Shown: piece after piece, positions 1-64,000 of the stretch | Layout of the letters: each line of letters opens with the position of its first letter | Numbering within the stretch: position 1 is the stretch's first letter | Source: Alphaproteobacteria bacterium | GTDB lineage: Bacteria; Pseudomonadota; Alphaproteobacteria; Rhizobiales; CAJQND01 | DNA: 64,000 bases | NCBI GenBank assembly: GCA_024227565.1 | Contig: JAAEUE010000303.1 | Span: 69,292 to 133,291 of the forward strand | Direction: 5' to 3' | Notes under the pieces: generated by a model | Seen by the model: the letters and a program-made list of their open reading frames with translations, nothing else | What the model was told of the DNA's origin: nothing | Database searches by the model: none | Program-made: the position numbers and the translations under genes

Positions 1-132
1 GCCCTTCGTTCGGTTGAACACCGCGGCGGGCTGGATGCGTTCTTGAAAAAGGCGCGCGACACTGAGCTCTCTTTGAAAGCAAGACGCATCAAGCGCCAGA
101 TTGCCAAGAAGCAGGCTGCAGAAGCTGCATAG
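1..132 (+). CDS. rpmB: 50S ribosomal protein L28, C-terminal part
   Basis: The reading frame is open from base 1 and ends with TAG at 130-132, giving the last 43 residues of a protein cut by the window edge. The segment [14 protein letters not shown] followed by a basic helix and an alanine-rich end matches the C-terminus of alphaproteobacterial ribosomal protein L28, a structural part of the large subunit. The neighbouring gene order (phytase-like gene, then cobT and cobS, on the opposite strand) is the usual one for rpmB in Hyphomicrobiales. A clear intrinsic terminator follows. Confidence 0.93.
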
Positions 133-159
133 TTTCAGCGCTTAAATCCGCGCTTCAAG

Positions 160-189
160 AAAGCCCGCACCTCATGCGGGCTTTTTTTA
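160..189 (+). terminator. Intrinsic terminator after rpmB
   Basis: A perfect 7-bp stem (GCCCGCA at 163-169, TGCGGGC at 175-181) with a 5-base loop is followed by seven T residues (182-188). On the minus strand the same stem is followed by TTTCTT, so it may also end the convergent phytase-like gene, whose stop codon lies at its edge (187-189). Confidence 0.9.
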
Positions 190-1272
190 TTGTGCAGCGG
201 CTGGCCAGGCGAACTGGAACAAGACGGTTCTCTGTAGGTCCCGGTTGTAATTGTCGTCTGAGATAAGGCTGAACACCAGATCGCCATTGCTCAAGCGGTG
301 GGCGTTCAAGCCTTCCATGTTGTCCACAAGCTGGGCCGGCGCGGCTGCTTCCATCAATACACGGCCATCAACCGTCGCGCCCTTTTTCAAGGTAGACGCC
401 TTGATCAATCGAATGGCCGTGCCTGGAAGCTTCAGGAAACCCAAACGGCGCTCCAGAATAGCCACATCCCCGCCCCGCAAAATCGCAAGGTCGGTCACCG
501 AATAGTCCCGCCTGCGAAGGATGGAGAAACGTTCAGCCTTGCGGCCAGGCCGCCACATCCAGCCCTTAACATTACCGTTCTTATCGAGATTGGCTTCCGA
601 CAGCGCGATGTATTTGCCGGCGTTCGGCCCGGCGCCAAACCGGCCGATAGATTCAAGTTCCTTATTGTTGCGCCCCTTTTTCATAGGCTTTGGAACCGCA
701 ATTGCCCTGGGCCGACCGGCAAGGCCTTGCGCATCAACCTTGTAAAGCTGCATGCGCGGCCGGCGCTCATAGCCCACCAGCACGCCAGCGCTCTCATCAG
801 CGCCGAAGGTTGCAATGGCTTCTGCGTCTTGAAACTTCTTGCGGCGCCAGCGCTTGCCCTGCTTGTTGATCAGCGGACCGAAGCGCGCCTTGCTCAAATT
901 GTTCAGCCTGCCACCGGCATAACTGAGCTCGGCGCTCATCCACCAGCCTTGGTCGCTGACGGTCAGGAGCCTCCGACCTTGCCGGGTCAAGACCAGGCCG
1001 GAAAATCCTCCAAATCGCTTGTCGCGACTTTCAAGAATCAATCCGCCGAGATAGCGCAGCTCGCCGAAGGTTCTCCGTTCAGGGTCAAGAATGGAGAATT
1101 CCACTGGTTTGGCCGTAACGCTGATCGGATCTCCGCCAGCTTGTGCCTCGCTTGCGCAACACCAAACCAATGCCAACAGGCCAGCACTCAGGCACCGCCC
1201 TACAGTAAATTTTTCTGGCGAGCGGTTAAGCAACGCGGCGGCGAGCTCCGCGGGTGGGCGTTCCGGCATCAT
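187..1272 (-). CDS. Secreted esterase-like activity of phytase family protein
   Basis: A 361-residue protein of the phytase-like domain family (PF13449 type), predicted beta-propeller. The mature part begins around residue 47; a hydrophobic stretch at about 28-46 ending in AQA looks like a signal peptide, so the protein should be periplasmic or secreted. The segment [18 protein letters not shown] and the following propeller-like repeats fit the family; the actual substrate is unknown and phytase activity should not be assumed. The start ATG (1270-1272, or 1267-1269) lies inside the end of cobT, a 47-base overlap, so both genes are probably on one transcript. The residues before the signal peptide may be untranslated, but I see no better in-frame start. 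This gene sits between rpmB and cobT in many related genomes. Confidence 0.8.
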
Positions 1273-3097
1273 CTTCGAACAGTTCAGCCAGCTTATCGGT
1301 CATCGCGCCGCCGAGTTCCTCGGCATCCACAATGGTCACTGCGCGTTTGTAGTAGCGTGTGACGTCGTGGCCGATGCCGATGGCCAGAAGCTCAACCGGT
1401 GAGCGCGTCTCAATCTCTTCGATAACCTGGCGAAGGTGCTTCTCAAGATAGTTGCCGGAGTTCACCGAGAGAGTTGAGTCGTCAACCGGCGCCCCATCTG
1501 AAATCACCATGAGGATGCGGCGCTGCTCGGGCCGTGCCAAAAGCCGAGCATGGGCCCAAATCAGCGCTTCGCCGTCGATATTCTCTTTCAGAAGGCCTTC
1601 GCGCATCATCAGACCGAGATTGCGCCTGGCGCGGCGCCAAGGCGTGTCGGCAGCCTTGTAGACAATGTGCCGCAAATCATTGAGACGGCCAGGCGTTGCC
1701 GGTTTGCCAGACGCCAGCCAGTTCTCGCGTGACTGACCGCCCTTCCAGGCCCGTGTCGTAAAGCCGAGGATTTCAACCTTAACGCCGCAGCGCTCAAGCG
1801 TTCTGGCCAGAATGTCCGCACAGGTGGCCGCCACCGTGATGGGCCGGCCGCGCATTGAACCTGAATTATCGAGCAGCAGCGTGACGACCGTGTCGCGGAA
1901 GCTGGTGTCATGTTCCATCTTGAAAGACAAAGGATGCATGGGATCGGTAACCACCCGCGATAGGCGGCCGGCGTCCAGCATGCCCTCTTCAAGGTCGAAC
2001 TCCCAGGAGCGGTTCTGCTTGGCCAGAAGCCGCCTTTGCAGCCGGTTGGCAAGCCGCGCCACCACGCCCTGCAGGCTCGACAACTGCTTGTCGAGATAGT
2101 TCCTCAGGCGCGTCAACTCATCTGCATCGCACAAGTCTTCGGCGCCGATAATCTCATCAAACTTGTTGGTGAACACCTTGTAGGCATCACGTTCCAGCGA
2201 ATTGGAGAACGGGGTTTGCGGCCGGAAAGGCTCCTGCCCGTCGGGTGCGTCGTCTGCATCCAGATCATCGGGAACATCGTCCACGTCGATCTCAACGGAA
2301 TCCTGATCGGTGGCTTCGCTCTCGCCCTCTGCCCGCTCTGCATCTTCCGACGACTGGGCTTCAGCCTCTGCGGGATCGCCCTCTTCCTGATCCTCCGCCT
2401 GATCGCCATCGGGATCGGCGTCTTCTTCAGAATCGCTGTCAGAATCGTCCGGGTCTTCTCCCAACTCATCGCCCATATCGAGCGCTGAAATCAGATCGCG
2501 AGTAAGACGGGCAAAAGCTGTCTGATCGCCAATTTTATCCGTTAGCGCATCAAGCTCGTCGCTGGCTTTGTCTTCAATCCACGGCCGCCAGAGATCCACC
2601 AGAAGCTGGGCGTTTTGGGGCGGTGCCTGACCGGTCAGCCGTTCGCGCACAATTAGCGACACAGCCTCTTCCAACGGAGCCTCGTTGCGGTTTCGCGCCT
2701 GGTTTACCGACGATTTTTGATAGCGGTCATTCAGCATCGCATTGAGGTTTGAGGCCATCCCGGGCATCTGACGCGCGCCTATGGATTCAACGCGGGCCTG
2801 TTCCACCGATTCAAAAACGGCGCGGGCATTGTCCCCTTGCGGCTGCATTCGCGAATGCACAGCATCGTCATGTTTCGCCAGGCGAAGAGCGAAGGAATCC
2901 GACAATCCGCGCGCCACGGCAACCGCCTTGGCAGGCAGTTCATGGTCGATTTGGGGCAAACGGCAGCGGTTTCCGGCCAACGAAGGTTGATCGGCACCGA
3001 AGGTCACCGTCATCTCCGGGTCCTCGGCAATGGTCCGCATGGCCATGCTCAAGGAGCGTTTGAAGGCGCCTGAAGGTCCGTCCGGTTCAGTGGCCAT
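1226..3097 (-). CDS. cobT: Cobaltochelatase subunit CobT
   Basis: A 623-residue subunit of the aerobic, ATP-dependent cobaltochelatase CobNST, which inserts cobalt into hydrogenobyrinic acid a,c-diamide during B12 synthesis in the cytoplasm. The N-terminal CobT region is followed by a very acidic linker (about residues 208-290, rich in D and E) and a C-terminal von Willebrand A domain with a MIDAS motif DNSGS at 410-414. This domain order and length are typical of CobT. It lies 24 bases after cobS on the same strand, so the two AAA+/VWA partners are co-transcribed; cobN is not in the window. The 3' end overlaps the phytase-like gene. Confidence 0.97.
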
Positions 3098-3121
3098 GGC
3101 GTGTCATCAGCGCGGCCGGGC

Positions 3122-4111
3122 TCAGGAAGCCGCAGCTGCTGCTGTCGATTCGGGCAGATCCTCGCCGAAGCAGCGTTGATAGAACTCAGACACCAGCCCG
3201 CGCTCCAGCTCATCACATTTGTTGATGAAGGTGAGCCGGAAGGCAAAGCCGATATCGTCGAAAATCTCGGCATTTTCCGCCCAGGTGAGAACCGTACGCG
3301 GGCTCATGACGGTGGAAAGATCGCCGTTCATGAACGCCTGGCGCGTCAACTCGGCCACGCGCACCATATTGTCGATGGCCTGGCGGCCCTCGTCGGTGTT
3401 GTAGCTTTTGCACTTGGCTTCAATAATCGCCGTTTCATTGTCATGGGGCAGATAGTTCAGCGTCGAGACAATTGACCAACGGTCCATCTGGCCCTGGTTG
3501 ATTTGCTGGGTGCCGTGATAGAGGCCCGAAGTATCGCCGAGACCCACCGTGTTGGCGGTGGAGAACAGGCGGAAATAAGGATGTGGATGGATCACCTTGC
3601 TCTGGTCCAACAGGGTCAGCTTGCCCTGAACTTCCAGAACGCGCTGGATCACGAACATCACGTCAGGCCGGCCTGCATCATATTCGTCGAACACGATGGC
3701 AGTGTTTGTCTGCAAGGCCCAAGGCAGAATGCCTTCGCGGAATTCGGTGACCTGCTTGCCGTCACGCACCACGATGGCGTCTTTGCCCACCAGATCGATC
3801 CGTGAGATATGGCTGTCCAGGTTGACCCGCACACACGGCCAGTTCAGACGGGCAGCCGCCTGTTCAATGTGGGTCGACTTACCCGTACCGTGGTAGCCGG
3901 TGATCATGACGCGGCGGTTGTGGGCAAAGCCGGCCAGGATGGCCAGCGTGGTTTCCTTGTCGAACAGATAGTCCTCGTCAATCAGAGGAACATGCTCTGT
4001 GGGTTCGGAATAGGCTGGAACTTCCAGGTTGCTGTCGAAGCCGAAAACCTGGGAAACAGAAACTTTTGTATCGGGTATGCCGGAGGCAGCACCGTTGGCG
4101 TGAGCATCCAT
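3122..4111 (-). CDS. cobS: Cobaltochelatase subunit CobS (AAA+ ATPase)
   Basis: A 329-residue AAA+ ATPase that forms the ring partner of CobT in aerobic cobaltochelatase. Walker A is GYHGTGKS at 72-79 and Walker B is IVFDEYDAG. The N-terminal VFGFD segment and overall length match CobS. ATG start at 4109-4111. A perfect 16-bp palindrome lies 59 bases upstream. I looked for a cobalamin riboswitch in the 113-base leader and saw no B12-box sequence, so B12 control by that route is not supported here. Confidence 0.97.
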
Positions 4112-4169
4112 TGAATTGATCTCTCCTGGCCTTGCACATCAGCAGTGCAATGGCAAACATAGCGGGCCT

Positions 4170-4185
4170 TTTTGGCATGCCAAAA
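4170..4185. promoter_or_regulatory. Perfect 16-bp palindrome upstream of cobS
   Basis: TTTTGGCA followed directly by TGCCAAAA, a perfect 8+8 palindrome between cobS and the J-domain gene. It could be an operator for cobST or part of the 3' structure of the upstream gene. No regulator is assigned. Confidence 0.4.
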
Positions 4186-4186
4186 G

Positions 4187-4201
4187 CCCCTTGCCAAGGG
4201 G
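4187..4201 (-). terminator. Possible terminator of the J-domain gene
   Basis: On the minus strand a 7-bp stem (CCCCTTG, one-base spacer, CAAGGGG) is followed by CTTTT, 24 bases after the stop of the J-domain gene. The loop would need to open at least one pair and the T run is short, so this is tentative. Confidence 0.4.
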
Positions 4202-4224
4202 GATAGAATAACGCGCTTGCAGGC

Positions 4225-4866
4225 TCAACAAAAATCCGCAGATTTCAGATAATCGTAAGCTTGAACAATCTCGCGGAAACGGTCTTCTGAGTCCCGGCTT
4301 CCACCATTTGCGTCCGGGTGATGTTTCTTCACCAAGGCCTTGTATTTGGCCTTCACCTCATTGGCAGTGGCAGTTTCATCAAGTCCCAGGGCAGACAGGG
4401 CCTTGCGCTCTGCGTTTCGCACTGGCCGCTTCCGGCGGCCACCCTCGGCCTCCGGGCCCATTTCCCCGAACAAACCAAACGGATCAACCCGGCCCATGAG
4501 AGGATCGAAACTGCGCGATGAAGCCTTTTTGGCCTGGGCTTCAGCGTGCGCCTTTGCTTTGCCCTTGGCAGATGCATTTTCGCCCATCTTCCAGGTTGGC
4601 CGGTGGCCGCTTCTGGCCTCTGTTTGAAATGCGGACACTTCATCGTCTTTCATGCCGCTGAAATAGTTGTACGACTTGTTGTACTGGCGCACGTGATCCA
4701 CACAGAAGGTGTAGTACTCGCCTTCGCGTTCGCGGCCACAGGGCGCACGATGCTGGCCCTGCTTATCGCAGCCTGGCCACTCGCAAGCGTCCACCTTGGA
4801 TTTGGCGAGCCGGTCTTCTTCCGGCTTCACCCGAATCTTGTCGAAATATTTTGAAGTAAGTTTCAT
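4225..4866 (-). CDS. J-domain (DnaJ-like) protein
   Basis: A 213-residue protein with a C-terminal J domain (about 155-213) that carries the HPD motif at 183-185, the element that stimulates Hsp70/DnaK ATP hydrolysis. The N-terminal half holds four cysteines (28, 33, 43, 55) in a C-x4-C-x9-C-x11-C spacing that looks metal-binding, followed by an alanine/lysine-rich linker. There is no G/F-rich region or classic DnaJ zinc finger, so this is a specialised co-chaperone rather than DnaJ. It is found next to cobS and bolA in related Hyphomicrobiales; its client is not known. It is divergent from bolA. Confidence 0.88.
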   Translation of the reverse strand: MKLTSKYFDKIRVKPEEDRLAKSKVDACEWPGCDKQGQHRAPCGREREGEYYTFCVDHVRQYNKSYNYFSGMKDDEVSAFQTEARSGHRPTWKMGENASAKGKAKAHAEAQAKKASSRSFDPLMGRVDPFGLFGEMGPEAEGGRRKRPVRNAERKALSALGLDETATANEVKAKYKALVKKHHPDANGGSRDSEDRFREIVQAYDYLKSADFC

Positions 4867-4968
4867 GAGCCGAAGATCATACCCTGTTCACAAGCGCGCC
4901 GCAAAGCGGCTATGAGTAGCAATCACAAGTTTTCGCATTAATTACGACAATTGGTGGAGATTGAGGCC

Positions 4969-5241
4969 GTGACCGGCGAAGTAGCGAACACGATTCACGA
5001 CAAATTGAGCCAGGCATTTGCCCCTAACGCGTTGGAAGTCATTGACGAATCACATCTCCACGAAGGTCATGCAGGCGCAAGGCCCGGCGGTCAAAGCCAT
5101 TTTCGGGTGAAAATTGTCGCAGACGCCTTCAAAGGCAAATCTCTGGTTCAGCGTCACCGCATGGTCAACGAGACTTTGGCCGAGGAACTGGCCGGTCCGA
5201 TCCACGCCCTGGCCATCAGCGCGGCACCCCCGGAGGCCTGA
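4969..5241 (+). CDS. bolA: BolA family protein
   Basis: A 90-residue BolA-family protein. These proteins pair with monothiol glutaredoxins to bind or transfer [2Fe-2S] clusters, and in E. coli BolA also affects cell shape under stress. The class II KH-like fold is indicated by ESHLHEGHAG and SHFRVKIVADAF, including the conserved histidines, followed by QRHRMVNETLAEEL. I chose the GTG at 4969 because GGTGGAG at 4953-4959 is placed 9 bases ahead; an in-frame TTG at 4951 would overlap that ribosome binding site. It ends one base before the convergent CorC-like gene. Confidence 0.93.
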   Translation: MTGEVANTIHDKLSQAFAPNALEVIDESHLHEGHAGARPGGQSHFRVKIVADAFKGKSLVQRHRMVNETLAEELAGPIHALAISAAPPEA

Positions 5242-5242
5242 G

Positions 5243-6523
5243 TTAGCGGCGTGCAGGCCTCTTGATCGGCGTGATCCGCAGTTTCACCACCTGATTGCGC
5301 TCGCGTTCCATCACCTCGAACGTAAAGCCGTAGAACGTGAACACCTGGCCCTTGTCCGGGATCATCTGCGCCTCGTGGATCACCAGACCGGCCACCGTGG
5401 TCACCTCTTCATCTGGCAGCTGCCAGTCAAAACTTCTGTTCAAATCCCGGATTGGTGCTGTTCCATCCACAAGGAACGCACCGCTGGCCTCGCGGCGCAC
5501 CCCGAGCGTGTCCTCCACGTCGTGTTCATCGGTGATGTCGCCGACGATCTCCTCCAGAATGTCTTCCATGGTGACGAGGCCCTGAACCTCGCCATATTCG
5601 TCGACCACCAACGCGAAATGGCTCTTGCGGCGGCGAAACGCCTTCAGTTGCTCAGCCACACTGTTGGTGTCGGGCACGAACCAGGGCGGGGTGCACAAGG
5701 TTGCGATCTTGATCTTGCTGGCGTCACCACGGCGTTTGGAGACCGCCCCAAGAATGTCGCGAGCATGAAGAATGCCGACAATATTGTCCTGGTCGTCGCG
5801 CCACACAGGGATCCTGGTGTATCCGCTCTCCAGCACAGCCTTGATGATCTGCTCTGGCGGGTCGTCCGCATTGATGGTGAACATGTTCGTTCGGTGCACC
5901 ATCACGTCGGAGACTTCCAGCTCCCGCAAATCGAGAATGCCGCCGATCATGTCCCGGTCATCTTTGATGAAGGCGCCGTCCTGATGGTGCAAATCAATCG
6001 TGCCCCGCACTTCGTCGTGGGCGGACAGCGCATCGCCTTTGTCAATATTCACACCCACAAGCATCAATGTGTGGCGAACGATGATCTCCACCCCTTTGAC
6101 CACCGGACTGAACACTGAAACGATGATCCGCACAGTGGGCGCCACCGCCAGCGCCATCCGGTCATGGTTGAGGATGGCGTAGGTCTTGGGCAGCACTTCA
6201 GCAAAGATCAGGACGAGTGCCGTCATCACAATGGTGGCGACGATAACGCCCGCATTGCCGAACAATTCGACAAACAGCATTGTCGCCAAGGCCGACGCCA
6301 GGATGTTGACCAGATTATTGCCCAAAAGAATGGCGCCAATCAGCCGCTCGCGGTTCTCGATCAGGGTTTTGACGGAACGTGCACCGGGCACCCCCTTGCG
6401 CTCCAGCTCGTGCATCCGCGCCCGCGAGGTTGCGGTCAAGGCGGTTTCAGAACCAGAAAAGAAGGCAGACAGAATGATAAGGGCCAGCACGGCGCCGGCA
6501 ATAATCGCAATTGTGAGGGTCAT
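5243..6523 (-). CDS. HlyC/CorC (CNNM-type) family membrane protein
   Basis: A 426-residue protein with the order typical of the HlyC/CorC family: N-terminal DUF21/CNNM membrane domain (about 1-180, several hydrophobic segments), two CBS domains (about 200-320, with VMVHRTNMFTI and VVDEYGEVQGLVTMED), and a C-terminal CorC_HlyC domain (about 340-420). Family members are linked to magnesium or cobalt efflux, although older names refer to haemolysin. It starts 5 bases after aroB stops, so it is the third gene of an aroK-aroB-corC-like operon, a conserved arrangement in the order. Confidence 0.93.
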   Translation of the reverse strand: MTLTIAIIAGAVLALIILSAFFSGSETALTATSRARMHELERKGVPGARSVKTLIENRERLIGAILLGNNLVNILASALATMLFVELFGNAGVIVATIVMTALVLIFAEVLPKTYAILNHDRMALAVAPTVRIIVSVFSPVVKGVEIIVRHTLMLVGVNIDKGDALSAHDEVRGTIDLHHQDGAFIKDDRDMIGGILDLRELEVSDVMVHRTNMFTINADDPPEQIIKAVLESGYTRIPVWRDDQDNIVGILHARDILGAVSKRRGDASKIKIATLCTPPWFVPDTNSVAEQLKAFRRRKSHFALVVDEYGEVQGLVTMEDILEEIVGDITDEHDVEDTLGVRREASGAFLVDGTAPIRDLNRSFDWQLPDEEVTTVAGLVIHEAQMIPDKGQVFTFYGFTFEVMERERNQVVKLRITPIKRPARR

Positions 6524-6528
6524 AGTCG

Positions 6529-7668
6529 TCAGGCCGCAGCCAGTTCATCCTCTAAAAAGGCCAGAACATCATCTGGCGACACGTCATGTGCAACGTAGGT
6601 ATCCCCAATGTCACGTGCAAGGATGAATACCAGTTTACCGCCGGTTGCCTTCTTGTCTTGATACATTGCAGTTAACAGGGACTGTGCCTCCAACGGCTCG
6701 CCTGGAACGTCGCGAACATGGGTCGGCAGCCCCACAGACCGCAGATGCTGCGCCGCACGGTCCGCGCAGCCAGCCTTGCAAACGCCCATCCGTTCAGAAA
6801 ACCGGTAGGCCATGGCCATGCCGATGGCCACGCCCTCCCCGTGCAGCAGCTGGTCCGAATAACCGGTCACCGCCTCCAGGGCATGACCAAAGGTGTGACC
6901 GAGGTTCAAAAGCGCCCGCACCGAGCCCTCGCGCTCATCTTCCGCCACAATGGCGGCCTTGGCGCGGCAGCTCGTCTCCACGGCCCGCATCCGGGCCTGC
7001 ATGTCGCCGGCAAACAACGATGTACTGTTGTCCTCAAGCCAGCTGAAGAAGCCGGCATCGCCCAAAAGCCCATATTTGGCCACTTCGGCATATCCGGCCT
7101 TGAGCTGGCGTTCCGGCAGGCTGTCCAGCACCGCGGTGTCGGCCAGAACAAGCAGGGGCTGGTGAAAGGCGCCAATCAGGTTTTTGCCTGCTGAGGCATT
7201 GATCCCGGTTTTCCCGCCCACGGACGAATCCACCTGCGCCAGCAAACTGGTCGGCACCTGAATGAAATTGACCCCGCGCCGCAAAATCGCCGCGGCAAAG
7301 CCCGCCAGATCGCCGATGACGCCGCCGCCAAAGGCGACGATCACGTCGTTGCGCTCAATGCCCGCCTCCAGCAAGAAATCGGTCACCTCGAACAGATGAG
7401 CCTGGCTTTTTGTGCTCTCGCCTGCCGGCAGTTGCAGAACGGCAGCTTCAATCTGTTCTGCCTCCAGGCTCGCCAAAAGATCCGCCAAATGCGCTTCAGC
7501 CACATTGTGATCGGTCACGATGGCGGTCTTCTTGCGCGGCAGATGGGCACCGATCAATTTGCCCGCATCCCGCAACAACCCTGGGCCAATGGCGATCTCA
7601 TAAGATCTATCGCCAAGGTCCACAGGGACAATCAGTTGATCTGCACGGTCAGGGGAAGATGGGGTCAC
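6529..7668 (-). CDS. aroB: 3-dehydroquinate synthase
   Basis: A 379-residue AroB, which converts DAHP to 3-dehydroquinate in the shikimate pathway using NAD+ and a divalent metal (Zn or Co). The NAD-binding loop GGGVIGDLAGF and the metal-binding histidines in LGHTFGHALE and LLHGEGVAIG are present. The start is GTG at 7666-7668 and overlaps the TGA of aroK as GTGA, so translation is coupled to shikimate kinase. Length and motifs are complete. Confidence 0.97.
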   Translation of the reverse strand: MTPSSPDRADQLIVPVDLGDRSYEIAIGPGLLRDAGKLIGAHLPRKKTAIVTDHNVAEAHLADLLASLEAEQIEAAVLQLPAGESTKSQAHLFEVTDFLLEAGIERNDVIVAFGGGVIGDLAGFAAAILRRGVNFIQVPTSLLAQVDSSVGGKTGINASAGKNLIGAFHQPLLVLADTAVLDSLPERQLKAGYAEVAKYGLLGDAGFFSWLEDNSTSLFAGDMQARMRAVETSCRAKAAIVAEDEREGSVRALLNLGHTFGHALEAVTGYSDQLLHGEGVAIGMAMAYRFSERMGVCKAGCADRAAQHLRSVGLPTHVRDVPGEPLEAQSLLTAMYQDKKATGGKLVFILARDIGDTYVAHDVSPDDVLAFLEDELAAA

Positions 7669-8228
7669 GTTCGGCGATCCAGTTCAAACACAGTGTTTTT
7701 CAAGGCCTTGACGATCGCACTGACAATGCGTTGGTGCGGCACATCCCGGCTTTCCACTTCAATATCAGCCAGGGCGTAGACCGGATAGCGCACGTCAATC
7801 AAGTCTGACAGGGTCTGGCGCACATCGCCTTGCCTCAGAAGCGGCCGGTTTGACCTGCGTTTGACCCGCTTTATCAACAACTCCAGATCGCCGCTCAACC
7901 AGATCGAAATCCCCGAAGCGGCGATATTGTCCCGGGTTTCAGGGTCCATGTAGGCGCCGCCCCCGGTGGCCAGCACCTGGGGACCGGCATCCAATAGTCT
8001 TGCGATGACGCGTTTTTCACCGCTGCGAAACTCTTCTTCACCGTGATCAGAAAAAATATCGGGGATGGTTTTGCCCGCGGCCCGCTCAATCTCAGTGTCA
8101 GTGTCAACGAACGGCAAATCGAGCCGCTGCGCCAAGCGGCGCCCGACCGACGTTTTACCGGCGCCCATAAGCCCGACGAGAACAATCGATCGGCCTTCCA
8201 GCGCATCTGCAAGCTCCGTGAGAGCCAT
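7665..8228 (-). CDS. aroK: Shikimate kinase
   Basis: A 187-residue shikimate kinase that phosphorylates the 3-hydroxyl of shikimate with ATP. The P-loop GLMGAGKTS lies near residues 19-27, followed by the shikimate-binding DTDTEIE and the GGGAYM motif. I prefer the ATG at 8226-8228, with TAGGG 8 bases upstream, over an in-frame TTG at 8247-8249. It is the first gene of the aroK-aroB-corC-like operon. Confidence 0.96.
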   Translation of the reverse strand: MALTELADALEGRSIVLVGLMGAGKTSVGRRLAQRLDLPFVDTDTEIERAAGKTIPDIFSDHGEEEFRSGEKRVIARLLDAGPQVLATGGGAYMDPETRDNIAASGISIWLSGDLELLIKRVKRRSNRPLLRQGDVRQTLSDLIDVRYPVYALADIEVESRDVPHQRIVSAIVKALKNTVFELDRRT

Positions 8229-8428
8229 TTCAACATCCCTACCTGCCAAAACCCGCCCGCCGGGAAGCGCGCCGTTTTAGACCATACATAAAGATCAAGC
8301 AAAGGTTACAAACCTTTAGAGCCCACAGTATTTGCGCTTCACTGGTTTGCCGTGCAATTATGGGGCAGAATGATTTGACACAGAGCACGTGGTAAGCCCG
8401 CTCTAGAGGATTGAAATGGTGAACCTTT

Positions 8429-8572
8429 ATGCCTGACAGCATTCGCTTTCTGTTAATCTTGGCGTGCTTGGGTGGCGCAGCATACGGCGGGATGTATTTT
8501 TTATCAGAATTCCCGCCTGAACCGTCCGAAGTGGTCAAACAGGTTCCTAATGCCCGTTTCAGCAGTCAATAG
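8429..8572 (+). CDS. Small single-membrane-segment protein (47 residues)
   Basis: A 47-residue reading frame beginning MPDSIRFLLI, with one hydrophobic segment (about residues 5-26) and a proline-rich polar tail ending FSSQ. From memory, a protein of this length and pattern is conserved between aroK and xerD in Hyphomicrobiales, where it is sometimes mislabelled histidine kinase; nothing in it resembles a kinase. Its stop (8570-8572) lies 23 bases inside xerD, suggesting translational coupling. It is probably an inner-membrane protein; function unknown. Confidence 0.7.
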   Translation: MPDSIRFLLILACLGGAAYGGMYFLSEFPPEPSEVVKQVPNARFSSQ

Positions 8573-9515
8573 GATTGATCTGGCAGAGTCCGGCCTGAAA
8601 CCTGACTATCAAATTGAGAGTTTTCTGGAAATGCTGAGTGTTGAACGCGGTGCAGCGCGCAACACCCTGGAAGCGTATGCCCGCGACCTTGGCGACTACG
8701 CCAGCTTTTTGAAACAGCACAGTCTGACGGTTTCCGGTGCAACCTCGGACAATATCCGCGCCTATCTCACCAGCCTTTCTGATCTCGGCCTGGCGGCCTC
8801 AACCGCCGCCCGCCGACTGAGTGCAATCAAGCAGTTCCACAAATTTCTCTACTCAGAGGGCCTGTCTCAGCAAAATCCTGCAGCTGTTATTGAAACACCG
8901 CGCCGGGCCCAGGCCCTGCCCAAGGTGCTGTCGGAAGCCGAAGTGACCGCACTGCTTGAACGCGCTCAAACCGAAACTGAAGACGCCAAAGGCCATCGGC
9001 GTCTGAAAGCGGTGCGCATGCTGTGCTTGCTTGAGCTTTTGTATGCGACGGGCATGCGGGTGTCCGAGTTGGTCTCTCTAACCCGTCAAACGGTACAATC
9101 TGATGACCAGGTCCTCACCATCCGGGGCAAGGGTGGCCGCGAGCGCCTGGTGCCCCTGAGCGGTGCAGCGCGCCAGGCCATCAAGGCCTATCTCCCAGAA
9201 CTTGAGGGCAAATCGCCTTGGCTCTTTCCCAGCCGCGGCAAACAGGGCCACTTGACCAGACAAATGTTCGCCATCGAACTCAAAGAACTGGCCGCGAAAG
9301 CAGGAGTTGGCGCCGACCGTGTGTCCCCCCACATCCTGCGCCACGCCTTTGCCAGCCATTTGCTGGCCAACGGCGCCGATTTGCGGGCGGTGCAGCAAAT
9401 GCTCGGTCATGCAGACATCTCAACCACGCAAATTTACACACATGTTCTGTCTGAACGCCTGAAAAAAGTCGTAAACGAGCACCATCCTCTTGCAAGCGCG
9501 CCGCCCGCCGCCTAG
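8550..9515 (+). CDS. xerD: Site-specific tyrosine recombinase XerD
   Basis: A 321-residue tyrosine recombinase. With XerC it resolves chromosome dimers at dif near the division septum. An N-terminal SAM-like core-binding domain (about 20-105) is followed by the catalytic domain with R170, K194, H261, R264, H287 and the nucleophile Y296. The start is taken as ATG 8550, giving the usual XerD length; an upstream in-frame ATG at 8472 would run through the whole small membrane protein gene. The housekeeping context argues against a phage or island integrase. Confidence 0.95.
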   Translation: MPVSAVNRIDLAESGLKPDYQIESFLEMLSVERGAARNTLEAYARDLGDYASFLKQHSLTVSGATSDNIRAYLTSLSDLGLAASTAARRLSAIKQFHKFLYSEGLSQQNPAAVIETPRRAQALPKVLSEAEVTALLERAQTETEDAKGHRRLKAVRMLCLLELLYATGMRVSELVSLTRQTVQSDDQVLTIRGKGGRERLVPLSGAARQAIKAYLPELEGKSPWLFPSRGKQGHLTRQMFAIELKELAAKAGVGADRVSPHILRHAFASHLLANGADLRAVQQMLGHADISTTQIYTHVLSERLKKVVNEHHPLASAPPAA

Positions 9516-9559
9516 ATCTTGGCCGACTGAACAGAACAGCAACTGAATACTGACCAATC

Positions 9560-10513
9560 ATGCGCACCTATCTCGACTTTGAAAAACCCATAGCGGAAAT
9601 TGAAGGCAAAATTGCCGATCTGCAGGACGTTGCAGACGACGGCGAAACCGATGGTGTGCGCCAGGAAATTGAAGTTCTTGAGGGCAAAGCCAAGTCCAGC
9701 CTGGAAGACATCTACAAAAAGCTCACGCCCTGGCAGAAAACCCAAGTGGCGCGCCATGGCGAACGGCCTCATTGTTCAGACTACATCGCCCAATTGATCA
9801 CCGAGTTCTCGCCCTTGTCGGGCGACCGCGCCTATGCGGACGACGCGGCGATTGTTGGCGGTCCGGGCCGTTTTCGCGGCGAAGCGGTGATGATCATTGG
9901 CCATGAGAAGGGCTCAGACACCGAAAGCCGCCTGAAGCACAATTTCGGCATGGCACGGCCTGAAGGGTACAGGAAGGCCATTCGCCTCATGGAGATGGCG
10001 GACAAGTTCGGGCTTCCAATTCTGACATTCGTCGATACCCCCGGCGCCTATCCCGGCGTGGGCGCTGAAGAACGCGGACAAGCAGAGGCAATCGCCCGTT
10101 CCACTGATTGTTGCTTGAGCTTGCGGGTTCCCGTTATTGCCACCATCACAGGTGAAGGCGGCTCTGGCGGCGCAATCGCAATTGCCACGGCCAACACCGC
10201 CATCATGATGGAACACTCCATCTACAGCGTGATCTCCCCGGAAGGGGCCGCATCAATTTTATGGCGCGATTCAGCACGGGCAGAAGATGCTGCAACCGCA
10301 ATGAAAATCACCGCCCAAGACCTGAAGAAGCTTGGCGTGATCGATGCCATTGTGGCTGAACCGGTCGGCGGCGCACATCGCAATCCCGAAGCGGCGATCG
10401 AAGCGGTTGGCGATGTGATCGCCGGTGCGTTGGACGAGCTCTCAGAACTCAAACCCAATGAAGTTCGCCAGGCCCGGCGTGATAAGTTTATAAAACTGGG
10501 CAGCGCCCTTTAA
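9560..10513 (+). CDS. accA: Acetyl-CoA carboxylase carboxyltransferase subunit alpha
   Basis: A 317-residue AccA, which with AccD transfers the carboxyl group from carboxybiotin to acetyl-CoA to make malonyl-CoA, the first step of fatty acid synthesis. An N-terminal coiled region (1-60) is followed by a crotonase-like carboxyltransferase domain, with TITGEGGSGGA and SVISPEGAASILW typical of AccA. It lies 44 bases after xerD on the same strand, a conserved neighbourhood. Confidence 0.97.
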   Translation: MRTYLDFEKPIAEIEGKIADLQDVADDGETDGVRQEIEVLEGKAKSSLEDIYKKLTPWQKTQVARHGERPHCSDYIAQLITEFSPLSGDRAYADDAAIVGGPGRFRGEAVMIIGHEKGSDTESRLKHNFGMARPEGYRKAIRLMEMADKFGLPILTFVDTPGAYPGVGAEERGQAEAIARSTDCCLSLRVPVIATITGEGGSGGAIAIATANTAIMMEHSIYSVISPEGAASILWRDSARAEDAATAMKITAQDLKKLGVIDAIVAEPVGGAHRNPEAAIEAVGDVIAGALDELSELKPNEVRQARRDKFIKLGSAL

Positions 10514-10607
10514 AGCAGCGCTTCACTGAGAAGTGTCTGTACGATTTTAGAGCACAGAATTAACTTGGTTAATCATTTCGAAACGCCAGGAGTTGATTGT
10601 TTCGGCA

Positions 10608-11426
10608 ATGAATGAACGAACCCAGATCACCGGCTTTGCCGCCTCGCTGCCGAGCATGTTCAAGATGCTGGCCGTGTTCGTGCTTGCTTTGGCGCTCAGC
10701 GCCTGCTTGCCCAAGGCCAAAGATCAAAAGCCGCTCTCACCAGAAGCGATGGCCAGTCTGAAGGCGAAGGGCATTCGTTTGGGCGCCCCCATGTATGTGC
10801 GTATTTTCAAACAAGACTCTCAAATGGAAGTCTGGCTGGAAAACACCCGAGGCACCTACACGAAGTTCAAAACCTATCACGTGTGCAGATGGTCTGGTGA
10901 GCTAGGGCCGAAGACCGCTGAGGGCGACAAGCAAGCGCCAGAAGGTTTTTATGTTGTGACACCGCAACAAATGAACCCACGCAGCAAGTATCACCTGTCG
11001 TTCAATATCGGCTACCCCAATGTCTATGACAAATCATACGGCTACACCGGCCAACATCTGATGGTGCATGGCGGCTGCGAGTCGGCGGGATGCTACGCGA
11101 TCACCAATGAGGCGGTACAAGAGCTATATGCCCTTGCGCGCGAAGCTTTTGTTGGCGGCCAGCGGAAGTTCCCGGTTCATGCGTTTCCGTTCAAGATGAC
11201 CGAACCAGCCATGCTGACCCACATCAGTCACAAGTGGTTCAATTTCTGGCTTAACCTGAAACAGGGATACGACATGTTCAACGCCACGGGCCGTCCGCCG
11301 GTGGCTGGGGTGCAGGATGGCCGCTACGTGTTTTTCCCGTCTCCAGGCCAGGTGCCCGAAGCGTTCAAGGTGTCCGCTGCATCGGCCGACCCGAACGCTC
11401 CGAAACTGGTCACCGGTTGGAGATAG
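10608..11426 (+). CDS. L,D-transpeptidase family lipoprotein (YafK-like)
   Basis: A 272-residue YkuD-type L,D-transpeptidase. The active-site region reads MVHGGCESAGCYAIT, with the conserved HG and a cysteine in the nucleophile position. Such enzymes make or break 3-3 cross-links in peptidoglycan or attach proteins to it; the closest known subgroup is YafK/DpaA. A hydrophobic N-terminus ending LSAC is a plausible lipobox, so it would be membrane-anchored in the periplasm. I use the ATG at 10608 (AGGAG at 10588-10592, spacing 15); the upstream TTG at 10593 abuts the Shine-Dalgarno and is unlikely. Confidence 0.88.
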   Translation: MNERTQITGFAASLPSMFKMLAVFVLALALSACLPKAKDQKPLSPEAMASLKAKGIRLGAPMYVRIFKQDSQMEVWLENTRGTYTKFKTYHVCRWSGELGPKTAEGDKQAPEGFYVVTPQQMNPRSKYHLSFNIGYPNVYDKSYGYTGQHLMVHGGCESAGCYAITNEAVQELYALAREAFVGGQRKFPVHAFPFKMTEPAMLTHISHKWFNFWLNLKQGYDMFNATGRPPVAGVQDGRYVFFPSPGQVPEAFKVSAASADPNAPKLVTGWR

Positions 11427-11458
11427 CCGGCCATTCCAAGCTCACAGCTTGATCGTGG

Positions 11459-11695
11459 CTAGTGAAGCGCTTTGCTCTGCACTCCCTGACCTTCTTCCGC
11501 CGCAACGAGCATCGCTAGAGAGCGTCTTTCATCAAGTTCGATGATGACCTCTGCGACATCCCCCGCCAGATCCTCAAGACAGGGGTCATTGGCCATGGCG
11601 AGATAAAGCTCGTAGAACTTGTCCATGAGCTCGCAAACGTTGGGCGTTTCAATTGTGAGATCGTCTTCCTGTAATTCGTGCGCTAATCGTGGCAT
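11459..11695 (-). CDS. Small acidic protein of unknown function (78 residues)
   Basis: I do not recognise this gene. It encodes a 78-residue, acidic, probably helical cytoplasmic protein (MPRLAHELQEDD at the start, then LAGDVAEVIIELDERRSLAM). A Shine-Dalgarno AGGAG (complement of 11705-11709) stands 9 bases ahead of the ATG, which supports translation. A TGTGA-N6-TCACA palindrome lies about 93 bases upstream. It is convergent with the L,D-transpeptidase gene. Confidence 0.6.
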   Translation of the reverse strand: MPRLAHELQEDDLTIETPNVCELMDKFYELYLAMANDPCLEDLAGDVAEVIIELDERRSLAMLVAAEEGQGVQSKALH

Positions 11696-11787
11696 TTCCC
11701 TCTGCTCCTTTTCTGATCAAGAGCTTCGCTCTGATTTAAGCATTCCTCCTTGCCGTCCTCAAGATGGCATGGTTTGTCCATCTCGAG

Positions 11788-11803
11788 TGTGAAATTAGTC
11801 ACA
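11788..11803. promoter_or_regulatory. CRP/FNR-type palindrome
   Basis: TGTGA-AATTAG-TCACA matches the CRP half-site consensus with the 6-base spacer; GTGTGA/TCACAC extends it to 11787-11804. A further GTGTGA half-site follows at about 11808-11813. It lies about 93 bases upstream of the 78-residue protein gene. Which CRP/FNR-family protein binds, if any, is unknown. Confidence 0.5.
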
Positions 11804-11937
11804 CAGCGTGTGATTTTAGCGTGAAAATTGCAGTGGGTTTTATGATTCCGCGAACGCAATGCCAAAAAGTTCGCATTCTACGCTCGCCGACCTGGACCGA
11901 TGCGCGATTGCCGAAAGGCAGATACCTCAGAGCGCAT

Positions 11938-12297
11938 TCACTCCAGCGCGGCCTCATGGGCAAATTTTATTGGAATTGAAACCGGCATCGTCAGGATACG
12001 AAACGAAAGAGACTTGCCGTGGCCATCCAGGCCAAGAGAGAGGTTGACCCCGCCCTCTAACGCATCCTCTATCACAAAGTTAAGAGCCGGCAGCCCGGGC
12101 ACCTCATATCGGTTCACCGCCCCAATGGCGCGGTGCCCCAACAGCGTTCTCACGCGATCTACCGTGACCTCGGTCAAAAGGTGTTCGTAGGCCCCCGCAT
12201 GATAGGGAATCACGCTGATGTTGACCGAGTTGCCTTTGTCACCGGCCCGGGCGTGAGCGAACCAATGCAACGGGCCTTCGTCTTCGCGCTGTTCCAT
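11938..12297 (-). CDS. AtuA-associated small protein
   Basis: A 119-residue protein of the small domain that accompanies AtuA/DUF1446 proteins, sometimes fused to their C-terminus. LHWFAHARAGDKGNSVNIS is the hallmark segment of that family, followed by NFVIEDALEGGV. It starts 6 bases after the DUF1446 gene ends, so the two form an operon and probably a complex. The role is undefined biochemically; genetic work in Pseudomonas links AtuA to acyclic terpene use. Confidence 0.85.
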   Translation of the reverse strand: MEQREDEGPLHWFAHARAGDKGNSVNISVIPYHAGAYEHLLTEVTVDRVRTLLGHRAIGAVNRYEVPGLPALNFVIEDALEGGVNLSLGLDGHGKSLSFRILTMPVSIPIKFAHEAALE

Positions 12298-12303
12298 AGG
12301 GCT

Positions 12304-13665
12304 CTAAACCAATCTCACAGAAACGTCCGGCAAGGCGGGGTCAACCAGAACCGAGGCCGTTTTAACTTTCGAGGAGAGCTGCTTGCGGAACCCCGCCCCC
12401 CCTGCCGGCCCCGTGACCCATAAGCTGTAAACCTCCAGTGCGACGCGCTCCAATTCGTCTTTGTCATCGGATCGGGCAGCCACGCGCACGCGGAAATCTC
12501 CATCGCCGGCCCCAGCCTCTCCGGCGCGCAGGGTGCCACGATCATCGTCAAAGATGCTGCTCACGCCCAAAATATCAAACCTGACCGGACAGGTGATCGC
12601 CAGCCGTTGAAAGCGCCGGCGCAGTATCTCGATCGCGAGTTCCGCGCGGGCCCGTGCATTCGGCCCGGCATACGACATCTCAGCTTCCCCCAGAAAGCCG
12701 GCGTCCATGGAAACAGTTGCCTTCAGTGTGGCCGGGGGCGGTTTCCCGGCTGCGCCGCGCAGGCGCACGCGGTCAGGCCCGGTTTGCGCCACGTTCACCT
12801 GGCTCACATCAAGGGTCACGTCCGGTGTGAGATAATTGGCCGGGTCATGCATCTCATAGAGAATCTGCTCTTTCACGGTGCCCTCAGACACCAGCCCCCC
12901 GGTCCCGCAGGGCTTGGTGATGACCACATCACCGTCTCGGCCGATCTCGCCAACCGGGTAGCCCACATTGGCCAGATCGGGCACGTTCTTGTATGGCGGA
13001 TCTGCATAGTAGGCGCCGGTGACCTGCGGCCCACACTCCAGCAGATGGCCGGCCAAAGTGCCAGCCGCCAACATGTGCATGTCCTCATCGCTCACCTCAA
13101 ATTCGTGAACAACAGGTCCCAGTGTGAGCGCCGCGTCGGTGCAGCGGCCGGTGATCACGAGATCCGCCCCCAACCGCAGAGCTTCGGCGATGGGCCGGGC
13201 CCCGAGATAGACATTGGCCCCCACCAGAGGGCGTTCAATCAGGTTGCCTTCCATGGTGGCCATTTCAGAAATGGCCTCCTCGGAGGTAACGCTGAGCAAA
13301 TCATCGCCTTCGACAAGAGCGATCTTGAAGTCCCTCAAGCCAAGCTCATCCGCCAACTGCCGCGCCCGGGTGCCGGCACCAGCGACATTGGCTGCGCCCA
13401 GGTTAGTGACAATCTTGATGCCGGCCTTTTGGCAATCGGCAAGCACAGGCTCCAGATAGCGCTCAAGGAATTCAGAATATCCGGGCCCATCGCCGCGCAA
13501 CATCTGGTTTTGAGCAATCGCCAGGGTGCGCTCCGCCAAGGTTTCAAAGATCAGATAGCGTGGGCCACTACAGGTGCTGAGATGGTCAATCAGGGGCCCT
13601 GAGGCATCGAACCGGTCGCCACCGAACCCGGCCGCACAGGCAACAAAAATCGTATCTGCTTCCAT
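12304..13665 (-). CDS. DUF1446 / AtuA-family protein
   Basis: A 453-residue DUF1446 protein. The family is named for AtuA of the Pseudomonas acyclic-terpene pathway, but members occur in many CoA-linked catabolic clusters and the reaction is not established. Recognisable segments are TNLGAANVAGAG, GANVYLGARPIAEAL and TGRCTDAALTLGPVVHEF. No other atu genes (carboxylase, dehydrogenases) lie nearby, so terpene breakdown cannot be claimed. The ATG at 13663-13665 lies 3 bases after the stop of the upstream secreted-protein gene. Confidence 0.88.
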   Translation of the reverse strand: MEADTIFVACAAGFGGDRFDASGPLIDHLSTCSGPRYLIFETLAERTLAIAQNQMLRGDGPGYSEFLERYLEPVLADCQKAGIKIVTNLGAANVAGAGTRARQLADELGLRDFKIALVEGDDLLSVTSEEAISEMATMEGNLIERPLVGANVYLGARPIAEALRLGADLVITGRCTDAALTLGPVVHEFEVSDEDMHMLAAGTLAGHLLECGPQVTGAYYADPPYKNVPDLANVGYPVGEIGRDGDVVITKPCGTGGLVSEGTVKEQILYEMHDPANYLTPDVTLDVSQVNVAQTGPDRVRLRGAAGKPPPATLKATVSMDAGFLGEAEMSYAGPNARARAELAIEILRRRFQRLAITCPVRFDILGVSSIFDDDRGTLRAGEAGAGDGDFRVRVAARSDDKDELERVALEVYSLWVTGPAGGAGFRKQLSSKVKTASVLVDPALPDVSVRLV

Positions 13666-13668
13666 AAC

Positions 13669-14313
13669 TTATGGAGTATACGGCAAAAGCTTTATGCCTG
13701 TGAACTCCAACACGCTGCGGTCCAGGCGCTGGGTCGTAACCGGCCAGGTTGAGGCATCGGCCACATTAAATTTGCCGCCCCGCCAATACTGATAGATCTT
13801 CACAAACGTGTTCTTGTGCTTGCCCATCCATAAGATCACCACCTCGCCAACCCCTTCGCCATAGCCATATTGCTTCGGGCCATTGGGGCTGTTGGCGCAA
13901 AACACCACAACAAGACCTGAATCGGGTTGGCGGACGATCTTGCGGACACTGACATTCTCAGCACCGCAGGGTTTGCTGAATGTATGGATCGAGGAACTTA
14001 TGAACTTGCTCAAAGTGAGGTTTTCGTTCCAGTGGCCGACCAAGCTGTATTGCTTGGTCCATTTTTGAAAAGTTTCACTCTTCGGCACCATCGCAAGAAC
14101 AAATGTATCGGCCTGCTGCTGGCGGGACAGCCGTGATTCTTTAAGAGCGTTCTCTGTCTTGTGCCAGCTTGGATAGGGAAACTGTGCCCAGGCGTCGAAG
14201 AGCCTGATTTGCGACCCACCGGAGATCTTGGGCGCTTTTTGTGCAGAGGCTGGATGTAACAAGATAAGCGACACAGCGGCCATCGCCAGACCTTTTACAA
14301 TCTTGCTACGCAT
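13669..14313 (-). CDS. Secreted protein of unknown function (214 residues)
   Basis: I do not recognise a family. The 214-residue product has a clean signal peptide (hydrophobic 9-22, cleavage after SAQ near 23-25), so it should be periplasmic or secreted. The mature part holds isolated cysteines (CGAENVS, VVFCANSPNG) that could form a disulphide. It ends 3 bases before the DUF1446 gene, so it may be the first gene of that operon. Confidence 0.75.
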   Translation of the reverse strand: MRSKIVKGLAMAAVSLILLHPASAQKAPKISGGSQIRLFDAWAQFPYPSWHKTENALKESRLSRQQQADTFVLAMVPKSETFQKWTKQYSLVGHWNENLTLSKFISSSIHTFSKPCGAENVSVRKIVRQPDSGLVVVFCANSPNGPKQYGYGEGVGEVVILWMGKHKNTFVKIYQYWRGGKFNVADASTWPVTTQRLDRSVLEFTGIKLLPYTP

Positions 14314-14386
14314 TCAAGAACTCTCCCTAACCGTATTTGGATCTAAAGACATGCGATGATGCAACATCCGCCCCGATGGAGGCCAG

Positions 14387-15670
14387 TCACGATGGTGTTA
14401 AAATCCCTACAATTGCCCCCGTTAGCAAGGTCGCAAGGGTTCCGGCAACTATCGATTTTGGACCAAGCGCCAAAATGTCGGCCCGCCGCTCCGGCGCCAT
14501 GGCAATAAGTCCGCCGGTCATGATGCCAAGGCTGCCCAGATTTGCAAATCCGCACAAGCCATAGGTCAAGATCAACCGGCTGCGCGCGCTCAACTCGTCG
14601 GCAGGCACCTTTGCAAGTTCCAGATAGGCCAGAAACTCGTTCAAAATTGTCTTTATGCCAATTAACTCGCCCGCTTTGCCAGCCTCTTGCCAGGGGATGC
14701 CAATCAACCAGGCCACCGGCTTCAGCAGCCATCCGACGATGCCTTGAACCGTCAAATCGTTTCCAGTCAGCGGGGTCAGCAAACCGAGTACGCCGTTGAC
14801 CAGGGCCACCAGCGCGACCATGACGACCAGCATGGCCACCACATAGGCCAGAAGCCGCAATCCCTCCACCGTGCCTTGTGTAATAGCATCCATGCTTGAG
14901 CTAGTTTCGGTTTCAACCGTCAGGCTAGCCTCGACCGGGCCGCCTGCGAAACCGTCCGGTACCATCAACCGGGCGATCATCAATGCGGCCGGCGCGCTCA
15001 TCACCGAAGCAGCAAGAATGTGCCCCGCGGCATCTGGCAGGGAGGCGCTGAGAATAAAGGCATAAAAAGCCATCACCGTTCCGGCCACAGTGGCAAGGCC
15101 CGCCGTCATGGTGGCAAACAGAGCGCCACGCCCCATTTGGGCAATGTAGGGCCGGATGAGCAGCGGGGCCTCCACCATCCCCACGAAAATATTTGCCGCA
15201 GTCGCCATGCCCAGAGGCCCCTCCACGCCCATGGCCCGGCGCAAAACCCAAGCGAAAGTGGCCACAACCTTCTGCAACACACCCCAATGATAAAGCAGCT
15301 TGGACAGAACGCTCATCACCAGGATCAGTGGCAGGGCCTGAAACCCCAATATGAGCCCGTTCTCCGGGCGCGTAACCTCAAACGGCGCCGGGGCGCCGCC
15401 AAGATATCCAAACACGAGCCTGACACCTGCCATTGTCGCGTCCTGAAGCGCAGCCACCGCACGGGCAAAAAACTCAAAGAACAAGCTCATTTTGGGGACC
15501 AACAGGAACAACACCGCCACAGCGATCTGAAGCCCCAATCCTCCGGCTACGACGCGCAGGACCTGGCGAGCCCCCAGTTCGCGCCGGCTTTCACTCAACG
15601 CCCAGGCAAGGGCTGGAATGCAGAATACTCCAAGCAACCCCTGGAGCTTGGCAAGCGACAAAAAATCCAT
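14387..15670 (-). CDS. Concentrative nucleoside transporter (NupC/CNT family)
   Basis: A 427-residue CNT-family nucleoside:cation symporter in the inner membrane. Family signatures include the Nucleos_tra2_N start with LLGVFCIPALAW, the gate domain, and near the end LTYGLCGFANLGSLGIMTGG, a strongly conserved CNT motif. Many hydrophobic segments are present. It would import nucleosides, but the exact specificity cannot be read from sequence. It stands alone on the minus strand with 206 bases to the divergent iorA. Confidence 0.92.
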   Translation of the reverse strand: MDFLSLAKLQGLLGVFCIPALAWALSESRRELGARQVLRVVAGGLGLQIAVAVLFLLVPKMSLFFEFFARAVAALQDATMAGVRLVFGYLGGAPAPFEVTRPENGLILGFQALPLILVMSVLSKLLYHWGVLQKVVATFAWVLRRAMGVEGPLGMATAANIFVGMVEAPLLIRPYIAQMGRGALFATMTAGLATVAGTVMAFYAFILSASLPDAAGHILAASVMSAPAALMIARLMVPDGFAGGPVEASLTVETETSSSMDAITQGTVEGLRLLAYVVAMLVVMVALVALVNGVLGLLTPLTGNDLTVQGIVGWLLKPVAWLIGIPWQEAGKAGELIGIKTILNEFLAYLELAKVPADELSARSRLILTYGLCGFANLGSLGIMTGGLIAMAPERRADILALGPKSIVAGTLATLLTGAIVGILTPS

Positions 15671-15875
15671 ATTGTTTAGTCCCTTGGCATCAAGTGCCTA
15701 TGGAGCGGCGGCACAATCATGAGCGAATGAAAATATATGGCCCATGCTCCTTCGGCCTGACAACCGAATTTGTTACACTGAAAGTGGCATGAACTGTTGG
15801 ACATACGCTTGCGTAAGACTACATGTTAAGACGAAAACAGGTTCGGGGCGGGGAACCATAATAAGGTGAGGCAAT

Positions 15876-16346
15876 ATGGCGAGGCTAACCATCAACGGAA
15901 AAGGCCATGATTTGGATGTGGAAGGCGAAATGCCTTTGCTCTGGGTCCTCCGCGATGAACTCAATCTGACAGGCACAAAATTTGGCTGCGGCGCTGGCCT
16001 GTGCGGTGCATGCACTGTGACAGTTGATGGTGAAGCCACACGGTCTTGCATCACGACGGTTGAAAGTGTTGAAGGCACCAATATCCGCACCATCGAAACA
16101 CTGGCCGATGCCGGCACGCTGAGCGCCGTGCAACAGGCTTGGGTTGAGCACCAGGTTCCCCAGTGCGGCTATTGCCAGCCTGGCTTTATCATGGCTACCT
16201 CCGCCCTGCTCGATCAAACTCCCGACCCGAGCGACGATGAGATCGATGAGGCGCTGACCAATATTTGCCGTTGCGGAACCTATGAACGCATTCGCGCGGC
16301 CGTTCGCCGGGCCGCCCAATTGAAAAAGAGCGGGGGTCAGTCATGA
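15876..16346 (+). CDS. iorA: Molybdenum hydroxylase [2Fe-2S] subunit (IorA type)
   Basis: A 156-residue iron-sulphur subunit of the xanthine oxidase family. The plant-type [2Fe-2S] cluster ligands are C38, C43, C46 and C58, and the second cluster is carried by C97, C100, C131 and C133. It passes electrons from the molybdopterin subunit. AAGGTGAGG stands just ahead of the ATG. The gene overlaps the large subunit gene by ATGA. The two-subunit layout without a FAD subunit is that of isoquinoline 1-oxidoreductase and membrane-linked aldehyde dehydrogenases; the substrate is undetermined. Confidence 0.92.
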   Translation: MARLTINGKGHDLDVEGEMPLLWVLRDELNLTGTKFGCGAGLCGACTVTVDGEATRSCITTVESVEGTNIRTIETLADAGTLSAVQQAWVEHQVPQCGYCQPGFIMATSALLDQTPDPSDDEIDEALTNICRCGTYERIRAAVRRAAQLKKSGGQS

Positions 16347-18616
16347 GCAAGAAACGCTCCTTGACCCGCCGGATTTTCATGATCGGCTCAGCGTCCATTG
16401 CGGGCGTCGCAATTGCCGGCGTCGGCATTGGCACAGGTTACTTGGCGTCCGTTGACGTTGATGGTCTTGGTGCCAGCAAAAACGATACCGGATCGGTGGA
16501 CGTCACCGCCTGGATAAACATCGCACCAGACAACAAAGTCACGATCTATGTCCCCTTCCTTGAAATGGGACAGGGCACCCACACCGGCATGGGGCAGTTG
16601 GTGGCTGAAGAGCTCGGCATCGACATTGAGGCGGAAAACGTCTCGGTGACCCATCCCAGCCGGGAATTGAGTGCCTACGCCAACTGGACCATGTTCCTGA
16701 ACCGGCGCCCGGAAGAAGAAGCCGGTCCGGTCACCTGGTTTTCGCAGCGCGCCATTGCCGCCATGCGCATGGTCGCCACGGGCGGGTCAACCGCCATTGT
16801 CGGCAACTGGAGCGGAGTGCGCCAGGCAGGCGCCACGGCCCGTGAACTGCTCAAAGCTGCCGCGGCCCAAAAGCTTGGCGTGCCGGCAGACAAATTGAGC
16901 CAACATCACACTGAGTTCTCCACCCCTGACGGCGCCCAGATTGTCAAATTCGGTGATCTGGCAGAGCTCGCCCTGCAGCAGACACCGCCGACCAACATCA
17001 AACTGCGCGGCCATGAAGACTTCACGGTCATCGGTAAAAGCGTGCCCCGCCTGGACATTCCGGAAAAAGTGCGCGGCGCAGCGCGCTACGGCATTGATGT
17101 GCGCCTTCCGGACATGGTCTTCGCTGCTTTGCATCAGGCCCCGGTGTTCGGCGCAAAGATCAAGAAGATCGACGAAGGCCAGGCGCGCAAACGGCATGGC
17201 ATCATCGACATTGTAAACCTTGAAACCGCTGTCGCTGTGGTCGCCGACAACACCTGGCGGGCGAAACAAGCCGTCGAGGCGCTCGACATCACCTATGAGT
17301 GGCCCGCAGAATTTGCAGACAGCAGCAAAATCAAAGCGGACCTGAAGAGCCGCATCGAAGCAGAAGACTACACCCGCACAGACAGCCGCAGAGACATCCC
17401 GTTGCATTTTGAGCAGGCCGCCAAGACGATCGAAGCAGTTTATGAAACGCCTTACCTCGCTCACGCCACCATGGAGCCGATGAACACCACAGTGTGGTGG
17501 AAGGAAGACGACACGGTTGAGGTTTGGTCGCCCACACAATCCCAAACCGCCACCAGATGGGCAGCAGAAGCTGCCGGAAGCGCCAAGGATGTGACCGTTC
17601 ACGTGACCTATGCGGGCGGCGGGTTCGGACGCCGGGCGGAAACCGACTTTGCGATTTACGCCGCCAAAGTCGCGCACGCTCTGAAAGGCCGCCCGGTGCA
17701 GGTGATCTGGTCCCGCGAAGAAGACATGCGCCACGATGATTACCGCCCCGGTGCCATCGCGAAAATGAGCGCCGGCCTCGATGCGGCCGGCAAAATCTCG
17801 GTGCTGAAGGCCGAGGTTGGCTCACAATCGGTGTTCGCCTCCTACCTGCCGCGCAACCTCGGCATGCCGGCTCCTGCGAGCCAGGATGAGGCCACGCTGG
17901 AGGGCATACTGAAATCACCCTACCTTCCACCCGCCTGGCAGGTTTCTGCTGTGGATGTAGACACGTCCATCCCGGTGGGGTTCTGGCGCTCGGTGGGACA
18001 CTCCAACAACAGTTTCTTCATGGAATGCTTTGCAGACGAGTGCGCCACCGGCGCAGGATTGGATCCTGCCCAGTTCAAGCTTGCCAACCTCCCCGCAAAC
18101 AGCCGCGAAGCGCGGGTCTTGAAACTCTTGATGGAAAAGGCCGGATGGACCGGCCCGCTTGGCAACGGGAAAGGGCGCGGCCTAGCCGTGCACAAGTCGT
18201 TCCGCTCGGTCGTTGGCGCGGTGCTGGATGTTTCGGTGGATGACGAGAAGACCGTCACCCTGGAAAAAGCCGTCATGGTTTGCGATTGCGGCACGGTGAT
18301 CAATCCCAGGCTGGTGGAAGCGCAGATGCAAGGGGGATTGATCTTCGGATTGACGGCCGCCGCGTTCGGCGAAATCACCGTTGAACAAGGCAAGGTCACC
18401 CAAGGCAATTTCGACGAGTATGAGATGTTGAAGCTTGCGTCGGCCCCCTCAATTGAGGTTCACCTCATGCCCGGCACGGATCTGCCGGGCGGCGTGGGAG
18501 AGCCCGGCACCCCGCCGGCGGCCCCGGCGTTGGCCAACGCAATTTTCGCAGCCACCGGCGAGCGCATCCGCACTCTGCCGATCAGCAAAGCGGGCTATTC
18601 CATCGCCGAAGCTTAA
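16343..18616 (+). CDS. iorB: Molybdopterin-binding subunit, isoquinoline 1-oxidoreductase type
   Basis: A 757-residue molybdenum cofactor subunit that would hydroxylate an N-heterocycle or oxidise an aldehyde. The N-terminus SLTRRIFMIGS followed by a hydrophobic stretch is a twin-arginine signal, so the folded enzyme is probably exported with its partner. Cofactor-binding segments include the glycine-rich GGGFGRRAETDF and the end motif GVGEPGTPPAAPA, whose glutamate is the catalytic base of the family. Length is normal for IorB-like proteins. Its stop overlaps the stop of the convergent DUF1194 gene. The substrate is not known. Confidence 0.92.
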   Translation: MSKKRSLTRRIFMIGSASIAGVAIAGVGIGTGYLASVDVDGLGASKNDTGSVDVTAWINIAPDNKVTIYVPFLEMGQGTHTGMGQLVAEELGIDIEAENVSVTHPSRELSAYANWTMFLNRRPEEEAGPVTWFSQRAIAAMRMVATGGSTAIVGNWSGVRQAGATARELLKAAAAQKLGVPADKLSQHHTEFSTPDGAQIVKFGDLAELALQQTPPTNIKLRGHEDFTVIGKSVPRLDIPEKVRGAARYGIDVRLPDMVFAALHQAPVFGAKIKKIDEGQARKRHGIIDIVNLETAVAVVADNTWRAKQAVEALDITYEWPAEFADSSKIKADLKSRIEAEDYTRTDSRRDIPLHFEQAAKTIEAVYETPYLAHATMEPMNTTVWWKEDDTVEVWSPTQSQTATRWAAEAAGSAKDVTVHVTYAGGGFGRRAETDFAIYAAKVAHALKGRPVQVIWSREEDMRHDDYRPGAIAKMSAGLDAAGKISVLKAEVGSQSVFASYLPRNLGMPAPASQDEATLEGILKSPYLPPAWQVSAVDVDTSIPVGFWRSVGHSNNSFFMECFADECATGAGLDPAQFKLANLPANSREARVLKLLMEKAGWTGPLGNGKGRGLAVHKSFRSVVGAVLDVSVDDEKTVTLEKAVMVCDCGTVINPRLVEAQMQGGLIFGLTAAAFGEITVEQGKVTQGNFDEYEMLKLASAPSIEVHLMPGTDLPGGVGEPGTPPAAPALANAIFAATGERIRTLPISKAGYSIAEA

Positions 18617-19521
18617 TCTCGGTTCACGTGTTCGAATGTTCGCAACGCCTGCGCGGTGAAGTTTGGCCTATGCTCCTTTGAAAACAGAGGGCCGGTGATT
18701 TCGCGCACCAGTTTCTTGCGGATGGCGGACCTGAAATCATCGAAATCTCTCGCCGCCATGAGGAACGCCCCGGGGCCTCCCACAACATGTGCTTTGTAGT
18801 GATCAAACAGATTGATCTTGGCCAGCTCGCCCAGGTCATACTCTTCGTTGTGAATGACCAGACCGTTCACCGTAACGCCGCTGGCAATTGCGGCGTCTCT
18901 GGCCGCGGCCGCTGACGGACCGTTGCTGGTGCCGTCGCCAGATACGTCTATGACCTTGCGCCGGCCCTCAAGGCCGTTGTTCTGCAAGGCCCGAATACTG
19001 AAGCCAAGCGCACCGGCGATATCGGTAAACCCGTCCAGCAACCGCCCCGAGCGTTCGATCTTGGAAGCCAGTTCCTCAGCTCCTTTTGCACCACGAACAA
19101 TCGTCCACCCCACAGAGGTGCGCTGTTTGCCCCGGCCAGACCAATGCACCAGGCTCACCGCAACTCCGCCGCCACCTGTCCGTTCGATTGCCCTGATCAC
19201 ATCGGGGTGCCGGAACGCTTCGGCAAATCCGCGTTGCTGAAGCGCAAATTCATGCCGATCTACGCTGGTCGAAGTATCAACCGCCAATACCAGTTCGAGC
19301 GCCACTGATGCCTGCGCCCTGGCTGGCAACACCTCGATCCACAGGCAAAGCCCGCACACCAGCGCTGCAGTGGCGGCCACTCGTCCAAATGTCGCATTGA
19401 CGAAGCAGCAATAATTGGCGATTTGGGCCCTGCACGATCGGACACTCCCACATCGGCAACACTTTCTTTTCCTCGCCCTCTGTCTGCCCTTTGAGGCAGC
19501 CGATTGTGGCATCCTACTCAT
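18613..19521 (-). CDS. DUF1194 secreted VWA-like protein
   Basis: A 302-residue protein of the DUF1194 family, which has a von Willebrand A-like fold. LELVLAVDTSTSVD carries the DxSxS metal-site motif, and VIDVSGDGTSNG is the second family hallmark. A hydrophobic segment ending in ARAQA (about residues 46-70) looks like a signal peptide preceded by a long basic, cysteine-rich stretch; no closer in-frame start is present, so I keep the ATG at 19519-19521. The start is only 21 bases from the divergent TauE/SafE start. Function unknown, probably periplasmic. Confidence 0.85.
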   Translation of the reverse strand: MSRMPQSAASKGRQRARKRKCCRCGSVRSCRAQIANYCCFVNATFGRVAATAALVCGLCLWIEVLPARAQASVALELVLAVDTSTSVDRHEFALQQRGFAEAFRHPDVIRAIERTGGGGVAVSLVHWSGRGKQRTSVGWTIVRGAKGAEELASKIERSGRLLDGFTDIAGALGFSIRALQNNGLEGRRKVIDVSGDGTSNGPSAAAARDAAIASGVTVNGLVIHNEEYDLGELAKINLFDHYKAHVVGGPGAFLMAARDFDDFRSAIRKKLVREITGPLFSKEHRPNFTAQALRTFEHVNRD

Positions 19522-19542
19522 TTGGCACCTGTTGACGCTGCA

Positions 19543-20469
19543 ATGCAGATTTATCTACCCATAGCTGAGCAGTCTATGAACGTCTTTCTCGTTCTGGGCA
19601 TGGGCGGAGTTGTCGGCTTTCTCTCCGGCATGTTCGGTGTGGGCGGCGGATTTCTGATGACCCCGCTGCTGATTTTCACAGGAATACCGCCAGCTGTTGC
19701 TGTGGCCACAGAAGCTAACCAGATCGTTGCATCGTTGGTTTCCGGCTCCATTGCCCAGTGGCGACGAAACAATGTTGATGTGAAGATGGGCCTCGTGCTG
19801 CTTGCCGGCGGCGTGGTGGGCTCGTTCATTGGCGTTGCGCTTGTAAAAGTCCTGCGTGAGCTCGGCCATGTAGATCTGGTCATTTCGCTCAGCTATGTGT
19901 TCTTCCTCGGCTTCATCGGCACCTTGATGCTGCTGGAGGCCATCCGCACCTACTTCAAAACCAAGGCCGGTAACGCGCCCCCAGCACGGCGCCCGGGCCA
20001 GCACAACTGGATCCACAAGCTGCCGTTCAAAATGCGCTTCAAGCGCTCCAAGCTCTATATCAGCGCCATTCCGCCCGTTCTAGTTGGGATGTTGGTGGGT
20101 TTGCTTGCCGCAATCATGGGCGTTGGCGGCGGGTTTATCATGGTTCCGGCGATGATTTATCTGCTGCGCATGCCAACCAACGTTGTGGTGGGCACCTCGC
20201 TGTTTCAAATTATGTTCGTTACCGGCCTCGTCACAATTTTGCATTCCGTGCAGAACCAGACGGTGGATGTGGTGCTGGCGCTCATGCTGATGGCAGGCGG
20301 GGTAATTGGCGCTCAGATCGGGGCGATTGCTGGCCAAAAACTGAAAGGCGAGCAGCTTCGCGCCCTGCTGGCCCTCATGGTACTGGGCATGTGCTTCAAG
20401 CTTGGCTTCGATCTGGTGGTTCAGCCCGATGAACTCTATTCGCTGGCAACAGCTGTGGGGGCACACTGA
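19543..20469 (+). CDS. TauE/SafE family sulfite/organosulfur exporter-like permease
   Basis: A 308-residue multi-spanning permease of the TauE/SafE family, linked to export of sulfite, sulfoacetate or related anions. Both duplicated family motifs occur: GMFGVGGGFLMTPLL near the start and IMGVGGGFIMVPAMI in the second half. I start at ATG 19543 (MQIYLPIAEQ), as in related Hyphomicrobiales; upstream in-frame codons would run into the promoter of the divergent gene. The stop is TGA at 20467-20469 and overlaps the next start by one base. Confidence 0.9.
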   Translation: MQIYLPIAEQSMNVFLVLGMGGVVGFLSGMFGVGGGFLMTPLLIFTGIPPAVAVATEANQIVASLVSGSIAQWRRNNVDVKMGLVLLAGGVVGSFIGVALVKVLRELGHVDLVISLSYVFFLGFIGTLMLLEAIRTYFKTKAGNAPPARRPGQHNWIHKLPFKMRFKRSKLYISAIPPVLVGMLVGLLAAIMGVGGGFIMVPAMIYLLRMPTNVVVGTSLFQIMFVTGLVTILHSVQNQTVDVVLALMLMAGGVIGAQIGAIAGQKLKGEQLRALLALMVLGMCFKLGFDLVVQPDELYSLATAVGAH

Positions 20470-21257
20470 TGATCCGCCTCGCTTCTTTCATTACCGCCGC
20501 ATTCCTGGTTGCCACCCTCCTGTTCGCACCTGCTCGTGAGGCAAAAGCGGAAGGCGTGGAGGCCGACCTAGCAACCCACCATGTAGCGGTTAAAACCGAT
20601 TTTGCCGGTGTCAACGTTTTGTTGTTCGGCGCCATCATCAATCAGGGCAACGTGGACAATCTTGCCCTGTTGGACATGATCATCGTGGTGCGCGGCCCCG
20701 ATCGGAAGATGCGCATTCGCAAGAAGGAACGGGTTGCCGGGCTTTGGATCAACCAGCACAGCGCAACTTTCGATGATGTGCCCGGATATTACGCGACCCT
20801 CTCCACTCGCCCCGTTGAAGAAATAGCGCCGTCTTACACGCTCCTGCAAAACGGCATTGGCTTTACGAGCTTGCAAGGCAAGCTCATCTTGTCATCGACC
20901 GGTTTCACCCAAGGCAATGTGAAGGACTATGCGGCGGCGGTTGTGCGGGTGCATCAGTCTCAGAACCTTTATCAGCAGATTAAAGGCGCCATCGGGTTCA
21001 CCGGCGAACACCTGTTCCGGGCTGAGTTCGAACTGCCTGCCAATGTGCCACTGGGCGGCTACACCGCCGAAGTGTTCACCTTCCGCGGCGGTGAGATGAT
21101 CGGCAACTACACAACTAACCTCAAGATCGAAAAGAGCGGTGTTGAACGTTTCATTTATGAACTCGCCCATCAACAGCCATTGATCTATGGCATCATATCG
21201 GTGATCCTGGCTCTGCTGGCGGGCATGGGGGCTGCGGCACTATTCCGCAAAGCTTAA
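20469..21257 (+). CDS. TIGR02186 family (Alph_Pro_TM) membrane-anchored protein
   Basis: A 262-residue protein of the alphaproteobacterial TIGR02186 family: N-terminal signal peptide (about 1-27, ending AKA), a periplasmic domain (VEADLATHHVAVKTDF, VVVRGPDRKMRIRKKER) and one C-terminal membrane helix (about 240-260). It is almost always found beside a TauE/SafE permease, and here the genes overlap by one base (TGATG), so it probably works with that permease. No molecular function is established. Confidence 0.9.
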   Translation: MIRLASFITAAFLVATLLFAPAREAKAEGVEADLATHHVAVKTDFAGVNVLLFGAIINQGNVDNLALLDMIIVVRGPDRKMRIRKKERVAGLWINQHSATFDDVPGYYATLSTRPVEEIAPSYTLLQNGIGFTSLQGKLILSSTGFTQGNVKDYAAAVVRVHQSQNLYQQIKGAIGFTGEHLFRAEFELPANVPLGGYTAEVFTFRGGEMIGNYTTNLKIEKSGVERFIYELAHQQPLIYGIISVILALLAGMGAAALFRKA

Positions 21258-21267
21258 GGGTCAGATC

Positions 21268-21774
21268 ATGGCACAACGCAAACTCCGCAAGGCAAATGTT
21301 GAAGGTCACCGGCGTAAGTTCATGGTGATCGTCGATGGGACGCCTGAATGCGAGTCGGCCGTCTATTTCTCAGCCTGCCGCGCCCGCAACACCGGCAGCG
21401 ATCTGCACATGCTGTTCGTTGTGGAGGCAGAGGACTTCCAGCACTGGCTTTCGGTCGAGGCCATTCACCAGCAAGAAGGTGAGCAGAAAGCAGCTGCCGT
21501 TTTCCGACTTTATCAGCGGAAGCTGAATGGATGGGGCTTCGATGGGATTACGCTTCACGAGACGGTGCGACACGGTGCCAAGCCTGAACAGATCATCGAA
21601 GCCATCGAGGATGATGAAGACATCAGCTTCCTGGTGTTGGGAGCATCGACATCTGCCGAAGGACCTGGAACTTTGGTCTCTCAGCTTGCCGGTACGCAGG
21701 CTGGATCGTTTCCAGTGCCAATCGTTGTCATCCCGGGCGCCCTTGAGCTGCACGAGATTGAAGCGCTTGCTTAA
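21268..21774 (+). CDS. Universal stress protein family
   Basis: A 168-residue UspA-domain protein. The Rossmann-like fold is indicated by FMVIVDGTPECESAVYFSA at the start and FLVLGASTSAEGPGTLVSQL near the end, the nucleotide-binding region. It lies 10 bases after the TIGR02186 gene, so it forms the third member of a conserved TauE/SafE - TIGR02186 - USP operon. It is cytoplasmic and may adjust the permease under stress; that is inference from context only. Confidence 0.88.
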   Translation: MAQRKLRKANVEGHRRKFMVIVDGTPECESAVYFSACRARNTGSDLHMLFVVEAEDFQHWLSVEAIHQQEGEQKAAAVFRLYQRKLNGWGFDGITLHETVRHGAKPEQIIEAIEDDEDISFLVLGASTSAEGPGTLVSQLAGTQAGSFPVPIVVIPGALELHEIEALA

Positions 21775-21782
21775 CTGCGCGT

Positions 21783-21950
21783 TTAGCCTGTCTGAGGATT
21801 TCCGTTTGAACGGCGCCGTTGAAGCGCTTCCAGCATGTGCAGAACTTCATCCAGTTCCGGGCTGACCTTCAGCCCTTCTGGTTTGCTCGGCACTGGTTCG
21901 TCGTCCCCAGCCTCAGTCGTTTTGGCCAATGCATACCCGATACGCGACAT
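21783..21950 (-). CDS. Small protein of unknown function (55 residues)
   Basis: I do not recognise this gene. It encodes a 55-residue polar protein that begins MSRIGYALAK and ends with a helical, leucine-containing segment LDEVLHMLEALQRRRS. The start at 21948-21950 is well supported by a strong Shine-Dalgarno AAGGAGGG (complement of 21958-21965) seven bases upstream; an in-frame upstream extension lacks such support. It is convergent with the universal stress gene. Confidence 0.65.
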   Translation of the reverse strand: MSRIGYALAKTTEAGDDEPVPSKPEGLKVSPELDEVLHMLEALQRRRSNGNPQTG

Positions 21951-22153
21951 GGGTAGGCCCTCCTTATTACTGCTTAACATCATACCTCCAGGAGAATAAT
22001 AAACCGCTAATGCGCCACTCCAGCGCCTGGCGAGGCGCGGATTCACCATTGCAATGTGGGCAATTAAGGGCGAGGGTTTGGCATGATTGCGGTCTTATGG
22101 CCGGCCAATCAGGATGGCTCCATCCGCCTCATGAGAACCAGACTGGGTCCCCC

Positions 22154-23773
22154 ATGCTTCTGCCGGACAGCACAGATTACGCAACGCTGAGAGCTGAGTT
22201 TCGCTGGGCGATTCCAGAGAGGTTCAACATCGCGGCCGTTGTCTGCGATAGCTGGGCCAGCCGCGCGCCTGACCAGGTGGCACTTGTGCACGTGCAAGCC
22301 GATGAAAGCGGCGTTCCGGTCACCTATGTGCAGCTGCAGCGGGCTGCAAACAAGCTGGCCAACCTGCTCGTTGCCAGCGGCATTGAGGCCGGTGACCGGG
22401 TGGCCATCCTGCTTCCCCAAACACCGGAAACCGCCATCGCCCACATTGCCATCTACAAGATCGGAGCTGTGGCCTTGCCGCTGGCAGATCTGTTCGGCGT
22501 GGAGGCGCTGGAGTACCGCTTCAACAATTCAGGCGCCAAGGCGCTGATCACCGCTCATGCTTCATTAAGCAAGATCTCCGAAATCCGCGGCGCGGTTCCA
22601 GGCCTCAAGCACATCTGGTCAATCGACGGGCCAGGCGAAGGGGTCGCCGGGCTTCATGAGGCCATGGAGAGCGCCAGGGATACGTTTGAAACGGCCGGCA
22701 CAGCCCCAGACGACCCTGCCCTGATGATCTACACCTCCGGCACCACAGGCCCGCCCAAGGGCGCTCTTCACGGGCACCGGGTGCTGGCGGGCCATTTGCC
22801 CGGGATCCAGTTCGGCCACGACTTCTTCCCCCAACCCGGCGACCGCATCTGGACACCGGCGGACTGGGCCTGGGCGGGCGGGCTGCTCAATGTGCTGTTG
22901 CCCGGCCTGTTCTTCGGCGTGCCGGTGATCGGCCACAGGTTTGAGAAGTTCGACCCTGACCGCGCCTTTTCGCTGATGGCCGAACATGAGGTGCGCAACA
23001 CGTTCGTTCCGCCCACAGCGCTTAAGATGATGCGGGCCGTGCCCAACCCGGCCAGCAAGTATGACCTCAAGATCAGAACCCTGTTCTCCGGCGGCGAAGC
23101 TGTGGGGCGCGAGCTGCAGGACTGGGCCGTCGAGGAATTTGGCCAGTCGATCAACGAGATCTATGGGCAGACCGAGTGCAACCTCGTGCTGGAAACCTGC
23201 GTGGCGGCCGGAATTTACCGCAAGGGAGCGATTGGCAAGGCGGTGCCGGGCCATGAGGTGGCCATTGTGGATGGCAACGGCACCCCCCTGCCCCCAGGCG
23301 AAGCCGGTGCCATCGCCGTGCGCCGGCCAGACCCGGTGATGTTCCTGGAATATTGGGGCCAACCGGAAGCCACGCGCGACAAATACATCGGCGACTGGCT
23401 CATAACCGGCGACCAGGGCACCTGCGATGAAGACGGCTACTTCTATTTCGTGGGCCGCGATGATGACGTCATCACATCGGCTGGATATCGCATTGGCCCA
23501 GGAGAGATTGAGGACTGCCTGATCGGCCACCCGGCCGTGAAGCTGGCCGCAGCGGTGGGCAAACCCGATGAACTCAGAACCGAGATCGTCAAAGCCTTCA
23601 TTGTTTTGAACGATGGCTTTGAAGGCTCAGAGGCGCTGGAAACAGAGATTAAGACCTACGTTCGCGAACGCCTGGCCGCGCATGAATATCCCAGAGAAAT
23701 CGCCTTCGAGGATGACCTGCCATTGACGACCACGGGCAAAGTCATTCGCAGATTACTGCGCGACAAAGCGTGA
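22154..23773 (+). CDS. AMP-binding acyl-CoA synthetase
   Basis: A 539-residue ANL-superfamily adenylating enzyme that activates a carboxylic acid with ATP and joins it to CoA. The AMP-binding motif YTSGTTGPPKGALHG, the YGQTECN motif and the C-terminal catalytic lysine in TTTGKVIRR are present. The pattern, including DWAWAGGL, is that of short/medium-chain acyl-CoA synthetases related to acetyl-CoA synthetase; chain length is not predictable here. I use ATG 22154 because the family N-terminus begins there; an open frame upstream to 21929 overlaps the small divergent gene and lacks family sequence. Confidence 0.9.
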   Translation: MLLPDSTDYATLRAEFRWAIPERFNIAAVVCDSWASRAPDQVALVHVQADESGVPVTYVQLQRAANKLANLLVASGIEAGDRVAILLPQTPETAIAHIAIYKIGAVALPLADLFGVEALEYRFNNSGAKALITAHASLSKISEIRGAVPGLKHIWSIDGPGEGVAGLHEAMESARDTFETAGTAPDDPALMIYTSGTTGPPKGALHGHRVLAGHLPGIQFGHDFFPQPGDRIWTPADWAWAGGLLNVLLPGLFFGVPVIGHRFEKFDPDRAFSLMAEHEVRNTFVPPTALKMMRAVPNPASKYDLKIRTLFSGGEAVGRELQDWAVEEFGQSINEIYGQTECNLVLETCVAAGIYRKGAIGKAVPGHEVAIVDGNGTPLPPGEAGAIAVRRPDPVMFLEYWGQPEATRDKYIGDWLITGDQGTCDEDGYFYFVGRDDDVITSAGYRIGPGEIEDCLIGHPAVKLAAAVGKPDELRTEIVKAFIVLNDGFEGSEALETEIKTYVRERLAAHEYPREIAFEDDLPLTTTGKVIRRLLRDKA

Positions 23774-23833
23774 AGCAGCTAAAGCAAGATGAGTCTAGAT
23801 TGAACCAATCAGCAAAAATTGTTCTTCAATGCC

Positions 23834-23912
23834 GTCCTCGGGCTTGACCCGAGGACCCACCGCCGCAAGCGCCAATTCCCACCGCATGGGCCCTCGGGTC
23901 AGGCCCGAGGGC
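23834..23912. repeat. REP-like double hairpin, copy 1
   Basis: Two perfect palindromes face each other: GTCCTCGGG / CCCGAGGAC (23834-23842, 23848-23856; loop CTTGA) and GCCCTCGGG / CCCGAGGGC (23890-23898, 23904-23912; loop TCAGG), separated by 33 bases. The arrangement resembles a bacterial interspersed mosaic (REP pair). It fills the gap between the convergent acyl-CoA synthetase and flippase genes. Copies occur at 36266-36340 and 41182-41200. Confidence 0.85.
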
Positions 23913-23960
23913 GACATCCGCTATGGCCGTTCAAATGATTCAATTTGACCTCATATCGCT

Positions 23961-25322
23961 CTAGCTCCGAACGCTTTCAGGCCATAGGGCAAGGACCGGA
24001 AAACCAAACCGTTTTCGTGCAATCCAGGCCAACGCTGCGCTTTCCAATAACATGGAGACCATGGTGGCAATCGCCGTGCCGGTCAGCCCGTAGAGCGGGA
24101 TCAGGATCATGTTGAGGCCCACGTTGAAGGCCAGCACCACCAGCAGAACGATGGCACATTGCTTCTGGCACCCGCACATGGACAGCATGACCTGCATGGG
24201 CCCAATGGCGGCGCGCACGAGCAGGCCAAACGCAATGAAGAACATCAGCTCATAGCCCGCAACGAACTCTGCGCCGAACAGCCAGAGAAGCGGTTTACCG
24301 AGGGCCAACACACCGCCGGCCGTCAGCAGCGAGGGCCAGAAGGTCAACACGCATGCTTTCTTGTAAAGCGCCAGCAACCCGGCGCGGTCATCGGTTGCAA
24401 ACAAAGCCGAGAAGCGCATGCCGAACGCCGAGGCAATCGCGAAATACACAAACGACGTCAGGCTGATGGTGCGCACAGCGGCATAGTAGAGCGAGATCTG
24501 ATCTGCGGTCACGAGCAGCTTCAGCACCAGCACATCTGAATGCAGCAGCAGCATCGAAAAGCCTTCAAGCAGCAGCAGCGCAAGCGAAACGGTCAGCCAG
24601 GTGCGCGGCTCATAGGCCCGCGGGCCTGCCGGAATTTTCGTCTTGAACGACCTCACCTGAAGGAAATATTGGCCCGCCGTGATCACAAACAGCGAGACCA
24701 GCAAAGCATAGGCGCCGGTTACCGCGTTGGTCTCATAGCCCGCCAGTTTGGCCAGGCCCAACAACCCGATCATGATCAGGGGCCGGAAGACAAAGGCCGG
24801 CACCAGCGCCAGGCCAATCCAGCCTTGAGATTTCCCTACACCCTCCTGCAGCTCGTTTAGCGATTGCAACGGCAAGCAGCCCAGCACCAGGATCAACGGC
24901 AGGGCAAGCTCGTCGGAAATCTGCCCGCCCAGAAGCTGCACCACCCCAACGGCGGCCACGCAACACAAGGTCCCAGCCCAGATGGCGCCAATGCGGGCAC
25001 TGGTGAGAAACCCTCTAAACTTGCCCCACTCGCCGCGCGCGCCATATTCGGAGAGGAACCTGACCGAGGCCCAGGGAAGGCCGAACGAGGTCAGAGCCGA
25101 AAGCACGCTCATCAACACGATGCAGTAGGTGAATATCCCGAACTCAAAGATCCCCATCCAGCGCGCCAAAAGGATTTGCGTGCCAAAGGCCAGACCTGCG
25201 CTGACAACCCGGATGGAAAAGGCAAAAAGGGCGCTGCGGCGGGCTTGAGCGTCATCGCTCTCCCGGTCCAGCAAACCGGCAAGCACACCCCCCAGCAAAC
25301 TTGTGCCAGATGCAACCTGCAT
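23961..25322 (-). CDS. Oligosaccharide flippase family protein (Wzx/MATE-like)
   Basis: A 453-residue, strongly hydrophobic protein of the polysaccharide biosynthesis/flippase superfamily, with about 12-14 membrane helices. The N-terminal helix pair (SIRVVSAGLAFGTQILLARWMG followed by FGIFTYCIVLMSVLSAL) is typical of Wzx-like lipid-linked sugar flippases. No glycosyltransferase genes are adjacent, so its sugar substrate and polymer are unknown. The ATG at 25320-25322 gives a normal length. Confidence 0.85.
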   Translation of the reverse strand: MQVASGTSLLGGVLAGLLDRESDDAQARRSALFAFSIRVVSAGLAFGTQILLARWMGIFEFGIFTYCIVLMSVLSALTSFGLPWASVRFLSEYGARGEWGKFRGFLTSARIGAIWAGTLCCVAAVGVVQLLGGQISDELALPLILVLGCLPLQSLNELQEGVGKSQGWIGLALVPAFVFRPLIMIGLLGLAKLAGYETNAVTGAYALLVSLFVITAGQYFLQVRSFKTKIPAGPRAYEPRTWLTVSLALLLLEGFSMLLLHSDVLVLKLLVTADQISLYYAAVRTISLTSFVYFAIASAFGMRFSALFATDDRAGLLALYKKACVLTFWPSLLTAGGVLALGKPLLWLFGAEFVAGYELMFFIAFGLLVRAAIGPMQVMLSMCGCQKQCAIVLLVVLAFNVGLNMILIPLYGLTGTAIATMVSMLLESAALAWIARKRFGFPVLALWPESVRS

Positions 25323-25410
25323 GAACCCAATGTCCCAATGGCGAAACGGGTCTGGTCGCAGACCGGGTTCCGCTGATCAGAAAGCCTAGGTTGCAAGCAA
25401 TAATATTTTC

Positions 25411-25962
25411 TTATCCCGCAAAGCCGCCCTCATCGAGAAACTGCTGTTCCTCTGCGGTTGTGGCCCGGCCCAGAATGATGTTGCGGTGGGGAAAGCGGCC
25501 AAAGCGCTTGACGATGTCCCGGTGGTCAACAGCGTAGGCCACGTTGTCCTTGAGGGTCGGATCGCCCTTGAAGAGCCTCACACAGAGCTCTTGATCTTCA
25601 AGGTCCTCGGAGTGCATCAGCGGCATGTAGACAAACGCGCGGGCCGCCTGGGGCACCTCCCCATCAACCTTTTTCTCCAAGGCCAGCCGCGCCATTTCAG
25701 CTGCCTTGGGGTCAGCCGCAAACATATCCGGCGAGCCGCGATACATGTTGCGCGGAAACTGATCGAGCAGGATGATCAGCGCGAGCATTCCCTCGGCACT
25801 GTCAGCCCAGGCATCGTGGGCGCCGCCGCGCGCAGCTTCGTGGGCCTGCTTGAAACGAGCGGTGATCTCAGCATCAAAGTCGTCACTCTTGGCAAACCAC
25901 TTCTCTTTGCCGGCGGCAAACCAGAAATCCAAAACATCACGAGGATCGATTGGCTGGGTCAT
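25411..25962 (-). CDS. DUF924 family protein
   Basis: A 183-residue cytoplasmic protein of the DUF924 family. Characteristic segments are VLDFWFAAGKEKWFAKSDDFD at the start and LIILLDQFPRNMYRGSPDMFA in the middle, with FPHRNIILGR near the end. The fold is alpha-helical and TPR-like; no function is established. It starts 15 bases after moeA stops on the same strand, so it may share the molybdenum cofactor transcript. Confidence 0.9.
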   Translation of the reverse strand: MTQPIDPRDVLDFWFAAGKEKWFAKSDDFDAEITARFKQAHEAARGGAHDAWADSAEGMLALIILLDQFPRNMYRGSPDMFAADPKAAEMARLALEKKVDGEVPQAARAFVYMPLMHSEDLEDQELCVRLFKGDPTLKDNVAYAVDHRDIVKRFGRFPHRNIILGRATTAEEQQFLDEGGFAG

Positions 25963-25977
25963 TTTCGGCCTCCATTA

Positions 25978-27234
25978 TTATACAAATCCAAACTCAGAAA
26001 AGGGGATGAACGAAACCATCTGCCCCTCATCCACCGAGGTCACCTCTTCAGGCACCTCGATCAATCCTGTCGCCGCGGTCAGCCCTGAGATCAGACCTGA
26101 GCCGTCGCGGGCAAACTTGTGCGCCTTGCCATCCTCAATCCAGGCGCGCCAGAATTCGCGCCGGTCCGGCTTTTTCTTGCCGATCGCAAATGCCGCGGGA
26201 ACAGAAAACCGCCTCGGCGCCTGCCAAACCGCGCCCTGGAGATAGGCAAACATCGGCTGGGCATAGAACAGGAAACACACAAACGCCGCCACCGGATTGC
26301 CCGGCAGGCCCAGGAACACCGTGTCGCCAATTTGCCCGAACGCCAGCGGCCGGCCCGGCTTCACCGCAAGCTGCCAGGCGTGTAGATTGCCTTCGGAAGC
26401 CATTACGCTGACAATGTGATCTTCCTCGCCGCGGCTCGCCCCGCCCGTGGTCAAGATCACATCATGGTTGGCGGACGCCTCCAGAATTGTCCGGCGCACG
26501 GTGGCCTCATCATCGCCCACAATGCCCAGATCGGTGATGGTGACGTTGACCGTCTCAAGCAGGGCGCGCAGCAAGAAGCGGTTGGAATCGTAAACCTGTC
26601 CCGTTTGAAATTCTGCGCCAGGCTGCAACACTTCATCACCGGTCGACATGAGCGCAACCGACAGAGGGGCGTAACACGCCACCTGGTCCTGGCCGGTTGC
26701 AGCGATGGCGGCGAGTTCCTGAGGCCGAAGCCGGGTGCCCGCGCCTGCCACGAGGCTTCCAGCGGCAAAATCCTCGCCAGCGGCCCGCACGTTTGCCCCG
26801 GGCTTGATGCCGCTCGGCACCTCGACCGCCTGCCCGTCGCTCTCACAATCTTCCTGCATGAACACAGTGTCTGCCGCGCCGGGCATGCGCGCGCCGGTGA
26901 ATATGCGCGCTGCAGCGCCTGCCTCCAGCGCCAACTCCCGCGTATCGCCCGCCGCAACCCGCTCAGTGACTTTCAGCCTGGTCATGCCATCAGCGTTCAG
27001 ATCGGCTGCCCGAACCGCATAGCCGTCCACCGCCGCATTGGTGTGGGCTGGAATGTTACGGGGCGCTGCCACATCTTCGGCCAGAACCAACCTGTGGGCC
27101 TGTTCAAGCGGGAGGTTTCGAACCGAGGCAATCGGTGACAAGCGCTCCTTGAGCAGAGCCAACACCTCGTCATGGCGCAGGCGGTCTTTGTCATGAAGAA
27201 AACAGTCATCCAGCAGCCGGCGCGCGCTGGTCAT
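25978..27234 (-). CDS. moeA: Molybdopterin molybdotransferase MoeA
   Basis: A 418-residue MoeA, which inserts molybdate into adenylylated molybdopterin in the cytoplasm. Domain order is usual: N-terminal MoeA_N with NAAVDGYAV, central MogA-like domain with TTGGASRGEEDHI and GLPGNPVAAFVCF, and the small C-terminal domain. Its ATG (27232-27234) overlaps the TGA of mobB as ATGA. It belongs to the operon MOSC - fdhD - mobA - mobB - moeA and would serve the iorAB enzyme and formate dehydrogenase, among others. Confidence 0.95.
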   Translation of the reverse strand: MTSARRLLDDCFLHDKDRLRHDEVLALLKERLSPIASVRNLPLEQAHRLVLAEDVAAPRNIPAHTNAAVDGYAVRAADLNADGMTRLKVTERVAAGDTRELALEAGAAARIFTGARMPGAADTVFMQEDCESDGQAVEVPSGIKPGANVRAAGEDFAAGSLVAGAGTRLRPQELAAIAATGQDQVACYAPLSVALMSTGDEVLQPGAEFQTGQVYDSNRFLLRALLETVNVTITDLGIVGDDEATVRRTILEASANHDVILTTGGASRGEEDHIVSVMASEGNLHAWQLAVKPGRPLAFGQIGDTVFLGLPGNPVAAFVCFLFYAQPMFAYLQGAVWQAPRRFSVPAAFAIGKKKPDRREFWRAWIEDGKAHKFARDGSGLISGLTAATGLIEVPEEVTSVDEGQMVSFIPFSEFGFV

Positions 27235-27737
27235 GAGCCCAGACCGGCAAACTCGACGATAAAGTCTGCGATCGCCGGAATGTCGTCCCGGTCAAACGCC
27301 GGCACGGTTTCTGCGGCCGGATCGCCGTTGGTGGACACCGCCACCACATTCTTGTCCTCGCCCGCCAGGCGTGGATGCTCCATCTCAACATTCACCGCTT
27401 CGATCTTCGGCATCATGCCGTGGCGGTAGCCTTCAATGATCACCAGATCACACGGCGCCAATTTGGCCAGCATGTCTTCCATGGGAGGCTCATCTTCCGC
27501 CTTCAGCTCATGAATGAGCGCCCAGCGGTTGCGCGAGACAATGGCCACCTCCTGGGCGCCGGCCTCGCGGTGACGATAGCTGTCACGGCCCGGATGGTCC
27601 AAATCGAAATGATGGTGGGCATGCTTGACGGTGGAGATCTTGTGGCCCCGCCCGGTGAGCTCAGCCACCAGATTGGCGGTCAACGTGGTTTTGCCGGCGT
27701 TCTTATAGCCGGCAATGCCCAAAACCCTCTGTGTCAC
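27231..27737 (-). CDS. mobB: Molybdopterin-guanine dinucleotide biosynthesis protein MobB
   Basis: A 168-residue P-loop GTPase that assists MobA in making molybdopterin guanine dinucleotide. Walker A is GYKNAGKTT near residues 8-16, and the KHAHHHFDLDHPGRDSYRH segment is the family hallmark. The start is GTG at 27735-27737 and overlaps the mobA stop (GTGA); its own stop overlaps moeA. All three genes are therefore translationally coupled. Confidence 0.95.
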   Translation of the reverse strand: MTQRVLGIAGYKNAGKTTLTANLVAELTGRGHKISTVKHAHHHFDLDHPGRDSYRHREAGAQEVAIVSRNRWALIHELKAEDEPPMEDMLAKLAPCDLVIIEGYRHGMMPKIEAVNVEMEHPRLAGEDKNVVAVSTNGDPAAETVPAFDRDDIPAIADFIVEFAGLGS

Positions 27738-28369
27738 AGGGCGCTCTCCTTCAACATGCGTTCCGCCTCGGCCAGATCGTCCGGCCGGTTGGCGTTGAAG
27801 AACGGGTCATACGGCGCTGTAGCAAATTCGGCAACGGCCAGCTTGTGGCGCCCGGTCCAGATGTCGACCTTGCGCACCCCCTCATCCACCAATGCGGCGC
27901 GCAGGTCCGCCCGCAAACACACCGGCCACAAGCCGAAAACTGGGTGATGGCGCCCGGCAGAAGCGGCGCAGGCAAGTTCAGCGCCTTCGTCCTCCACCGC
28001 GCCTTTCAACCGGTTCACCAGCTCTGTTGGAAAGAACGGCGTATCGCAGGCAATGCTCACCACCCACGCAGCATCGGTGGCATGGGCTGCCGCCCAATCG
28101 AGCCCGGCCAGAACGCCGGCCAGGGGTCCGGCAAAACCTTCCACGCTGTCTGGCGTAACCGGAAGCCCAAACTCGGCAAACCGCTCCGGGTCGCCATTGG
28201 CGTTGATCACCATGGGCCCCACTTGGGGGCGAAGACGTTCAATGACGTGGGCGAGGATCGGGCGGCCATCGAGCGCCAGCAACGCCTTGTCGTTCTTGCC
28301 GAGCTCGCCCATGCGGCGGGCCAACCCGCCCGCCAGAATAACGCCCACAGTGTTTGAAGTGTCACTCAT
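27734..28369 (-). CDS. mobA: Molybdenum cofactor guanylyltransferase MobA
   Basis: A 211-residue nucleotidyltransferase that joins GMP from GTP to Mo-molybdopterin. The N-terminal nucleotide-binding signature GVILAGGLARRMG with the downstream K (NDKALLALDGRPIL) and the metal-binding CDTPFFP are present. It ends by overlapping mobB and starts 24 bases after fdhD stops. Product bis-MGD is needed by DMSO reductase family enzymes such as formate dehydrogenase, consistent with fdhD next door. Confidence 0.95.
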   Translation of the reverse strand: MSDTSNTVGVILAGGLARRMGELGKNDKALLALDGRPILAHVIERLRPQVGPMVINANGDPERFAEFGLPVTPDSVEGFAGPLAGVLAGLDWAAAHATDAAWVVSIACDTPFFPTELVNRLKGAVEDEGAELACAASAGRHHPVFGLWPVCLRADLRAALVDEGVRKVDIWTGRHKLAVAEFATAPYDPFFNANRPDDLAEAERMLKESAL

Positions 28370-28393
28370 ACCGAAATTCCTGCACGCCCTGGG

Positions 28394-29281
28394 TCACACA
28401 TCAGCAGCGGCTTTGCGCCGGTGCTTGGGGGCCTCGTCGTCCACCTGCGCCGCGTCGGCATCGAACACGATCCGCTCTTGGCCCGACAACGCCATGAAGC
28501 GCTTGCCGCGCGCCCGGCCGATGAGCGTCAGCCCGGCTTGCCGCGCCAGGTCCACGCCCCATGCGGTAAAGCCTGACCGCGACACAAGAATGGGGATGCC
28601 CATCGCCACGCACTTGATCACCATCTCTGAGGTGAGACGGCCGGTTGTGTAGAACATCTTGTCATCGGCCGGCACGCCGTTCAGGTGCATGTAGCCGGCA
28701 ATCTTGTCGACCGCGTTATGGCGCCCCACGTCTTCCATATAGACCAACGGCTTGTCTTCCTTGCACAAAACACATCCGTGGATCGCCCCTGTGTGGAGAT
28801 AGAGCGAGGGCGCCGTATTGATCTTCTTTGAGAGGGCATAAAGCCAGGAGGTGCGCAAAATGGCCTTCGGGTTCAGGTCCACCGCGTCAAAATTCTCCAT
28901 AAGATCGCCGAACACCGTGCCTTGGGCACAGCCTGAGGTGCGGACCTTCTTTTTCAGCTTTTCCTCAAAATTGGTCTGCCGCTTGGTGCGCACCACCACA
29001 ACTTCAATGTCGTCATCATAATCGATGCCGGTAATCTCATCGTCCGGGCGCAGCATGTTCTGGTTGAGCAGATAACCCACCGCCAGCGTCTCAGGATGAT
29101 CCCCAATGGTCATCATGGTGACGATTTCCTGCCCGTTCAAAAACAACGTCAGGGCCCGCTCGTGAACCACTGGGGTCTCTATCGGCTTGCCGTCCTGGTC
29201 GATGCCATCCACCACGCGCGACAGGTGCGCGTCTGCCGGATCGGGCGCAACCGCAAACTCAGGCAACTCTGATGCGCTCAT
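28394..29281 (-). CDS. fdhD: Formate dehydrogenase accessory sulfurtransferase FdhD
   Basis: A 295-residue FdhD-family protein. FdhD carries sulphur from a cysteine desulphurase to the bis-MGD cofactor of formate dehydrogenase. The active loop here reads TSGCAQGT with a single cysteine (C118), whereas E. coli FdhD has a C-x2-C pair; this single-cysteine type is seen in other alphaproteobacteria. The C-terminal nucleotide-fold part with YMEDVGRHNAVDK and GRLTSEMVIK is well conserved. I choose ATG 29281, with AGGAG nearby. It overlaps the MOSC gene by 23 bases. Confidence 0.92.
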   Translation of the reverse strand: MSASELPEFAVAPDPADAHLSRVVDGIDQDGKPIETPVVHERALTLFLNGQEIVTMMTIGDHPETLAVGYLLNQNMLRPDDEITGIDYDDDIEVVVVRTKRQTNFEEKLKKKVRTSGCAQGTVFGDLMENFDAVDLNPKAILRTSWLYALSKKINTAPSLYLHTGAIHGCVLCKEDKPLVYMEDVGRHNAVDKIAGYMHLNGVPADDKMFYTTGRLTSEMVIKCVAMGIPILVSRSGFTAWGVDLARQAGLTLIGRARGKRFMALSGQERIVFDADAAQVDDEAPKHRRKAAADV

Positions 29282-29867
29282 GGGATGCTCCTGGTTGATA
29301 GACCTGCAACGGCGGCACATGCAGGCGGACCGCGTCGCCGACGGCAATGGTGCCTTCGCGCTCCACCCACCCGGTGACCCCGCGCCGGTTACGGGCATTG
29401 CCCACAAAATGGCGGCCAAAGCCCGGGTGATGTTTCTCGATTTGTTTGCCCGGCCACGCGCAGGGCTCGTTTTCCATGTCCACAACCAGGCCCGTGCCGT
29501 CTGGAAAGATCAGCCGGGAGGATGGTGGCACAAGCGTGAAGTCGGGGATGCCGGACACACACATTGTTGCGCCAAGCCATTCCGGATTGATCTCCGGCAA
29601 GCCCATATCCTGGGCAATGGCGGCCAGATCTTCCACCGAAACAATGGTCACCTGGCGCACGTTGCGCACGTTGGTGCCGATTGGATACTGCGCCTTGGTG
29701 CGCGCACAGCCCTCGCGTGTCAGGCTGCTGTGGCAGTCGCCTTCAAAGCCGGTAGACCCGGCGGCAACCTGGTCAACGGCCTCACTGGCAATGGATTTGC
29801 CGCTGTCGGCAACCAGGTAGAGCCCTTCCACCTTCCCGACAATTCCTGTTGGCTGAAGTATCGCCAT
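29259..29867 (-). CDS. MOSC domain protein
   Basis: A 202-residue MOSC-domain protein. MOSC domains bind molybdenum cofactor or carry sulphur for it. The conserved cysteine segment ENEPCAWPG and the RNRRGVTGWVEREG region fit the family, as does EGDCHSSLTREGCARTK. I start at ATG 29867 (GGAG about 9 bases upstream); an in-frame ATG at 29903 would approach the divergent exporter gene. It is the first gene of the molybdenum cofactor operon and overlaps fdhD by 23 bases. Confidence 0.88.
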   Translation of the reverse strand: MAILQPTGIVGKVEGLYLVADSGKSIASEAVDQVAAGSTGFEGDCHSSLTREGCARTKAQYPIGTNVRNVRQVTIVSVEDLAAIAQDMGLPEINPEWLGATMCVSGIPDFTLVPPSSRLIFPDGTGLVVDMENEPCAWPGKQIEKHHPGFGRHFVGNARNRRGVTGWVEREGTIAVGDAVRLHVPPLQVYQPGASHERIRVA

Positions 29868-29930
29868 CTCAACCGCTCCACTTTCCTGACAGAGTGCTGT
29901 CAACAGGGGCTCCTTATAGTCCGGGGCACC

Positions 29931-30797
29931 ATGACAACTCTAGCACAATCGACCTCTTCTGGAACACGCACCGGCGTCCTTCTCGTGGCCGGCTCAGCCC
30001 TCGCGTGGAGCCTGGCGGCCTGGTTCACCCGCACCATCGAAGCCGACATTTGGGCCGTGCAGTTTTGGCGCGCCGTGTGGGCGGGTCTGTTCATCCTGCT
30101 GTACGTGCACGTGCGCAAAGTGGACGGCGGCCTTCTTGGCATCAGGCGCATGGGCGCGCCGGGATGGGCGGCGGCAGGCGTTGGCGCTGCAGCGACATTG
30201 TGCTTCCTGGCCGCCTTCCGGCACACGGTGGCTGCCAATGTGGTGCTGATGTATGCCACCGCGCCGTTTGTGGCCGCCGGTTTGGCCTGGCTGATGATGC
30301 GTGAGAGCCCTGGACGGGTGACTTTGGTGGCCTCCATCGTCGCCCTGGCGGGAGCGGCCGTCATGGTTGGCGGCTCTCTGGGCGGGGTCAACCTGACCGG
30401 CGATCTTCTGGCCATTTCCATGACCTTCGGCATGGCGCTGATGACCGTGATCATCCGCAAATACCGCGACATGCCCATGGTGATCGCCGGGGCCTTCTCC
30501 TCGTTGCTGATTGTTCCTGTGGCCTGGCCGTTGACCGATCCTCTTGCCGTTTCCTCCAGCGACTTTTGGCTCTTGGTGACCTTCGGCGGCGTGCAGGCTG
30601 TTGCCATCACCCTGATGACCGAGGGGGCACGGCTGATCCCGTCAGCTCAGGTGCCTCTGATTGGGGCGCTGGAAATTCCGTTTGCAATCTTCTGGATCTG
30701 GCTGGCTTTTGGGGAAGTGCCACCGATGGCGACCTTTGCGGGCGGCACGGTGATCATCGCTGCCGTGCTGTGGTATTTGCGGGCCGGGGCGCGGTGA
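29931..30797 (+). CDS. DMT (EamA) family transporter
   Basis: A 288-residue inner-membrane protein with about ten helices and two EamA repeats (about 10-140 and 150-285). GSALAWSLAAWFTRTIEADIWAVQFWR at the start and LIGALEIPFAIFWIWLAFGEVP near the end are typical of drug/metabolite exporters. Substrate unknown. It is divergent from the MOSC gene, with 63 bases between starts. A long open frame upstream of ATG 29931 is antisense to the cofactor operon and is not coding sequence for this protein. Confidence 0.88.
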   Translation: MTTLAQSTSSGTRTGVLLVAGSALAWSLAAWFTRTIEADIWAVQFWRAVWAGLFILLYVHVRKVDGGLLGIRRMGAPGWAAAGVGAAATLCFLAAFRHTVAANVVLMYATAPFVAAGLAWLMMRESPGRVTLVASIVALAGAAVMVGGSLGGVNLTGDLLAISMTFGMALMTVIIRKYRDMPMVIAGAFSSLLIVPVAWPLTDPLAVSSSDFWLLVTFGGVQAVAITLMTEGARLIPSAQVPLIGALEIPFAIFWIWLAFGEVPPMATFAGGTVIIAAVLWYLRAGAR

Positions 30798-30978
30798 TAT
30801 TTGCCACTTTTTAGTTTATTTTATTGCGGCGCGTTTCAGGAGTTCGTTCATGTTGGCTGGCGGATTTCTGCCAAAAACAGCGATTCTGCGAAACGAACCC
30901 AAATTCGCGTAAGCAACTGTAATCACATCGCGATTCGGGCTATTTGGCCTTTTTGATTGAGTATTTTTGTTCATAATC

Positions 30979-32331
30979 CTACGAACGCATAAACACGCCC
31001 GCGAGTTCGGGCTGATCATCAACCGCCCACAGGGTCTCCAACAGCCTCTTTGCCCAGGCTTCTTGCGCATCGGCAAAGGCGCAGCAGGCCAGAAACTTGG
31101 CACCAAGCTGCTCATCGCTCAGGGGGTTTCCAGGCATGCCAGTCGGCGCCTCCAGCACCCCAGAGACGCTCCGTCCGTCTGTGGTTTCAATCACCACTCG
31201 GGCCCCCTCGGGCGCCGCCGGATTGGCCGCAAGCGCATCATCGCGGCGCATGCTCACCTTGGCCATCTCAGCTTGCACGGCCGGATCCTCCAGGGTTTCG
31301 CGCGAGATATGGCCCGGTGCAATGGTGCCGTTGATCAGCACGCAAGCCACGGCAAAGGGCATGGAGAACTGCGCCTGCTGCGGGGTCTGCGGGGTGTCGT
31401 AAACCAGGCTGACCTCAACCACCTCGGGCACATGGCACACCACCGAAGCGATCTCGGAGGGCTGCAGCCCGTTCTCCGCAGCGAGCTGGCCCGCCATCTC
31501 GGCCCCGGCATGGCCGGCCGAGCAGATCGGAAACGGTTTGAACAAAATGCCCGGGTCCTTCAGCCGCCAAGTGGTGCCGAGCCGCTCCAGTTCGTTGAGA
31601 TCAGCCTCGCCGTGATTGATCAGGTTCAGATATCCACGGTGCTCCTCAAACCCGACCTCGGGCCCGGTGAGCCCATGCTGCACGGCGGCCGCGCTCTCAA
31701 CGCTCAGGGCCGCGGCACGGCCAGCCAGAAGCGGCTTGGTGTCGGTGCCGAACATGGCCTTCATGCCCGAGGCCTGAACAGTGGCAATCCCGATGGCCTG
31801 GCTGATCTGGTCTACGTTCAGGCCATAGGCCAGGCCAGCACCAGCCGCCGCGCCGGGCACACCAAATGTGCCGGAGGTCCACCAGCCGTCGTAATACTGC
31901 CGGGTGGAGCACATCATGGCGATGGCGTAAGTGGCTTCCACAGCGGCGATGAAATCGGTGAGAAAGTCCTCCCCGCTGCGCCCGCATTTCTGGGCAACAC
32001 CCAGCACCGCCGGCAGAGAGACCGCCGAGCCATGCATGATGCCGGTGTAGCTGGTGTCGTCGAAGTCAAGCGCATGCGCCGCTGTGCCGCCCGCAAGCGC
32101 CGCACCGGCAGGAGACAGGTTCGCCGCTGTTCCGGGCACCTCACAGATCCCAACTGCATATTGATCCTGGGCCAAGGCAAGAGCCTTGCGCCCAAGCCCT
32201 GTGGTCCCGCCGGCGATGATCACCCCGACGGTGTCGATGACACAGCGCTTGGCAATATGGCGAACATCTTCAGGAACATCTGCCAGCCGGAGCCCTGAGG
32301 CCCAGGCGGCGATCTTGCCTGATATGGTCAA
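30979..32331 (-). CDS. MmgE/PrpD family protein
   Basis: A 450-residue member of the MmgE/PrpD family, which includes 2-methylcitrate dehydratase, cis-aconitate decarboxylase and iminodisuccinate epimerase. GGTAAHALDFDDTSYTGIMHGSA and the later STRQYYDGWWTSGTFG, KPFPICSAGHAG and SMPFAVACVLING are family hallmarks. I place the start at TTG 32329-32331, which overlaps the soxG stop TGA, so the gene is translationally coupled to sarcosine oxidase. No propionate genes lie nearby; the substrate is therefore more likely tied to the sox pathway than to methylcitrate. Confidence 0.9.
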   Translation of the reverse strand: MTISGKIAAWASGLRLADVPEDVRHIAKRCVIDTVGVIIAGGTTGLGRKALALAQDQYAVGICEVPGTAANLSPAGAALAGGTAAHALDFDDTSYTGIMHGSAVSLPAVLGVAQKCGRSGEDFLTDFIAAVEATYAIAMMCSTRQYYDGWWTSGTFGVPGAAAGAGLAYGLNVDQISQAIGIATVQASGMKAMFGTDTKPLLAGRAAALSVESAAAVQHGLTGPEVGFEEHRGYLNLINHGEADLNELERLGTTWRLKDPGILFKPFPICSAGHAGAEMAGQLAAENGLQPSEIASVVCHVPEVVEVSLVYDTPQTPQQAQFSMPFAVACVLINGTIAPGHISRETLEDPAVQAEMAKVSMRRDDALAANPAAPEGARVVIETTDGRSVSGVLEAPTGMPGNPLSDEQLGAKFLACCAFADAQEAWAKRLLETLWAVDDQPELAGVFMRS

Positions 32332-32930
32332 GAGCCGACCTCTTCCACCACATAGCCATACTGGGCGGCGGTTTCCTCCAGCCACTCGTAGATCACCACG
32401 GCGAAGTTACGCGGCACAATCAGGTCGAACTGATCAGGCCCAGAGCGCGTGCACAAAACCGAAATCCCATGAATGCCGGTTTGGGCGAAGGCGCTGCGGG
32501 CGAACTCGTCCGGGTGCAAATCCACCGGCACGCCGCGGGCCAGCACATCACGCGCCGCATCGCCGGCAACACGCAAGATGGTGCGGCTATGGCCAAGTTC
32601 GGTGACCACGGCCTGGTCGGCCTCGAAGGTTTCACGCAAGCCATCGCCCATGCTGGCTTTGAGCTCAGAGACAATCAGGAATTTCTCCGGCGCCGTCTTG
32701 AAGACAGAGGTCTTGCCCTTGGCCGATGCGGTTTTGGTGTCACTGGGCATGGCGACGCCGACCGGCTTTGCCGCCTTGCTGGAAACCGCACCCACCGTGT
32801 CCGGCCAAGCGGCCAGCTGCACAATATCGCGGCCGGTGATCTCGGTGATCGTCACCGGTGCATCGCCGCTGCCGGCCCCTTTGCGGCCGGGTTCGTACAC
32901 ACCTGCCAGAGCGGATCTAATCTCAGCCAT
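32328..32930 (-). CDS. soxG: Sarcosine oxidase subunit gamma
   Basis: A 200-residue gamma subunit of heterotetrameric sarcosine oxidase, with a GcvT-like fold that helps hold the folate-binding part of the complex. LAAWPDTVGAV, the middle EFARSAFAQTGIHGISVLC and the end FAVVIYEWLEETA are typical. I choose ATG 32928-32930 with GGGGAG seven bases upstream; it overlaps the soxA stop by 8 bases. The stop overlaps the TTG of the MmgE/PrpD gene. Confidence 0.93.
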   Translation of the reverse strand: MAEIRSALAGVYEPGRKGAGSGDAPVTITEITGRDIVQLAAWPDTVGAVSSKAAKPVGVAMPSDTKTASAKGKTSVFKTAPEKFLIVSELKASMGDGLRETFEADQAVVTELGHSRTILRVAGDAARDVLARGVPVDLHPDEFARSAFAQTGIHGISVLCTRSGPDQFDLIVPRNFAVVIYEWLEETAAQYGYVVEEVGS

Positions 32931-35925
32931 TTTGCTTCTCCCCTGCGGGATCATAGAAATGCGATGACACCACCTTGCAGGTCACCACCCAGCCTTTCAG
33001 CGGATAACAGACATCCACCAACTGGCCCTCATAGCGCTCCAACCCGCCTTCCACGAAACCCAGGCCGATGAAGCGGCCCAGCGCCGGGCTGTAGGTGGTG
33101 GAGCTCACATGGCCAAGGCCGTGACCCGAATGGGGACCGTTGTGGGTGTGGACCAGGGCCCCGCCGCGCAGACTCTCTTGCGGGTTCACCGGCTCCAGGC
33201 CCACATAGCGCGGCCGGTTTTCGTCCTGAACACCCTCGCGCTGACGCATCACCGAGCCTACGAACTGCTTCTTGGTGCTCGGCATTCTGCCCAGACCCAG
33301 ATCTTCAACAGACGTGCGCCCATCGATCTCAGCACCGGCAAAATGGCCCTTCTCGACACGCAAGGCGCCAAGCGCCTCAGTGCCGTAAAGGCCAAGCCCG
33401 TGGTTTGGCCCTGCATCATAGATGGCCTGCCAGATCGCCTCGCCAAAGCCGGACGGTGTTGCCACCTCATAAGCCAGCTCGCCGGAGAACGAGATGCGGA
33501 ACACCCGAACCGGCATGCCTTGGTATTCGGTCTCGCGAACCCCCATGAATGGGAATTCTTCACTGGAGAAATCGATATCGGCAAACACCTCCTGCAGCAG
33601 CGCCCGCGAATTCGGCCCTGCCACGGCAAGGCCTGAATACTGGTCGGTGATCGAGGTCACATGCACCTTCAGATCGGTCCAGCAGCATTGCAGCAGCCAC
33701 TCAAGATGGGCCATCACAGGGCCCGCCTCGGCAGTGGTGGTGGTCATGAAGTAGTGGGTGTCTGAGAGACGCGACGTGGTGCCGTCGTCAAACACCAGGC
33801 CGTCGTCGCGCAGCATGACGCCATAGCGGGCCCGGCCTGGTTTCAGCAGTTTCCAGCCGTTCACATAGACCCGGTTGAGGAACTCGGCCGCATCTGGCCC
33901 CTGCACCTCGATCTTGCCCAGGGTGGTGACATCCACCATACCGCAGGTTTCGCGCACCTCTTCGGTTTCGCGGATATAGGCGGCATTCACGTCCTCGCCG
34001 GCCTTGGGGTAATACCAGGCGCGTTGCCAGGCCCCCACATTGATCATCTCCGCACCGTTCTTCAGGTTCCAGTCATGCACAGGGGTGCGCCGCAAGGGCC
34101 GGAAATGCTGACCCGTCTGCTGGCCCGAGATCGCACCGAAGGACACAGAGTTGTAAGGCGGGCGGAACGTGGTCGTGCCCGTCTCCGGGATGGTTTTGCC
34201 GGTAAGCTCAGCCATCAGCGCAAGGCCGGTGATGTTGGAGGTTTTGCCCTGATCGGCCGCCATGCCCAGCGTGGTGTAGCGCTTCAGGTGTTCCACCGAC
34301 ACATAGCCCTCGGTGTGGGCCAGCTCCACATCGGAGACCCCCACATCGTGCTGGAAGTCCACGAAGCGTTTGCGCTTCTTGACCTGCTCGCCTGGTTTCA
34401 CATCCCATACCGGCACCAAGGGCAGTTCCCAGTCTGCATCGCCCAGACCATCGGTCGCCAAGGTGCTGGACGATTTGTTTGCACCGGCCTGTTGGGCGGC
34501 ATCTGCTCCGGCTTCAAAACCGCTTGTTGCCGCCGCCGCATCGCTGAACGCGCCGACCATGGCGCCTGCATGATGCTGGTTGTCCGGCGGGTCACCCGGC
34601 ACGAAGGAGGCCAACCTGCTATCGAACTCAGGCCTGCGCCCACGTTGAGAGGAAAGATGCACCACAGGGTTCCAGCCTCCGGAGACGCAGATCAGATCGC
34701 ACGGAATTTGCCGCACAACATCGCCCGACGAGCCGCTGGCCGTGTCGAAGCGCGCCACATCGGCAGAGGTCACACGCATCCGGCCATTGGCACCCACAAC
34801 AGCATGCCCGCTCATCACTTCAATCAAGGCCGACGCACATGCCGCGGCCAGTTGCTCAGGCGCCTTGGCGCGGGCATCCACAATGGTCACGTCAACGCCA
34901 GCCGCCTTGAGATCGAGAGCTGCTTCATAGGCGCTGTCATTGTTGGTGAACACTACGGCGCGCTTGCCAGGCAGAACCCCATAGCGGTTCACATAGGTGC
35001 GCGCCGCGCCAGCCAGCATGATGCCCGGACGGTCGTTGTTGCCAAACGGAATGGGCCGCTCCAGCGCCCCGGCGGCGACCACCACGCGGCCCGTCTGCAA
35101 CACAATGGAGCGCTGGCGCACCTCGTGCTCATCCGGCTGCGGCTTATGGTCGGCGACCTTTTCCAGCAATGTGTAGTTGCCGTGATCATAGGCGCCCCAA
35201 ACAAAGGTGCGCGGCATGATCTCAACGTTTTGAAGTTTCTCCAACTCTCCAAGTGCCGCCGTCAGCCAAGCATCCGACGCTGAGCCCTTTGGCGCAGAAA
35301 GCAAGGAGCCACCGAGTTCAGCCTCTTGTTCGGCCAGCAACACCCGGGCGCCCGCGCGCCCTGCGGCCAGGGCCGCGGCAAGACCCGCTGGGCCACTGCC
35401 CACAACCAGCACATCGCAGAATTTGTAGACCTTCTCATAATGGTCCGGGTCGGGCTCGGTGCTCGCCTCGCCCATGCCGGCGGCCCTGCGGATGATGTGC
35501 TCGTACCACATCCAGGACTTCTCAAACGGGCCGATGAAGGTCTTGTAATAGAAACCGGCGCTCAAGAAACGCTGGAACAGGCTGTTCACCTCGCTCACAT
35601 CGAACTGCAACGAGGGCCAATTGTTCTGGCTCTTGGCGATCAGGCCATCGTAAAGCTCGACAGTGGTGGCCAGCGCGTTCGGCTCCGCCCGGGCGCCTTC
35701 GCGCAGGCCGACCAGCGCGTTGGGTTCTTCAGCCCCCGCAGCATAGATGCCGCGCGGGCGGTGATATTTGAATGAGCGGCTAACCAGGTGGACCCCGTTG
35801 GCCAGCAGCGCTGACGCCAAGGTGTCGCCTTGCAGACCCTGATAGCTTTTGCCGTCGAAGGTGAAGGTGGCCGGAGCGTCATGACGAACGCGCCCGCCCT
35901 GAGGGATACGGCAGGACTGGGCCAT
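32923..35925 (-). CDS. soxA: Sarcosine oxidase subunit alpha
   Basis: A 1000-residue alpha subunit of heterotetrameric sarcosine oxidase, which oxidises N-methylglycine to glycine, passing the methyl carbon to tetrahydrofolate and producing H2O2. Order of domains: an N-terminal ferredoxin-like fold (about 15-95), an NAD-binding domain with VLVVGSGPAGLAAALAAGRAG, then GcvT (aminomethyltransferase-like, about 600-890, with GMVDVTTLGKIEVQGPDA) and GcvT C-terminal domains. The ATG overlaps the last base of the soxD stop. Length matches the family. Confidence 0.96.
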   Translation of the reverse strand: MAQSCRIPQGGRVRHDAPATFTFDGKSYQGLQGDTLASALLANGVHLVSRSFKYHRPRGIYAAGAEEPNALVGLREGARAEPNALATTVELYDGLIAKSQNNWPSLQFDVSEVNSLFQRFLSAGFYYKTFIGPFEKSWMWYEHIIRRAAGMGEASTEPDPDHYEKVYKFCDVLVVGSGPAGLAAALAAGRAGARVLLAEQEAELGGSLLSAPKGSASDAWLTAALGELEKLQNVEIMPRTFVWGAYDHGNYTLLEKVADHKPQPDEHEVRQRSIVLQTGRVVVAAGALERPIPFGNNDRPGIMLAGAARTYVNRYGVLPGKRAVVFTNNDSAYEAALDLKAAGVDVTIVDARAKAPEQLAAACASALIEVMSGHAVVGANGRMRVTSADVARFDTASGSSGDVVRQIPCDLICVSGGWNPVVHLSSQRGRRPEFDSRLASFVPGDPPDNQHHAGAMVGAFSDAAAATSGFEAGADAAQQAGANKSSSTLATDGLGDADWELPLVPVWDVKPGEQVKKRKRFVDFQHDVGVSDVELAHTEGYVSVEHLKRYTTLGMAADQGKTSNITGLALMAELTGKTIPETGTTTFRPPYNSVSFGAISGQQTGQHFRPLRRTPVHDWNLKNGAEMINVGAWQRAWYYPKAGEDVNAAYIRETEEVRETCGMVDVTTLGKIEVQGPDAAEFLNRVYVNGWKLLKPGRARYGVMLRDDGLVFDDGTTSRLSDTHYFMTTTTAEAGPVMAHLEWLLQCCWTDLKVHVTSITDQYSGLAVAGPNSRALLQEVFADIDFSSEEFPFMGVRETEYQGMPVRVFRISFSGELAYEVATPSGFGEAIWQAIYDAGPNHGLGLYGTEALGALRVEKGHFAGAEIDGRTSVEDLGLGRMPSTKKQFVGSVMRQREGVQDENRPRYVGLEPVNPQESLRGGALVHTHNGPHSGHGLGHVSSTTYSPALGRFIGLGFVEGGLERYEGQLVDVCYPLKGWVVTCKVVSSHFYDPAGEKQNG

Positions 35926-36227
35926 TACTTCGCCTCCTCAGGTGTGGCGGCTGGCGCGTCTGGCAACGTCACCACATCACGCGCCAGGGCAACACCGTAA
36001 ACCTCGTGGGTCACCGTATCGCGGTCCACCACCAGCCATTGCCTGCAGCCTTGAATATGATGCCAGAATTCCTGGTGCCGACCCTTCGGATTGGGCCGGA
36101 TGTAGACATAGTCGTACCAGGCCTCAAAATCGGTATCGTCGATGTGCGGGCGCTGGCGCGAGGCGTCTCCGTAGATGGAGAATTCGCCGTAATCGCGTTC
36201 ACCGCAGCAGGGGCAGGTTACTCTCAT
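35925..36227 (-). CDS. soxD: Sarcosine oxidase subunit delta
   Basis: A 100-residue delta subunit, the small zinc-binding part of the sarcosine oxidase complex. The N-terminal CPCCGERDYGEF supplies zinc ligands, followed by WHHIQGCRQWL and DRDTVTHEV, both family hallmarks. Its stop codon shares one base with the soxA ATG (TAATG). A REP-like double hairpin fills the 154 bases between soxB and this gene. Confidence 0.95.
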   Translation of the reverse strand: MRVTCPCCGERDYGEFSIYGDASRQRPHIDDTDFEAWYDYVYIRPNPKGRHQEFWHHIQGCRQWLVVDRDTVTHEVYGVALARDVVTLPDAPAATPEEAK

Positions 36228-36265
36228 GGTCTTCTGCCCTCCTCAAGGGGCTCCAAAACTGCGGA

Positions 36266-36340
36266 CCTCGGGCTCGCCCGGAGGACCCATCTGCGAACTC
36301 TGTCGCCGCGGCCCTGGGCCCTCGGGTCAAGCCCGAGGGC
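36266..36340. repeat. REP-like double hairpin, copy 2 (inside the sox operon)
   Basis: An imperfect palindrome (36266-36284, CCTCGGGC / GCCCGGAGG) and a perfect one (GCCCTCGGG 36318-36326, CCCGAGGGC 36332-36340, loop TCAAG) match the layout of the 23.8 kb copy, with a similar spacer. It lies between soxB and soxD, so it would be transcribed and could protect the upstream message from 3' decay or uncouple subunit levels. Confidence 0.85.
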
Positions 36341-36381
36341 AGCAGAGATCGATATCAAAATTCTCTTCATCACCTCACCCC

Positions 36382-37641
36382 CTAGTGCCAACCGGGCATG
36401 GGCCCGGCGCCCTTCTCGTCCAGGGCATAGCCACGGCGGAAGCGGTCCAGCGTCAGCTTGGAGTTGAATTCGTGTGGCCGGTCGTTGGCGATGGTGTGGG
36501 CAAAGCACCAGCCCGAGCCGGGCGTTGCCTTGAAGCCGCCGTAGCACCAACCACCGTTGATGTAGAGCCCGTCGACAGGCGATTTGCAGATGATGGGCGA
36601 ACCATCCATGGTCATGTCCATGATGCCGCCCCAGGTGCGCTGGAAGCGCAGGCGCGACAGGCACGGGACCATCGCCTTGCCTTCCGGCAACAGGTGGTCG
36701 ATCAGGTGGAAGTTGCCGCGCTGGGCGAACGAGTTGTAGCCGTCCAGGTCGCCGCCAAACACCAGGCCGCCCTTGTCCGACTGCGAGATGTAGAAGTGGC
36801 CCGCGCCGAAGGTGATCACTGTGTCGATGAGCGGCTTGTAGGGCTCAGAGACAAAGGCCTGAAGCAAATGGCTTTCAATGGGCAGGTTCAGCCCGGCCAT
36901 CTCGGCCAGCTGGCTAGTGTGGCCCGCAACCGCAATGCCCACCTTTTTGGCCTTGATGTCGCCGCGGGTGGTCTGCACCCCAACCACGGCGCCTGAGGCA
37001 TCGCGTTGGTAACCAGTCACTTCACAATTCTGGATCAGATCGACGCCGCGCATATCGGCGCCGCGGGCGTAGCCCCAGGCCACCGCATCATGGCGCGCCG
37101 TGCCGGCCCGCGGCTGCGAGGCGGCCCCATAGACCGGGAAGCGCGCGTTGGGCGAATAGTCCAGATAGGGGAGAACCTTCATCACCTCTTCGCGGTTCAG
37201 GATCTCCCCATCGATGCCGCATGAGCGCATGATGTTGTAGCGTTTGGCAAAACCCTCCATTTGCGACGGCGAATGGAACAGGTTGTAGATCTTCCGGTGG
37301 GAGACCATCGCATTGTAGTTCAGGTCCTTCGACAGGCCTTCCCAGAGCTTCAGAGATTTCTCATAGAAATGCGTGTTGCCGTCGATCATGTAGTTGGAAC
37401 GGATAATGGTGGTGTTGCGGCCCGTGTTTCCGCCGCCCAACCAGCCCTTTTCCAGCACTGCCACATTGGTGATGCCGTGTTCCTTGGCCAGATAGTAGGC
37501 CGTGGCCAGCCCATGCCCGCCGCCGCCCACGATGATCACGTCATAGGCCGCCTTGGGCTCCGGATCGCGCCAGGCGCGGTCCCAACCCTTGTTGCCGCCG
37601 AGCGCCTTGGCGAAGACGCTGAACCAGGAATAGTGTGTCAT
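36382..37641 (-). CDS. soxB: Sarcosine oxidase subunit beta
   Basis: A 419-residue flavoprotein subunit that carries the sarcosine-oxidising site. The FAD-binding Rossmann motif YDVIIVGGGGHGLATAYYLA lies at about 33-52. TARHDAVAWG around H184 corresponds, as far as I recall, to the region of the covalent FMN histidine in corynebacterial sarcosine oxidase. The C-terminal GWCYGGFKATPGSGWCFAHT is a family hallmark. It is the first gene of soxB-soxD-soxA-soxG-MmgE/PrpD and starts 25 bases after the pyridoxamine-oxidase-like gene stops, so that gene may belong to the same transcript. Confidence 0.95.
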   Translation of the reverse strand: MTHYSWFSVFAKALGGNKGWDRAWRDPEPKAAYDVIIVGGGGHGLATAYYLAKEHGITNVAVLEKGWLGGGNTGRNTTIIRSNYMIDGNTHFYEKSLKLWEGLSKDLNYNAMVSHRKIYNLFHSPSQMEGFAKRYNIMRSCGIDGEILNREEVMKVLPYLDYSPNARFPVYGAASQPRAGTARHDAVAWGYARGADMRGVDLIQNCEVTGYQRDASGAVVGVQTTRGDIKAKKVGIAVAGHTSQLAEMAGLNLPIESHLLQAFVSEPYKPLIDTVITFGAGHFYISQSDKGGLVFGGDLDGYNSFAQRGNFHLIDHLLPEGKAMVPCLSRLRFQRTWGGIMDMTMDGSPIICKSPVDGLYINGGWCYGGFKATPGSGWCFAHTIANDRPHEFNSKLTLDRFRRGYALDEKGAGPMPGWH

Positions 37642-37666
37642 AGGAAGATGAGGTCCTCGTCGTGTC

Positions 37667-38131
37667 TCAATTGCTGTGCAGTTGGGTGAAATAGGTCAGG
37701 AACTGCTCTTTCAGCTCCTCTTCGGTGGTACCCACGTCATAGGCCGGGCTGGAAAGAGGCGCAGCCTTTTCCACCTTGATGACCACGATACCCCCTAGGA
37801 TATCGCAAAGCTCACCCCATACCTCGCGGAACTGGGGCTCCAGTTCGACAAATTCTTCTGAACCCGAAGGCGCAAAGTGTGCATCGCCCTTGACGCGAAT
37901 GCCCTTGCGAATGATCGGATCCACAAAATTGACTTCCACTTTTGGCCGCTCGGCGATGTTGCGCACAGTGTTGGGGGACCGGAGTTCCCCAAACATGAAG
38001 TGTTCATCGTCCAGCACCAGGAACGTGCCCTTTGGCGAAACATTAGGGCCGCCGTCCGCATCAACACTGGCTACGAAGCCAAGCTTCTGCTCGCCAATCA
38101 CTTGCTTCATCTGAGGACTCAGACTGGCCAT
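37667..38131 (-). CDS. Pyridoxamine 5'-phosphate oxidase family flavoprotein
   Basis: A 154-residue split-beta-barrel, FMN-binding protein of the PNPOx-like superfamily. GFVASVDADGGPNVSPKGTFLVLDDEHFMF is the classic core, followed by NIAERPKVEVNFVDP. Members range from PLP synthesis to general reductases and haem-binding proteins; this short form is not PdxH. I start at ATG 38131, with AGGTGG about six bases upstream; a longer version to 38260 would run across the divergent promoter. It sits directly upstream of soxB and divergent from the RpiR regulator. Confidence 0.85.
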   Translation of the reverse strand: MASLSPQMKQVIGEQKLGFVASVDADGGPNVSPKGTFLVLDDEHFMFGELRSPNTVRNIAERPKVEVNFVDPIIRKGIRVKGDAHFAPSGSEEFVELEPQFREVWGELCDILGGIVVIKVEKAAPLSSPAYDVGTTEEELKEQFLTYFTQLHSN

Positions 38132-38206
38132 CGGATCCACCTTCATAGGGTCGTGAAGGAAATTCACTAGCACATACGGTTCAATTGTTCTATAGCGATT
38201 ATCAAA

Positions 38207-38222
38207 TGAACCAAATGTTTCA
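38207..38222. promoter_or_regulatory. Imperfect palindrome, candidate RpiR operator
   Basis: TGAACCAAATGTTTCA reads nearly the same on both strands (12 of 16 positions) and lies in the 100-base region between the divergent flavoprotein/sox genes and the RpiR gene, 19 bases before the RpiR ATG. RpiR-family sites are often TGAA-type palindromes, so this is a natural place for self-regulation and control of sox. Confidence 0.5.
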
Positions 38223-38240
38223 CAACCATATGTGCGACTG

Positions 38241-39113
38241 ATGCAAGACCTTATCGACACATTGTCGGAGAATTACCCCCAGCTCAGCCCGCAGCTTCGC
38301 CTGGCCGCCAAACACGTGATGGACCAGCCGGAGGATGTGGCGCTGAAGTCCATGCGCTCGGTGGCGGCAGATGCGGGCGTGGCCCCCTCCACGATGGTGC
38401 GCCTAGCCCAAGCGTCCGGGTTCAAGAGTTACGAAGCGTTCCGCGAGCCGTTTCAAGATAGCGTGCGGTCTGGTGGAACCAGCTTTGCGTCCCGAACCGA
38501 ATGGCTGGTGCAATTGGCCAGCGAAGGCGATACGGGAAAGCTCACCGGCTCTATGGCTGAAGCGGTGATTTCCAATGTGGAAAATGCCTTCCGCGGCGTG
38601 GAAACCGAAACCTTGGAAGACGCCGCCATGATGTTACGGGGCGCCCAGCGCGTGTATGTGTCCGGGTTTGGCGGCATGAGCGCAATCGCCAACTATTTCT
38701 ACTTCGTGGCCCACATGGTGTTGCCGCACCTGGTTCCGGTGGGCGCGTCCGGCGGCACGTCAATCGATGATCTCGCCCACATTGGCGAGAACGATGTGCT
38801 TGCGACATTTTCGGTAGAGCCCTACAGCCGCGAAACCAGCCGAGCGGTGGCCTTTGCCAAACGGCGCGGGGCCAAGATTTTCGCGATCACCGACAGCCGG
38901 GCCTCACCCGCCGGAGCGGCGGCGGATGTGTGTCTGTTCGCCTCCACCACAAGCCCGCAATTCTTTCCCTCACAAGCTGCTGTCATTGCGCTGATTGAGA
39001 CCCTGGTGGCCCTGATCGTGGCCCATGGGGATGAGAAGATCGTTCAATGGATGGACGAACTGGAACGCGTGCGGGCCGAAGAAGGCCTGATTCTCAAGCG
39101 CGGAGAGGGTTAG
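38241..39113 (+). CDS. MurR/RpiR family transcriptional regulator
   Basis: A 290-residue regulator with an N-terminal HTH_6 domain (about 1-75, with AADAGVAPSTMVRLAQASGF) and a C-terminal SIS domain (about 120-250, with VYVSGFGGMSAIANYF). SIS domains usually sense phosphosugars, but several family members control amine or amino acid breakdown. I prefer ATG 38241 over GTG 38232; neither has a clear ribosome binding site. It is divergent from the flavoprotein/sox genes and overlaps the convergent aminotransferase end by 20 bases. Likely target: the sox operon. Confidence 0.88.
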   Translation: MQDLIDTLSENYPQLSPQLRLAAKHVMDQPEDVALKSMRSVAADAGVAPSTMVRLAQASGFKSYEAFREPFQDSVRSGGTSFASRTEWLVQLASEGDTGKLTGSMAEAVISNVENAFRGVETETLEDAAMMLRGAQRVYVSGFGGMSAIANYFYFVAHMVLPHLVPVGASGGTSIDDLAHIGENDVLATFSVEPYSRETSRAVAFAKRRGAKIFAITDSRASPAGAAADVCLFASTTSPQFFPSQAAVIALIETLVALIVAHGDEKIVQWMDELERVRAEEGLILKRGEG

Positions 39114-40287
39114 CTGGGTGAGCGCTCTCCAGGAAATCTCCCATGCGCTCGATGGCTTCGGTGATGGCTTCGCGCGACGCCGCATAGGAGACGCGCAAAT
39201 AGCCTTGGCCATTGTCGCCGAAGCTGCCACCATGCAGCAACGCGACTCCGGCCTCTTCGAGCAAACGCACCGCAAGTTCGGTGGAGTGCCAACCGGTGTT
39301 TTTCACATTGGGGAAGGCATAGAACGCCCCGCCCGGCATGCGGCAGGTAACGCCCGGCAAGCCGTTGAGGCCATCGACCACCACTTCACGCCGTGCCATG
39401 AAGGTCTTCCGGAAACCATCGATGGCGTCGTAGGGGCCGGTGATCGCGGCCAAGGCAGCCATTTGCGCCGGACCGTTGACGCAGGAATGGTTGATGGTGA
39501 TGAGCTTGCGCACATGGTCGATGAGACCCGCCGGCCAGACCCCGTACCCGAGACGCCAGCCGGTCATCGCAAAGGTTTTCGACCAACCGTCGAGCAGCAC
39601 CACGCGGTCGCGCAGCTCGGGCACCTGAAGCAGGCTGGCCGGGCCGCCGTCGTAAATCTGGTGGGAGTAGATCTCGTCGGACAAGATCGCCACGTTGGGA
39701 TGGGCAAGCAACCCCTCGGCAAGCCGGTCAAGCTGGGCCTTGGGCACCACGCCCCCGGTGGGATTTGCCGGAGAATTGACAATGATCAGCCGGGTCTTCG
39801 GCGTGATGAGGGACAAGACCTCTTCGGCATCGAAGGCAAAATCGTTTTCTTCGCGGATCGGATACCCCACTGCCGTCGCGCCGGTGAAGCGCACAGCTTC
39901 GCGGTATGGCGGGAAACCGGGATCAGGATAGAGAATTTCGGTGCCCGCCCCGCCAAACATGGCGCAGGCAAAGAAGATGGTCACCTTGCCACCGGGCACA
40001 ATGATCACCTGGCCGGGATCCACTTCAACGCCTATGCGTCCATGCACATGCCCCGCCACAGCTTCGCGCAGTTCAGGCATGCCCACTGGCGAGGTGTAGC
40101 CGTGAGGCCCGTCGCGCGCGGCCTTTTCGGCTGCATCCAGAATGTGGGCCGGTGGTTGGAAGTCTGGTTGACCGATACCCAGATTAACAATCGAGCGCCC
40201 ATCGCGCGCCAGTTCGGCCGCCCGGTCAGAGACGGCAAACGCACCCTCTTCTTCGAGCACCGTGGCATTGGGGTTCAACGCAACCAT
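39094..40287 (-). CDS. PLP-dependent aminotransferase (class I/II)
   Basis: A 397-residue fold type I aminotransferase. NLGIGQPDFQPPAHI at the start, NSPANPTGGV in the middle, and LDGWSKTFAMTGWRLGY, with the PLP-binding lysine, are typical of the aspartate/aromatic aminotransferase-like group. The substrate is not readable from sequence. I take ATG 40287 because the upstream stretch to 40392 lacks family sequence and overlaps the divergent dehydrogenase promoter. It overlaps the RpiR gene end by 20 bases on the opposite strand. Confidence 0.88.
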   Translation of the reverse strand: MVALNPNATVLEEEGAFAVSDRAAELARDGRSIVNLGIGQPDFQPPAHILDAAEKAARDGPHGYTSPVGMPELREAVAGHVHGRIGVEVDPGQVIIVPGGKVTIFFACAMFGGAGTEILYPDPGFPPYREAVRFTGATAVGYPIREENDFAFDAEEVLSLITPKTRLIIVNSPANPTGGVVPKAQLDRLAEGLLAHPNVAILSDEIYSHQIYDGGPASLLQVPELRDRVVLLDGWSKTFAMTGWRLGYGVWPAGLIDHVRKLITINHSCVNGPAQMAALAAITGPYDAIDGFRKTFMARREVVVDGLNGLPGVTCRMPGGAFYAFPNVKNTGWHSTELAVRLLEEAGVALLHGGSFGDNGQGYLRVSYAASREAITEAIERMGDFLESAHPANPLRA

Positions 40288-40391
40288 ACCTTTTTCGCTC
40301 CCTCGTATTCCCCACAAGCCTATTTGTATCACGGCAGCACACCGCGGCGAGAGAACAATAATCACAACAAACACACCTGGAGGAAATGGCA

Positions 40392-41144
40392 TTGAGGCTC
40401 AAAGATAAGATCGCAATCGTAACCGGCGGAGCCTCAGGCTTTGGTCTCGGCATCACGCAATGTTATATCGACGAAGGTGCCAAGGTGCTGATTGCAGACA
40501 TCGATGGCGCGAAGGCTGAAAGCGAGGCGGCTCGGCTGGGCCCCACCGCCGCAGCCCATGAAGTTGATGTAACCGACAGCGCGGCCGTTAGGGCCATGAT
40601 TGAGGCTGCCAAGAACATCTTCGGCGGGCTCGATATCATGGTGGCCAACGCTGGCCTCGGCCAACGCCCCTGCCCGCTCGATGAAACCCCCGATGAGGAA
40701 TATGACCGCCAGTTCAATGTGAACGTGAAAGGCATGCATTTTTGCTGCAAGCACGCCGTTGAACTGTTTAAAGCGCAAGGCCATGGCAACATCATCGTCA
40801 CGGCGTCCGGCATTGCACTGATGCCGCGGCCCAATTTGGTGGTCTACGGTGCCACCAAGGGCGCGGTTCTGGTTTACGCCAAGGGCCTCGCGATGGAATT
40901 GGCGCCATTGGGCATCAGGGTCAACGCGCTGTGCCCTGCGGCCGGCGACACGCCGATGCTGCAGGAATTCATGGGCGGGGACGAGACAGTCGACAAGAAA
41001 GAATCTTTCCGCACCTCCATGCCCATGGGCCGTTTCATCACAGCGGAAGACATGGGCCATGCGGCGGTGTATCTGGCATCAGAACGCGAGGCCGGTGCGA
41101 TTACGGGCACCGCGCTTGCAGTGGACGGTGGGCGCACGATTTGA
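40392..41144 (+). CDS. SDR family oxidoreductase
   Basis: A 250-residue short-chain dehydrogenase. The cofactor motif TGGASGFG near the start, the DVTD segment, NAG motif, and active-site serine and Y-x3-K in VVYGATKGA are present. A glucose/ribitol-type fold using NAD(P) is likely. I prefer TTG 40392, since GGAGG lies 8 bases upstream and MRLKDKIAIVTGG is the common SDR start; ATG 40386 would leave only two bases. It is divergent from the aminotransferase and followed by the MttB gene, in the same direction. Confidence 0.88.
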   Translation: MRLKDKIAIVTGGASGFGLGITQCYIDEGAKVLIADIDGAKAESEAARLGPTAAAHEVDVTDSAAVRAMIEAAKNIFGGLDIMVANAGLGQRPCPLDETPDEEYDRQFNVNVKGMHFCCKHAVELFKAQGHGNIIVTASGIALMPRPNLVVYGATKGAVLVYAKGLAMELAPLGIRVNALCPAAGDTPMLQEFMGGDETVDKKESFRTSMPMGRFITAEDMGHAAVYLASEREAGAITGTALAVDGGRTI

Positions 41145-41181
41145 AGACCGTTAGCGTCACTTGCCGCCAACTTAGTGACGC

Positions 41182-41200
41182 CCTCGGGCTTGAACCGAGG
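41182..41200. repeat. REP-like single hairpin, copy 3
   Basis: CCTCGG and CCGAGG with the loop GCTTGAA, set in CGCCCTCGGGCTTGAACC. It resembles the first half of the 23.8 kb repeat. It lies between the SDR and MttB genes and lacks a second hairpin. Confidence 0.7.
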
Positions 41201-41236
41201 ACGACAGAATTAGCGCTCGGATGAAGCAGAAAGCCA

Positions 41237-42802
41237 ATGAAATCCATGACCGAACCAGCCAGAAAATCCCGCCGCGCCGGAGGCCGCTCCGCCCGCCATG
41301 TGGCCCGCGCCTCCGCCTTGCCGGACGACATCAAACCGGTGAAGCCTGGCTTTGAGGGTGGGCAATACAAGCCCCTGTCAGAGGCAGACGTACAGAAAGT
41401 CCACAAAGGCGCGATGGACGTTCTGGCCAATATCGGCATGGGCGAGGTGCCCCAGGTTCTGAAAGAAAAAGCCACCGAACTTGGCTGTGAATATGACGAC
41501 CGTGGCCGTCTCCTGTTCTCCAACGCCTTCGTGGAGGACATTCTGGCCGGCGCGGCGCGCGACATCACTTTCCATGGCCGCGACCCCAAGCACGATATCG
41601 AGATCACCGGCAAACGGGTCTATTTCGGCACTGGCGGGGCCGCCGTACGTACCTTGGATTTTGAAAACAACACCTACCGGCCCTCAACCCTGGCCGACCT
41701 CTATGATTTTGCCCGTCTGGCCGACAATCTGGAAAACATCTCCTGGTTTACCCGCAATGTGGTGGCGACCGACGTTCCAGACATTATGGAGCTCGACATC
41801 AACACCGCCTATGCCATTGCGGCGGGCACCACCAAGCCGGTGGGCACCAGTTTCTTTACTGGCGAATATGTCTACCCGGTGGTGGAAATGTTCGACGCCA
41901 TCTTGGGTGGAGAGGGCAAATTTCGCGAACGGCCTTTCTGCAAGGCCCACATCTCGCCGGTCGTCTCGCCGCTGCGCTACGGCGAGGATGCGGTCAGTGT
42001 TGCGCTGGCGGCCATCGATGTGGGCATGCCCATCAACGAAATCATCGCTGCCCAGTCCGGCGCCACCGGCCCGGCGCCCCCAGCGGCCATGCTCGTGCAA
42101 TCTCTGGCTGAAACCCTGGCCGGACTGATCATGGTCAACATTTTCGCCCCGGGCCATCCCACGATCTTCTCCAACTGGCCCTTTGTCATCGACCTGCGCA
42201 CGGGCGCGTTTGCAGGTTCGGGCGGGGAAATCTCGGTCCTCAATGCGGCAGCGGCTCAAATGTCCGGCTTTTACGGCCTTCCCGGCGGGGTCTCCGCCTC
42301 CATGGCCGACGCCAAGCGTCCGGGCGCGCAAGCCGGCATGGAAAAAGCCATCTCGTCACTCGCCACCGGTCTTGCGGGCGGCAACATGGTCTACGAATCC
42401 GCCGGCATGTTCGCCAGCCTTCTGGGTGCCTCGTTTGAGGGCATGGTGATTGACAATGAAATGCTGGGAATGGTGCACCGGGTGATCCGCGGCATCGAGG
42501 TGAGCGAGGAAACCATGGGCCTCAGTGTGATTGAAGATGTTGTATTTGGCGCTGGCCATTTCCTCGGCCACGACCAAACCATCGCCTCCATGCAGCGCGA
42601 CTATCTCTACCCCGACCTTGCCGGCCGCGAAAACACCGACGCCTGGGAGGAAATCGGCGGCGAAGGCATGAGTGATCGGGCGCACCGGAGGGTGCGCGAA
42701 ATTCTGGACGCACCCACCCCGGAGTACATTGATGGGGCCACAGACGCCAAGCTCCGCGAGCGCTTCAACATCCTTTTGCCCCGCGAGCGCATGGGCCGGT
42801 GA
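41237..42802 (+). CDS. MttB-family (trimethylamine methyltransferase-like) protein, non-pyrrolysine
   Basis: A 521-residue member of the MttB superfamily, which transfers a methyl group from a quaternary or tertiary amine to a corrinoid protein. The reading frame has no internal TAG, so it is a non-pyrrolysine form, like the glycine betaine methyltransferase group. Recognisable segments are GEGKFRERPFCKAHISPVVS, AQSGATGPAPPAAMLVQSLAE and GGVSASMADAKRPGAQAGMEK. N-terminal residues 1-30 are basic and probably flexible. No corrinoid protein or corrinoid reductase is adjacent, so partners must be encoded elsewhere. Its stop overlaps the start of the DUF123 gene. Substrate inferred: an N-methylated compound. 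Confidence 0.88.
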   Translation: MKSMTEPARKSRRAGGRSARHVARASALPDDIKPVKPGFEGGQYKPLSEADVQKVHKGAMDVLANIGMGEVPQVLKEKATELGCEYDDRGRLLFSNAFVEDILAGAARDITFHGRDPKHDIEITGKRVYFGTGGAAVRTLDFENNTYRPSTLADLYDFARLADNLENISWFTRNVVATDVPDIMELDINTAYAIAAGTTKPVGTSFFTGEYVYPVVEMFDAILGGEGKFRERPFCKAHISPVVSPLRYGEDAVSVALAAIDVGMPINEIIAAQSGATGPAPPAAMLVQSLAETLAGLIMVNIFAPGHPTIFSNWPFVIDLRTGAFAGSGGEISVLNAAAAQMSGFYGLPGGVSASMADAKRPGAQAGMEKAISSLATGLAGGNMVYESAGMFASLLGASFEGMVIDNEMLGMVHRVIRGIEVSEETMGLSVIEDVVFGAGHFLGHDQTIASMQRDYLYPDLAGRENTDAWEEIGGEGMSDRAHRRVREILDAPTPEYIDGATDAKLRERFNILLPRERMGR

Positions 42803-43251
42803 GCCTTCAAGCTTTGCAGGATGCCCTCACCGCAGCCGGCCTGGCTGGAGAATGGGTGGCCCGTAGCGAGCCGGCCTCGATTGATGTCGGCAAAGGGGCT
42901 TATGTCCTGGCCTTAGAACTCGTGCGCAGGCTCAACCTGGACTTTTCCAAGTTCACTGGCTCAACACTTGAGCCCGGTTGGTATGTCTACTTGGGGAGTG
43001 CCCGGGGGCCTGGCGGCCTGGCCGCGCGCTTGCAGCGGCATTTTCGGGCAGATAAGAAACTGCACTGGCATATCGACCGGTTAACCACAGAGGCCGCTCA
43101 GCTTGGAGGCCTTGTGGTTCCGGGCGGCCATGAATGCGCATTGCGTGAAACCCTGCAGCAGCGCCCGGAATTTGAGCTTGCCCTGCCCGGCTTCGGCAGC
43201 ACGGACTGCCGGCGCTGCCCCAGCCATCTTCTGCGTTTGCGCCCCTGCTAA
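42799..43251 (+). CDS. DUF123 domain protein (GIY-YIG related)
   Basis: A 150-residue protein of the DUF123 family, which is a GIY-YIG-like domain often found alone or fused to DNA repair endonuclease III. LEPGWYVYLGSARGPGGLAARLQRH matches the GIY/YIG core, with WHIDRLT and the C-terminal CRRCPSHLL. The catalytic role is unproven for the family. It starts with GTG 42799-42801, which overlaps the MttB stop as GTGA, so translation depends on MttB. This link to an amine methyltransferase is unusual. Confidence 0.85.
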   Translation: MSLQALQDALTAAGLAGEWVARSEPASIDVGKGAYVLALELVRRLNLDFSKFTGSTLEPGWYVYLGSARGPGGLAARLQRHFRADKKLHWHIDRLTTEAAQLGGLVVPGGHECALRETLQQRPEFELALPGFGSTDCRRCPSHLLRLRPC

Positions 43252-43255
43252 CAAA

Positions 43256-43281
43256 AACGGCCCCCAAAAGAGGGGGCCGTT
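43256..43281 (-). terminator. Bidirectional intrinsic terminator
   Basis: A perfect 10-bp stem (AACGGCCCCC 43256-43265, GGGGGCCGTT 43272-43281; loop AAAAGA) separates the convergent DUF123 and arginine-rich genes. On the minus strand the stem is followed directly by TTTTG and fits the arginine-rich gene; on the plus strand T residues are fewer. Confidence 0.85.
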
Positions 43282-43303
43282 CAATGAGTTTTTTCAGCTC
43301 AGG

Positions 43304-43666
43304 CTAGAAGTCCAGAATGATGGCAGGACCTCCGCCGCCGCCGTAATAGGGGTCTGGCGCGTAGGCGCCATAACCGCCATATCCATACCTCCGGCTCCGC
43401 CATCTGCGGTGACGTCTTCTCCTCCGTCTCCGCCGCCGGCGTCTCCAGCGTCGGCTGCGCCAACGACCGTGATGGGCTTCGGCTTCGTCCGAACCCAAGG
43501 TTAAACTCAACCCAGCCGCCGCTACGCCGAGAGCCGCGAGGCCTCCACCTAACAACATCCGTCTGCGAAGATCCGGCCCATCCGTTGCTGATTCATCAGA
43601 ACCGGCAACTTTTGAACTGATCCCCAACCACAACTGGCTAGGCAGAAGGCTCAATTTCTTGAACAT
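43304..43666 (-). CDS. Twin-arginine exported, arginine-rich protein
   Basis: I do not recognise a named family. The 120-residue product has a twin-arginine-like region (LRRRMLLGGG at 33-42) followed by a hydrophobic stretch to about residue 58 and a likely cleavage site near AEA|HH (64-65). The mature protein starts with a strongly basic stretch of mostly arginine with tryptophans (about 68-93, containing an unbroken run of eleven R) and ends with a tyrosine/glycine-rich tail (94-113). This composition suggests binding to nucleic acid, lipopolysaccharide or another polyanion outside the cytoplasm. Short similar proteins occur in related genomes. It is monocistronic, with a terminator behind it. 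Confidence 0.7.
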   Translation of the reverse strand: MFKKLSLLPSQLWLGISSKVAGSDESATDGPDLRRRMLLGGGLAALGVAAAGLSLTLGSDEAEAHHGRWRSRRWRRRRRRRRRRRHRRWRSRRYGYGGYGAYAPDPYYGGGGGPAIILDF

Positions 43667-43751
43667 AGTTTGGTGCCTTTCTCAATTATTCCCAGGGCAC
43701 CCCCTTCACGACTTAGATTCGCTGAATTTCTCAAATATATCAACACTTTTT

Positions 43752-43779
43752 ATCACATAGTTGTTCATTCTAATGTGAT
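43752..43779. promoter_or_regulatory. Inverted repeat in an A+T-rich promoter region
   Basis: ATCACAT (43752-43758) and ATGTGAT (43773-43779) form a 7-bp inverted repeat with a 14-base spacer in the A+T-rich gap upstream of the arginine-rich gene. It may be an operator; the regulator is unknown. The rest of the 237-base gap (43667-43903) holds nothing else I can support. Confidence 0.4.
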
Positions 43780-43903
43780 CAACACACAAAAAACCACGGA
43801 ATTTGGGCACCCCGGTGCAACTCAGGTTGCTCGATGAGACCCAAAACAGGCCAACGTCATTACTTCAGGTTGTTCAGAATCGCGCCAATTCTGATTCGCG
43901 TTT

Positions 43904-44650
43904 CTAGCGCCCGCCTGACACATCCACAATTGTGCCGGTGCAATAGGACGCGCTGTCCGACAACAGCCACATCACCACTTCGGCAACTTCCTCAGGCGCG
44001 CCGGACCGCTTAAGAGGCACCAAAGGGCCAAGTTGCTCTACCCGCCCTGGAACCCCCATGTCGTCATGGATGTCCGTTTCAATGATCCCCGGACGCACCG
44101 CATTGACACGTATGCCTTCGCCGCCCACTTCCTCAGCAAGCCCTTTTGTAAACGTATCGATCGCACCTTTAGAGGCACCGTAATGGAGCAGGCCGTTGGC
44201 CCCGCCAAGTCGCGCCGCTGCAGACGACATATTGACGATGGCACCACCCGGGCCGCCGTGCTTGGTCGACATGCGCAAGACAGCCTCGCGAGCACACAAG
44301 AAAGAACCGATGATGTTGATCCGCATCATGCGTTCCACGCTGGCTTCACTCATCTCCTCAAGCCTGGTGGCCACATCCACCACACCGGCATTGTTGTAAA
44401 ACGCCGTGAGTTGGCCAAGCTCGGCATCAGCTCTCTTGAACAGGCGCAGCACATCGGCCTCATTGCCCACGTCGGCCTGAACCGTGATGGCGCGTTGGCC
44501 TTTGGAGCGCACGTACTCAGCCACCGATTCGGCCTCATCGGCCTTGCTGGCAAAATTTACGCACACATCATAACCTTTGTCTGCTGCCAGCCTGGCCGTT
44601 GCCGCACCTATGCCGCGGCTCGCACCTGTTACGAGAAGAATTTTGCTCAA
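43904..44650 (-). CDS. SDR family oxidoreductase
   Basis: A 248-residue short-chain dehydrogenase. TGASRGIGAATA at the N-terminus, the NNAG motif (YNNAGVVDV), and the catalytic tyrosine-lysine in LHYGASKGAI are present; ASYCTGTIVDVSGGR at the end is typical of the FabG-like group. The start is taken as TTG 44648-44650, with GGAG nine bases upstream; the earlier ATG at 44701 would add 17 residues not typical of the family. It is divergent from the monooxygenase gene. Confidence 0.88.
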   Translation of the reverse strand: MSKILLVTGASRGIGAATARLAADKGYDVCVNFASKADEAESVAEYVRSKGQRAITVQADVGNEADVLRLFKRADAELGQLTAFYNNAGVVDVATRLEEMSEASVERMMRINIIGSFLCAREAVLRMSTKHGGPGGAIVNMSSAAARLGGANGLLHYGASKGAIDTFTKGLAEEVGGEGIRVNAVRPGIIETDIHDDMGVPGRVEQLGPLVPLKRSGAPEEVAEVVMWLLSDSASYCTGTIVDVSGGR

Positions 44651-44722
44651 CGGTTTGTCTCCGAGTAATCTTGGGTTTAGCCCAGACCATACAAGCATCA
44701 CCCAGGGGGTTCACGCACTTTC

Positions 44723-45931
44723 ATGACCATTCAGCCCAATGAACACCCCATACTCATCGCAGGCGGCGGCATTGGCGGCTTTGCCGCAGCGTTGGCGCTG
44801 GCCCAAACAGGGCGCGCCGTTCAGGTAATCGAGCAGTCAGATGAGTTGGGCGAAGTGGGTGCGGGCATTCAGCTGGGCCCCAATGTGTTTCGCATGTTCA
44901 AGGTGTTGGGCATAACCGAAGCCATCAATGATGTGGCAGTGTTTCCCGATGCCCTGGTGATGATGGACGCCTTGAGCGGAGAGCAAATCACGCGCATCCC
45001 GCTCAATACAGAGCTTTTCCAAAAGCATTTCAGCTATCCATACGGTGTCATCTACCGACCAGATCTGCACCAGGTCTTGATCGACGCTTGCGAGGAACAG
45101 CCCCTGGTAACGCACTCGCTTGGCCAGAAAATAGTGCGTTACGCGGAACATGATTCAGGTGTCGAGGTTCACCTGGAAAGCGGAGAAAGCCTGAACGGCG
45201 CGGCGCTTATCGGAGCCGATGGACTGTGGTCAACGATCCGCGGGCAAATGCGCGAAGATGGTCCGCCAACCGTTTCTGGGCACATTGCCTATCGCGCCGT
45301 GTTGCCCGCTGGAGAGGTGCCGGCGACCTCGCTGAACAATTCGGTTGTGCTTTGGGCTGGCCCTAAGACCCATCTGGTCCATTACCCTCTTCATCGTGGT
45401 GACATCTATAACCTCGTTTCAGTGTTCCATTCCGACAGATATGAAGAAGGTTGGAATGTTTTCGGCGACACCGGGGAGCTAAACCGCAAGTTCCAAGATC
45501 AGAACTCGGCGGTTCATGCCATGCTCGACAAGATCGAAGACTGGCGCATGTGGGTCTTGTGCGACCGCGAACCAGCGAAAAACTGGAGCTGCGGGCGGGT
45601 CACCTTATTGGGCGACGCGGCCCATCCAATGCTGCAATATCTGGCACAAGGCGCTTGCATGGCGACGGAAGATGCAGTCTGCCTGTCTTCGAAAGTCGAC
45701 CAGTACGGCGATGATCTCGATATGGCATTCCGAGCGTACCAGGCCGACCGGTATTTGCGCACCGGCCGCGTGCAACTCACCGCCAGATTCTACGGTGACA
45801 TTTATCACGCTGGCGGGGTGACGGCCGAACTGCGCGCCATGATGCTGGGCGGGCGTTCTGCCGAACAGGCCTACCAGGGCATGAAATGGCTGTATGACGG
45901 TGTGGACGAAGCTGGCTGTCAAATTCTCTAA
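44723..45931 (+). CDS. FAD-dependent monooxygenase, 3-hydroxybenzoate 6-hydroxylase-like
   Basis: A 402-residue class A flavoprotein hydroxylase. The FAD-binding GGGIGGFAAALALAQTG, the DG motif in IGADGLWSTIRG, and the GD motif in LLGDAAHPMLQYLAQGACMA are all intact. The last segment is especially close to 3-hydroxybenzoate 6-hydroxylases and salicylate hydroxylase relatives, which feed the gentisate route. No gentisate dioxygenase is in the window, so the substrate remains a guess. It may have come under the same control as the neighbouring divergent SDR gene (72 bases apart). Confidence 0.85.
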   Translation: MTIQPNEHPILIAGGGIGGFAAALALAQTGRAVQVIEQSDELGEVGAGIQLGPNVFRMFKVLGITEAINDVAVFPDALVMMDALSGEQITRIPLNTELFQKHFSYPYGVIYRPDLHQVLIDACEEQPLVTHSLGQKIVRYAEHDSGVEVHLESGESLNGAALIGADGLWSTIRGQMREDGPPTVSGHIAYRAVLPAGEVPATSLNNSVVLWAGPKTHLVHYPLHRGDIYNLVSVFHSDRYEEGWNVFGDTGELNRKFQDQNSAVHAMLDKIEDWRMWVLCDREPAKNWSCGRVTLLGDAAHPMLQYLAQGACMATEDAVCLSSKVDQYGDDLDMAFRAYQADRYLRTGRVQLTARFYGDIYHAGGVTAELRAMMLGGRSAEQAYQGMKWLYDGVDEAGCQIL

Positions 45932-46011
45932 GTAATCCACGTTAGAGGTGATGGACGTGAGGCGTCTTTTCTGGTTTTGTGCGCGGCTGTTGAAGATCGT
46001 TTTTTAGGAGC

Positions 46012-46881
46012 ATGCAAATGGGCCGAACTGTATATTTGAACGGCGACTATCTTCCTGAAGGAGAGGCCAAAGTCTCGATTTTTGACAGAGGTTATCTGTT
46101 CGGTGATGGTATCTACGAGGTTGTCCCGGTCATTGAAGGGATGATTCTGGACAAGGCTCCCTTCATTGAACGATTTGACAGTTCTCTGGCCAAACTCGCG
46201 ATCGCCTGGCCCTGCACTAAGGCCGAGTTGTGCGAGATGCTGGACACCTTGGCTGAGAAGAACGGCCTGAGCGAAGGCGTGATCTATATGCAGGTGACGC
46301 GCGGGGTGGCAGATCGCGATTTTCATTACCCTGCCGACACACCAACCACTCTGATGGCCTTCACGCAGGCAAAAAACCTGCTGGCAAATCCTGCGGCCGA
46401 AAAAGGCGTGAAAGTGGTTTCGGTTGAGGACATTCGCTGGAAGCGCCGCGATGTCAAATCCATCGCCCTTCTGGCCCAGTGTGTAGCCAAACAGGCCGCC
46501 GTTGAACAAGGCGCCGCCGAGGGCTGGATGACCGAGGATGGCTATGTAACAGAAGGCACCTCATCATCTGCCTATATCGTCAAGGACGGGGTCATCATTA
46601 CCCGGCCGCTCAGCACGGAGATTCTGCCCGGCATCCGGCGCAAAGTTCTCCTCAAACTCGCTCAGCACCATCAAGTCCGCGTGGAAGAGCGCAAATTCAC
46701 CATTGAAGAAGCTCTGAACGCAGATGAGGCCTTCCTCACGTCAGCTTCAACATTCGTTTCGCCCATAGTGGATCTTGATGGCCAACAGATTGGTGACGGC
46801 GCGCCGGGTCCGGTTGCCCGCCGGATGCGGGAGATCTATCTCGATGAGGCGTTGTCAATCGCACGTCAGGAGGCGGCGTAG
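46012..46881 (+). CDS. D-amino acid aminotransferase-like class IV enzyme
   Basis: A 289-residue PLP fold type IV transaminase. The PLP lysine is K149 in RWKRRDVKSIALL, a setting very like Bacillus D-amino acid transaminase; FDRGYLFGDGIYEV and TEGTSSSAYIV are family segments. It would interconvert D-amino acids and 2-oxo acids, for example D-alanine with 2-oxoglutarate, and may supply D-glutamate. AGGAG stands close to the ATG. It lies 80 bases after the monooxygenase gene. Confidence 0.87.
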   Translation: MQMGRTVYLNGDYLPEGEAKVSIFDRGYLFGDGIYEVVPVIEGMILDKAPFIERFDSSLAKLAIAWPCTKAELCEMLDTLAEKNGLSEGVIYMQVTRGVADRDFHYPADTPTTLMAFTQAKNLLANPAAEKGVKVVSVEDIRWKRRDVKSIALLAQCVAKQAAVEQGAAEGWMTEDGYVTEGTSSSAYIVKDGVIITRPLSTEILPGIRRKVLLKLAQHHQVRVEERKFTIEEALNADEAFLTSASTFVSPIVDLDGQQIGDGAPGPVARRMREIYLDEALSIARQEAA

Positions 46882-47090
46882 CCTGGATGGTGGCCTTCGA
46901 ATTAAAGCCAAAATGCGGCGGTTTAGGCGGAAAAATCGGACAATAAAACCGAAATTGTTGGGCTGATCTTAACTTCCTTTGTGTAATCATTTGCGGGCGC
47001 TGCTGGGGTGGCGGATGGCGCAGATTTGCGGCCACGCGCCTTTTGAGCGCGCATTTGGGCCGGAATGACCGGACATAAACAAGGTAAGTT

Positions 47091-48326
47091 ATGGTAATGC
47101 AGGTGGATCAATTGGCCTCAACCGATAGAAAGTACGACGTCGGCACCCCAGCAGAGTTGTTGTTGCCACGCAACGGCCAGGCGCCGCTCGCTCTGTCAGT
47201 CACCGTTCACGACGACTTTTCAGGCCTCAAGAGCGACTGGGAAACTTTTGAGAAAACTGCTGTTTCAACGCCGTTTCAGAGCTATTCATGGCTCCACAAC
47301 TGGTATGAAAACATCGGCAAGCCGGCGGGTGAAGAGCCGGCAATCGTGGCCTTGCGCGACGATCAGCAACAATTGATGATGCTGCTTGCATTGTCACGTG
47401 TGCAGACACCGGTGGGCAACATGTTGGTGGATATGGGCCAACCGGTCTGCGACTACCATGCGCCGCTTTATGCCCCGCGATTTATTGAACACATCCACGC
47501 CGAAGCGATGCACGAGGTTTGGGCCTTCATCCTCAACGCTCTGCCAGACACCGATCTTGTGTCTTTGGTCAAACAGCCTGAGACGCTCGGAAAAACTCAC
47601 AACCCCATGGCATGGATCTGCACAAAGGCTTACTTCACGCCGAATTCCTATCAAATGAGCATGGCGGGCTACGAGGATTGGCACGACCTGCTTGCCACCA
47701 AACGTAGCGGCAAGGCAAGAAGCCGGATGAACGGCAAGCGCAACAAGCTGGCCAAACTTGGCGAGATCGATTTCCGTGCCGTGACCGATCCGGCTGAGCG
47801 GGTGGCATTCGCTGAAAAACTTCTTTCCATGAAAACTGCTGACCTGGCTCGAACGGGCAAGAACAGCATCTTCAAGGATCCCAAGGTGCGGGCCTTTCTC
47901 AAGGCGGTTTGCAAGCAGGAACCGGAAAATGATGCTGTGGTATTGCATGTTCTAACGTGCGCCGGCACCGAGGTGGCCATCACCTTCTCGCTCAACTGGC
48001 AGCACACGATCTATTATTTCATCGCCTCCTATGAGCGCGGGCCCTATGAAAGAAGCTCCCCCGGCGCTCTGGCCCTGTGCCGTGTGTTTGAATGGTGCCT
48101 GTCTGAGAACGTCAACACCTTCGACTTCACAATCGGCGACGAAGGCTACAAGCTGGAATGGAGTGACAAGACCACCCGTTTGTTCTGCGGAACATTTGCG
48201 GTCACCATAAAAGGTCATGTAGGTGAGCGCCTGGAGGCAGCAAAATTGTCGCTCAAGCACACCATCAAGAGCTCGCCGATCATGTACAAAGTTGCCTCGC
48301 GCCTGCTCTACCACATCCGCAGCTAG
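47091..48326 (+). CDS. BioF2-like GNAT acyltransferase (CelD/BcsL family)
   Basis: A 411-residue cytoplasmic protein of the GNAT-related BioF2-like family (PF13480 type), named after CelD/BcsL of cellulose synthesis. PFQSYSWLHNWYENIG near residues 60-75 and the second half with VAITFSLNWQHTIYYFIASYERGPYERSSPG and DFTIGDEGYKLEW are typical. These proteins probably move an acyl group to a cell-surface sugar or peptide. No polysaccharide genes are adjacent, so the acceptor is unknown. The 209-base region upstream (46882-47090) shows no feature I can support. Confidence 0.82.
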   Translation: MVMQVDQLASTDRKYDVGTPAELLLPRNGQAPLALSVTVHDDFSGLKSDWETFEKTAVSTPFQSYSWLHNWYENIGKPAGEEPAIVALRDDQQQLMMLLALSRVQTPVGNMLVDMGQPVCDYHAPLYAPRFIEHIHAEAMHEVWAFILNALPDTDLVSLVKQPETLGKTHNPMAWICTKAYFTPNSYQMSMAGYEDWHDLLATKRSGKARSRMNGKRNKLAKLGEIDFRAVTDPAERVAFAEKLLSMKTADLARTGKNSIFKDPKVRAFLKAVCKQEPENDAVVLHVLTCAGTEVAITFSLNWQHTIYYFIASYERGPYERSSPGALALCRVFEWCLSENVNTFDFTIGDEGYKLEWSDKTTRLFCGTFAVTIKGHVGERLEAAKLSLKHTIKSSPIMYKVASRLLYHIRS

Positions 48327-48410
48327 ACCTCCTCTGACCAGACCTGCTTAACCGAGCCGCCAACAGGGCTGTTGCAGGTTCTGATAAGACCGACTACAAC
48401 CCAGCCGAAT

Positions 48411-48433
48411 GATCGCCTGCCAAATGGGCGATC
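48411..48433 (+). promoter_or_regulatory. Leader inverted repeat 1 upstream of the ABC importer
   Basis: GATCGCC (48411-48417) and GGCGATC (48427-48433) form a perfect 7-bp stem with a 9-base loop, 105 bases before the substrate-binding protein ATG. No T run follows, so it is not a clear terminator of the preceding gene; it may be an operator or RNA hairpin. Confidence 0.4.
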
Positions 48434-48462
48434 GGCCATGCGTGCCGTTTGCACGTGCGGCG

Positions 48463-48497
48463 CATACTCTGACTTTTGAGTATGTTACGCTCAAAAG
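48463..48497 (+). promoter_or_regulatory. Overlapping alternative hairpins in the ABC importer leader
   Basis: Two inverted repeats share the sequence GAG: CATACTC / GAGTATG (48463-48469, 48478-48484) and CTTTTGAG / CTCAAAAG (48473-48480, 48490-48497). They cannot form at the same time. They sit 41-75 bases before the substrate-binding protein ATG and could be an operator pair or an RNA switch controlling the operon. Confidence 0.45.
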
Positions 48498-48537
48498 GTA
48501 TGAGTAATGGAACCGGCAACCAGGGAGGTAAGACCAT

Positions 48538-49779
48538 ATGTTCCAATTCCGTAAATCGTTGACAGTTGCTGCTGTAGCTACCACCGCGATGATTGGCTTT
48601 TCAGGCCAGGCATCAGCAATGGATTGCGGCGAGATCAATCTCGGCTCGGCCATTTCGCTGACCGGCAAGTATGCAACCAACGGCATCCACGCCAAGAATG
48701 GCTATGAATTTGCCATCAAAAAGATCAAGGAAGCCGGCGGCGTTAAGGTCGGCGACAAGTGCTACAACTTCAAAGTCACCTACTATGACGATGAGTCAAA
48801 GGGTGACCGTGGCGCAACCCTGGCAGAGCGTCTGATCAACCAGGACAAGATCCAATATATGCTTGGTCCATACTCCTCAGGCCTGACCAAGGCGATTGCG
48901 CCGGTCACCGAGAAGTACAAGATCCCGATGGTGGAAGCAGAAGGCGCCTCGCGCTCGCTGTTCAACAAGGGCTACAAGTACCTCTTCGCCGTGCTCTCAA
49001 CCTCTGAGCAGTATCTTGCGTCAGCCGTTGCTCTGGCTGCCGAAATGGCAGAAAAGAACGGCCAGAAGTCTTCCGATGTGAAAGTGGCCGTGGCCGTTGA
49101 AAACGACCCGTTCTCTCTCGACATCCGGGCAGGTGTTCTGGACGATGCCAAGAAGTTCGGCATGAAAGTGGTGATCGACGAGAAGCTGCCGCGCGATCTG
49201 TCTGACATGAGCGCTATTCTGACCAAGGTCAAGCTTCTGAAGCCGGACGTGCTGATCGTATCTGGTCACTCCAAAGGGGCAGCAACCGCGGTTCGTCAGA
49301 TTGGCGAAATGAAGATCAACGCACCGATGGTTGCGGTCACGCACTGTGAAGCTGCGGACGTAACAGGCAAGTTCGGCAAAACCGCCAACGACATCCTGTG
49401 CTCCACACAGTGGGCTGAAACCCTTTCCTACAAAGACCCGATCTTCGGAACGGCTGCTGAGTATGAAAAAGAGTTCAAGGCAACCTACAGCGAATATGCT
49501 GAAAAGAAAGTTCCCTACCAGACCGCACAGGCCTCTGCTGCAGTGTACGTCTACAAGGACGCTTTTGAACGCGCTGGCTCCATGGACAAGGAAAAGGTTC
49601 GTGATGCGATTTCCGCCACCGAGCTAGACACTTTCTATGGCAAGATCAAGTTCTCTGAAGCTGGCAACAATCTCGCCAAGCCGATGGTTCTGCGCCAGAT
49701 CCAGGACGGCAAGTACAACGTGGTGGCACCGTCCGCCTTTGCGTCTCACAAGCTGAACTGGCCCCGCAAGGCTGAGTAG
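48538..49779 (+). CDS. Branched-chain amino acid type ABC transporter, substrate-binding protein
   Basis: A 413-residue periplasmic binding protein of the Leu/Ile/Val (HAAT) type. The signal peptide covers residues 1-30 and ends GQASA|MDC. The mature protein shows GEINLGSAISLTGKYA at the start and AEGASRSLFNKGYKYLFAV, family segments of periplasmic binding fold type I. GGGAGGT ahead of the ATG is a strong ribosome binding site. The permeases and ATPases follow, with a terminator-like hairpin in between, so this subunit is likely made in excess. The ligand is not predictable; amides, amino acids and aromatic acids are all known in the family. Confidence 0.93.
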   Translation: MFQFRKSLTVAAVATTAMIGFSGQASAMDCGEINLGSAISLTGKYATNGIHAKNGYEFAIKKIKEAGGVKVGDKCYNFKVTYYDDESKGDRGATLAERLINQDKIQYMLGPYSSGLTKAIAPVTEKYKIPMVEAEGASRSLFNKGYKYLFAVLSTSEQYLASAVALAAEMAEKNGQKSSDVKVAVAVENDPFSLDIRAGVLDDAKKFGMKVVIDEKLPRDLSDMSAILTKVKLLKPDVLIVSGHSKGAATAVRQIGEMKINAPMVAVTHCEAADVTGKFGKTANDILCSTQWAETLSYKDPIFGTAAEYEKEFKATYSEYAEKKVPYQTAQASAAVYVYKDAFERAGSMDKEKVRDAISATELDTFYGKIKFSEAGNNLAKPMVLRQIQDGKYNVVAPSAFASHKLNWPRKAE

Positions 49780-49809
49780 TTCTCCAAGTGACGATCTAAG
49801 TTAAGGGAG

Positions 49810-49843
49810 CCGGGCATCACGGAGGGTGATGTCCGGTTTCTTT
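49810..49843 (+). terminator. Partial terminator between binding protein and permeases
   Basis: CCGGGCATCAC (49810-49820) pairs with GTGATGTCCGG (49826-49836) apart from one G-U, with a 5-base loop, followed by TTTCTTT. Placed between the binding protein and permease genes, it should lower transcription of the downstream genes. Confidence 0.8.
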
Positions 49844-49898
49844 CCAATAGAGCCGGAAAATCCAATGAATTCGATCCGGCATCGGGTGGGGCCAAAAA

Positions 49899-50810
49899 AT
49901 GGATCAAGTACTCGGAAACATCGACCTTCTGTTTCAGTTCCCGGTTGTGAACGTCAAAATTCTCATGGATGGCTTGATGATCGGCGCGCTATTTGCCGTC
50001 GCCGCATATGGCCTCGCGCTTGTCTGGGGCGTCATGAATGTCAAGAACCTGGCCCAGGGTGACTTCGTCATCGCCGGCGGGTACGTCTCCTGGTGGCTGG
50101 CGCAGAAAGGTCTGCCGCCGCTTCTGGGCGTTCCCATCGCCTTCATCGTCCTTTGGGGCGTCGGTTGGGTGCTCTACAAGCTGGTCATCAGCCGGGTTAT
50201 CGGTCGAGATCTTTTCACATCGCTGCTTGCTACATTCGGCATCGCGATCATGATTGCCCAGATTCTCAATCTCATTTTCGGTTCCGACACCCAATCCATC
50301 AAACTGCCCTACGACACGCTTTATTTCTTTGATGGCTTTGTGGACGTGCCCATCGCCAAACTCATCGGCGTCATCATGGCGGCCACCCTGGCAACCGGCG
50401 TGGTCGTTTTCATGAAGAAAAGCCGTATGGGCCAAGCCATCCGCGCCACCGCCCAGGACCCTCGCGCGGCCAGGGTTATGGGGATCGACACAGAAAAGGT
50501 CTATGCCTTCACCTTCTCGCTCAATTCTGCGATTTGCGGAGCTGCCGGCGCCATCATCGTGATGGTGTGGCTTATCCAGCCCTTCTACGGCATCACCTAT
50601 TCCATCCGCTCCTTCGTGATCGTCACCGCCGCCGGCCTTGGCAATCTGCCCGGCGTAATTGCAGCAGGCCTCGGCATCGGGGCCCTTGAGCAATATGGTG
50701 CCCACATCTTCGGCATCGGTTACCAGCAAGCCGTCGCCGTACTGCTGCTCTTGCTGGTGCTGCTGGTTCGATTGGCCCAGCAACGCCGCAACCGCCAAGT
50801 TCTGCAGTAG
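49899..50810 (+). CDS. livH: Branched-chain amino acid type ABC transporter permease LivH
   Basis: A 303-residue inner-membrane permease of the LivH/BPD_transp_2 family with about eight helices. GLMIGALFAVAAYGLALVWGVMNVKNLAQGDFV at the start and RATAQDPRAARVMGID, the cytoplasmic coupling loop (EAA-like), are typical. It pairs with LivM. Gene symbol is by family; the substrate may not be a branched-chain amino acid. It lies 119 bases after the binding protein, beyond the hairpin terminator. Confidence 0.93.
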   Translation: MDQVLGNIDLLFQFPVVNVKILMDGLMIGALFAVAAYGLALVWGVMNVKNLAQGDFVIAGGYVSWWLAQKGLPPLLGVPIAFIVLWGVGWVLYKLVISRVIGRDLFTSLLATFGIAIMIAQILNLIFGSDTQSIKLPYDTLYFFDGFVDVPIAKLIGVIMAATLATGVVVFMKKSRMGQAIRATAQDPRAARVMGIDTEKVYAFTFSLNSAICGAAGAIIVMVWLIQPFYGITYSIRSFVIVTAAGLGNLPGVIAAGLGIGALEQYGAHIFGIGYQQAVAVLLLLLVLLVRLAQQRRNRQVLQ

Positions 50811-50822
50811 GGGGCAAAGGAC

Positions 50823-51860
50823 ATGAACAAGACCTTGCTCTACGGCATCCTGATCGCGGGCACCATTATTGCGCCCTTCATCTTGCCTGACTATCGGACG
50901 CAGCTCGCCACCATGTGGTTGATGATCATCGTGGCCCTCACATGGGACATGACCGGTGGCCAGATGGGTTACAACTCACTTGGCAACATATTCTTCTACG
51001 GTACGGGCATGTATGTGGCTGCCGTGGTGGGCATTAGTTTGGCCTACAACGTGGCCGACTACACCAACGCGGCTGGCGGCGGCATCTACAAGTTCACCGA
51101 CGGCCAATATTTCGGCGGCATCTTCCTCGGCTCCATCGCGGCAGGCCTGTTCTGTGCCGCCTGCGCCGTCATCATCGGTTGGATCACCTTCGGGCTGCGC
51201 GGCCCCTACTTTGCCATCGGTACCCTAGGGGTGGCGATTGCAGCTGGCGAACTGGTATCCAACTGGGACTGGGTCGGGGGCGGCCAAGGCATTGCCCTTC
51301 CGGTTTATCCCGGTGATTTCAACATCGGCAAGATCTTCTTCTACTTCCTCTTTGCCGGTCTAGGCTGCGCTGTCTTCATTTTCGTCAAATGGCTCTATTC
51401 CACCCGTTTCGGAGCAGCAATGAACGCCATCCGCGACGATGAGGAAAAAGCCGAAGCCATGGGCATCCACACCTTGCGCTACAAGCTGATTGCCTGGGCC
51501 ATGGCGGCGTTCTTCGTCGGCATCGCTGGCGCCATTTCCGCCTTCCAGCTCATACACTTTGAGCCACTTGAGACCGCCTACCAGACCATCAACCTCGGGA
51601 TCTTCATGGTTGTTTGCGTTCTGCTTGGCGGCAAAGGAACCCTTTGGGGCCCGGTCATCGGCGCGATCATGTTTCATGTCTTCAAGGAAGTTACCTGGAA
51701 TTACCTCTTAGGCTGGCAATGGGTGGCACTCGGTGCACTTATCGTCGTGACCGTAGTGTACTTCCAGGACGGCGTCATGGGTTGGCTGATGCTTAAACGG
51801 CCGGAATGGTTCGGTATGAAAGTCGAACAGAAGACCGCCAGCGCGGAGGCCGTCAAATGA
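50823..51860 (+). CDS. livM: Branched-chain amino acid type ABC transporter permease LivM
   Basis: A 345-residue inner-membrane permease, partner of LivH. MWLMIIVALTWDMTGGQMGYNSLGN is a LivM hallmark, and AMNAIRDDEEKAEAMGI is the ATPase coupling loop. There is an extra loop of about 40 residues (NAAGGGIYKFTDGQYFGG) between early helices, commonly variable in the family. The ribosome binding site AGGGGG precedes the ATG. Its stop overlaps the livG ATG (ATGA). Confidence 0.92.
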   Translation: MNKTLLYGILIAGTIIAPFILPDYRTQLATMWLMIIVALTWDMTGGQMGYNSLGNIFFYGTGMYVAAVVGISLAYNVADYTNAAGGGIYKFTDGQYFGGIFLGSIAAGLFCAACAVIIGWITFGLRGPYFAIGTLGVAIAAGELVSNWDWVGGGQGIALPVYPGDFNIGKIFFYFLFAGLGCAVFIFVKWLYSTRFGAAMNAIRDDEEKAEAMGIHTLRYKLIAWAMAAFFVGIAGAISAFQLIHFEPLETAYQTINLGIFMVVCVLLGGKGTLWGPVIGAIMFHVFKEVTWNYLLGWQWVALGALIVVTVVYFQDGVMGWLMLKRPEWFGMKVEQKTASAEAVK

Positions 51861-52600
51861 ACAAAATCATTGAAGTCAAAGACGTCTCCAAATCCTATGG
51901 CGGTGTGGTGGCCAACAAGGACATCTCCATCGAAGTGCAAGAAGGTGGGATCACCGGCCTGATTGGCCCGAACGGATCGGGCAAGACCACGTTGTTCAAC
52001 TCCATTGTGGGCTATCACCCCATCGATGGCGGCTCGATCAAGTTCCAGAACCAGGAAATCTCCAAGCTCCAGGTTCAGGATATCGCCCGGCTTGGCCTTC
52101 TGCGTACCTTCCAGCAGACACGCATCTACGGTGCCATGGATTGTGTACAGAACATGCTAATCTCCCTGCCTCACCGCAAGATGAGCCTGAACGACATGTT
52201 CAGTCGCAACACCAAAGCTGATTACGAGAAGGCTGACCGATTGCTGGAGTTCGTCGGGCTCTATGAAAAGCGCTTCCTGCGCTCTGGCTCGCTTTCCTTC
52301 GGGCAGCAGAAGCTTTTGGAATTCGCAATGGCCTTGATGAACGAACCTACCGTGCTTTTGCTCGACGAGCCGACAGCCGGCATCAACCCCACACTCATCA
52401 ATGGGCTGATCGACCGGTTGCGCCGCGCCAATACAGAGTTCGGCATTACGCTCTTCATTATTGAGCACAATATGCGGGTGATCATGAACATGGCCGACAA
52501 GATGTATTGCCTGGCGCATGGGGAGCTTCTAGCGGAAGGTACGCCAGATGAAATTCAAAACGACCAACGCGTGATCGACGCCTATCTGGGGGCACATTGA
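51857..52600 (+). CDS. livG: Branched-chain amino acid type ABC transporter ATP-binding protein LivG
   Basis: A 247-residue ABC ATPase. Walker A is GPNGSGKTT, the signature is SLSFGQQKL and Walker B is LLLDEPTAG. It energises import with LivF. I take the ATG at 51857 that overlaps the livM stop; an in-frame start at 51806 lies inside livM and adds no family sequence. Its stop shares a base with the livF ATG (TGATG). Confidence 0.93.
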   Translation: MNKIIEVKDVSKSYGGVVANKDISIEVQEGGITGLIGPNGSGKTTLFNSIVGYHPIDGGSIKFQNQEISKLQVQDIARLGLLRTFQQTRIYGAMDCVQNMLISLPHRKMSLNDMFSRNTKADYEKADRLLEFVGLYEKRFLRSGSLSFGQQKLLEFAMALMNEPTVLLLDEPTAGINPTLINGLIDRLRRANTEFGITLFIIEHNMRVIMNMADKMYCLAHGELLAEGTPDEIQNDQRVIDAYLGAH

Positions 52601-53520
52601 TGGCACGGACACCTAAAAAGACGGCACCAAAACCTGCTGCGGCCAAGAAGCCAGCCGCCTCGCCCAAGTCCGTCAGCGGCTACGGATCCGGCGGCGTAGA
52701 GACCGTTATCTCTGTTGAGGAGGTTACTCGCCAGGCAGCGGCCATGGCCGACCACATCACGGTGGAAAGCCTGGATGCAATGGCTAATAACGATCCTTAT
52801 CTCACTATTGAGGACCTCAAAGCAGGCTACGGCCGCATGGAGATCCTGCATGATCTCAATCTGCGTGTTGGGCGTAAACAGTCCTTGTGCCTGATCGGTC
52901 CGAACGGTGCGGGCAAGTCCACCATTCTGCATGCCATTTTCGGCTTCAACGACATCTTCTCCGGCTCTATCAAGGTCGGCGATGGGCCAAACAAAAAAGA
53001 CATCACCAAGCTTTCGTCGAACCAAAAACTGGCTGAAGCCGGCATTGCCTACATTCTGCAGGACAAATCGGTGTTCCCGAACATGACGGTGGAGGAAAAC
53101 CTTTGGATGGGCGGCTTCTTGATGGACACACCCGCCAAGGCCAAAGAGGCTGCCGAGAAGGTTTTCGAGAAATATCCCCGATTGGCGGCTCGCCGCAAGC
53201 ACCAGGCCAAGGTGCTGTCAGGTGGTGAAAGGCGGTTGCTGGAGATTTCCCGCGCCCTGGTTATGGATCCTGAAGTGTTACTGGTGGATGAGCCGTCCAT
53301 TGGCCTGGAGCCACGCTTCATTGATATGGTCTTCGAAATTCTTCACGACCTGCAGCACGGCGAAGGCAAAACCATCATCATGGTGGAACAGAACGCCAAG
53401 AAGGGCCTGGAGTTTGCCGATATCGGTTATGTGCTCGTGTCCGGTGAACTGGCTAAGGCTGGTCCCGGTGACGAACTTCTAAAAGATCCAGATGTGGGCC
53501 GCTTGTTCCTGGGCGGTTAA
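52600..53520 (+). CDS. livF: Branched-chain amino acid type ABC transporter ATP-binding protein LivF with N-terminal extension
   Basis: A 306-residue ABC ATPase. Walker A is GPNGAGKST, the signature LSGGERRLLE and Walker B LLVDEPSIG. The ATPase domain begins only at about residue 66 (YLTIEDLKAGYG); typical LivF starts directly at that point. The extension contains a lysine/alanine/proline-rich part (2-25) and a polar, probably helical part (35-62). It is in the normal frame with livG (TGATG), so it is not a sequencing error. Its purpose is unknown. Confidence 0.9.
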   Translation: MARTPKKTAPKPAAAKKPAASPKSVSGYGSGGVETVISVEEVTRQAAAMADHITVESLDAMANNDPYLTIEDLKAGYGRMEILHDLNLRVGRKQSLCLIGPNGAGKSTILHAIFGFNDIFSGSIKVGDGPNKKDITKLSSNQKLAEAGIAYILQDKSVFPNMTVEENLWMGGFLMDTPAKAKEAAEKVFEKYPRLAARRKHQAKVLSGGERRLLEISRALVMDPEVLLVDEPSIGLEPRFIDMVFEILHDLQHGEGKTIIMVEQNAKKGLEFADIGYVLVSGELAKAGPGDELLKDPDVGRLFLGG

Positions 53521-53626
53521 TGGGCTGTTTGCTTAGTCTGATGTAGCAGTTCGACGAAAGCGCTGGACCAGTTGCGTTCTTTCGTTCACATTGCTTGGTA
53601 AAATTCTATATTTAGGAGCCAAGTAA

Positions 53627-53998
53627 ATGTCAGCAACACAGGTCATGGAAGATTGGTTCGAACAAGTTTGGAACAAGGGGAATACAGAACATATTGACCG
53701 TCATCTCTCGGATAATTGCAACATATCTGGATTAGGCGACAGCAAAATTAATTCAGTATCCGAATTTCGTGCATTTCACGCCAATTTATTTCAGGGGCTA
53801 TCGAGTTTTGACTGCAAGGTACTTCGGACAGTTGAAAATGGGGACGACGTAGCCGGATACGTGAGCGTATCTGCCACTCACCGCAAAACTGGAAAGGTCG
53901 TTGAGTTTCACACCAGTTTCATTGCCACTGTTCGGGAGGGGAAAATTTACAATGTACAAAATACGGTCAACTTTTTTGGACGTGCTCATCCAGATTGA
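53627..53998 (+). CDS. NTF2-like (SnoaL-type) protein
   Basis: A 123-residue protein of the NTF2-like superfamily, a cone-shaped fold used by SnoaL-type cyclases, ketosteroid isomerases and binding proteins. MEDWFEQVWNKGNTEHIDRHLSDNC and HTSFIATVREGKIYNVQNTVN fit the pattern. No catalytic residues can be assigned. The gene is about 40% G+C in parts, well below its neighbours, which suggests acquisition from elsewhere. AGGAG is present ahead of the ATG. It stands apart from the ABC operon. Confidence 0.7.
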   Translation: MSATQVMEDWFEQVWNKGNTEHIDRHLSDNCNISGLGDSKINSVSEFRAFHANLFQGLSSFDCKVLRTVENGDDVAGYVSVSATHRKTGKVVEFHTSFIATVREGKIYNVQNTVNFFGRAHPD

Positions 53999-54083
53999 AG
54001 CGATTCCCGCTGACGTGTTGGAAAGAAGCTTAAGCTGAGCATTTCCGGTTGGCAGCCAATAAGATACCCAGCTTTCTCTTGCA

Positions 54084-55256
54084 CTAATTGTTTGTGACCC
54101 GGCTCGCTTGGTTCCCATTGAGTTGAGATGTGCCTTGCCTCAACGTAGACGACGAGTTGTTGGCTGGAGTTGCAGGCATGCGGTCCTGCTCATCTTTTCG
54201 CTTCATTGCGAATTCACGTGACTCGCGCGCCAGCGTGTAACCAGGGTCCAACAAGATCGCCCGATCGAAATCAAGAATTGCCCGGTCAAATTTGACCAGT
54301 TTGTAATAGGCAATGCCCCGATTGATGAAGGCAACCGGGTAGTTTGGCCGCAAACGAATGGCCTGCGTGTAGTCGTTTATCGCCTGGTAGTAATCACCTT
54401 TCCGGGCGTAAGCATTGGCCCGACCCAAATAGGCCGCGGCAACCGTTGGGCCAAGTCGAATTGCAGTGCTGAAACTTGAAGCAGCGCTTTCATAGAGTCC
54501 TTTGTTGAACGCCATCTCTCCCTGGCGTAGGGCCGCACTCACGGTTTGCGTTCCGCCGGGAGGTGCAGCCTCCTGGGGGATCTGCCGTTTGACCTTTTGT
54601 TTGCGTTGCTGCTCAATCTCTTTCTTGGCGACCCGGGCCTTCTGCGCTGCCACTGCAAGCTTGCGGTTGGTCATTGCGTGAGCAAAGTTCGGGCGCAAGC
54701 GAATCGCCTCGTCATAATCTGTCAGCGCTTGTTCAAGTTGCCCCTTTTTAAAGTAAGCATCTGCGCGCCCATTGAAGCTGTCGGCAACTTTGGGATCAAG
54801 CCGGATAGCCTCGTCATAATCCTTGATGGCATCGTCGAACTGGCCGTTGATGAAGTGGGCTTTGCCCAGATTGATATGAGCAATCGGATCCGTGGGCCTC
54901 AGCGCCACCACGGAGACAAAATCACTGATCGCTTGATCAATTTTGCCGGCTCGAGCCAGGGCCGCACCCCGATTCAGGAATGCTGTGTGAAATTTTGGGC
55001 TAAGCTCAATGGCCTTGTTGAGGTCTTCAATGGCCTGCTCGTAACGGCCAAGCTGAAGCAAGGAAAAACCGCGATTGTTATGAGCAGCGGCAAGCAGTCT
55101 GGTTTCAAGACTCCCCGACCCAATCAGGCGCGTGCATCCTTGGATGCCGCGCTCGGTCGGGCTGCCATCACAATCGACCAGTGTGTTTGCCTGAACTGGA
55201 GCCATCATTGAGCCCAGCAGCAAGCACCCAGTTGCCAACAGGAGCGTTGTCCTCAT
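54084..55256 (-). CDS. Secreted tetratricopeptide repeat protein
   Basis: A 390-residue TPR protein with a signal peptide (about 1-24, ending VQA). Successive 34-residue repeats occur, for example AHNNRGFSLLQLGRYEQAIEDLNKAIELSP and AYFKKGQLEQALTDYDEAIRLRP, forming two blocks (about 55-200 and 245-350) parted by a lysine-rich linker near residues 200-235. TPRs form protein-binding scaffolds; it is probably periplasmic. I start at ATG 55256, which gives a clean signal peptide. It is the last of a minus-strand group with the TPR-glycosyltransferase-like genes, 193 bases after the nearest. Confidence 0.85.
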   Translation of the reverse strand: MRTTLLLATGCLLLGSMMAPVQANTLVDCDGSPTERGIQGCTRLIGSGSLETRLLAAAHNNRGFSLLQLGRYEQAIEDLNKAIELSPKFHTAFLNRGAALARAGKIDQAISDFVSVVALRPTDPIAHINLGKAHFINGQFDDAIKDYDEAIRLDPKVADSFNGRADAYFKKGQLEQALTDYDEAIRLRPNFAHAMTNRKLAVAAQKARVAKKEIEQQRKQKVKRQIPQEAAPPGGTQTVSAALRQGEMAFNKGLYESAASSFSTAIRLGPTVAAAYLGRANAYARKGDYYQAINDYTQAIRLRPNYPVAFINRGIAYYKLVKFDRAILDFDRAILLDPGYTLARESREFAMKRKDEQDRMPATPANNSSSTLRQGTSQLNGNQASRVTNN

Positions 55257-55449
55257 CGTTGCCTCGAACTCAATCCGTACCACCACAGCTCACAGATTCC
55301 ATCTTGGTCATGTCGCTGTCACGTCGCCCCACCAATAGTCCTAGCAAAATACTCATCAAGTATTCAAGCTAACAGTAATCGCGTGCGACTACAGCGGGGA
55401 ACAACTTTGGCTGCCGTCACGGCAAGCAAACAGCTTAACTGTACAACTT

Positions 55450-57288
55450 CTAGGCCGTACACCGCAGAGAGACAGCATCTTCCTTGACTTCAAGCTCCGC
55501 GCAAACCTGCTTGATAACGCCCCCCCAGTCACCTTGAGCTGCTTGGCGAAACAGGCGCAACGACGGATACCACTCGCTGGCGTCGCCCCGAAGGCCCCAA
55601 CGCCAATCTGGAAGCTGATGAAGCAGAACCCAGCCTGGAACACCCAGAGCGCCCGCAAGCTGGGCTGTGCTATTGTCTACTGTTATGATGAGGTCAAGGG
55701 CAGCCATTTGAGCGGCCAAACCATCCAAATCATCTCTGCTGTCCACCTCATCGTCCCGGAATAAGTGACCAGCGGCAGGTTCGTAGTGCTCCATGGTCTG
55801 AGTTGGATCACGGTATTGCAAGTCAATAAACTGGCACTGCGCATGGGCAAACAATGGCTCAAGATCAGCCGGCAGCATTGAGCGGGCCCGGCCTTGTGCG
55901 GCACTGGTCGTGTACCAGGACAGACCGATGAGCAATTGACCGGGAAACCGCTCCTGATATCTCTTGCGCAGATTTGCGGCCCGCGCCCGATCGTGCTGCA
56001 GCAGGCCGGTATCCAACTCGACCGGATGCAGATCGGGCGATAAATGCCGAATTACACCACGGTCCGTCGACTGCAGATCGCCAAGTGACGGTAATGTCTT
56101 ATCACTGACCTGCGACCTCAACGGAACCAGCTCAGCCGAAGCCAATGAACGCTGCAACAAGGGAATGAGGCGCTCATCGCACTCAACAATGAGACGATCA
56201 GTCCGGTTTTCAAGCTCGGGCAAAAGCCTGGCCATCATCAGGAAATCGCCCACCCCCTCAAGCGCCCATATGTGAAGGCTTTCCTCGTCCAACCGTTCAC
56301 CCTTCCAAGGATCAACAGACCCAAGACGAAACTTGGTCAGCGCCTGGTTGACCTTGTCGAATAATCGCCAGCCTTCGGGCCAGTCACCGGTCAAAAGCTT
56401 TTGAAAAGCCAATGCGCTGTAAAAATCTGCATTCTTGGGCGCAAGTTCGATGCCTTTTTTGAAAGCCGTTTCCGCCTCGTCAAATGCCAGCTGAGCTTGC
56501 GAAACAAGGCCGCTCGCCATATGAGCGGCATGGTCCTTCGGCGCGATTTTCGCTGCCTCGTCAGCCCAATGTCTGGCCCGTTTCAGGTCGTCTTGCCGGA
56601 AATGACACAGTGCTGTCCAAAGGGCTGCCAACGGGTGGCCAGGGCAATCAGCCTCCAACGACCGAAGCTTATGAATGACCGCGTCATAGTCGCGTTGAGC
56701 AAACAATCTATAGGCGGTAGCCAGTTGCTCCTCCTGAGTGCGGAGCGTGGCATCGATGCTGGGCGCTTTGGCAACTGACGCATCGTCCTGCTCGTCGGCA
56801 GACTTGCGCAGGACGCCGCGATAGGGTGCGGCAACAGTCTTGTGCTCAGGCTCAATGGGATCAGACTCGATAGGATCAGCCTCAGCCGGTTTAGCCAGGG
56901 CTTGTTTGCGATGCACTTGCATAAGCTCAAGCGCTTCGATCGCAGCTTCGTGCCGGCAATCGAGAGCAAGGGCTGCATAAACCTCAGCTTCCGCATCATC
57001 AATGCGGTCGGAGCCAAACAAGTGCTTGGCAAGGTTTACCCGGAAAATCGGACTGGTCCCGTCCAAAGCAATTGCCTTACGGGCCAAATCTTCAGCTTCA
57101 GCCAACGCCCCCTGGCATGCCCGCACAATTCCCAGATCGTTGAACACTTCAGCTTGGGTCGGATCTTTTGCAACAATGTGGCGATAGAGCACCTCAGCCT
57201 GCGGCCACATCCCGCGCTTTAAAAGATCTTTGGCTGTGGGGAGCAAATCCAAGGCTGTCTGCGCTTTATCCGACATGAACACGCCCAT
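55450..57288 (-). CDS. TPR protein with glycosyltransferase-like C-terminal domain (paralogue 2)
   Basis: A 612-residue protein. The N-terminal part (to about 330) has TPR repeats such as LLKRGMWPQAEVLYRHIVAKDP and GIELAPKNADFYSALAF. The C-terminal part (about 345-600) resembles GT-B/GT9-type glycosyltransferases, with LIGLSWYT, FIDLQYRDP and VDNSTAQLAGALGVPGWVLL, the usual C-terminal nucleotide-sugar side. It shares its ending with paralogue 1, for example DLDGLAAQ and WYPSLRLFRQ. I start at ATG 57288, overlapping paralogue 1 by 23 bases; ATG 57276 is possible. Cytoplasmic. Acceptor unknown; protein O-glycosylation is a reasonable guess. Confidence 0.78.
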   Translation of the reverse strand: MGVFMSDKAQTALDLLPTAKDLLKRGMWPQAEVLYRHIVAKDPTQAEVFNDLGIVRACQGALAEAEDLARKAIALDGTSPIFRVNLAKHLFGSDRIDDAEAEVYAALALDCRHEAAIEALELMQVHRKQALAKPAEADPIESDPIEPEHKTVAAPYRGVLRKSADEQDDASVAKAPSIDATLRTQEEQLATAYRLFAQRDYDAVIHKLRSLEADCPGHPLAALWTALCHFRQDDLKRARHWADEAAKIAPKDHAAHMASGLVSQAQLAFDEAETAFKKGIELAPKNADFYSALAFQKLLTGDWPEGWRLFDKVNQALTKFRLGSVDPWKGERLDEESLHIWALEGVGDFLMMARLLPELENRTDRLIVECDERLIPLLQRSLASAELVPLRSQVSDKTLPSLGDLQSTDRGVIRHLSPDLHPVELDTGLLQHDRARAANLRKRYQERFPGQLLIGLSWYTTSAAQGRARSMLPADLEPLFAHAQCQFIDLQYRDPTQTMEHYEPAAGHLFRDDEVDSRDDLDGLAAQMAALDLIITVDNSTAQLAGALGVPGWVLLHQLPDWRWGLRGDASEWYPSLRLFRQAAQGDWGGVIKQVCAELEVKEDAVSLRCTA

Positions 57289-58666
57289 CTTGCTCTGCCT
57301 CAGGTGAACAGGATTTGTTGTTGGCAGGTGTTTCGGCGAGTTGCGCTTCCAGTTCCGCCTCAACCTCTTCCAACACCGGCGTCCACTCATCCTTCGCAAT
57401 CTGTCTGAAGAGCCGCATCGTCGGATACCAAGCCGAGCGATCACCCTTAAGGCCCCAAAGCCAATGAGGGTATTTCATCAAAAGCGTCCAGACCGGCTGG
57501 CCGAGGGCGGCAGCCAGATGCACCGTGGTGTTGTCTATTGAGATTACATGGTCCAGTGCCGCAATCTGTGCAGCCAAACCGTCCAGATCGTCCTTGGCAT
57601 CTATGGTTTCATCCACAGCAATGGAAACGCCCATGTTGCGGGCATATTCGGCAAGCACCGGAGCTGACGTGCTGTATTGCAACGAGATGAACTGGCAATC
57701 TTCACGTGCCAGAAGCGCTTTCCATTGGTCGACAGGTATCGTTCGAGCCGATTGCTTAAAACTGCTCGAAGTGCCCCAGGAAAAACCAATGAGCTTGCGC
57801 TCGCCGTAAAGGTCCCGGTATTTCCTGCGCAAGCCCGCAACCTGTTCACCATCAGCTCTTAAATAGTCGCGCGGCTCAGTTTCCGGTTTTGCATCGGGAG
57901 CCAATTGGGCAATCAAATTGGTTAGGAACGTCACATAATCTGCTTTGCGAACCGCCGCTTCGATAGCTTCAGTGTCATCGTGTGCAAGCACATTGAGTGC
58001 TGGAAATGATCGGACCATAAGCTCTGCGATGCGGGGGTCACAGGTGAGAGTAATGTCGTCGCACTCGCCGCAAAGTTGGGTATAGAGACGGGCAACCTGG
58101 AATTCTTCTCCAAGACCCTGCTCATTCAGGACAACCAGCGCCTTGCCGCGCAAAGATTCCCCCTTCCACCCTCTGAGTTCCTCGTCCAAAAACGCATAGC
58201 GTTTGGGCCTCTTGCGCGCCCGATAGAAGGGCCAGGCCTCGTCGAACCGGCCTGTTCTTAACAGGAGAATACCCAGAGAAGCGCTGGCGTGGGGATCCTG
58301 TGGATCAAGCTCCAGGACTTTGCGATATTCAGCCTCTGCTTCATCAAACCGTCCCAAATCCAGCAACGTGGTGGCAAGATTTGAACGGTAAGACGAATTG
58401 GCCGGCTCGAGCTCAATAGCGCGGCGTGACAGCTGTTCTGCCTCGGCCATCTCGTTCTGACAGCCACGTACAACGCTCAAATTGTTGAGGGCGCGCGCAT
58501 ATTTGGGGTCTTCGGCAATAACGTACCGGAAAATCGCCTCGGCCTGAGGCCACAGCCTGCTCTGATGGAGTTGCCAGGCTACGTGCGCAAGCTGGCGCAA
58601 ACCAGCACCAGTAGACGTCCGGGAGGTCACGCTGATCTGAGAGGGTTTCTTGGTTGGCGTGTCCAT
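57266..58666 (-). CDS. TPR protein with glycosyltransferase-like C-terminal domain (paralogue 1)
   Basis: A 466-residue protein with fewer TPRs (about 20-140, WQLHQSRLWPQAEAIFRYVIAEDP, LDLGRFDEAEAEYRKVLELDP) and a C-terminal GT9-like domain (about 150-440) with VVLNEQGLGEEF, LIGFSWGTSSSF, FISLQYST and IDNTTVHLAAALGQPVWTLL. The ending WYPTMRLFRQ matches paralogue 2. I use ATG 58666; an upstream in-frame region to 58828 overlaps the RodZ-like gene and lacks repeats. The two genes are tandem duplicates with different repeat numbers. Confidence 0.78.
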   Translation of the reverse strand: MDTPTKKPSQISVTSRTSTGAGLRQLAHVAWQLHQSRLWPQAEAIFRYVIAEDPKYARALNNLSVVRGCQNEMAEAEQLSRRAIELEPANSSYRSNLATTLLDLGRFDEAEAEYRKVLELDPQDPHASASLGILLLRTGRFDEAWPFYRARKRPKRYAFLDEELRGWKGESLRGKALVVLNEQGLGEEFQVARLYTQLCGECDDITLTCDPRIAELMVRSFPALNVLAHDDTEAIEAAVRKADYVTFLTNLIAQLAPDAKPETEPRDYLRADGEQVAGLRRKYRDLYGERKLIGFSWGTSSSFKQSARTIPVDQWKALLAREDCQFISLQYSTSAPVLAEYARNMGVSIAVDETIDAKDDLDGLAAQIAALDHVISIDNTTVHLAAALGQPVWTLLMKYPHWLWGLKGDRSAWYPTMRLFRQIAKDEWTPVLEEVEAELEAQLAETPANNKSCSPEAEQDGRVHVG

Positions 58667-58730
58667 AAGCTTTCGGGAAACCGCACTTTGAGGCACGATT
58701 GAAGAACCGTTCAAAGGGCGCGGTTTGGAC

Positions 58731-59852
58731 TCAACTGGCCCGTCCGATCTTTTCCGGATCAAGGGGATGGCCAACCAGGATCTCGCCGAGCGTACCGATG
58801 GAACCGTGTTTTTGGCCGTCAAGCTCATAGGTCAGCGCCCCGCCGTCACGGGCAATTAGTACCAGGCCCTTGCGGTTTGGTACTTTGAAAGCATCACCTG
58901 AAAGCAGTGTCTGGTTGAGAACAACGTTTCCATTCTTATCTTCAATACGCACCCAAACTCTTGATTTTGCGGCAATTTTTAAGCGGGAATTCTTGTTCTT
59001 TGAGCCATAGAGCCGACCGCCGGTTGTGTCCACCTTGGCAATTTTGCGGTCAACCCTTTCGATCTTCTCCGCTTTCTCCGTCTTAACCGTCTTAACCGTT
59101 TTCACGGTCTTCTGGATTTTCTCCACCTTGGCCGCAGGAGCTTCGGTCACCGGTTGCGTCGCCGTTTGAGCGATCAGCGCAGTCAAGTCGCCAAGTGGCT
59201 GTTCATTCGTTGCAACTTTTACAGGCTTGGAACTCAGTTCGATTTTCTTTTCGGCCTTGGCAGAATGTGCCTCTTTGGATTTCGGGATTGAACCGGTGAT
59301 CAGATCATCAATCGGCACTTCCCCAGCATAAAGATCGCTCTTTGGCGCCTCAGACGCCCCTGGAAACACTGCATAGGAGAAGCCACCAAAGGCCACCACA
59401 CAGGCAAAGACGGCGCCAATCATCTGGCCGGTTGCAATTTTTGGAAGCGGGAAACGCGAGAGCATGCCGGTTCCGCCAAAGACGGAACTCTGCGCTTCTG
59501 GCAATTGAGGTGCGGCACTGGGCGGCAACAGTTTGCCGAAATGGGCGCACAAAGGGCCCGGCTCAAGTTTGAGATAGTCTGCATAGGCCCACACAATATC
59601 CAAGGCCTGGCCCCGCTCCGGCAATTTGTTGAGCCAACCGCATTCCAGCGCAGTGAGGTAGTCCGGTTCGATCCGAGTCGCGAGTGCAACCTCTGTGAGG
59701 CTGATACCGCGCTCGTGGCGCTCGTTGTGCAGCCACCAGCCAGCGATGACCGCCGGCCCGGCATTTTCAGATGGTTTTGCAAGGCGCGGGCCTTCCATAG
59801 AAATATCAATCTTGGGCATTTGGTTGCCGGATTCCACCACAACTGAACTCAT
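58731..59852 (-). CDS. RodZ-like helix-turn-helix membrane protein
   Basis: A 373-residue protein with a RodZ layout: an N-terminal HTH_25 domain (about 35-85, RGISLTEVALATRIEPDYLTALE), one membrane helix (about 143-163, MIGAVFACVVAFGGFSYAVF), a long lysine/threonine-rich linker with a KTVKTVKT repeat, and a C-terminal DUF4115 beta domain (RVWVRIEDKNGNVVL, GDAFKVPNRKGLVLIARDGG). RodZ links MreB to the wall-building machinery. The product is thus likely an inner-membrane cell-shape factor; it could also be a DNA-binding variant. I start at ATG 59852. The TPR-glycosyltransferase genes follow 64 bases later. Confidence 0.82.
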   Translation of the reverse strand: MSSVVVESGNQMPKIDISMEGPRLAKPSENAGPAVIAGWWLHNERHERGISLTEVALATRIEPDYLTALECGWLNKLPERGQALDIVWAYADYLKLEPGPLCAHFGKLLPPSAAPQLPEAQSSVFGGTGMLSRFPLPKIATGQMIGAVFACVVAFGGFSYAVFPGASEAPKSDLYAGEVPIDDLITGSIPKSKEAHSAKAEKKIELSSKPVKVATNEQPLGDLTALIAQTATQPVTEAPAAKVEKIQKTVKTVKTVKTEKAEKIERVDRKIAKVDTTGGRLYGSKNKNSRLKIAAKSRVWVRIEDKNGNVVLNQTLLSGDAFKVPNRKGLVLIARDGGALTYELDGQKHGSIGTLGEILVGHPLDPEKIGRAS

Positions 59853-60053
59853 GATCTCACTCGCGCTGATATTGGACGCCTGCAGCCTCACACTTGAGAA
59901 GTCCCGCCAGCGCACAAACATGGTTTTCGATGAGTTAAACAATCGGGTAAAATGGTAAGTATTGAATGAACGCCACGAGAAATGGGTTAAACAGCGCCCA
60001 AAATGGTATGTTTCTGATATGCCTGCCTAGGGCCCGCCACCCTGGAATTCTTG

Positions 60054-62324
60054 TCAGCCGTGCAACTGGACGCCGCTCTTGCTGGCAAAGCGCAGGATTT
60101 CATCACGCAGCGAATGATCCGGATGGTCAAGTAACGGCAAGATTACCTCTCGCGCAGCCGCTAAATCCACCGAGCGTAGCATGGTCTTGACTGGGCCGAT
60201 GGCGGCCGGAACCATGGAAACCGACCGCACACCCAGGGCCATCAGAGCCAAAGCTTCCAGCGGCATGCCGGCAATCTCACCGCACACAGTCAACGGCACC
60301 TTGTGCTTTTCTGATTGCTCCACAATTTGCTTCATAAGACTCAGGAAGGCCGGCGATAACGCATCGTACTGTGCTGCCAACTGAGGATTCCCTCGGTCGT
60401 AGGCGAACAAGAACTGCAAAAGATCGTTGGTTCCCACCGAGACAAAGTCGGTCAGCGGCAATAAGGCCGGCAACTGCCACACAAGCGCGGGAACTTCGAT
60501 CATCGCACCAACACGAAGCTCCGTTGGCGCCTCATGCCCATGGCGGGTCAGGAAGGCAAACTCCTCATCCACCAACGCGCGGGCTTTGCGGAACTCATCG
60601 GCCTCGGCCACCATGGGGAACATAACCGAAAGCTTGCGCCCACCGGCTGCCTTCAGGAACGCCCTCAGCTGCAGCTTCAGCAGCGCGGGCCGATCAAGCG
60701 ACATTCGGATGGCGCGCCAGCCCAGTGCCGGGTTCTCCTCTTGGCCATGATGCAGATAAGGCAAGGTTTTATCAGCGCCGATATCCAGCGTGCGAAACAC
60801 CACAGGCTTGTCGCCTGCTGAATCCAAAACAGCTCGGTAATAGGATACCTGCTCGTCCATACGCGGAAACGAAGAGGCAATCATGAACTGCAGCTCCGTA
60901 CGGAACAAGCCGATGCCCTCAGCCCCTGCCCGCTCCAGATGAGGCAGATCCATCAAAAGGCCTGCATTAATATTCAGATTGATCGGCGTTCCGTCTCGGG
61001 TTTGAGCCGCCTCTCCCCGCAGACGGGTATATTGGGCTTGGCGCTTGGCGTAGAGCGAAACTTTCTCACCGTAAGCCTCCCTGATTGATTGCAGAGGACG
61101 CAGAAAGATTTCGCCGCTGTCACCATCGACAATGATAGAATCGCCCGTATCGGACAAATTCAAGATCCCCTGCACCTGGCCCACAAGCGGAATGCCTAGC
61201 GCCCGGGCCACAATGGTCGCGTGGCTGTTGCCGCCGCCTTCTTGCAACACCACGCCGCGCACCCGGTCTCGGTCATAGTCCAGCAGTTCCGCCGCCCCCA
61301 TGGAGCGGGCGACAACAATCGCATCTTTCGGCAATTCACCGCCCGCGGCCGTTCCGGTCGTGCCGGTCAGAATGCGCAAGAGCCGATTGGCGAGATCATC
61401 AAGATCGTGCAGCCGCTCCTGCAAATAAGGATCGCGTGAACGCATCATCCGCGCCCGCGTGTTGGATTGCTCGCGTTCCACCGCCGCTTCAGCCGTCAAC
61501 CCGGTGTCTACCGCCTCTTGCAACCGCCTCACCCAGCCGCGGTCGTGCGCAAACATGCGGTATGCTTCAAGAACCTCCCGGTGCTCACCACTGCGCGCCA
61601 GATCTGGCGCTGTGATCATGGTGTCCACGCTTTCGCGCAAACGTTCCACCCCTGCCGACAGGCGCTCCTTTTCCGCCCTGACATCTTCTGCAATCAGATT
61701 TGTGATGTGGATACGCGGCCGATGAAGCACCACGTGGCCAAGCGCAACGCCGCCGGAAAACGAGGCCCCGCTAAGCTGATGCGATCGGGTATGACCAAGA
61801 TCAACCTCTTCGGCTTCACCCACTTCATCCAGTTCGCCCGAAGCAACCACTTCCGCCAGCACCATGGCGGTGGTCTGCATGGCCTCCACTTCTTCTTCGG
61901 AATAATGACGCTGAGTCCGGTTCTGAACCGTGAGCACCCCAAGGATCAGACCGCTGCGCAACACCGGAACACCCAGGAAGGAGTGATAAACCTCCTCGCC
62001 TGTCTCCGGCAGATATTTAAACGCCGGATGGGCTTGTGCTTCGGGCAGATTGAGGGGCGAGGCATTTGCCGCAATCACCCCCACTAGGCCCTCGCCTACC
62101 CGCAGCTTGGTTTCGTGCAGCGCATCGGCGTTCAATCCTTCGGTGGCATAAAGTTCAAGGAACCCGCCCGGCCGCATGACATAAATCGAGCAGACCTCGG
62201 CAACCATGTTGGAGGCGATCAGCGTCGTGATCTTGTTCAGCCGCGTTTGAGCTGCTTCGGGCCCCGCCATCACCTCACGGAGGCGCCTGAGCAGTACGCG
62301 CGGGCCGACGTGAGCGGGTTGCAT
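60054..62324 (-). CDS. ptsP: Phosphoenolpyruvate-protein phosphotransferase of the nitrogen PTS (EI-Ntr)
   Basis: A 756-residue EI-Ntr. It takes phosphate from PEP and passes it to NPr and EIIA-Ntr in a regulatory chain tied to nitrogen and potassium status. Order: GAF domain (about 20-160), PEP-utiliser N domain (about 185-310), the swivelling phosphohistidine domain with H368 in GGGNSHATIVARA, and the PEP-binding barrel with IGLFRTELQFM and VCGEIAGMPLEAL. Full length. It lies 92 bases after lysC on the same strand, a common order in Hyphomicrobiales. Confidence 0.96.
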   Translation of the reverse strand: MQPAHVGPRVLLRRLREVMAGPEAAQTRLNKITTLIASNMVAEVCSIYVMRPGGFLELYATEGLNADALHETKLRVGEGLVGVIAANASPLNLPEAQAHPAFKYLPETGEEVYHSFLGVPVLRSGLILGVLTVQNRTQRHYSEEEVEAMQTTAMVLAEVVASGELDEVGEAEEVDLGHTRSHQLSGASFSGGVALGHVVLHRPRIHITNLIAEDVRAEKERLSAGVERLRESVDTMITAPDLARSGEHREVLEAYRMFAHDRGWVRRLQEAVDTGLTAEAAVEREQSNTRARMMRSRDPYLQERLHDLDDLANRLLRILTGTTGTAAGGELPKDAIVVARSMGAAELLDYDRDRVRGVVLQEGGGNSHATIVARALGIPLVGQVQGILNLSDTGDSIIVDGDSGEIFLRPLQSIREAYGEKVSLYAKRQAQYTRLRGEAAQTRDGTPINLNINAGLLMDLPHLERAGAEGIGLFRTELQFMIASSFPRMDEQVSYYRAVLDSAGDKPVVFRTLDIGADKTLPYLHHGQEENPALGWRAIRMSLDRPALLKLQLRAFLKAAGGRKLSVMFPMVAEADEFRKARALVDEEFAFLTRHGHEAPTELRVGAMIEVPALVWQLPALLPLTDFVSVGTNDLLQFLFAYDRGNPQLAAQYDALSPAFLSLMKQIVEQSEKHKVPLTVCGEIAGMPLEALALMALGVRSVSMVPAAIGPVKTMLRSVDLAAAREVILPLLDHPDHSLRDEILRFASKSGVQLHG

Positions 62325-62416
62325 TGAGGCTTGATCCCTTTTCTTGCCGCGCCGTTATTGGTGCACTGGCAATTTACGACGATTCCGCCGACTTGTCCTA
62401 CGACTTTCCGGCCAAC

Positions 62417-63667
62417 TTATGTCTCTGCATCCAATCCATAGGCAGTGTGGAGTGAGCGCAACGCGAGTTCGGTATAGGCAGAATCGATCAATACGGAGAT
62501 CTTGATTTCCGACGTGGTGATCGCCTGAATGTTGATATTCCGATCAGCCAATGTTCGAAACATCTTGGCAGCAACGCCCGCATGAGAACGCATGCCAATT
62601 CCGATCACAGAAACCTTCACCACCTCAGTTGAACCGGTGAGGTCTTCATACTCGATCTCATCTTTGGCCTCTTCGATCACCTTAAGCGCCCGCTCCAGGT
62701 CATTTTCAGAGACTGTGAACGTTAGATCGGTGTATTTACCGTCTCCTGAAACGTTCTGTACGATCATGTCCACATTGATTTCGCTCTCGGACAGCGGCCC
62801 GAATATGCGTGCGGAAACCCCCGGCTTGTCCCGCACCCTGGCGAGCGTCACCTTGGCTTCGTTGCGGGAATAAGCAATTCCGCTAACCACTTCCTGTTCC
62901 ACAATCTCATCCTCATCGCATACGAGTGTGCCTGGAATATTGTTACCTGAAACGTCAACGGTCTCAGGGTCATCAAAACTGGAGCGTACCCGCAAGGGCA
63001 CCCTGTGTATCATCGCCGCTTCAACCGAGCGGGTTTGCAGAACCTTAGCTCCGAGCGATGCCATCTCCAGCATCTCTTCATAGGAAATCCGCTCAAGCTT
63101 GCGGGCCTTGGAGACAATGCGCGGATCGGTGGTGTAGACCCCGTCCACGTCAGTATAAATATGGCAGCGCGCATCAAGGGCCGCCGCAAGGGCCACGGCG
63201 CTGGTGTCTGATCCGCCCCGCCCCAATGTGGCAACCCGGTTGTCGGGTCCCAGACCCTGAAATCCGGCAATCACCGCCACCTGACCATCATCCATGCGGC
63301 CGCCGATCTCCTCGGCCTCAATATCAACGATCCGTGCTGCACCATGCACTGCATCTGTGCGGATCGGGATCTGCCAACCGAGCCAGGAGCGCGCCGATAT
63401 GTCCATGCCCTGAAGCACCAGAGCCAACAGCCCGGAAGTCACCTGCTCGCCGGTCGCCACAACGGCGTCATATTCGCGCGCATCGTGAATGGCCGAAGCC
63501 TCCTTGGCCCAAGCCACAAGCTGGTCGGTTTGCCCGGCCATAGCCGAAACCACCACCGCAACCTTGTTGCCGGCATCCACCTCGCGCTTCACATGGCGGG
63601 CCACATTGCGGATCCGCTCCAGGTCTGCGACGGAGGTTCCGCCAAATTTCATCACCAGTCGGTTCAT
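62417..63667 (-). CDS. lysC: Aspartate kinase
   Basis: A 416-residue aspartate kinase, the first enzyme of the lysine, threonine and methionine branch. It phosphorylates L-aspartate with ATP. The catalytic start KFGGTSVADLERIRNVA, the middle GRGGSDTSAVALAAAL and DVDGVYTTDPRIV are all present. Two ACT domains (about 265-415) at the C-terminus give feedback control by lysine and/or threonine. No riboswitch-like leader was seen in the 148 bases to ubiG. Confidence 0.97.
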   Translation of the reverse strand: MNRLVMKFGGTSVADLERIRNVARHVKREVDAGNKVAVVVSAMAGQTDQLVAWAKEASAIHDAREYDAVVATGEQVTSGLLALVLQGMDISARSWLGWQIPIRTDAVHGAARIVDIEAEEIGGRMDDGQVAVIAGFQGLGPDNRVATLGRGGSDTSAVALAAALDARCHIYTDVDGVYTTDPRIVSKARKLERISYEEMLEMASLGAKVLQTRSVEAAMIHRVPLRVRSSFDDPETVDVSGNNIPGTLVCDEDEIVEQEVVSGIAYSRNEAKVTLARVRDKPGVSARIFGPLSESEINVDMIVQNVSGDGKYTDLTFTVSENDLERALKVIEEAKDEIEYEDLTGSTEVVKVSVIGIGMRSHAGVAAKMFRTLADRNINIQAITTSEIKISVLIDSAYTELALRSLHTAYGLDAET

Positions 63668-63815
63668 CTAAGGCCGGGCTCTTAACGTTAAACCTTGTGA
63701 ATGGATAACCAGTGCGTATAGGGACAATCGACCGCACGTGCGCGATACTCATACTCGCCGCTTGCGCAGTATGCAATATTGCCGATCAACCCTTGTTAGA
63801 TGAGGACGCCGCCAA

Positions 63816-64000
63816 ATGAACACGAATGCCGCTGGAGCTTCCACGGTTGATGCCAGCGAAGTGGAAAAATTCTCTGCCATCGCGGCTGAATGGTGGAACC
63901 CAAAAGGCAAGTTTGGTGTCCTTCACAAGCTCAACCCGGTGCGCCTTGACTATATTCGCGGCCACATCGTTCGCCATTTTTCCTTGAGCGATCGGGAACG
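63816..64000 (+). CDS. ubiG: Ubiquinone biosynthesis O-methyltransferase UbiG, N-terminal part
   Basis: A partial gene cut by the window end, 61 residues visible from ATG 63816. [30 protein letters not shown] is the characteristic N-terminus of UbiG, the SAM-dependent enzyme that methylates two hydroxyls in ubiquinone synthesis. Divergence from lysC is the usual arrangement in the order. Confidence 0.93.

Follow-up and report, generated by a model that had tools for sequence, protein, structure and literature searches.

The window, a stretch of 64,000 nucleotides from an uncultured Hyphomicrobiales bacterium (genome G000, 86.5% complete), carries three genes on the minus strand at 55450-59852: a RodZ-like gene, followed by two genes, indicated here as A and B, whose products combine TPR repeats with a glycosyltransferase-like domain. 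The same three genes had been listed, from the sequence alone, in a preliminary description of the region: its coordinates are exact, and the nature of the genes is supported by Pfam and by the homology between A and B. The features of the locus are reported below, with the source of each assignment in brackets.

62417-63667, minus strand: lysC, upstream neighbour, part of the ancestral cluster (Pfam and synteny)
60054-62324, minus strand: ptsP, upstream neighbour, part of the ancestral cluster (Pfam and synteny)
58731-59852, minus strand: RodZ-like gene, 373 aa (Pfam over cut-off; hydrophobic 19-mer)
57266-58666, minus strand: gene A, four TPR units and a GT9-like GT-B domain, 466 aa (Pfam, AlphaFold2)
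58220-58612, minus strand: TPR helices of A, aa 19-149 (model)
57329-58204, minus strand: glycosyltransferase domain of A, aa 155-446 (Glyco_transf_9, 30.6 bits on the domain alone; PDB profile search)
58106-58123, minus strand: loop EQGLGE of A, aa 182-187 (Glu where 53 of 53 compared rows have Asp)
57518-57535, minus strand: DNTTVH of A, aa 378-383 (aligned with HepI D261 to H266)
57266-57288, minus strand: overlap of the A end and the B start, 23 nt (coordinates; overlap also in the congener G001)
55450-57288, minus strand: gene B, about nine TPR units in two blocks and a glycosyltransferase domain, 612 aa (Pfam, homology to A, model)
55459-56364, minus strand: glycosyltransferase-like domain of B (36% identity to the domain of A)
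56245-56262, minus strand: loop LEGVGD of B (Asp retained, Glu-Gln gone)
54084-55286, minus strand: TPR protein downstream of B, N-terminus signal-like by eye (Pfam; adjoins B in G001 too)

The RodZ-like gene and A are separated by 64 nt. B is read from the ATG at 57288; an alternative ATG, at 57276, would shorten the product to 608 aa. A and B probably form an operon, with a single transcript and translational coupling; a scan for promoters and terminators gave no signal above shuffled sequences. The order lysC-ptsP-rodZ-A-B-TPR is identical in the congener, the Hyphomicrobiales MAG IP29b_bin.146 (G001). Protein identity between the two genomes is 96.9% for lysC, 93.9% for ptsP, 79.5% for the RodZ-like protein, 75.1% for A and 68.6% for B; amino-acid change is far below silent change. 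As silent sites are saturated, A, B and their neighbours are under selection to be retained, and the conservation of both gene order and proteins indicates that the A-B arrangement is not due to chance.

When analyzed by Pfam, A matches several TPR models and passes the curated cut-off for glycosyltransferase family 9 (PF01075; Glyco_transf_9, 29.0 bits against a cut-off of 22). Its AlphaFold2 model (pLDDT 86.9, pTM 0.83) consists of eight TPR helices, forming four units, and an alpha/beta domain. B matches TPR models only, with no glycosyltransferase match at E<=1; its C-terminal part, however, is 32% identical to that of A (E 1.6e-62), and its model (pLDDT 81.5, pTM 0.65) features the same domain, preceded by about nine TPR units, whose two blocks are separated by a low-confidence stretch (residues 129-174). 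The GT9/GT-B-like C-terminal domain of the preliminary description is thus found in A by Pfam and in B by homology to A, while B alone fails the Pfam GT9 model. The two other features noted there, many repeats in one protein and few in the other, and long identical motifs, are both borne out: the models give about nine TPR units for B and four for A, and DDLDGLAAQ, along with WYP and LFRQ in the tail, is identical across A and B in both species.

The family of the domain was evaluated by a PDB search with a profile of 39 glycosyltransferase domains (A, B, the G001 copy of A, and 36 of 52 listed rows). Five distinct sequences were matched, all of them GT9, with E from 0.0014 to 0.33. WaaF is the best match (0.0014), followed by WaaC/HepI in three versions (0.033-0.035) and by a GT9 protein (0.33). 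The GT9 signal of this sequence search is one-sided but weak. Scanned singly, 29 of the 39 domains match Pfam GT9 at E<=0.01. Glyco_transf_41, the Pfam profile of the GT41 catalytic domain, has no match at E<=1 in A or B, and none in the tallies for the 39 domains. Fold searches place OGT and SPINDLY high for both A and B: the top matches of A are 8dtf (E 2.2e-11) and OGT 6e37 (Z 22.1, rmsd 17.0 over 270 residues), the latter TPR-dominated; when a superposition with OGT or SPINDLY spans both domains, the fit is poor (rmsd about 14 to 19) and led by the TPRs. GT9 chains are absent among the fold matches listed; the list being TPR-dominated, this absence carries no weight. Assignment of A and B to GT41 was rejected, on account of the missing family match and of the TPR-led nature of the fold matches. 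The likeness to O-GlcNAc transferases, as originally suggested, holds for the architecture, but not for the domain: among proteins of known structure, its sequence relatives are GT9 members.

In a tree of 55 glycosyltransferase domains, A and B form one group (support 99/96) with long stems. The tree omits P0001 (a third TPR-glycosyltransferase of the same genome, described below), two L050 copies and one partial L071 row. From tree and homology, A and B look like the products of an old tandem duplication. Proteins linked to flaF/flbT in Caulobacteraceae, and the set linked to nonulosonate genes, form other groups; the deep split has a support of 91/90 only, in a tree from which FlmG's own sequence is absent. 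TPR-GT9-like relatives of A are present, at E<=1e-30, in 48 of 397 genomes sampled from the order; in this search, matches listed outside the genus have an identity of 34% or less. The pair itself is found in just two of the genomes compared, that of the window and that of the one congener among them. It is conserved but limited to the genus, and represents a known kind of enzyme in an unusual pairing. Other adjacent copies were observed: two TPR-glycosyltransferase genes lie in tandem in G200 (family f4), and a Moraxellaceae MAG features a second pair (L051:8632-12438), each member 33-35% identical to A, with a 237-aa gene between them.

The loop EQGxGD is near-invariant in these domains: Glu and Gln are found in 52 of 53 compared rows each, Asp in all 53. 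The rows are domains of at least 200 aa from 45 loci, plus P0001, which is counted twice, being also the L048 row; L052 and L053 are near copies. In the profile alignment the loop Asp falls, within a low-scoring N-terminal stretch, on WaaF residue 13. According to a review, D13 occurs in every heptosyltransferase and is proposed to act as the catalytic base, and the D13A change lowers HepI activity 4688-fold (PMC5713226). At this position A carries Glu187, in both species (codons GAA and GAG), and so lacks a GT9 feature which B has: B retains the Asp, with Leu-Glu replacing Glu-Gln, in both species. At the positions of HepI 261 and 266, A keeps both residues (D378 and H383); in B the Asp is kept, while at the equivalent of H266 G000 has Gln and G001 has His. 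A and B are each changed at a different place of one loop, and may be tuned enzymes, an enzyme and its helper, or proteins losing activity. Differing changes within one pair offer a direct test of which residues matter in this kind of enzyme, and also of whether paired copies act together.

We consider it rather probable that A and B are tandem-duplicated, cytoplasmic protein O-glycosyltransferases of the TPR plus GT9-like kind, put behind the RodZ-like gene by a rearrangement. The glycosyltransferase reading is supported by the GT9 matches, the model of A, the grouping of A and B in the tree and the HepI D261/H266 equivalents in A. Enzymatic activity, acceptor docking, O-linkage and cytoplasmic location are what we infer for both proteins. 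Made from a single transcript and translationally coupled, they would each use the TPR superhelix to dock an acceptor protein before its export, and the GT-B domain would move a sugar from a nucleotide-activated donor onto Ser/Thr. A protein-glycosylating TPR-glycosyltransferase pair, as anticipated in the preliminary description, is in this sense likely. The lack of an acceptor or sugar gene directly beside A-B counts against this explanation. Moreover, with no Pfam GT9 match in B, and with Glu at the position of the catalytic base in A, either protein may be less active or inactive.

The loop changes also speak for a different, unlikely view, in which one of the two proteins is an enzyme and the other its helper, or neither is catalytic, the glycosyltransferase fold would sense sugars or proteins, and the subunits would cooperate: EQGxGD is broken at a different place in each copy, in the same way in the two species although silent change is saturated, in a pair where the genes overlap and B has no Pfam glycosyltransferase match. 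Yet Glu in place of Asp is still a carboxylate in A, Asp is retained in B, and G184, G186, W297, Q330, D378, W413 and Y414 are kept in both. A somewhat less probable arrangement would be an obligate two-subunit protein glycosyltransferase: each copy would have lost a different part of the catalytic loop after the duplication, and A and B would now complement or control one another, the nine-TPR subunit holding the acceptor while its partner catalyses. In the literature searched, paired TPR-GT9 enzymes were not found, and none of such two-subunit sort is known. A role of the domain in building LPS or a surface glycan, by transfer of heptose or a different sugar as in GT9 enzymes, with the TPRs only as a scaffold, is improbable: the PDB profile matches, all LPS heptosyltransferases or a GT9 protein, would agree with such a role, but several relatives adjoin flagellin, RTX or Thr-rich repeat protein genes (the neighbours of other relatives being uninformative), and a TPR fusion is not a known feature of LPS heptosyltransferases.

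The RodZ-like protein matches HTH_25 (49.4 bits against a cut-off of 24.6) and RodZ_C (29.7 bits against 23.9), and contains one hydrophobic 19-mer (aa 145-163), corresponding to one predicted membrane span. Homologues are present, at E<=1e-8, in 13 of 61 genomes, the window's included. In ten of the 11 genomes other than G000 and G001 the gene is preceded by ptsP and followed by prfA and prmC, while in G048 the contig ends there; the gene of G008 was placed by the homologue search and the reading of its neighbourhood, as a later synteny search did not list it. A or B adjoins the gene in none of the 11, the downstream neighbour being readable in ten. In both G000 and G001 prfA is located on another contig. 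By gene order, the RodZ-like gene belongs to an older lysC-ptsP-rodZ-prfA-prmC cluster, with A-B at its break in the genus: a rearrangement would have split rodZ from prfA there, the place of A-B behind rodZ being its result and not due to a shared job.

MreB, the partner of RodZ, was not found at E<=1e-30 in G000 (86.5% complete), G001 (99%) or G002 (76%). Clear MreB sequences (E 1.8e-113 or better) are present in ten of the 61 genomes; at loose E, frames some 650 and 450 aa long give weak matches, and from their length these would be DnaK and FtsA. Only two carriers of the RodZ-like gene, G038 and G039, have MreB: in 11 of the 13 none was found, and the gene always follows ptsP. The absence of MreB in Hyphomicrobiales is already reported in a published study (PMC10259793). 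The preliminary description had taken the grouping as a hint at glycosylation of a cell-shape protein, and had proposed cluster conservation as a check. The order is kept in G001, but the RodZ-like gene and A/B are not co-conserved beyond the genus; with no TPR-glycosyltransferase at the ten readable loci elsewhere, and no MreB found in the genus, the hint is unsupported, and the place of A-B looks like a gene-order accident. That A and B take part in envelope growth, acting on the RodZ-like membrane protein or together with it, is very improbable, and this reading was rejected: strand, 64-nt gap and order kept in both species would suit it, but none of the 10 other loci that could be read shows the adjacency, MreB was not found in G000, G001 and G002, and prfA is displaced at the same point. 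Dropping the RodZ link corrects a guilt-by-association guess that is easy for annotators to make.

The third TPR-glycosyltransferase, P0001 (644 aa; L048, G000:C291:9000-28000), is flanked on one side by two ABC exporters and an RTX protein of 1013 aa with 13 stretches of calcium-binding repeats, and on the other by a nonulosonate operon (NeuB, NeuC, cytidylyltransferase, HisF/WbuZ, amidotransferase, WbuX). The RTX protein may be a substrate of P0001, glycosylated ahead of its type I secretion, and P0001 is a better candidate than A or B for a FlmG-type enzyme. G001 (L049, G001:C16:70000-89000) retains the TPR-glycosyltransferase along with the nonulosonate genes, but the stretch read there showed no RTX gene. 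The order-wide search of A relatives also found TPR-glycosyltransferase frames of 1706-1778 aa in seven genomes. Three such loci were read (L043:81-13282, L135:124-13981, L136:46-8283): the frames, of about 1700 aa, contain several TPR-glycosyltransferase units, and in all three a frame for a Thr-rich repeat protein (16-18% Thr) precedes them, an arrangement suggestive of giant multi-domain glycosyltransferases that serve a repeat adhesin.

Flagellin is a possible acceptor of A and B. The genus has flagellins: flagellin-domain genes number one in G000 and five in G001, and none was found in G002 (76% complete, no A/B), a count of three genomes only, which we do not take as proof that flagellin goes with A/B. 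As flagellin was not found in four of 12 checked genomes carrying relatives (G177, G200, G303, G069), it is not a general target. Small genomes of family f4 (1.3-1.5 Mb; loci L130, L131, L132), G200 among them, feature TPR-glycosyltransferase genes, and flagellin was not found in them. With type I secretion/RTX genes on one side of P0001 and the nonulosonate operon on the other, surface proteins other than flagellin are plausible acceptors for the TPR-glycosyltransferase kind; for A and B, the acceptor may also be a glycan.

Among known systems, RodZ has the same parts as the RodZ-like protein (HTH_25, membrane span, RodZ_C), which here belongs to a genus where MreB was not found. OGT and SPINDLY (GT41) resemble A and B in the TPR superhelix joined to a GT-B fold; A and B differ in lacking a GT41 family match, and in the placement of the domains. 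The GT9 heptosyltransferases (WaaC/HepI, WaaF) have the Pfam model and the D261/H266-like motif in common with A, which differs by its Glu at the D13-like position; they are not known to have TPRs. The only characterised TPR plus GT9-like protein found in the literature searched is FlmG of Caulobacter crescentus (CCNA_01524), another alphaproteobacterial protein. According to its description (PMC7591256), FlmG is cytoplasmic, 596 aa long, with an N-terminal TPR half, which binds flagellins, and a C-terminal GT-B-like domain, and the whole protein is needed to modify flagellins with pseudaminic acid in the cytoplasm. The same architecture is found in A and B. FlmG, however, belongs to a flagellar and pseudaminic acid pathway, while no flaF, flbT, flagellin or nonulosonate genes lie beside A-B, whose neighbours are lysC, ptsP, the RodZ-like gene and the TPR gene, and in the tree both proteins fall outside the flaF/flbT-linked Caulobacteraceae clade. 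Orthology to FlmG was rejected on tree and neighbours, FlmG being kept as a protein that A and B would work like. Relatives in Phenylobacterium adjoin FlbT, FlaF or flagellin genes, as in the FlmG setting; these flagellar neighbours, and the binding of flagellin by FlmG, count in favour of a FlmG-like reading. By this analogy, A and B probably hold an export-bound protein and glycosylate it.
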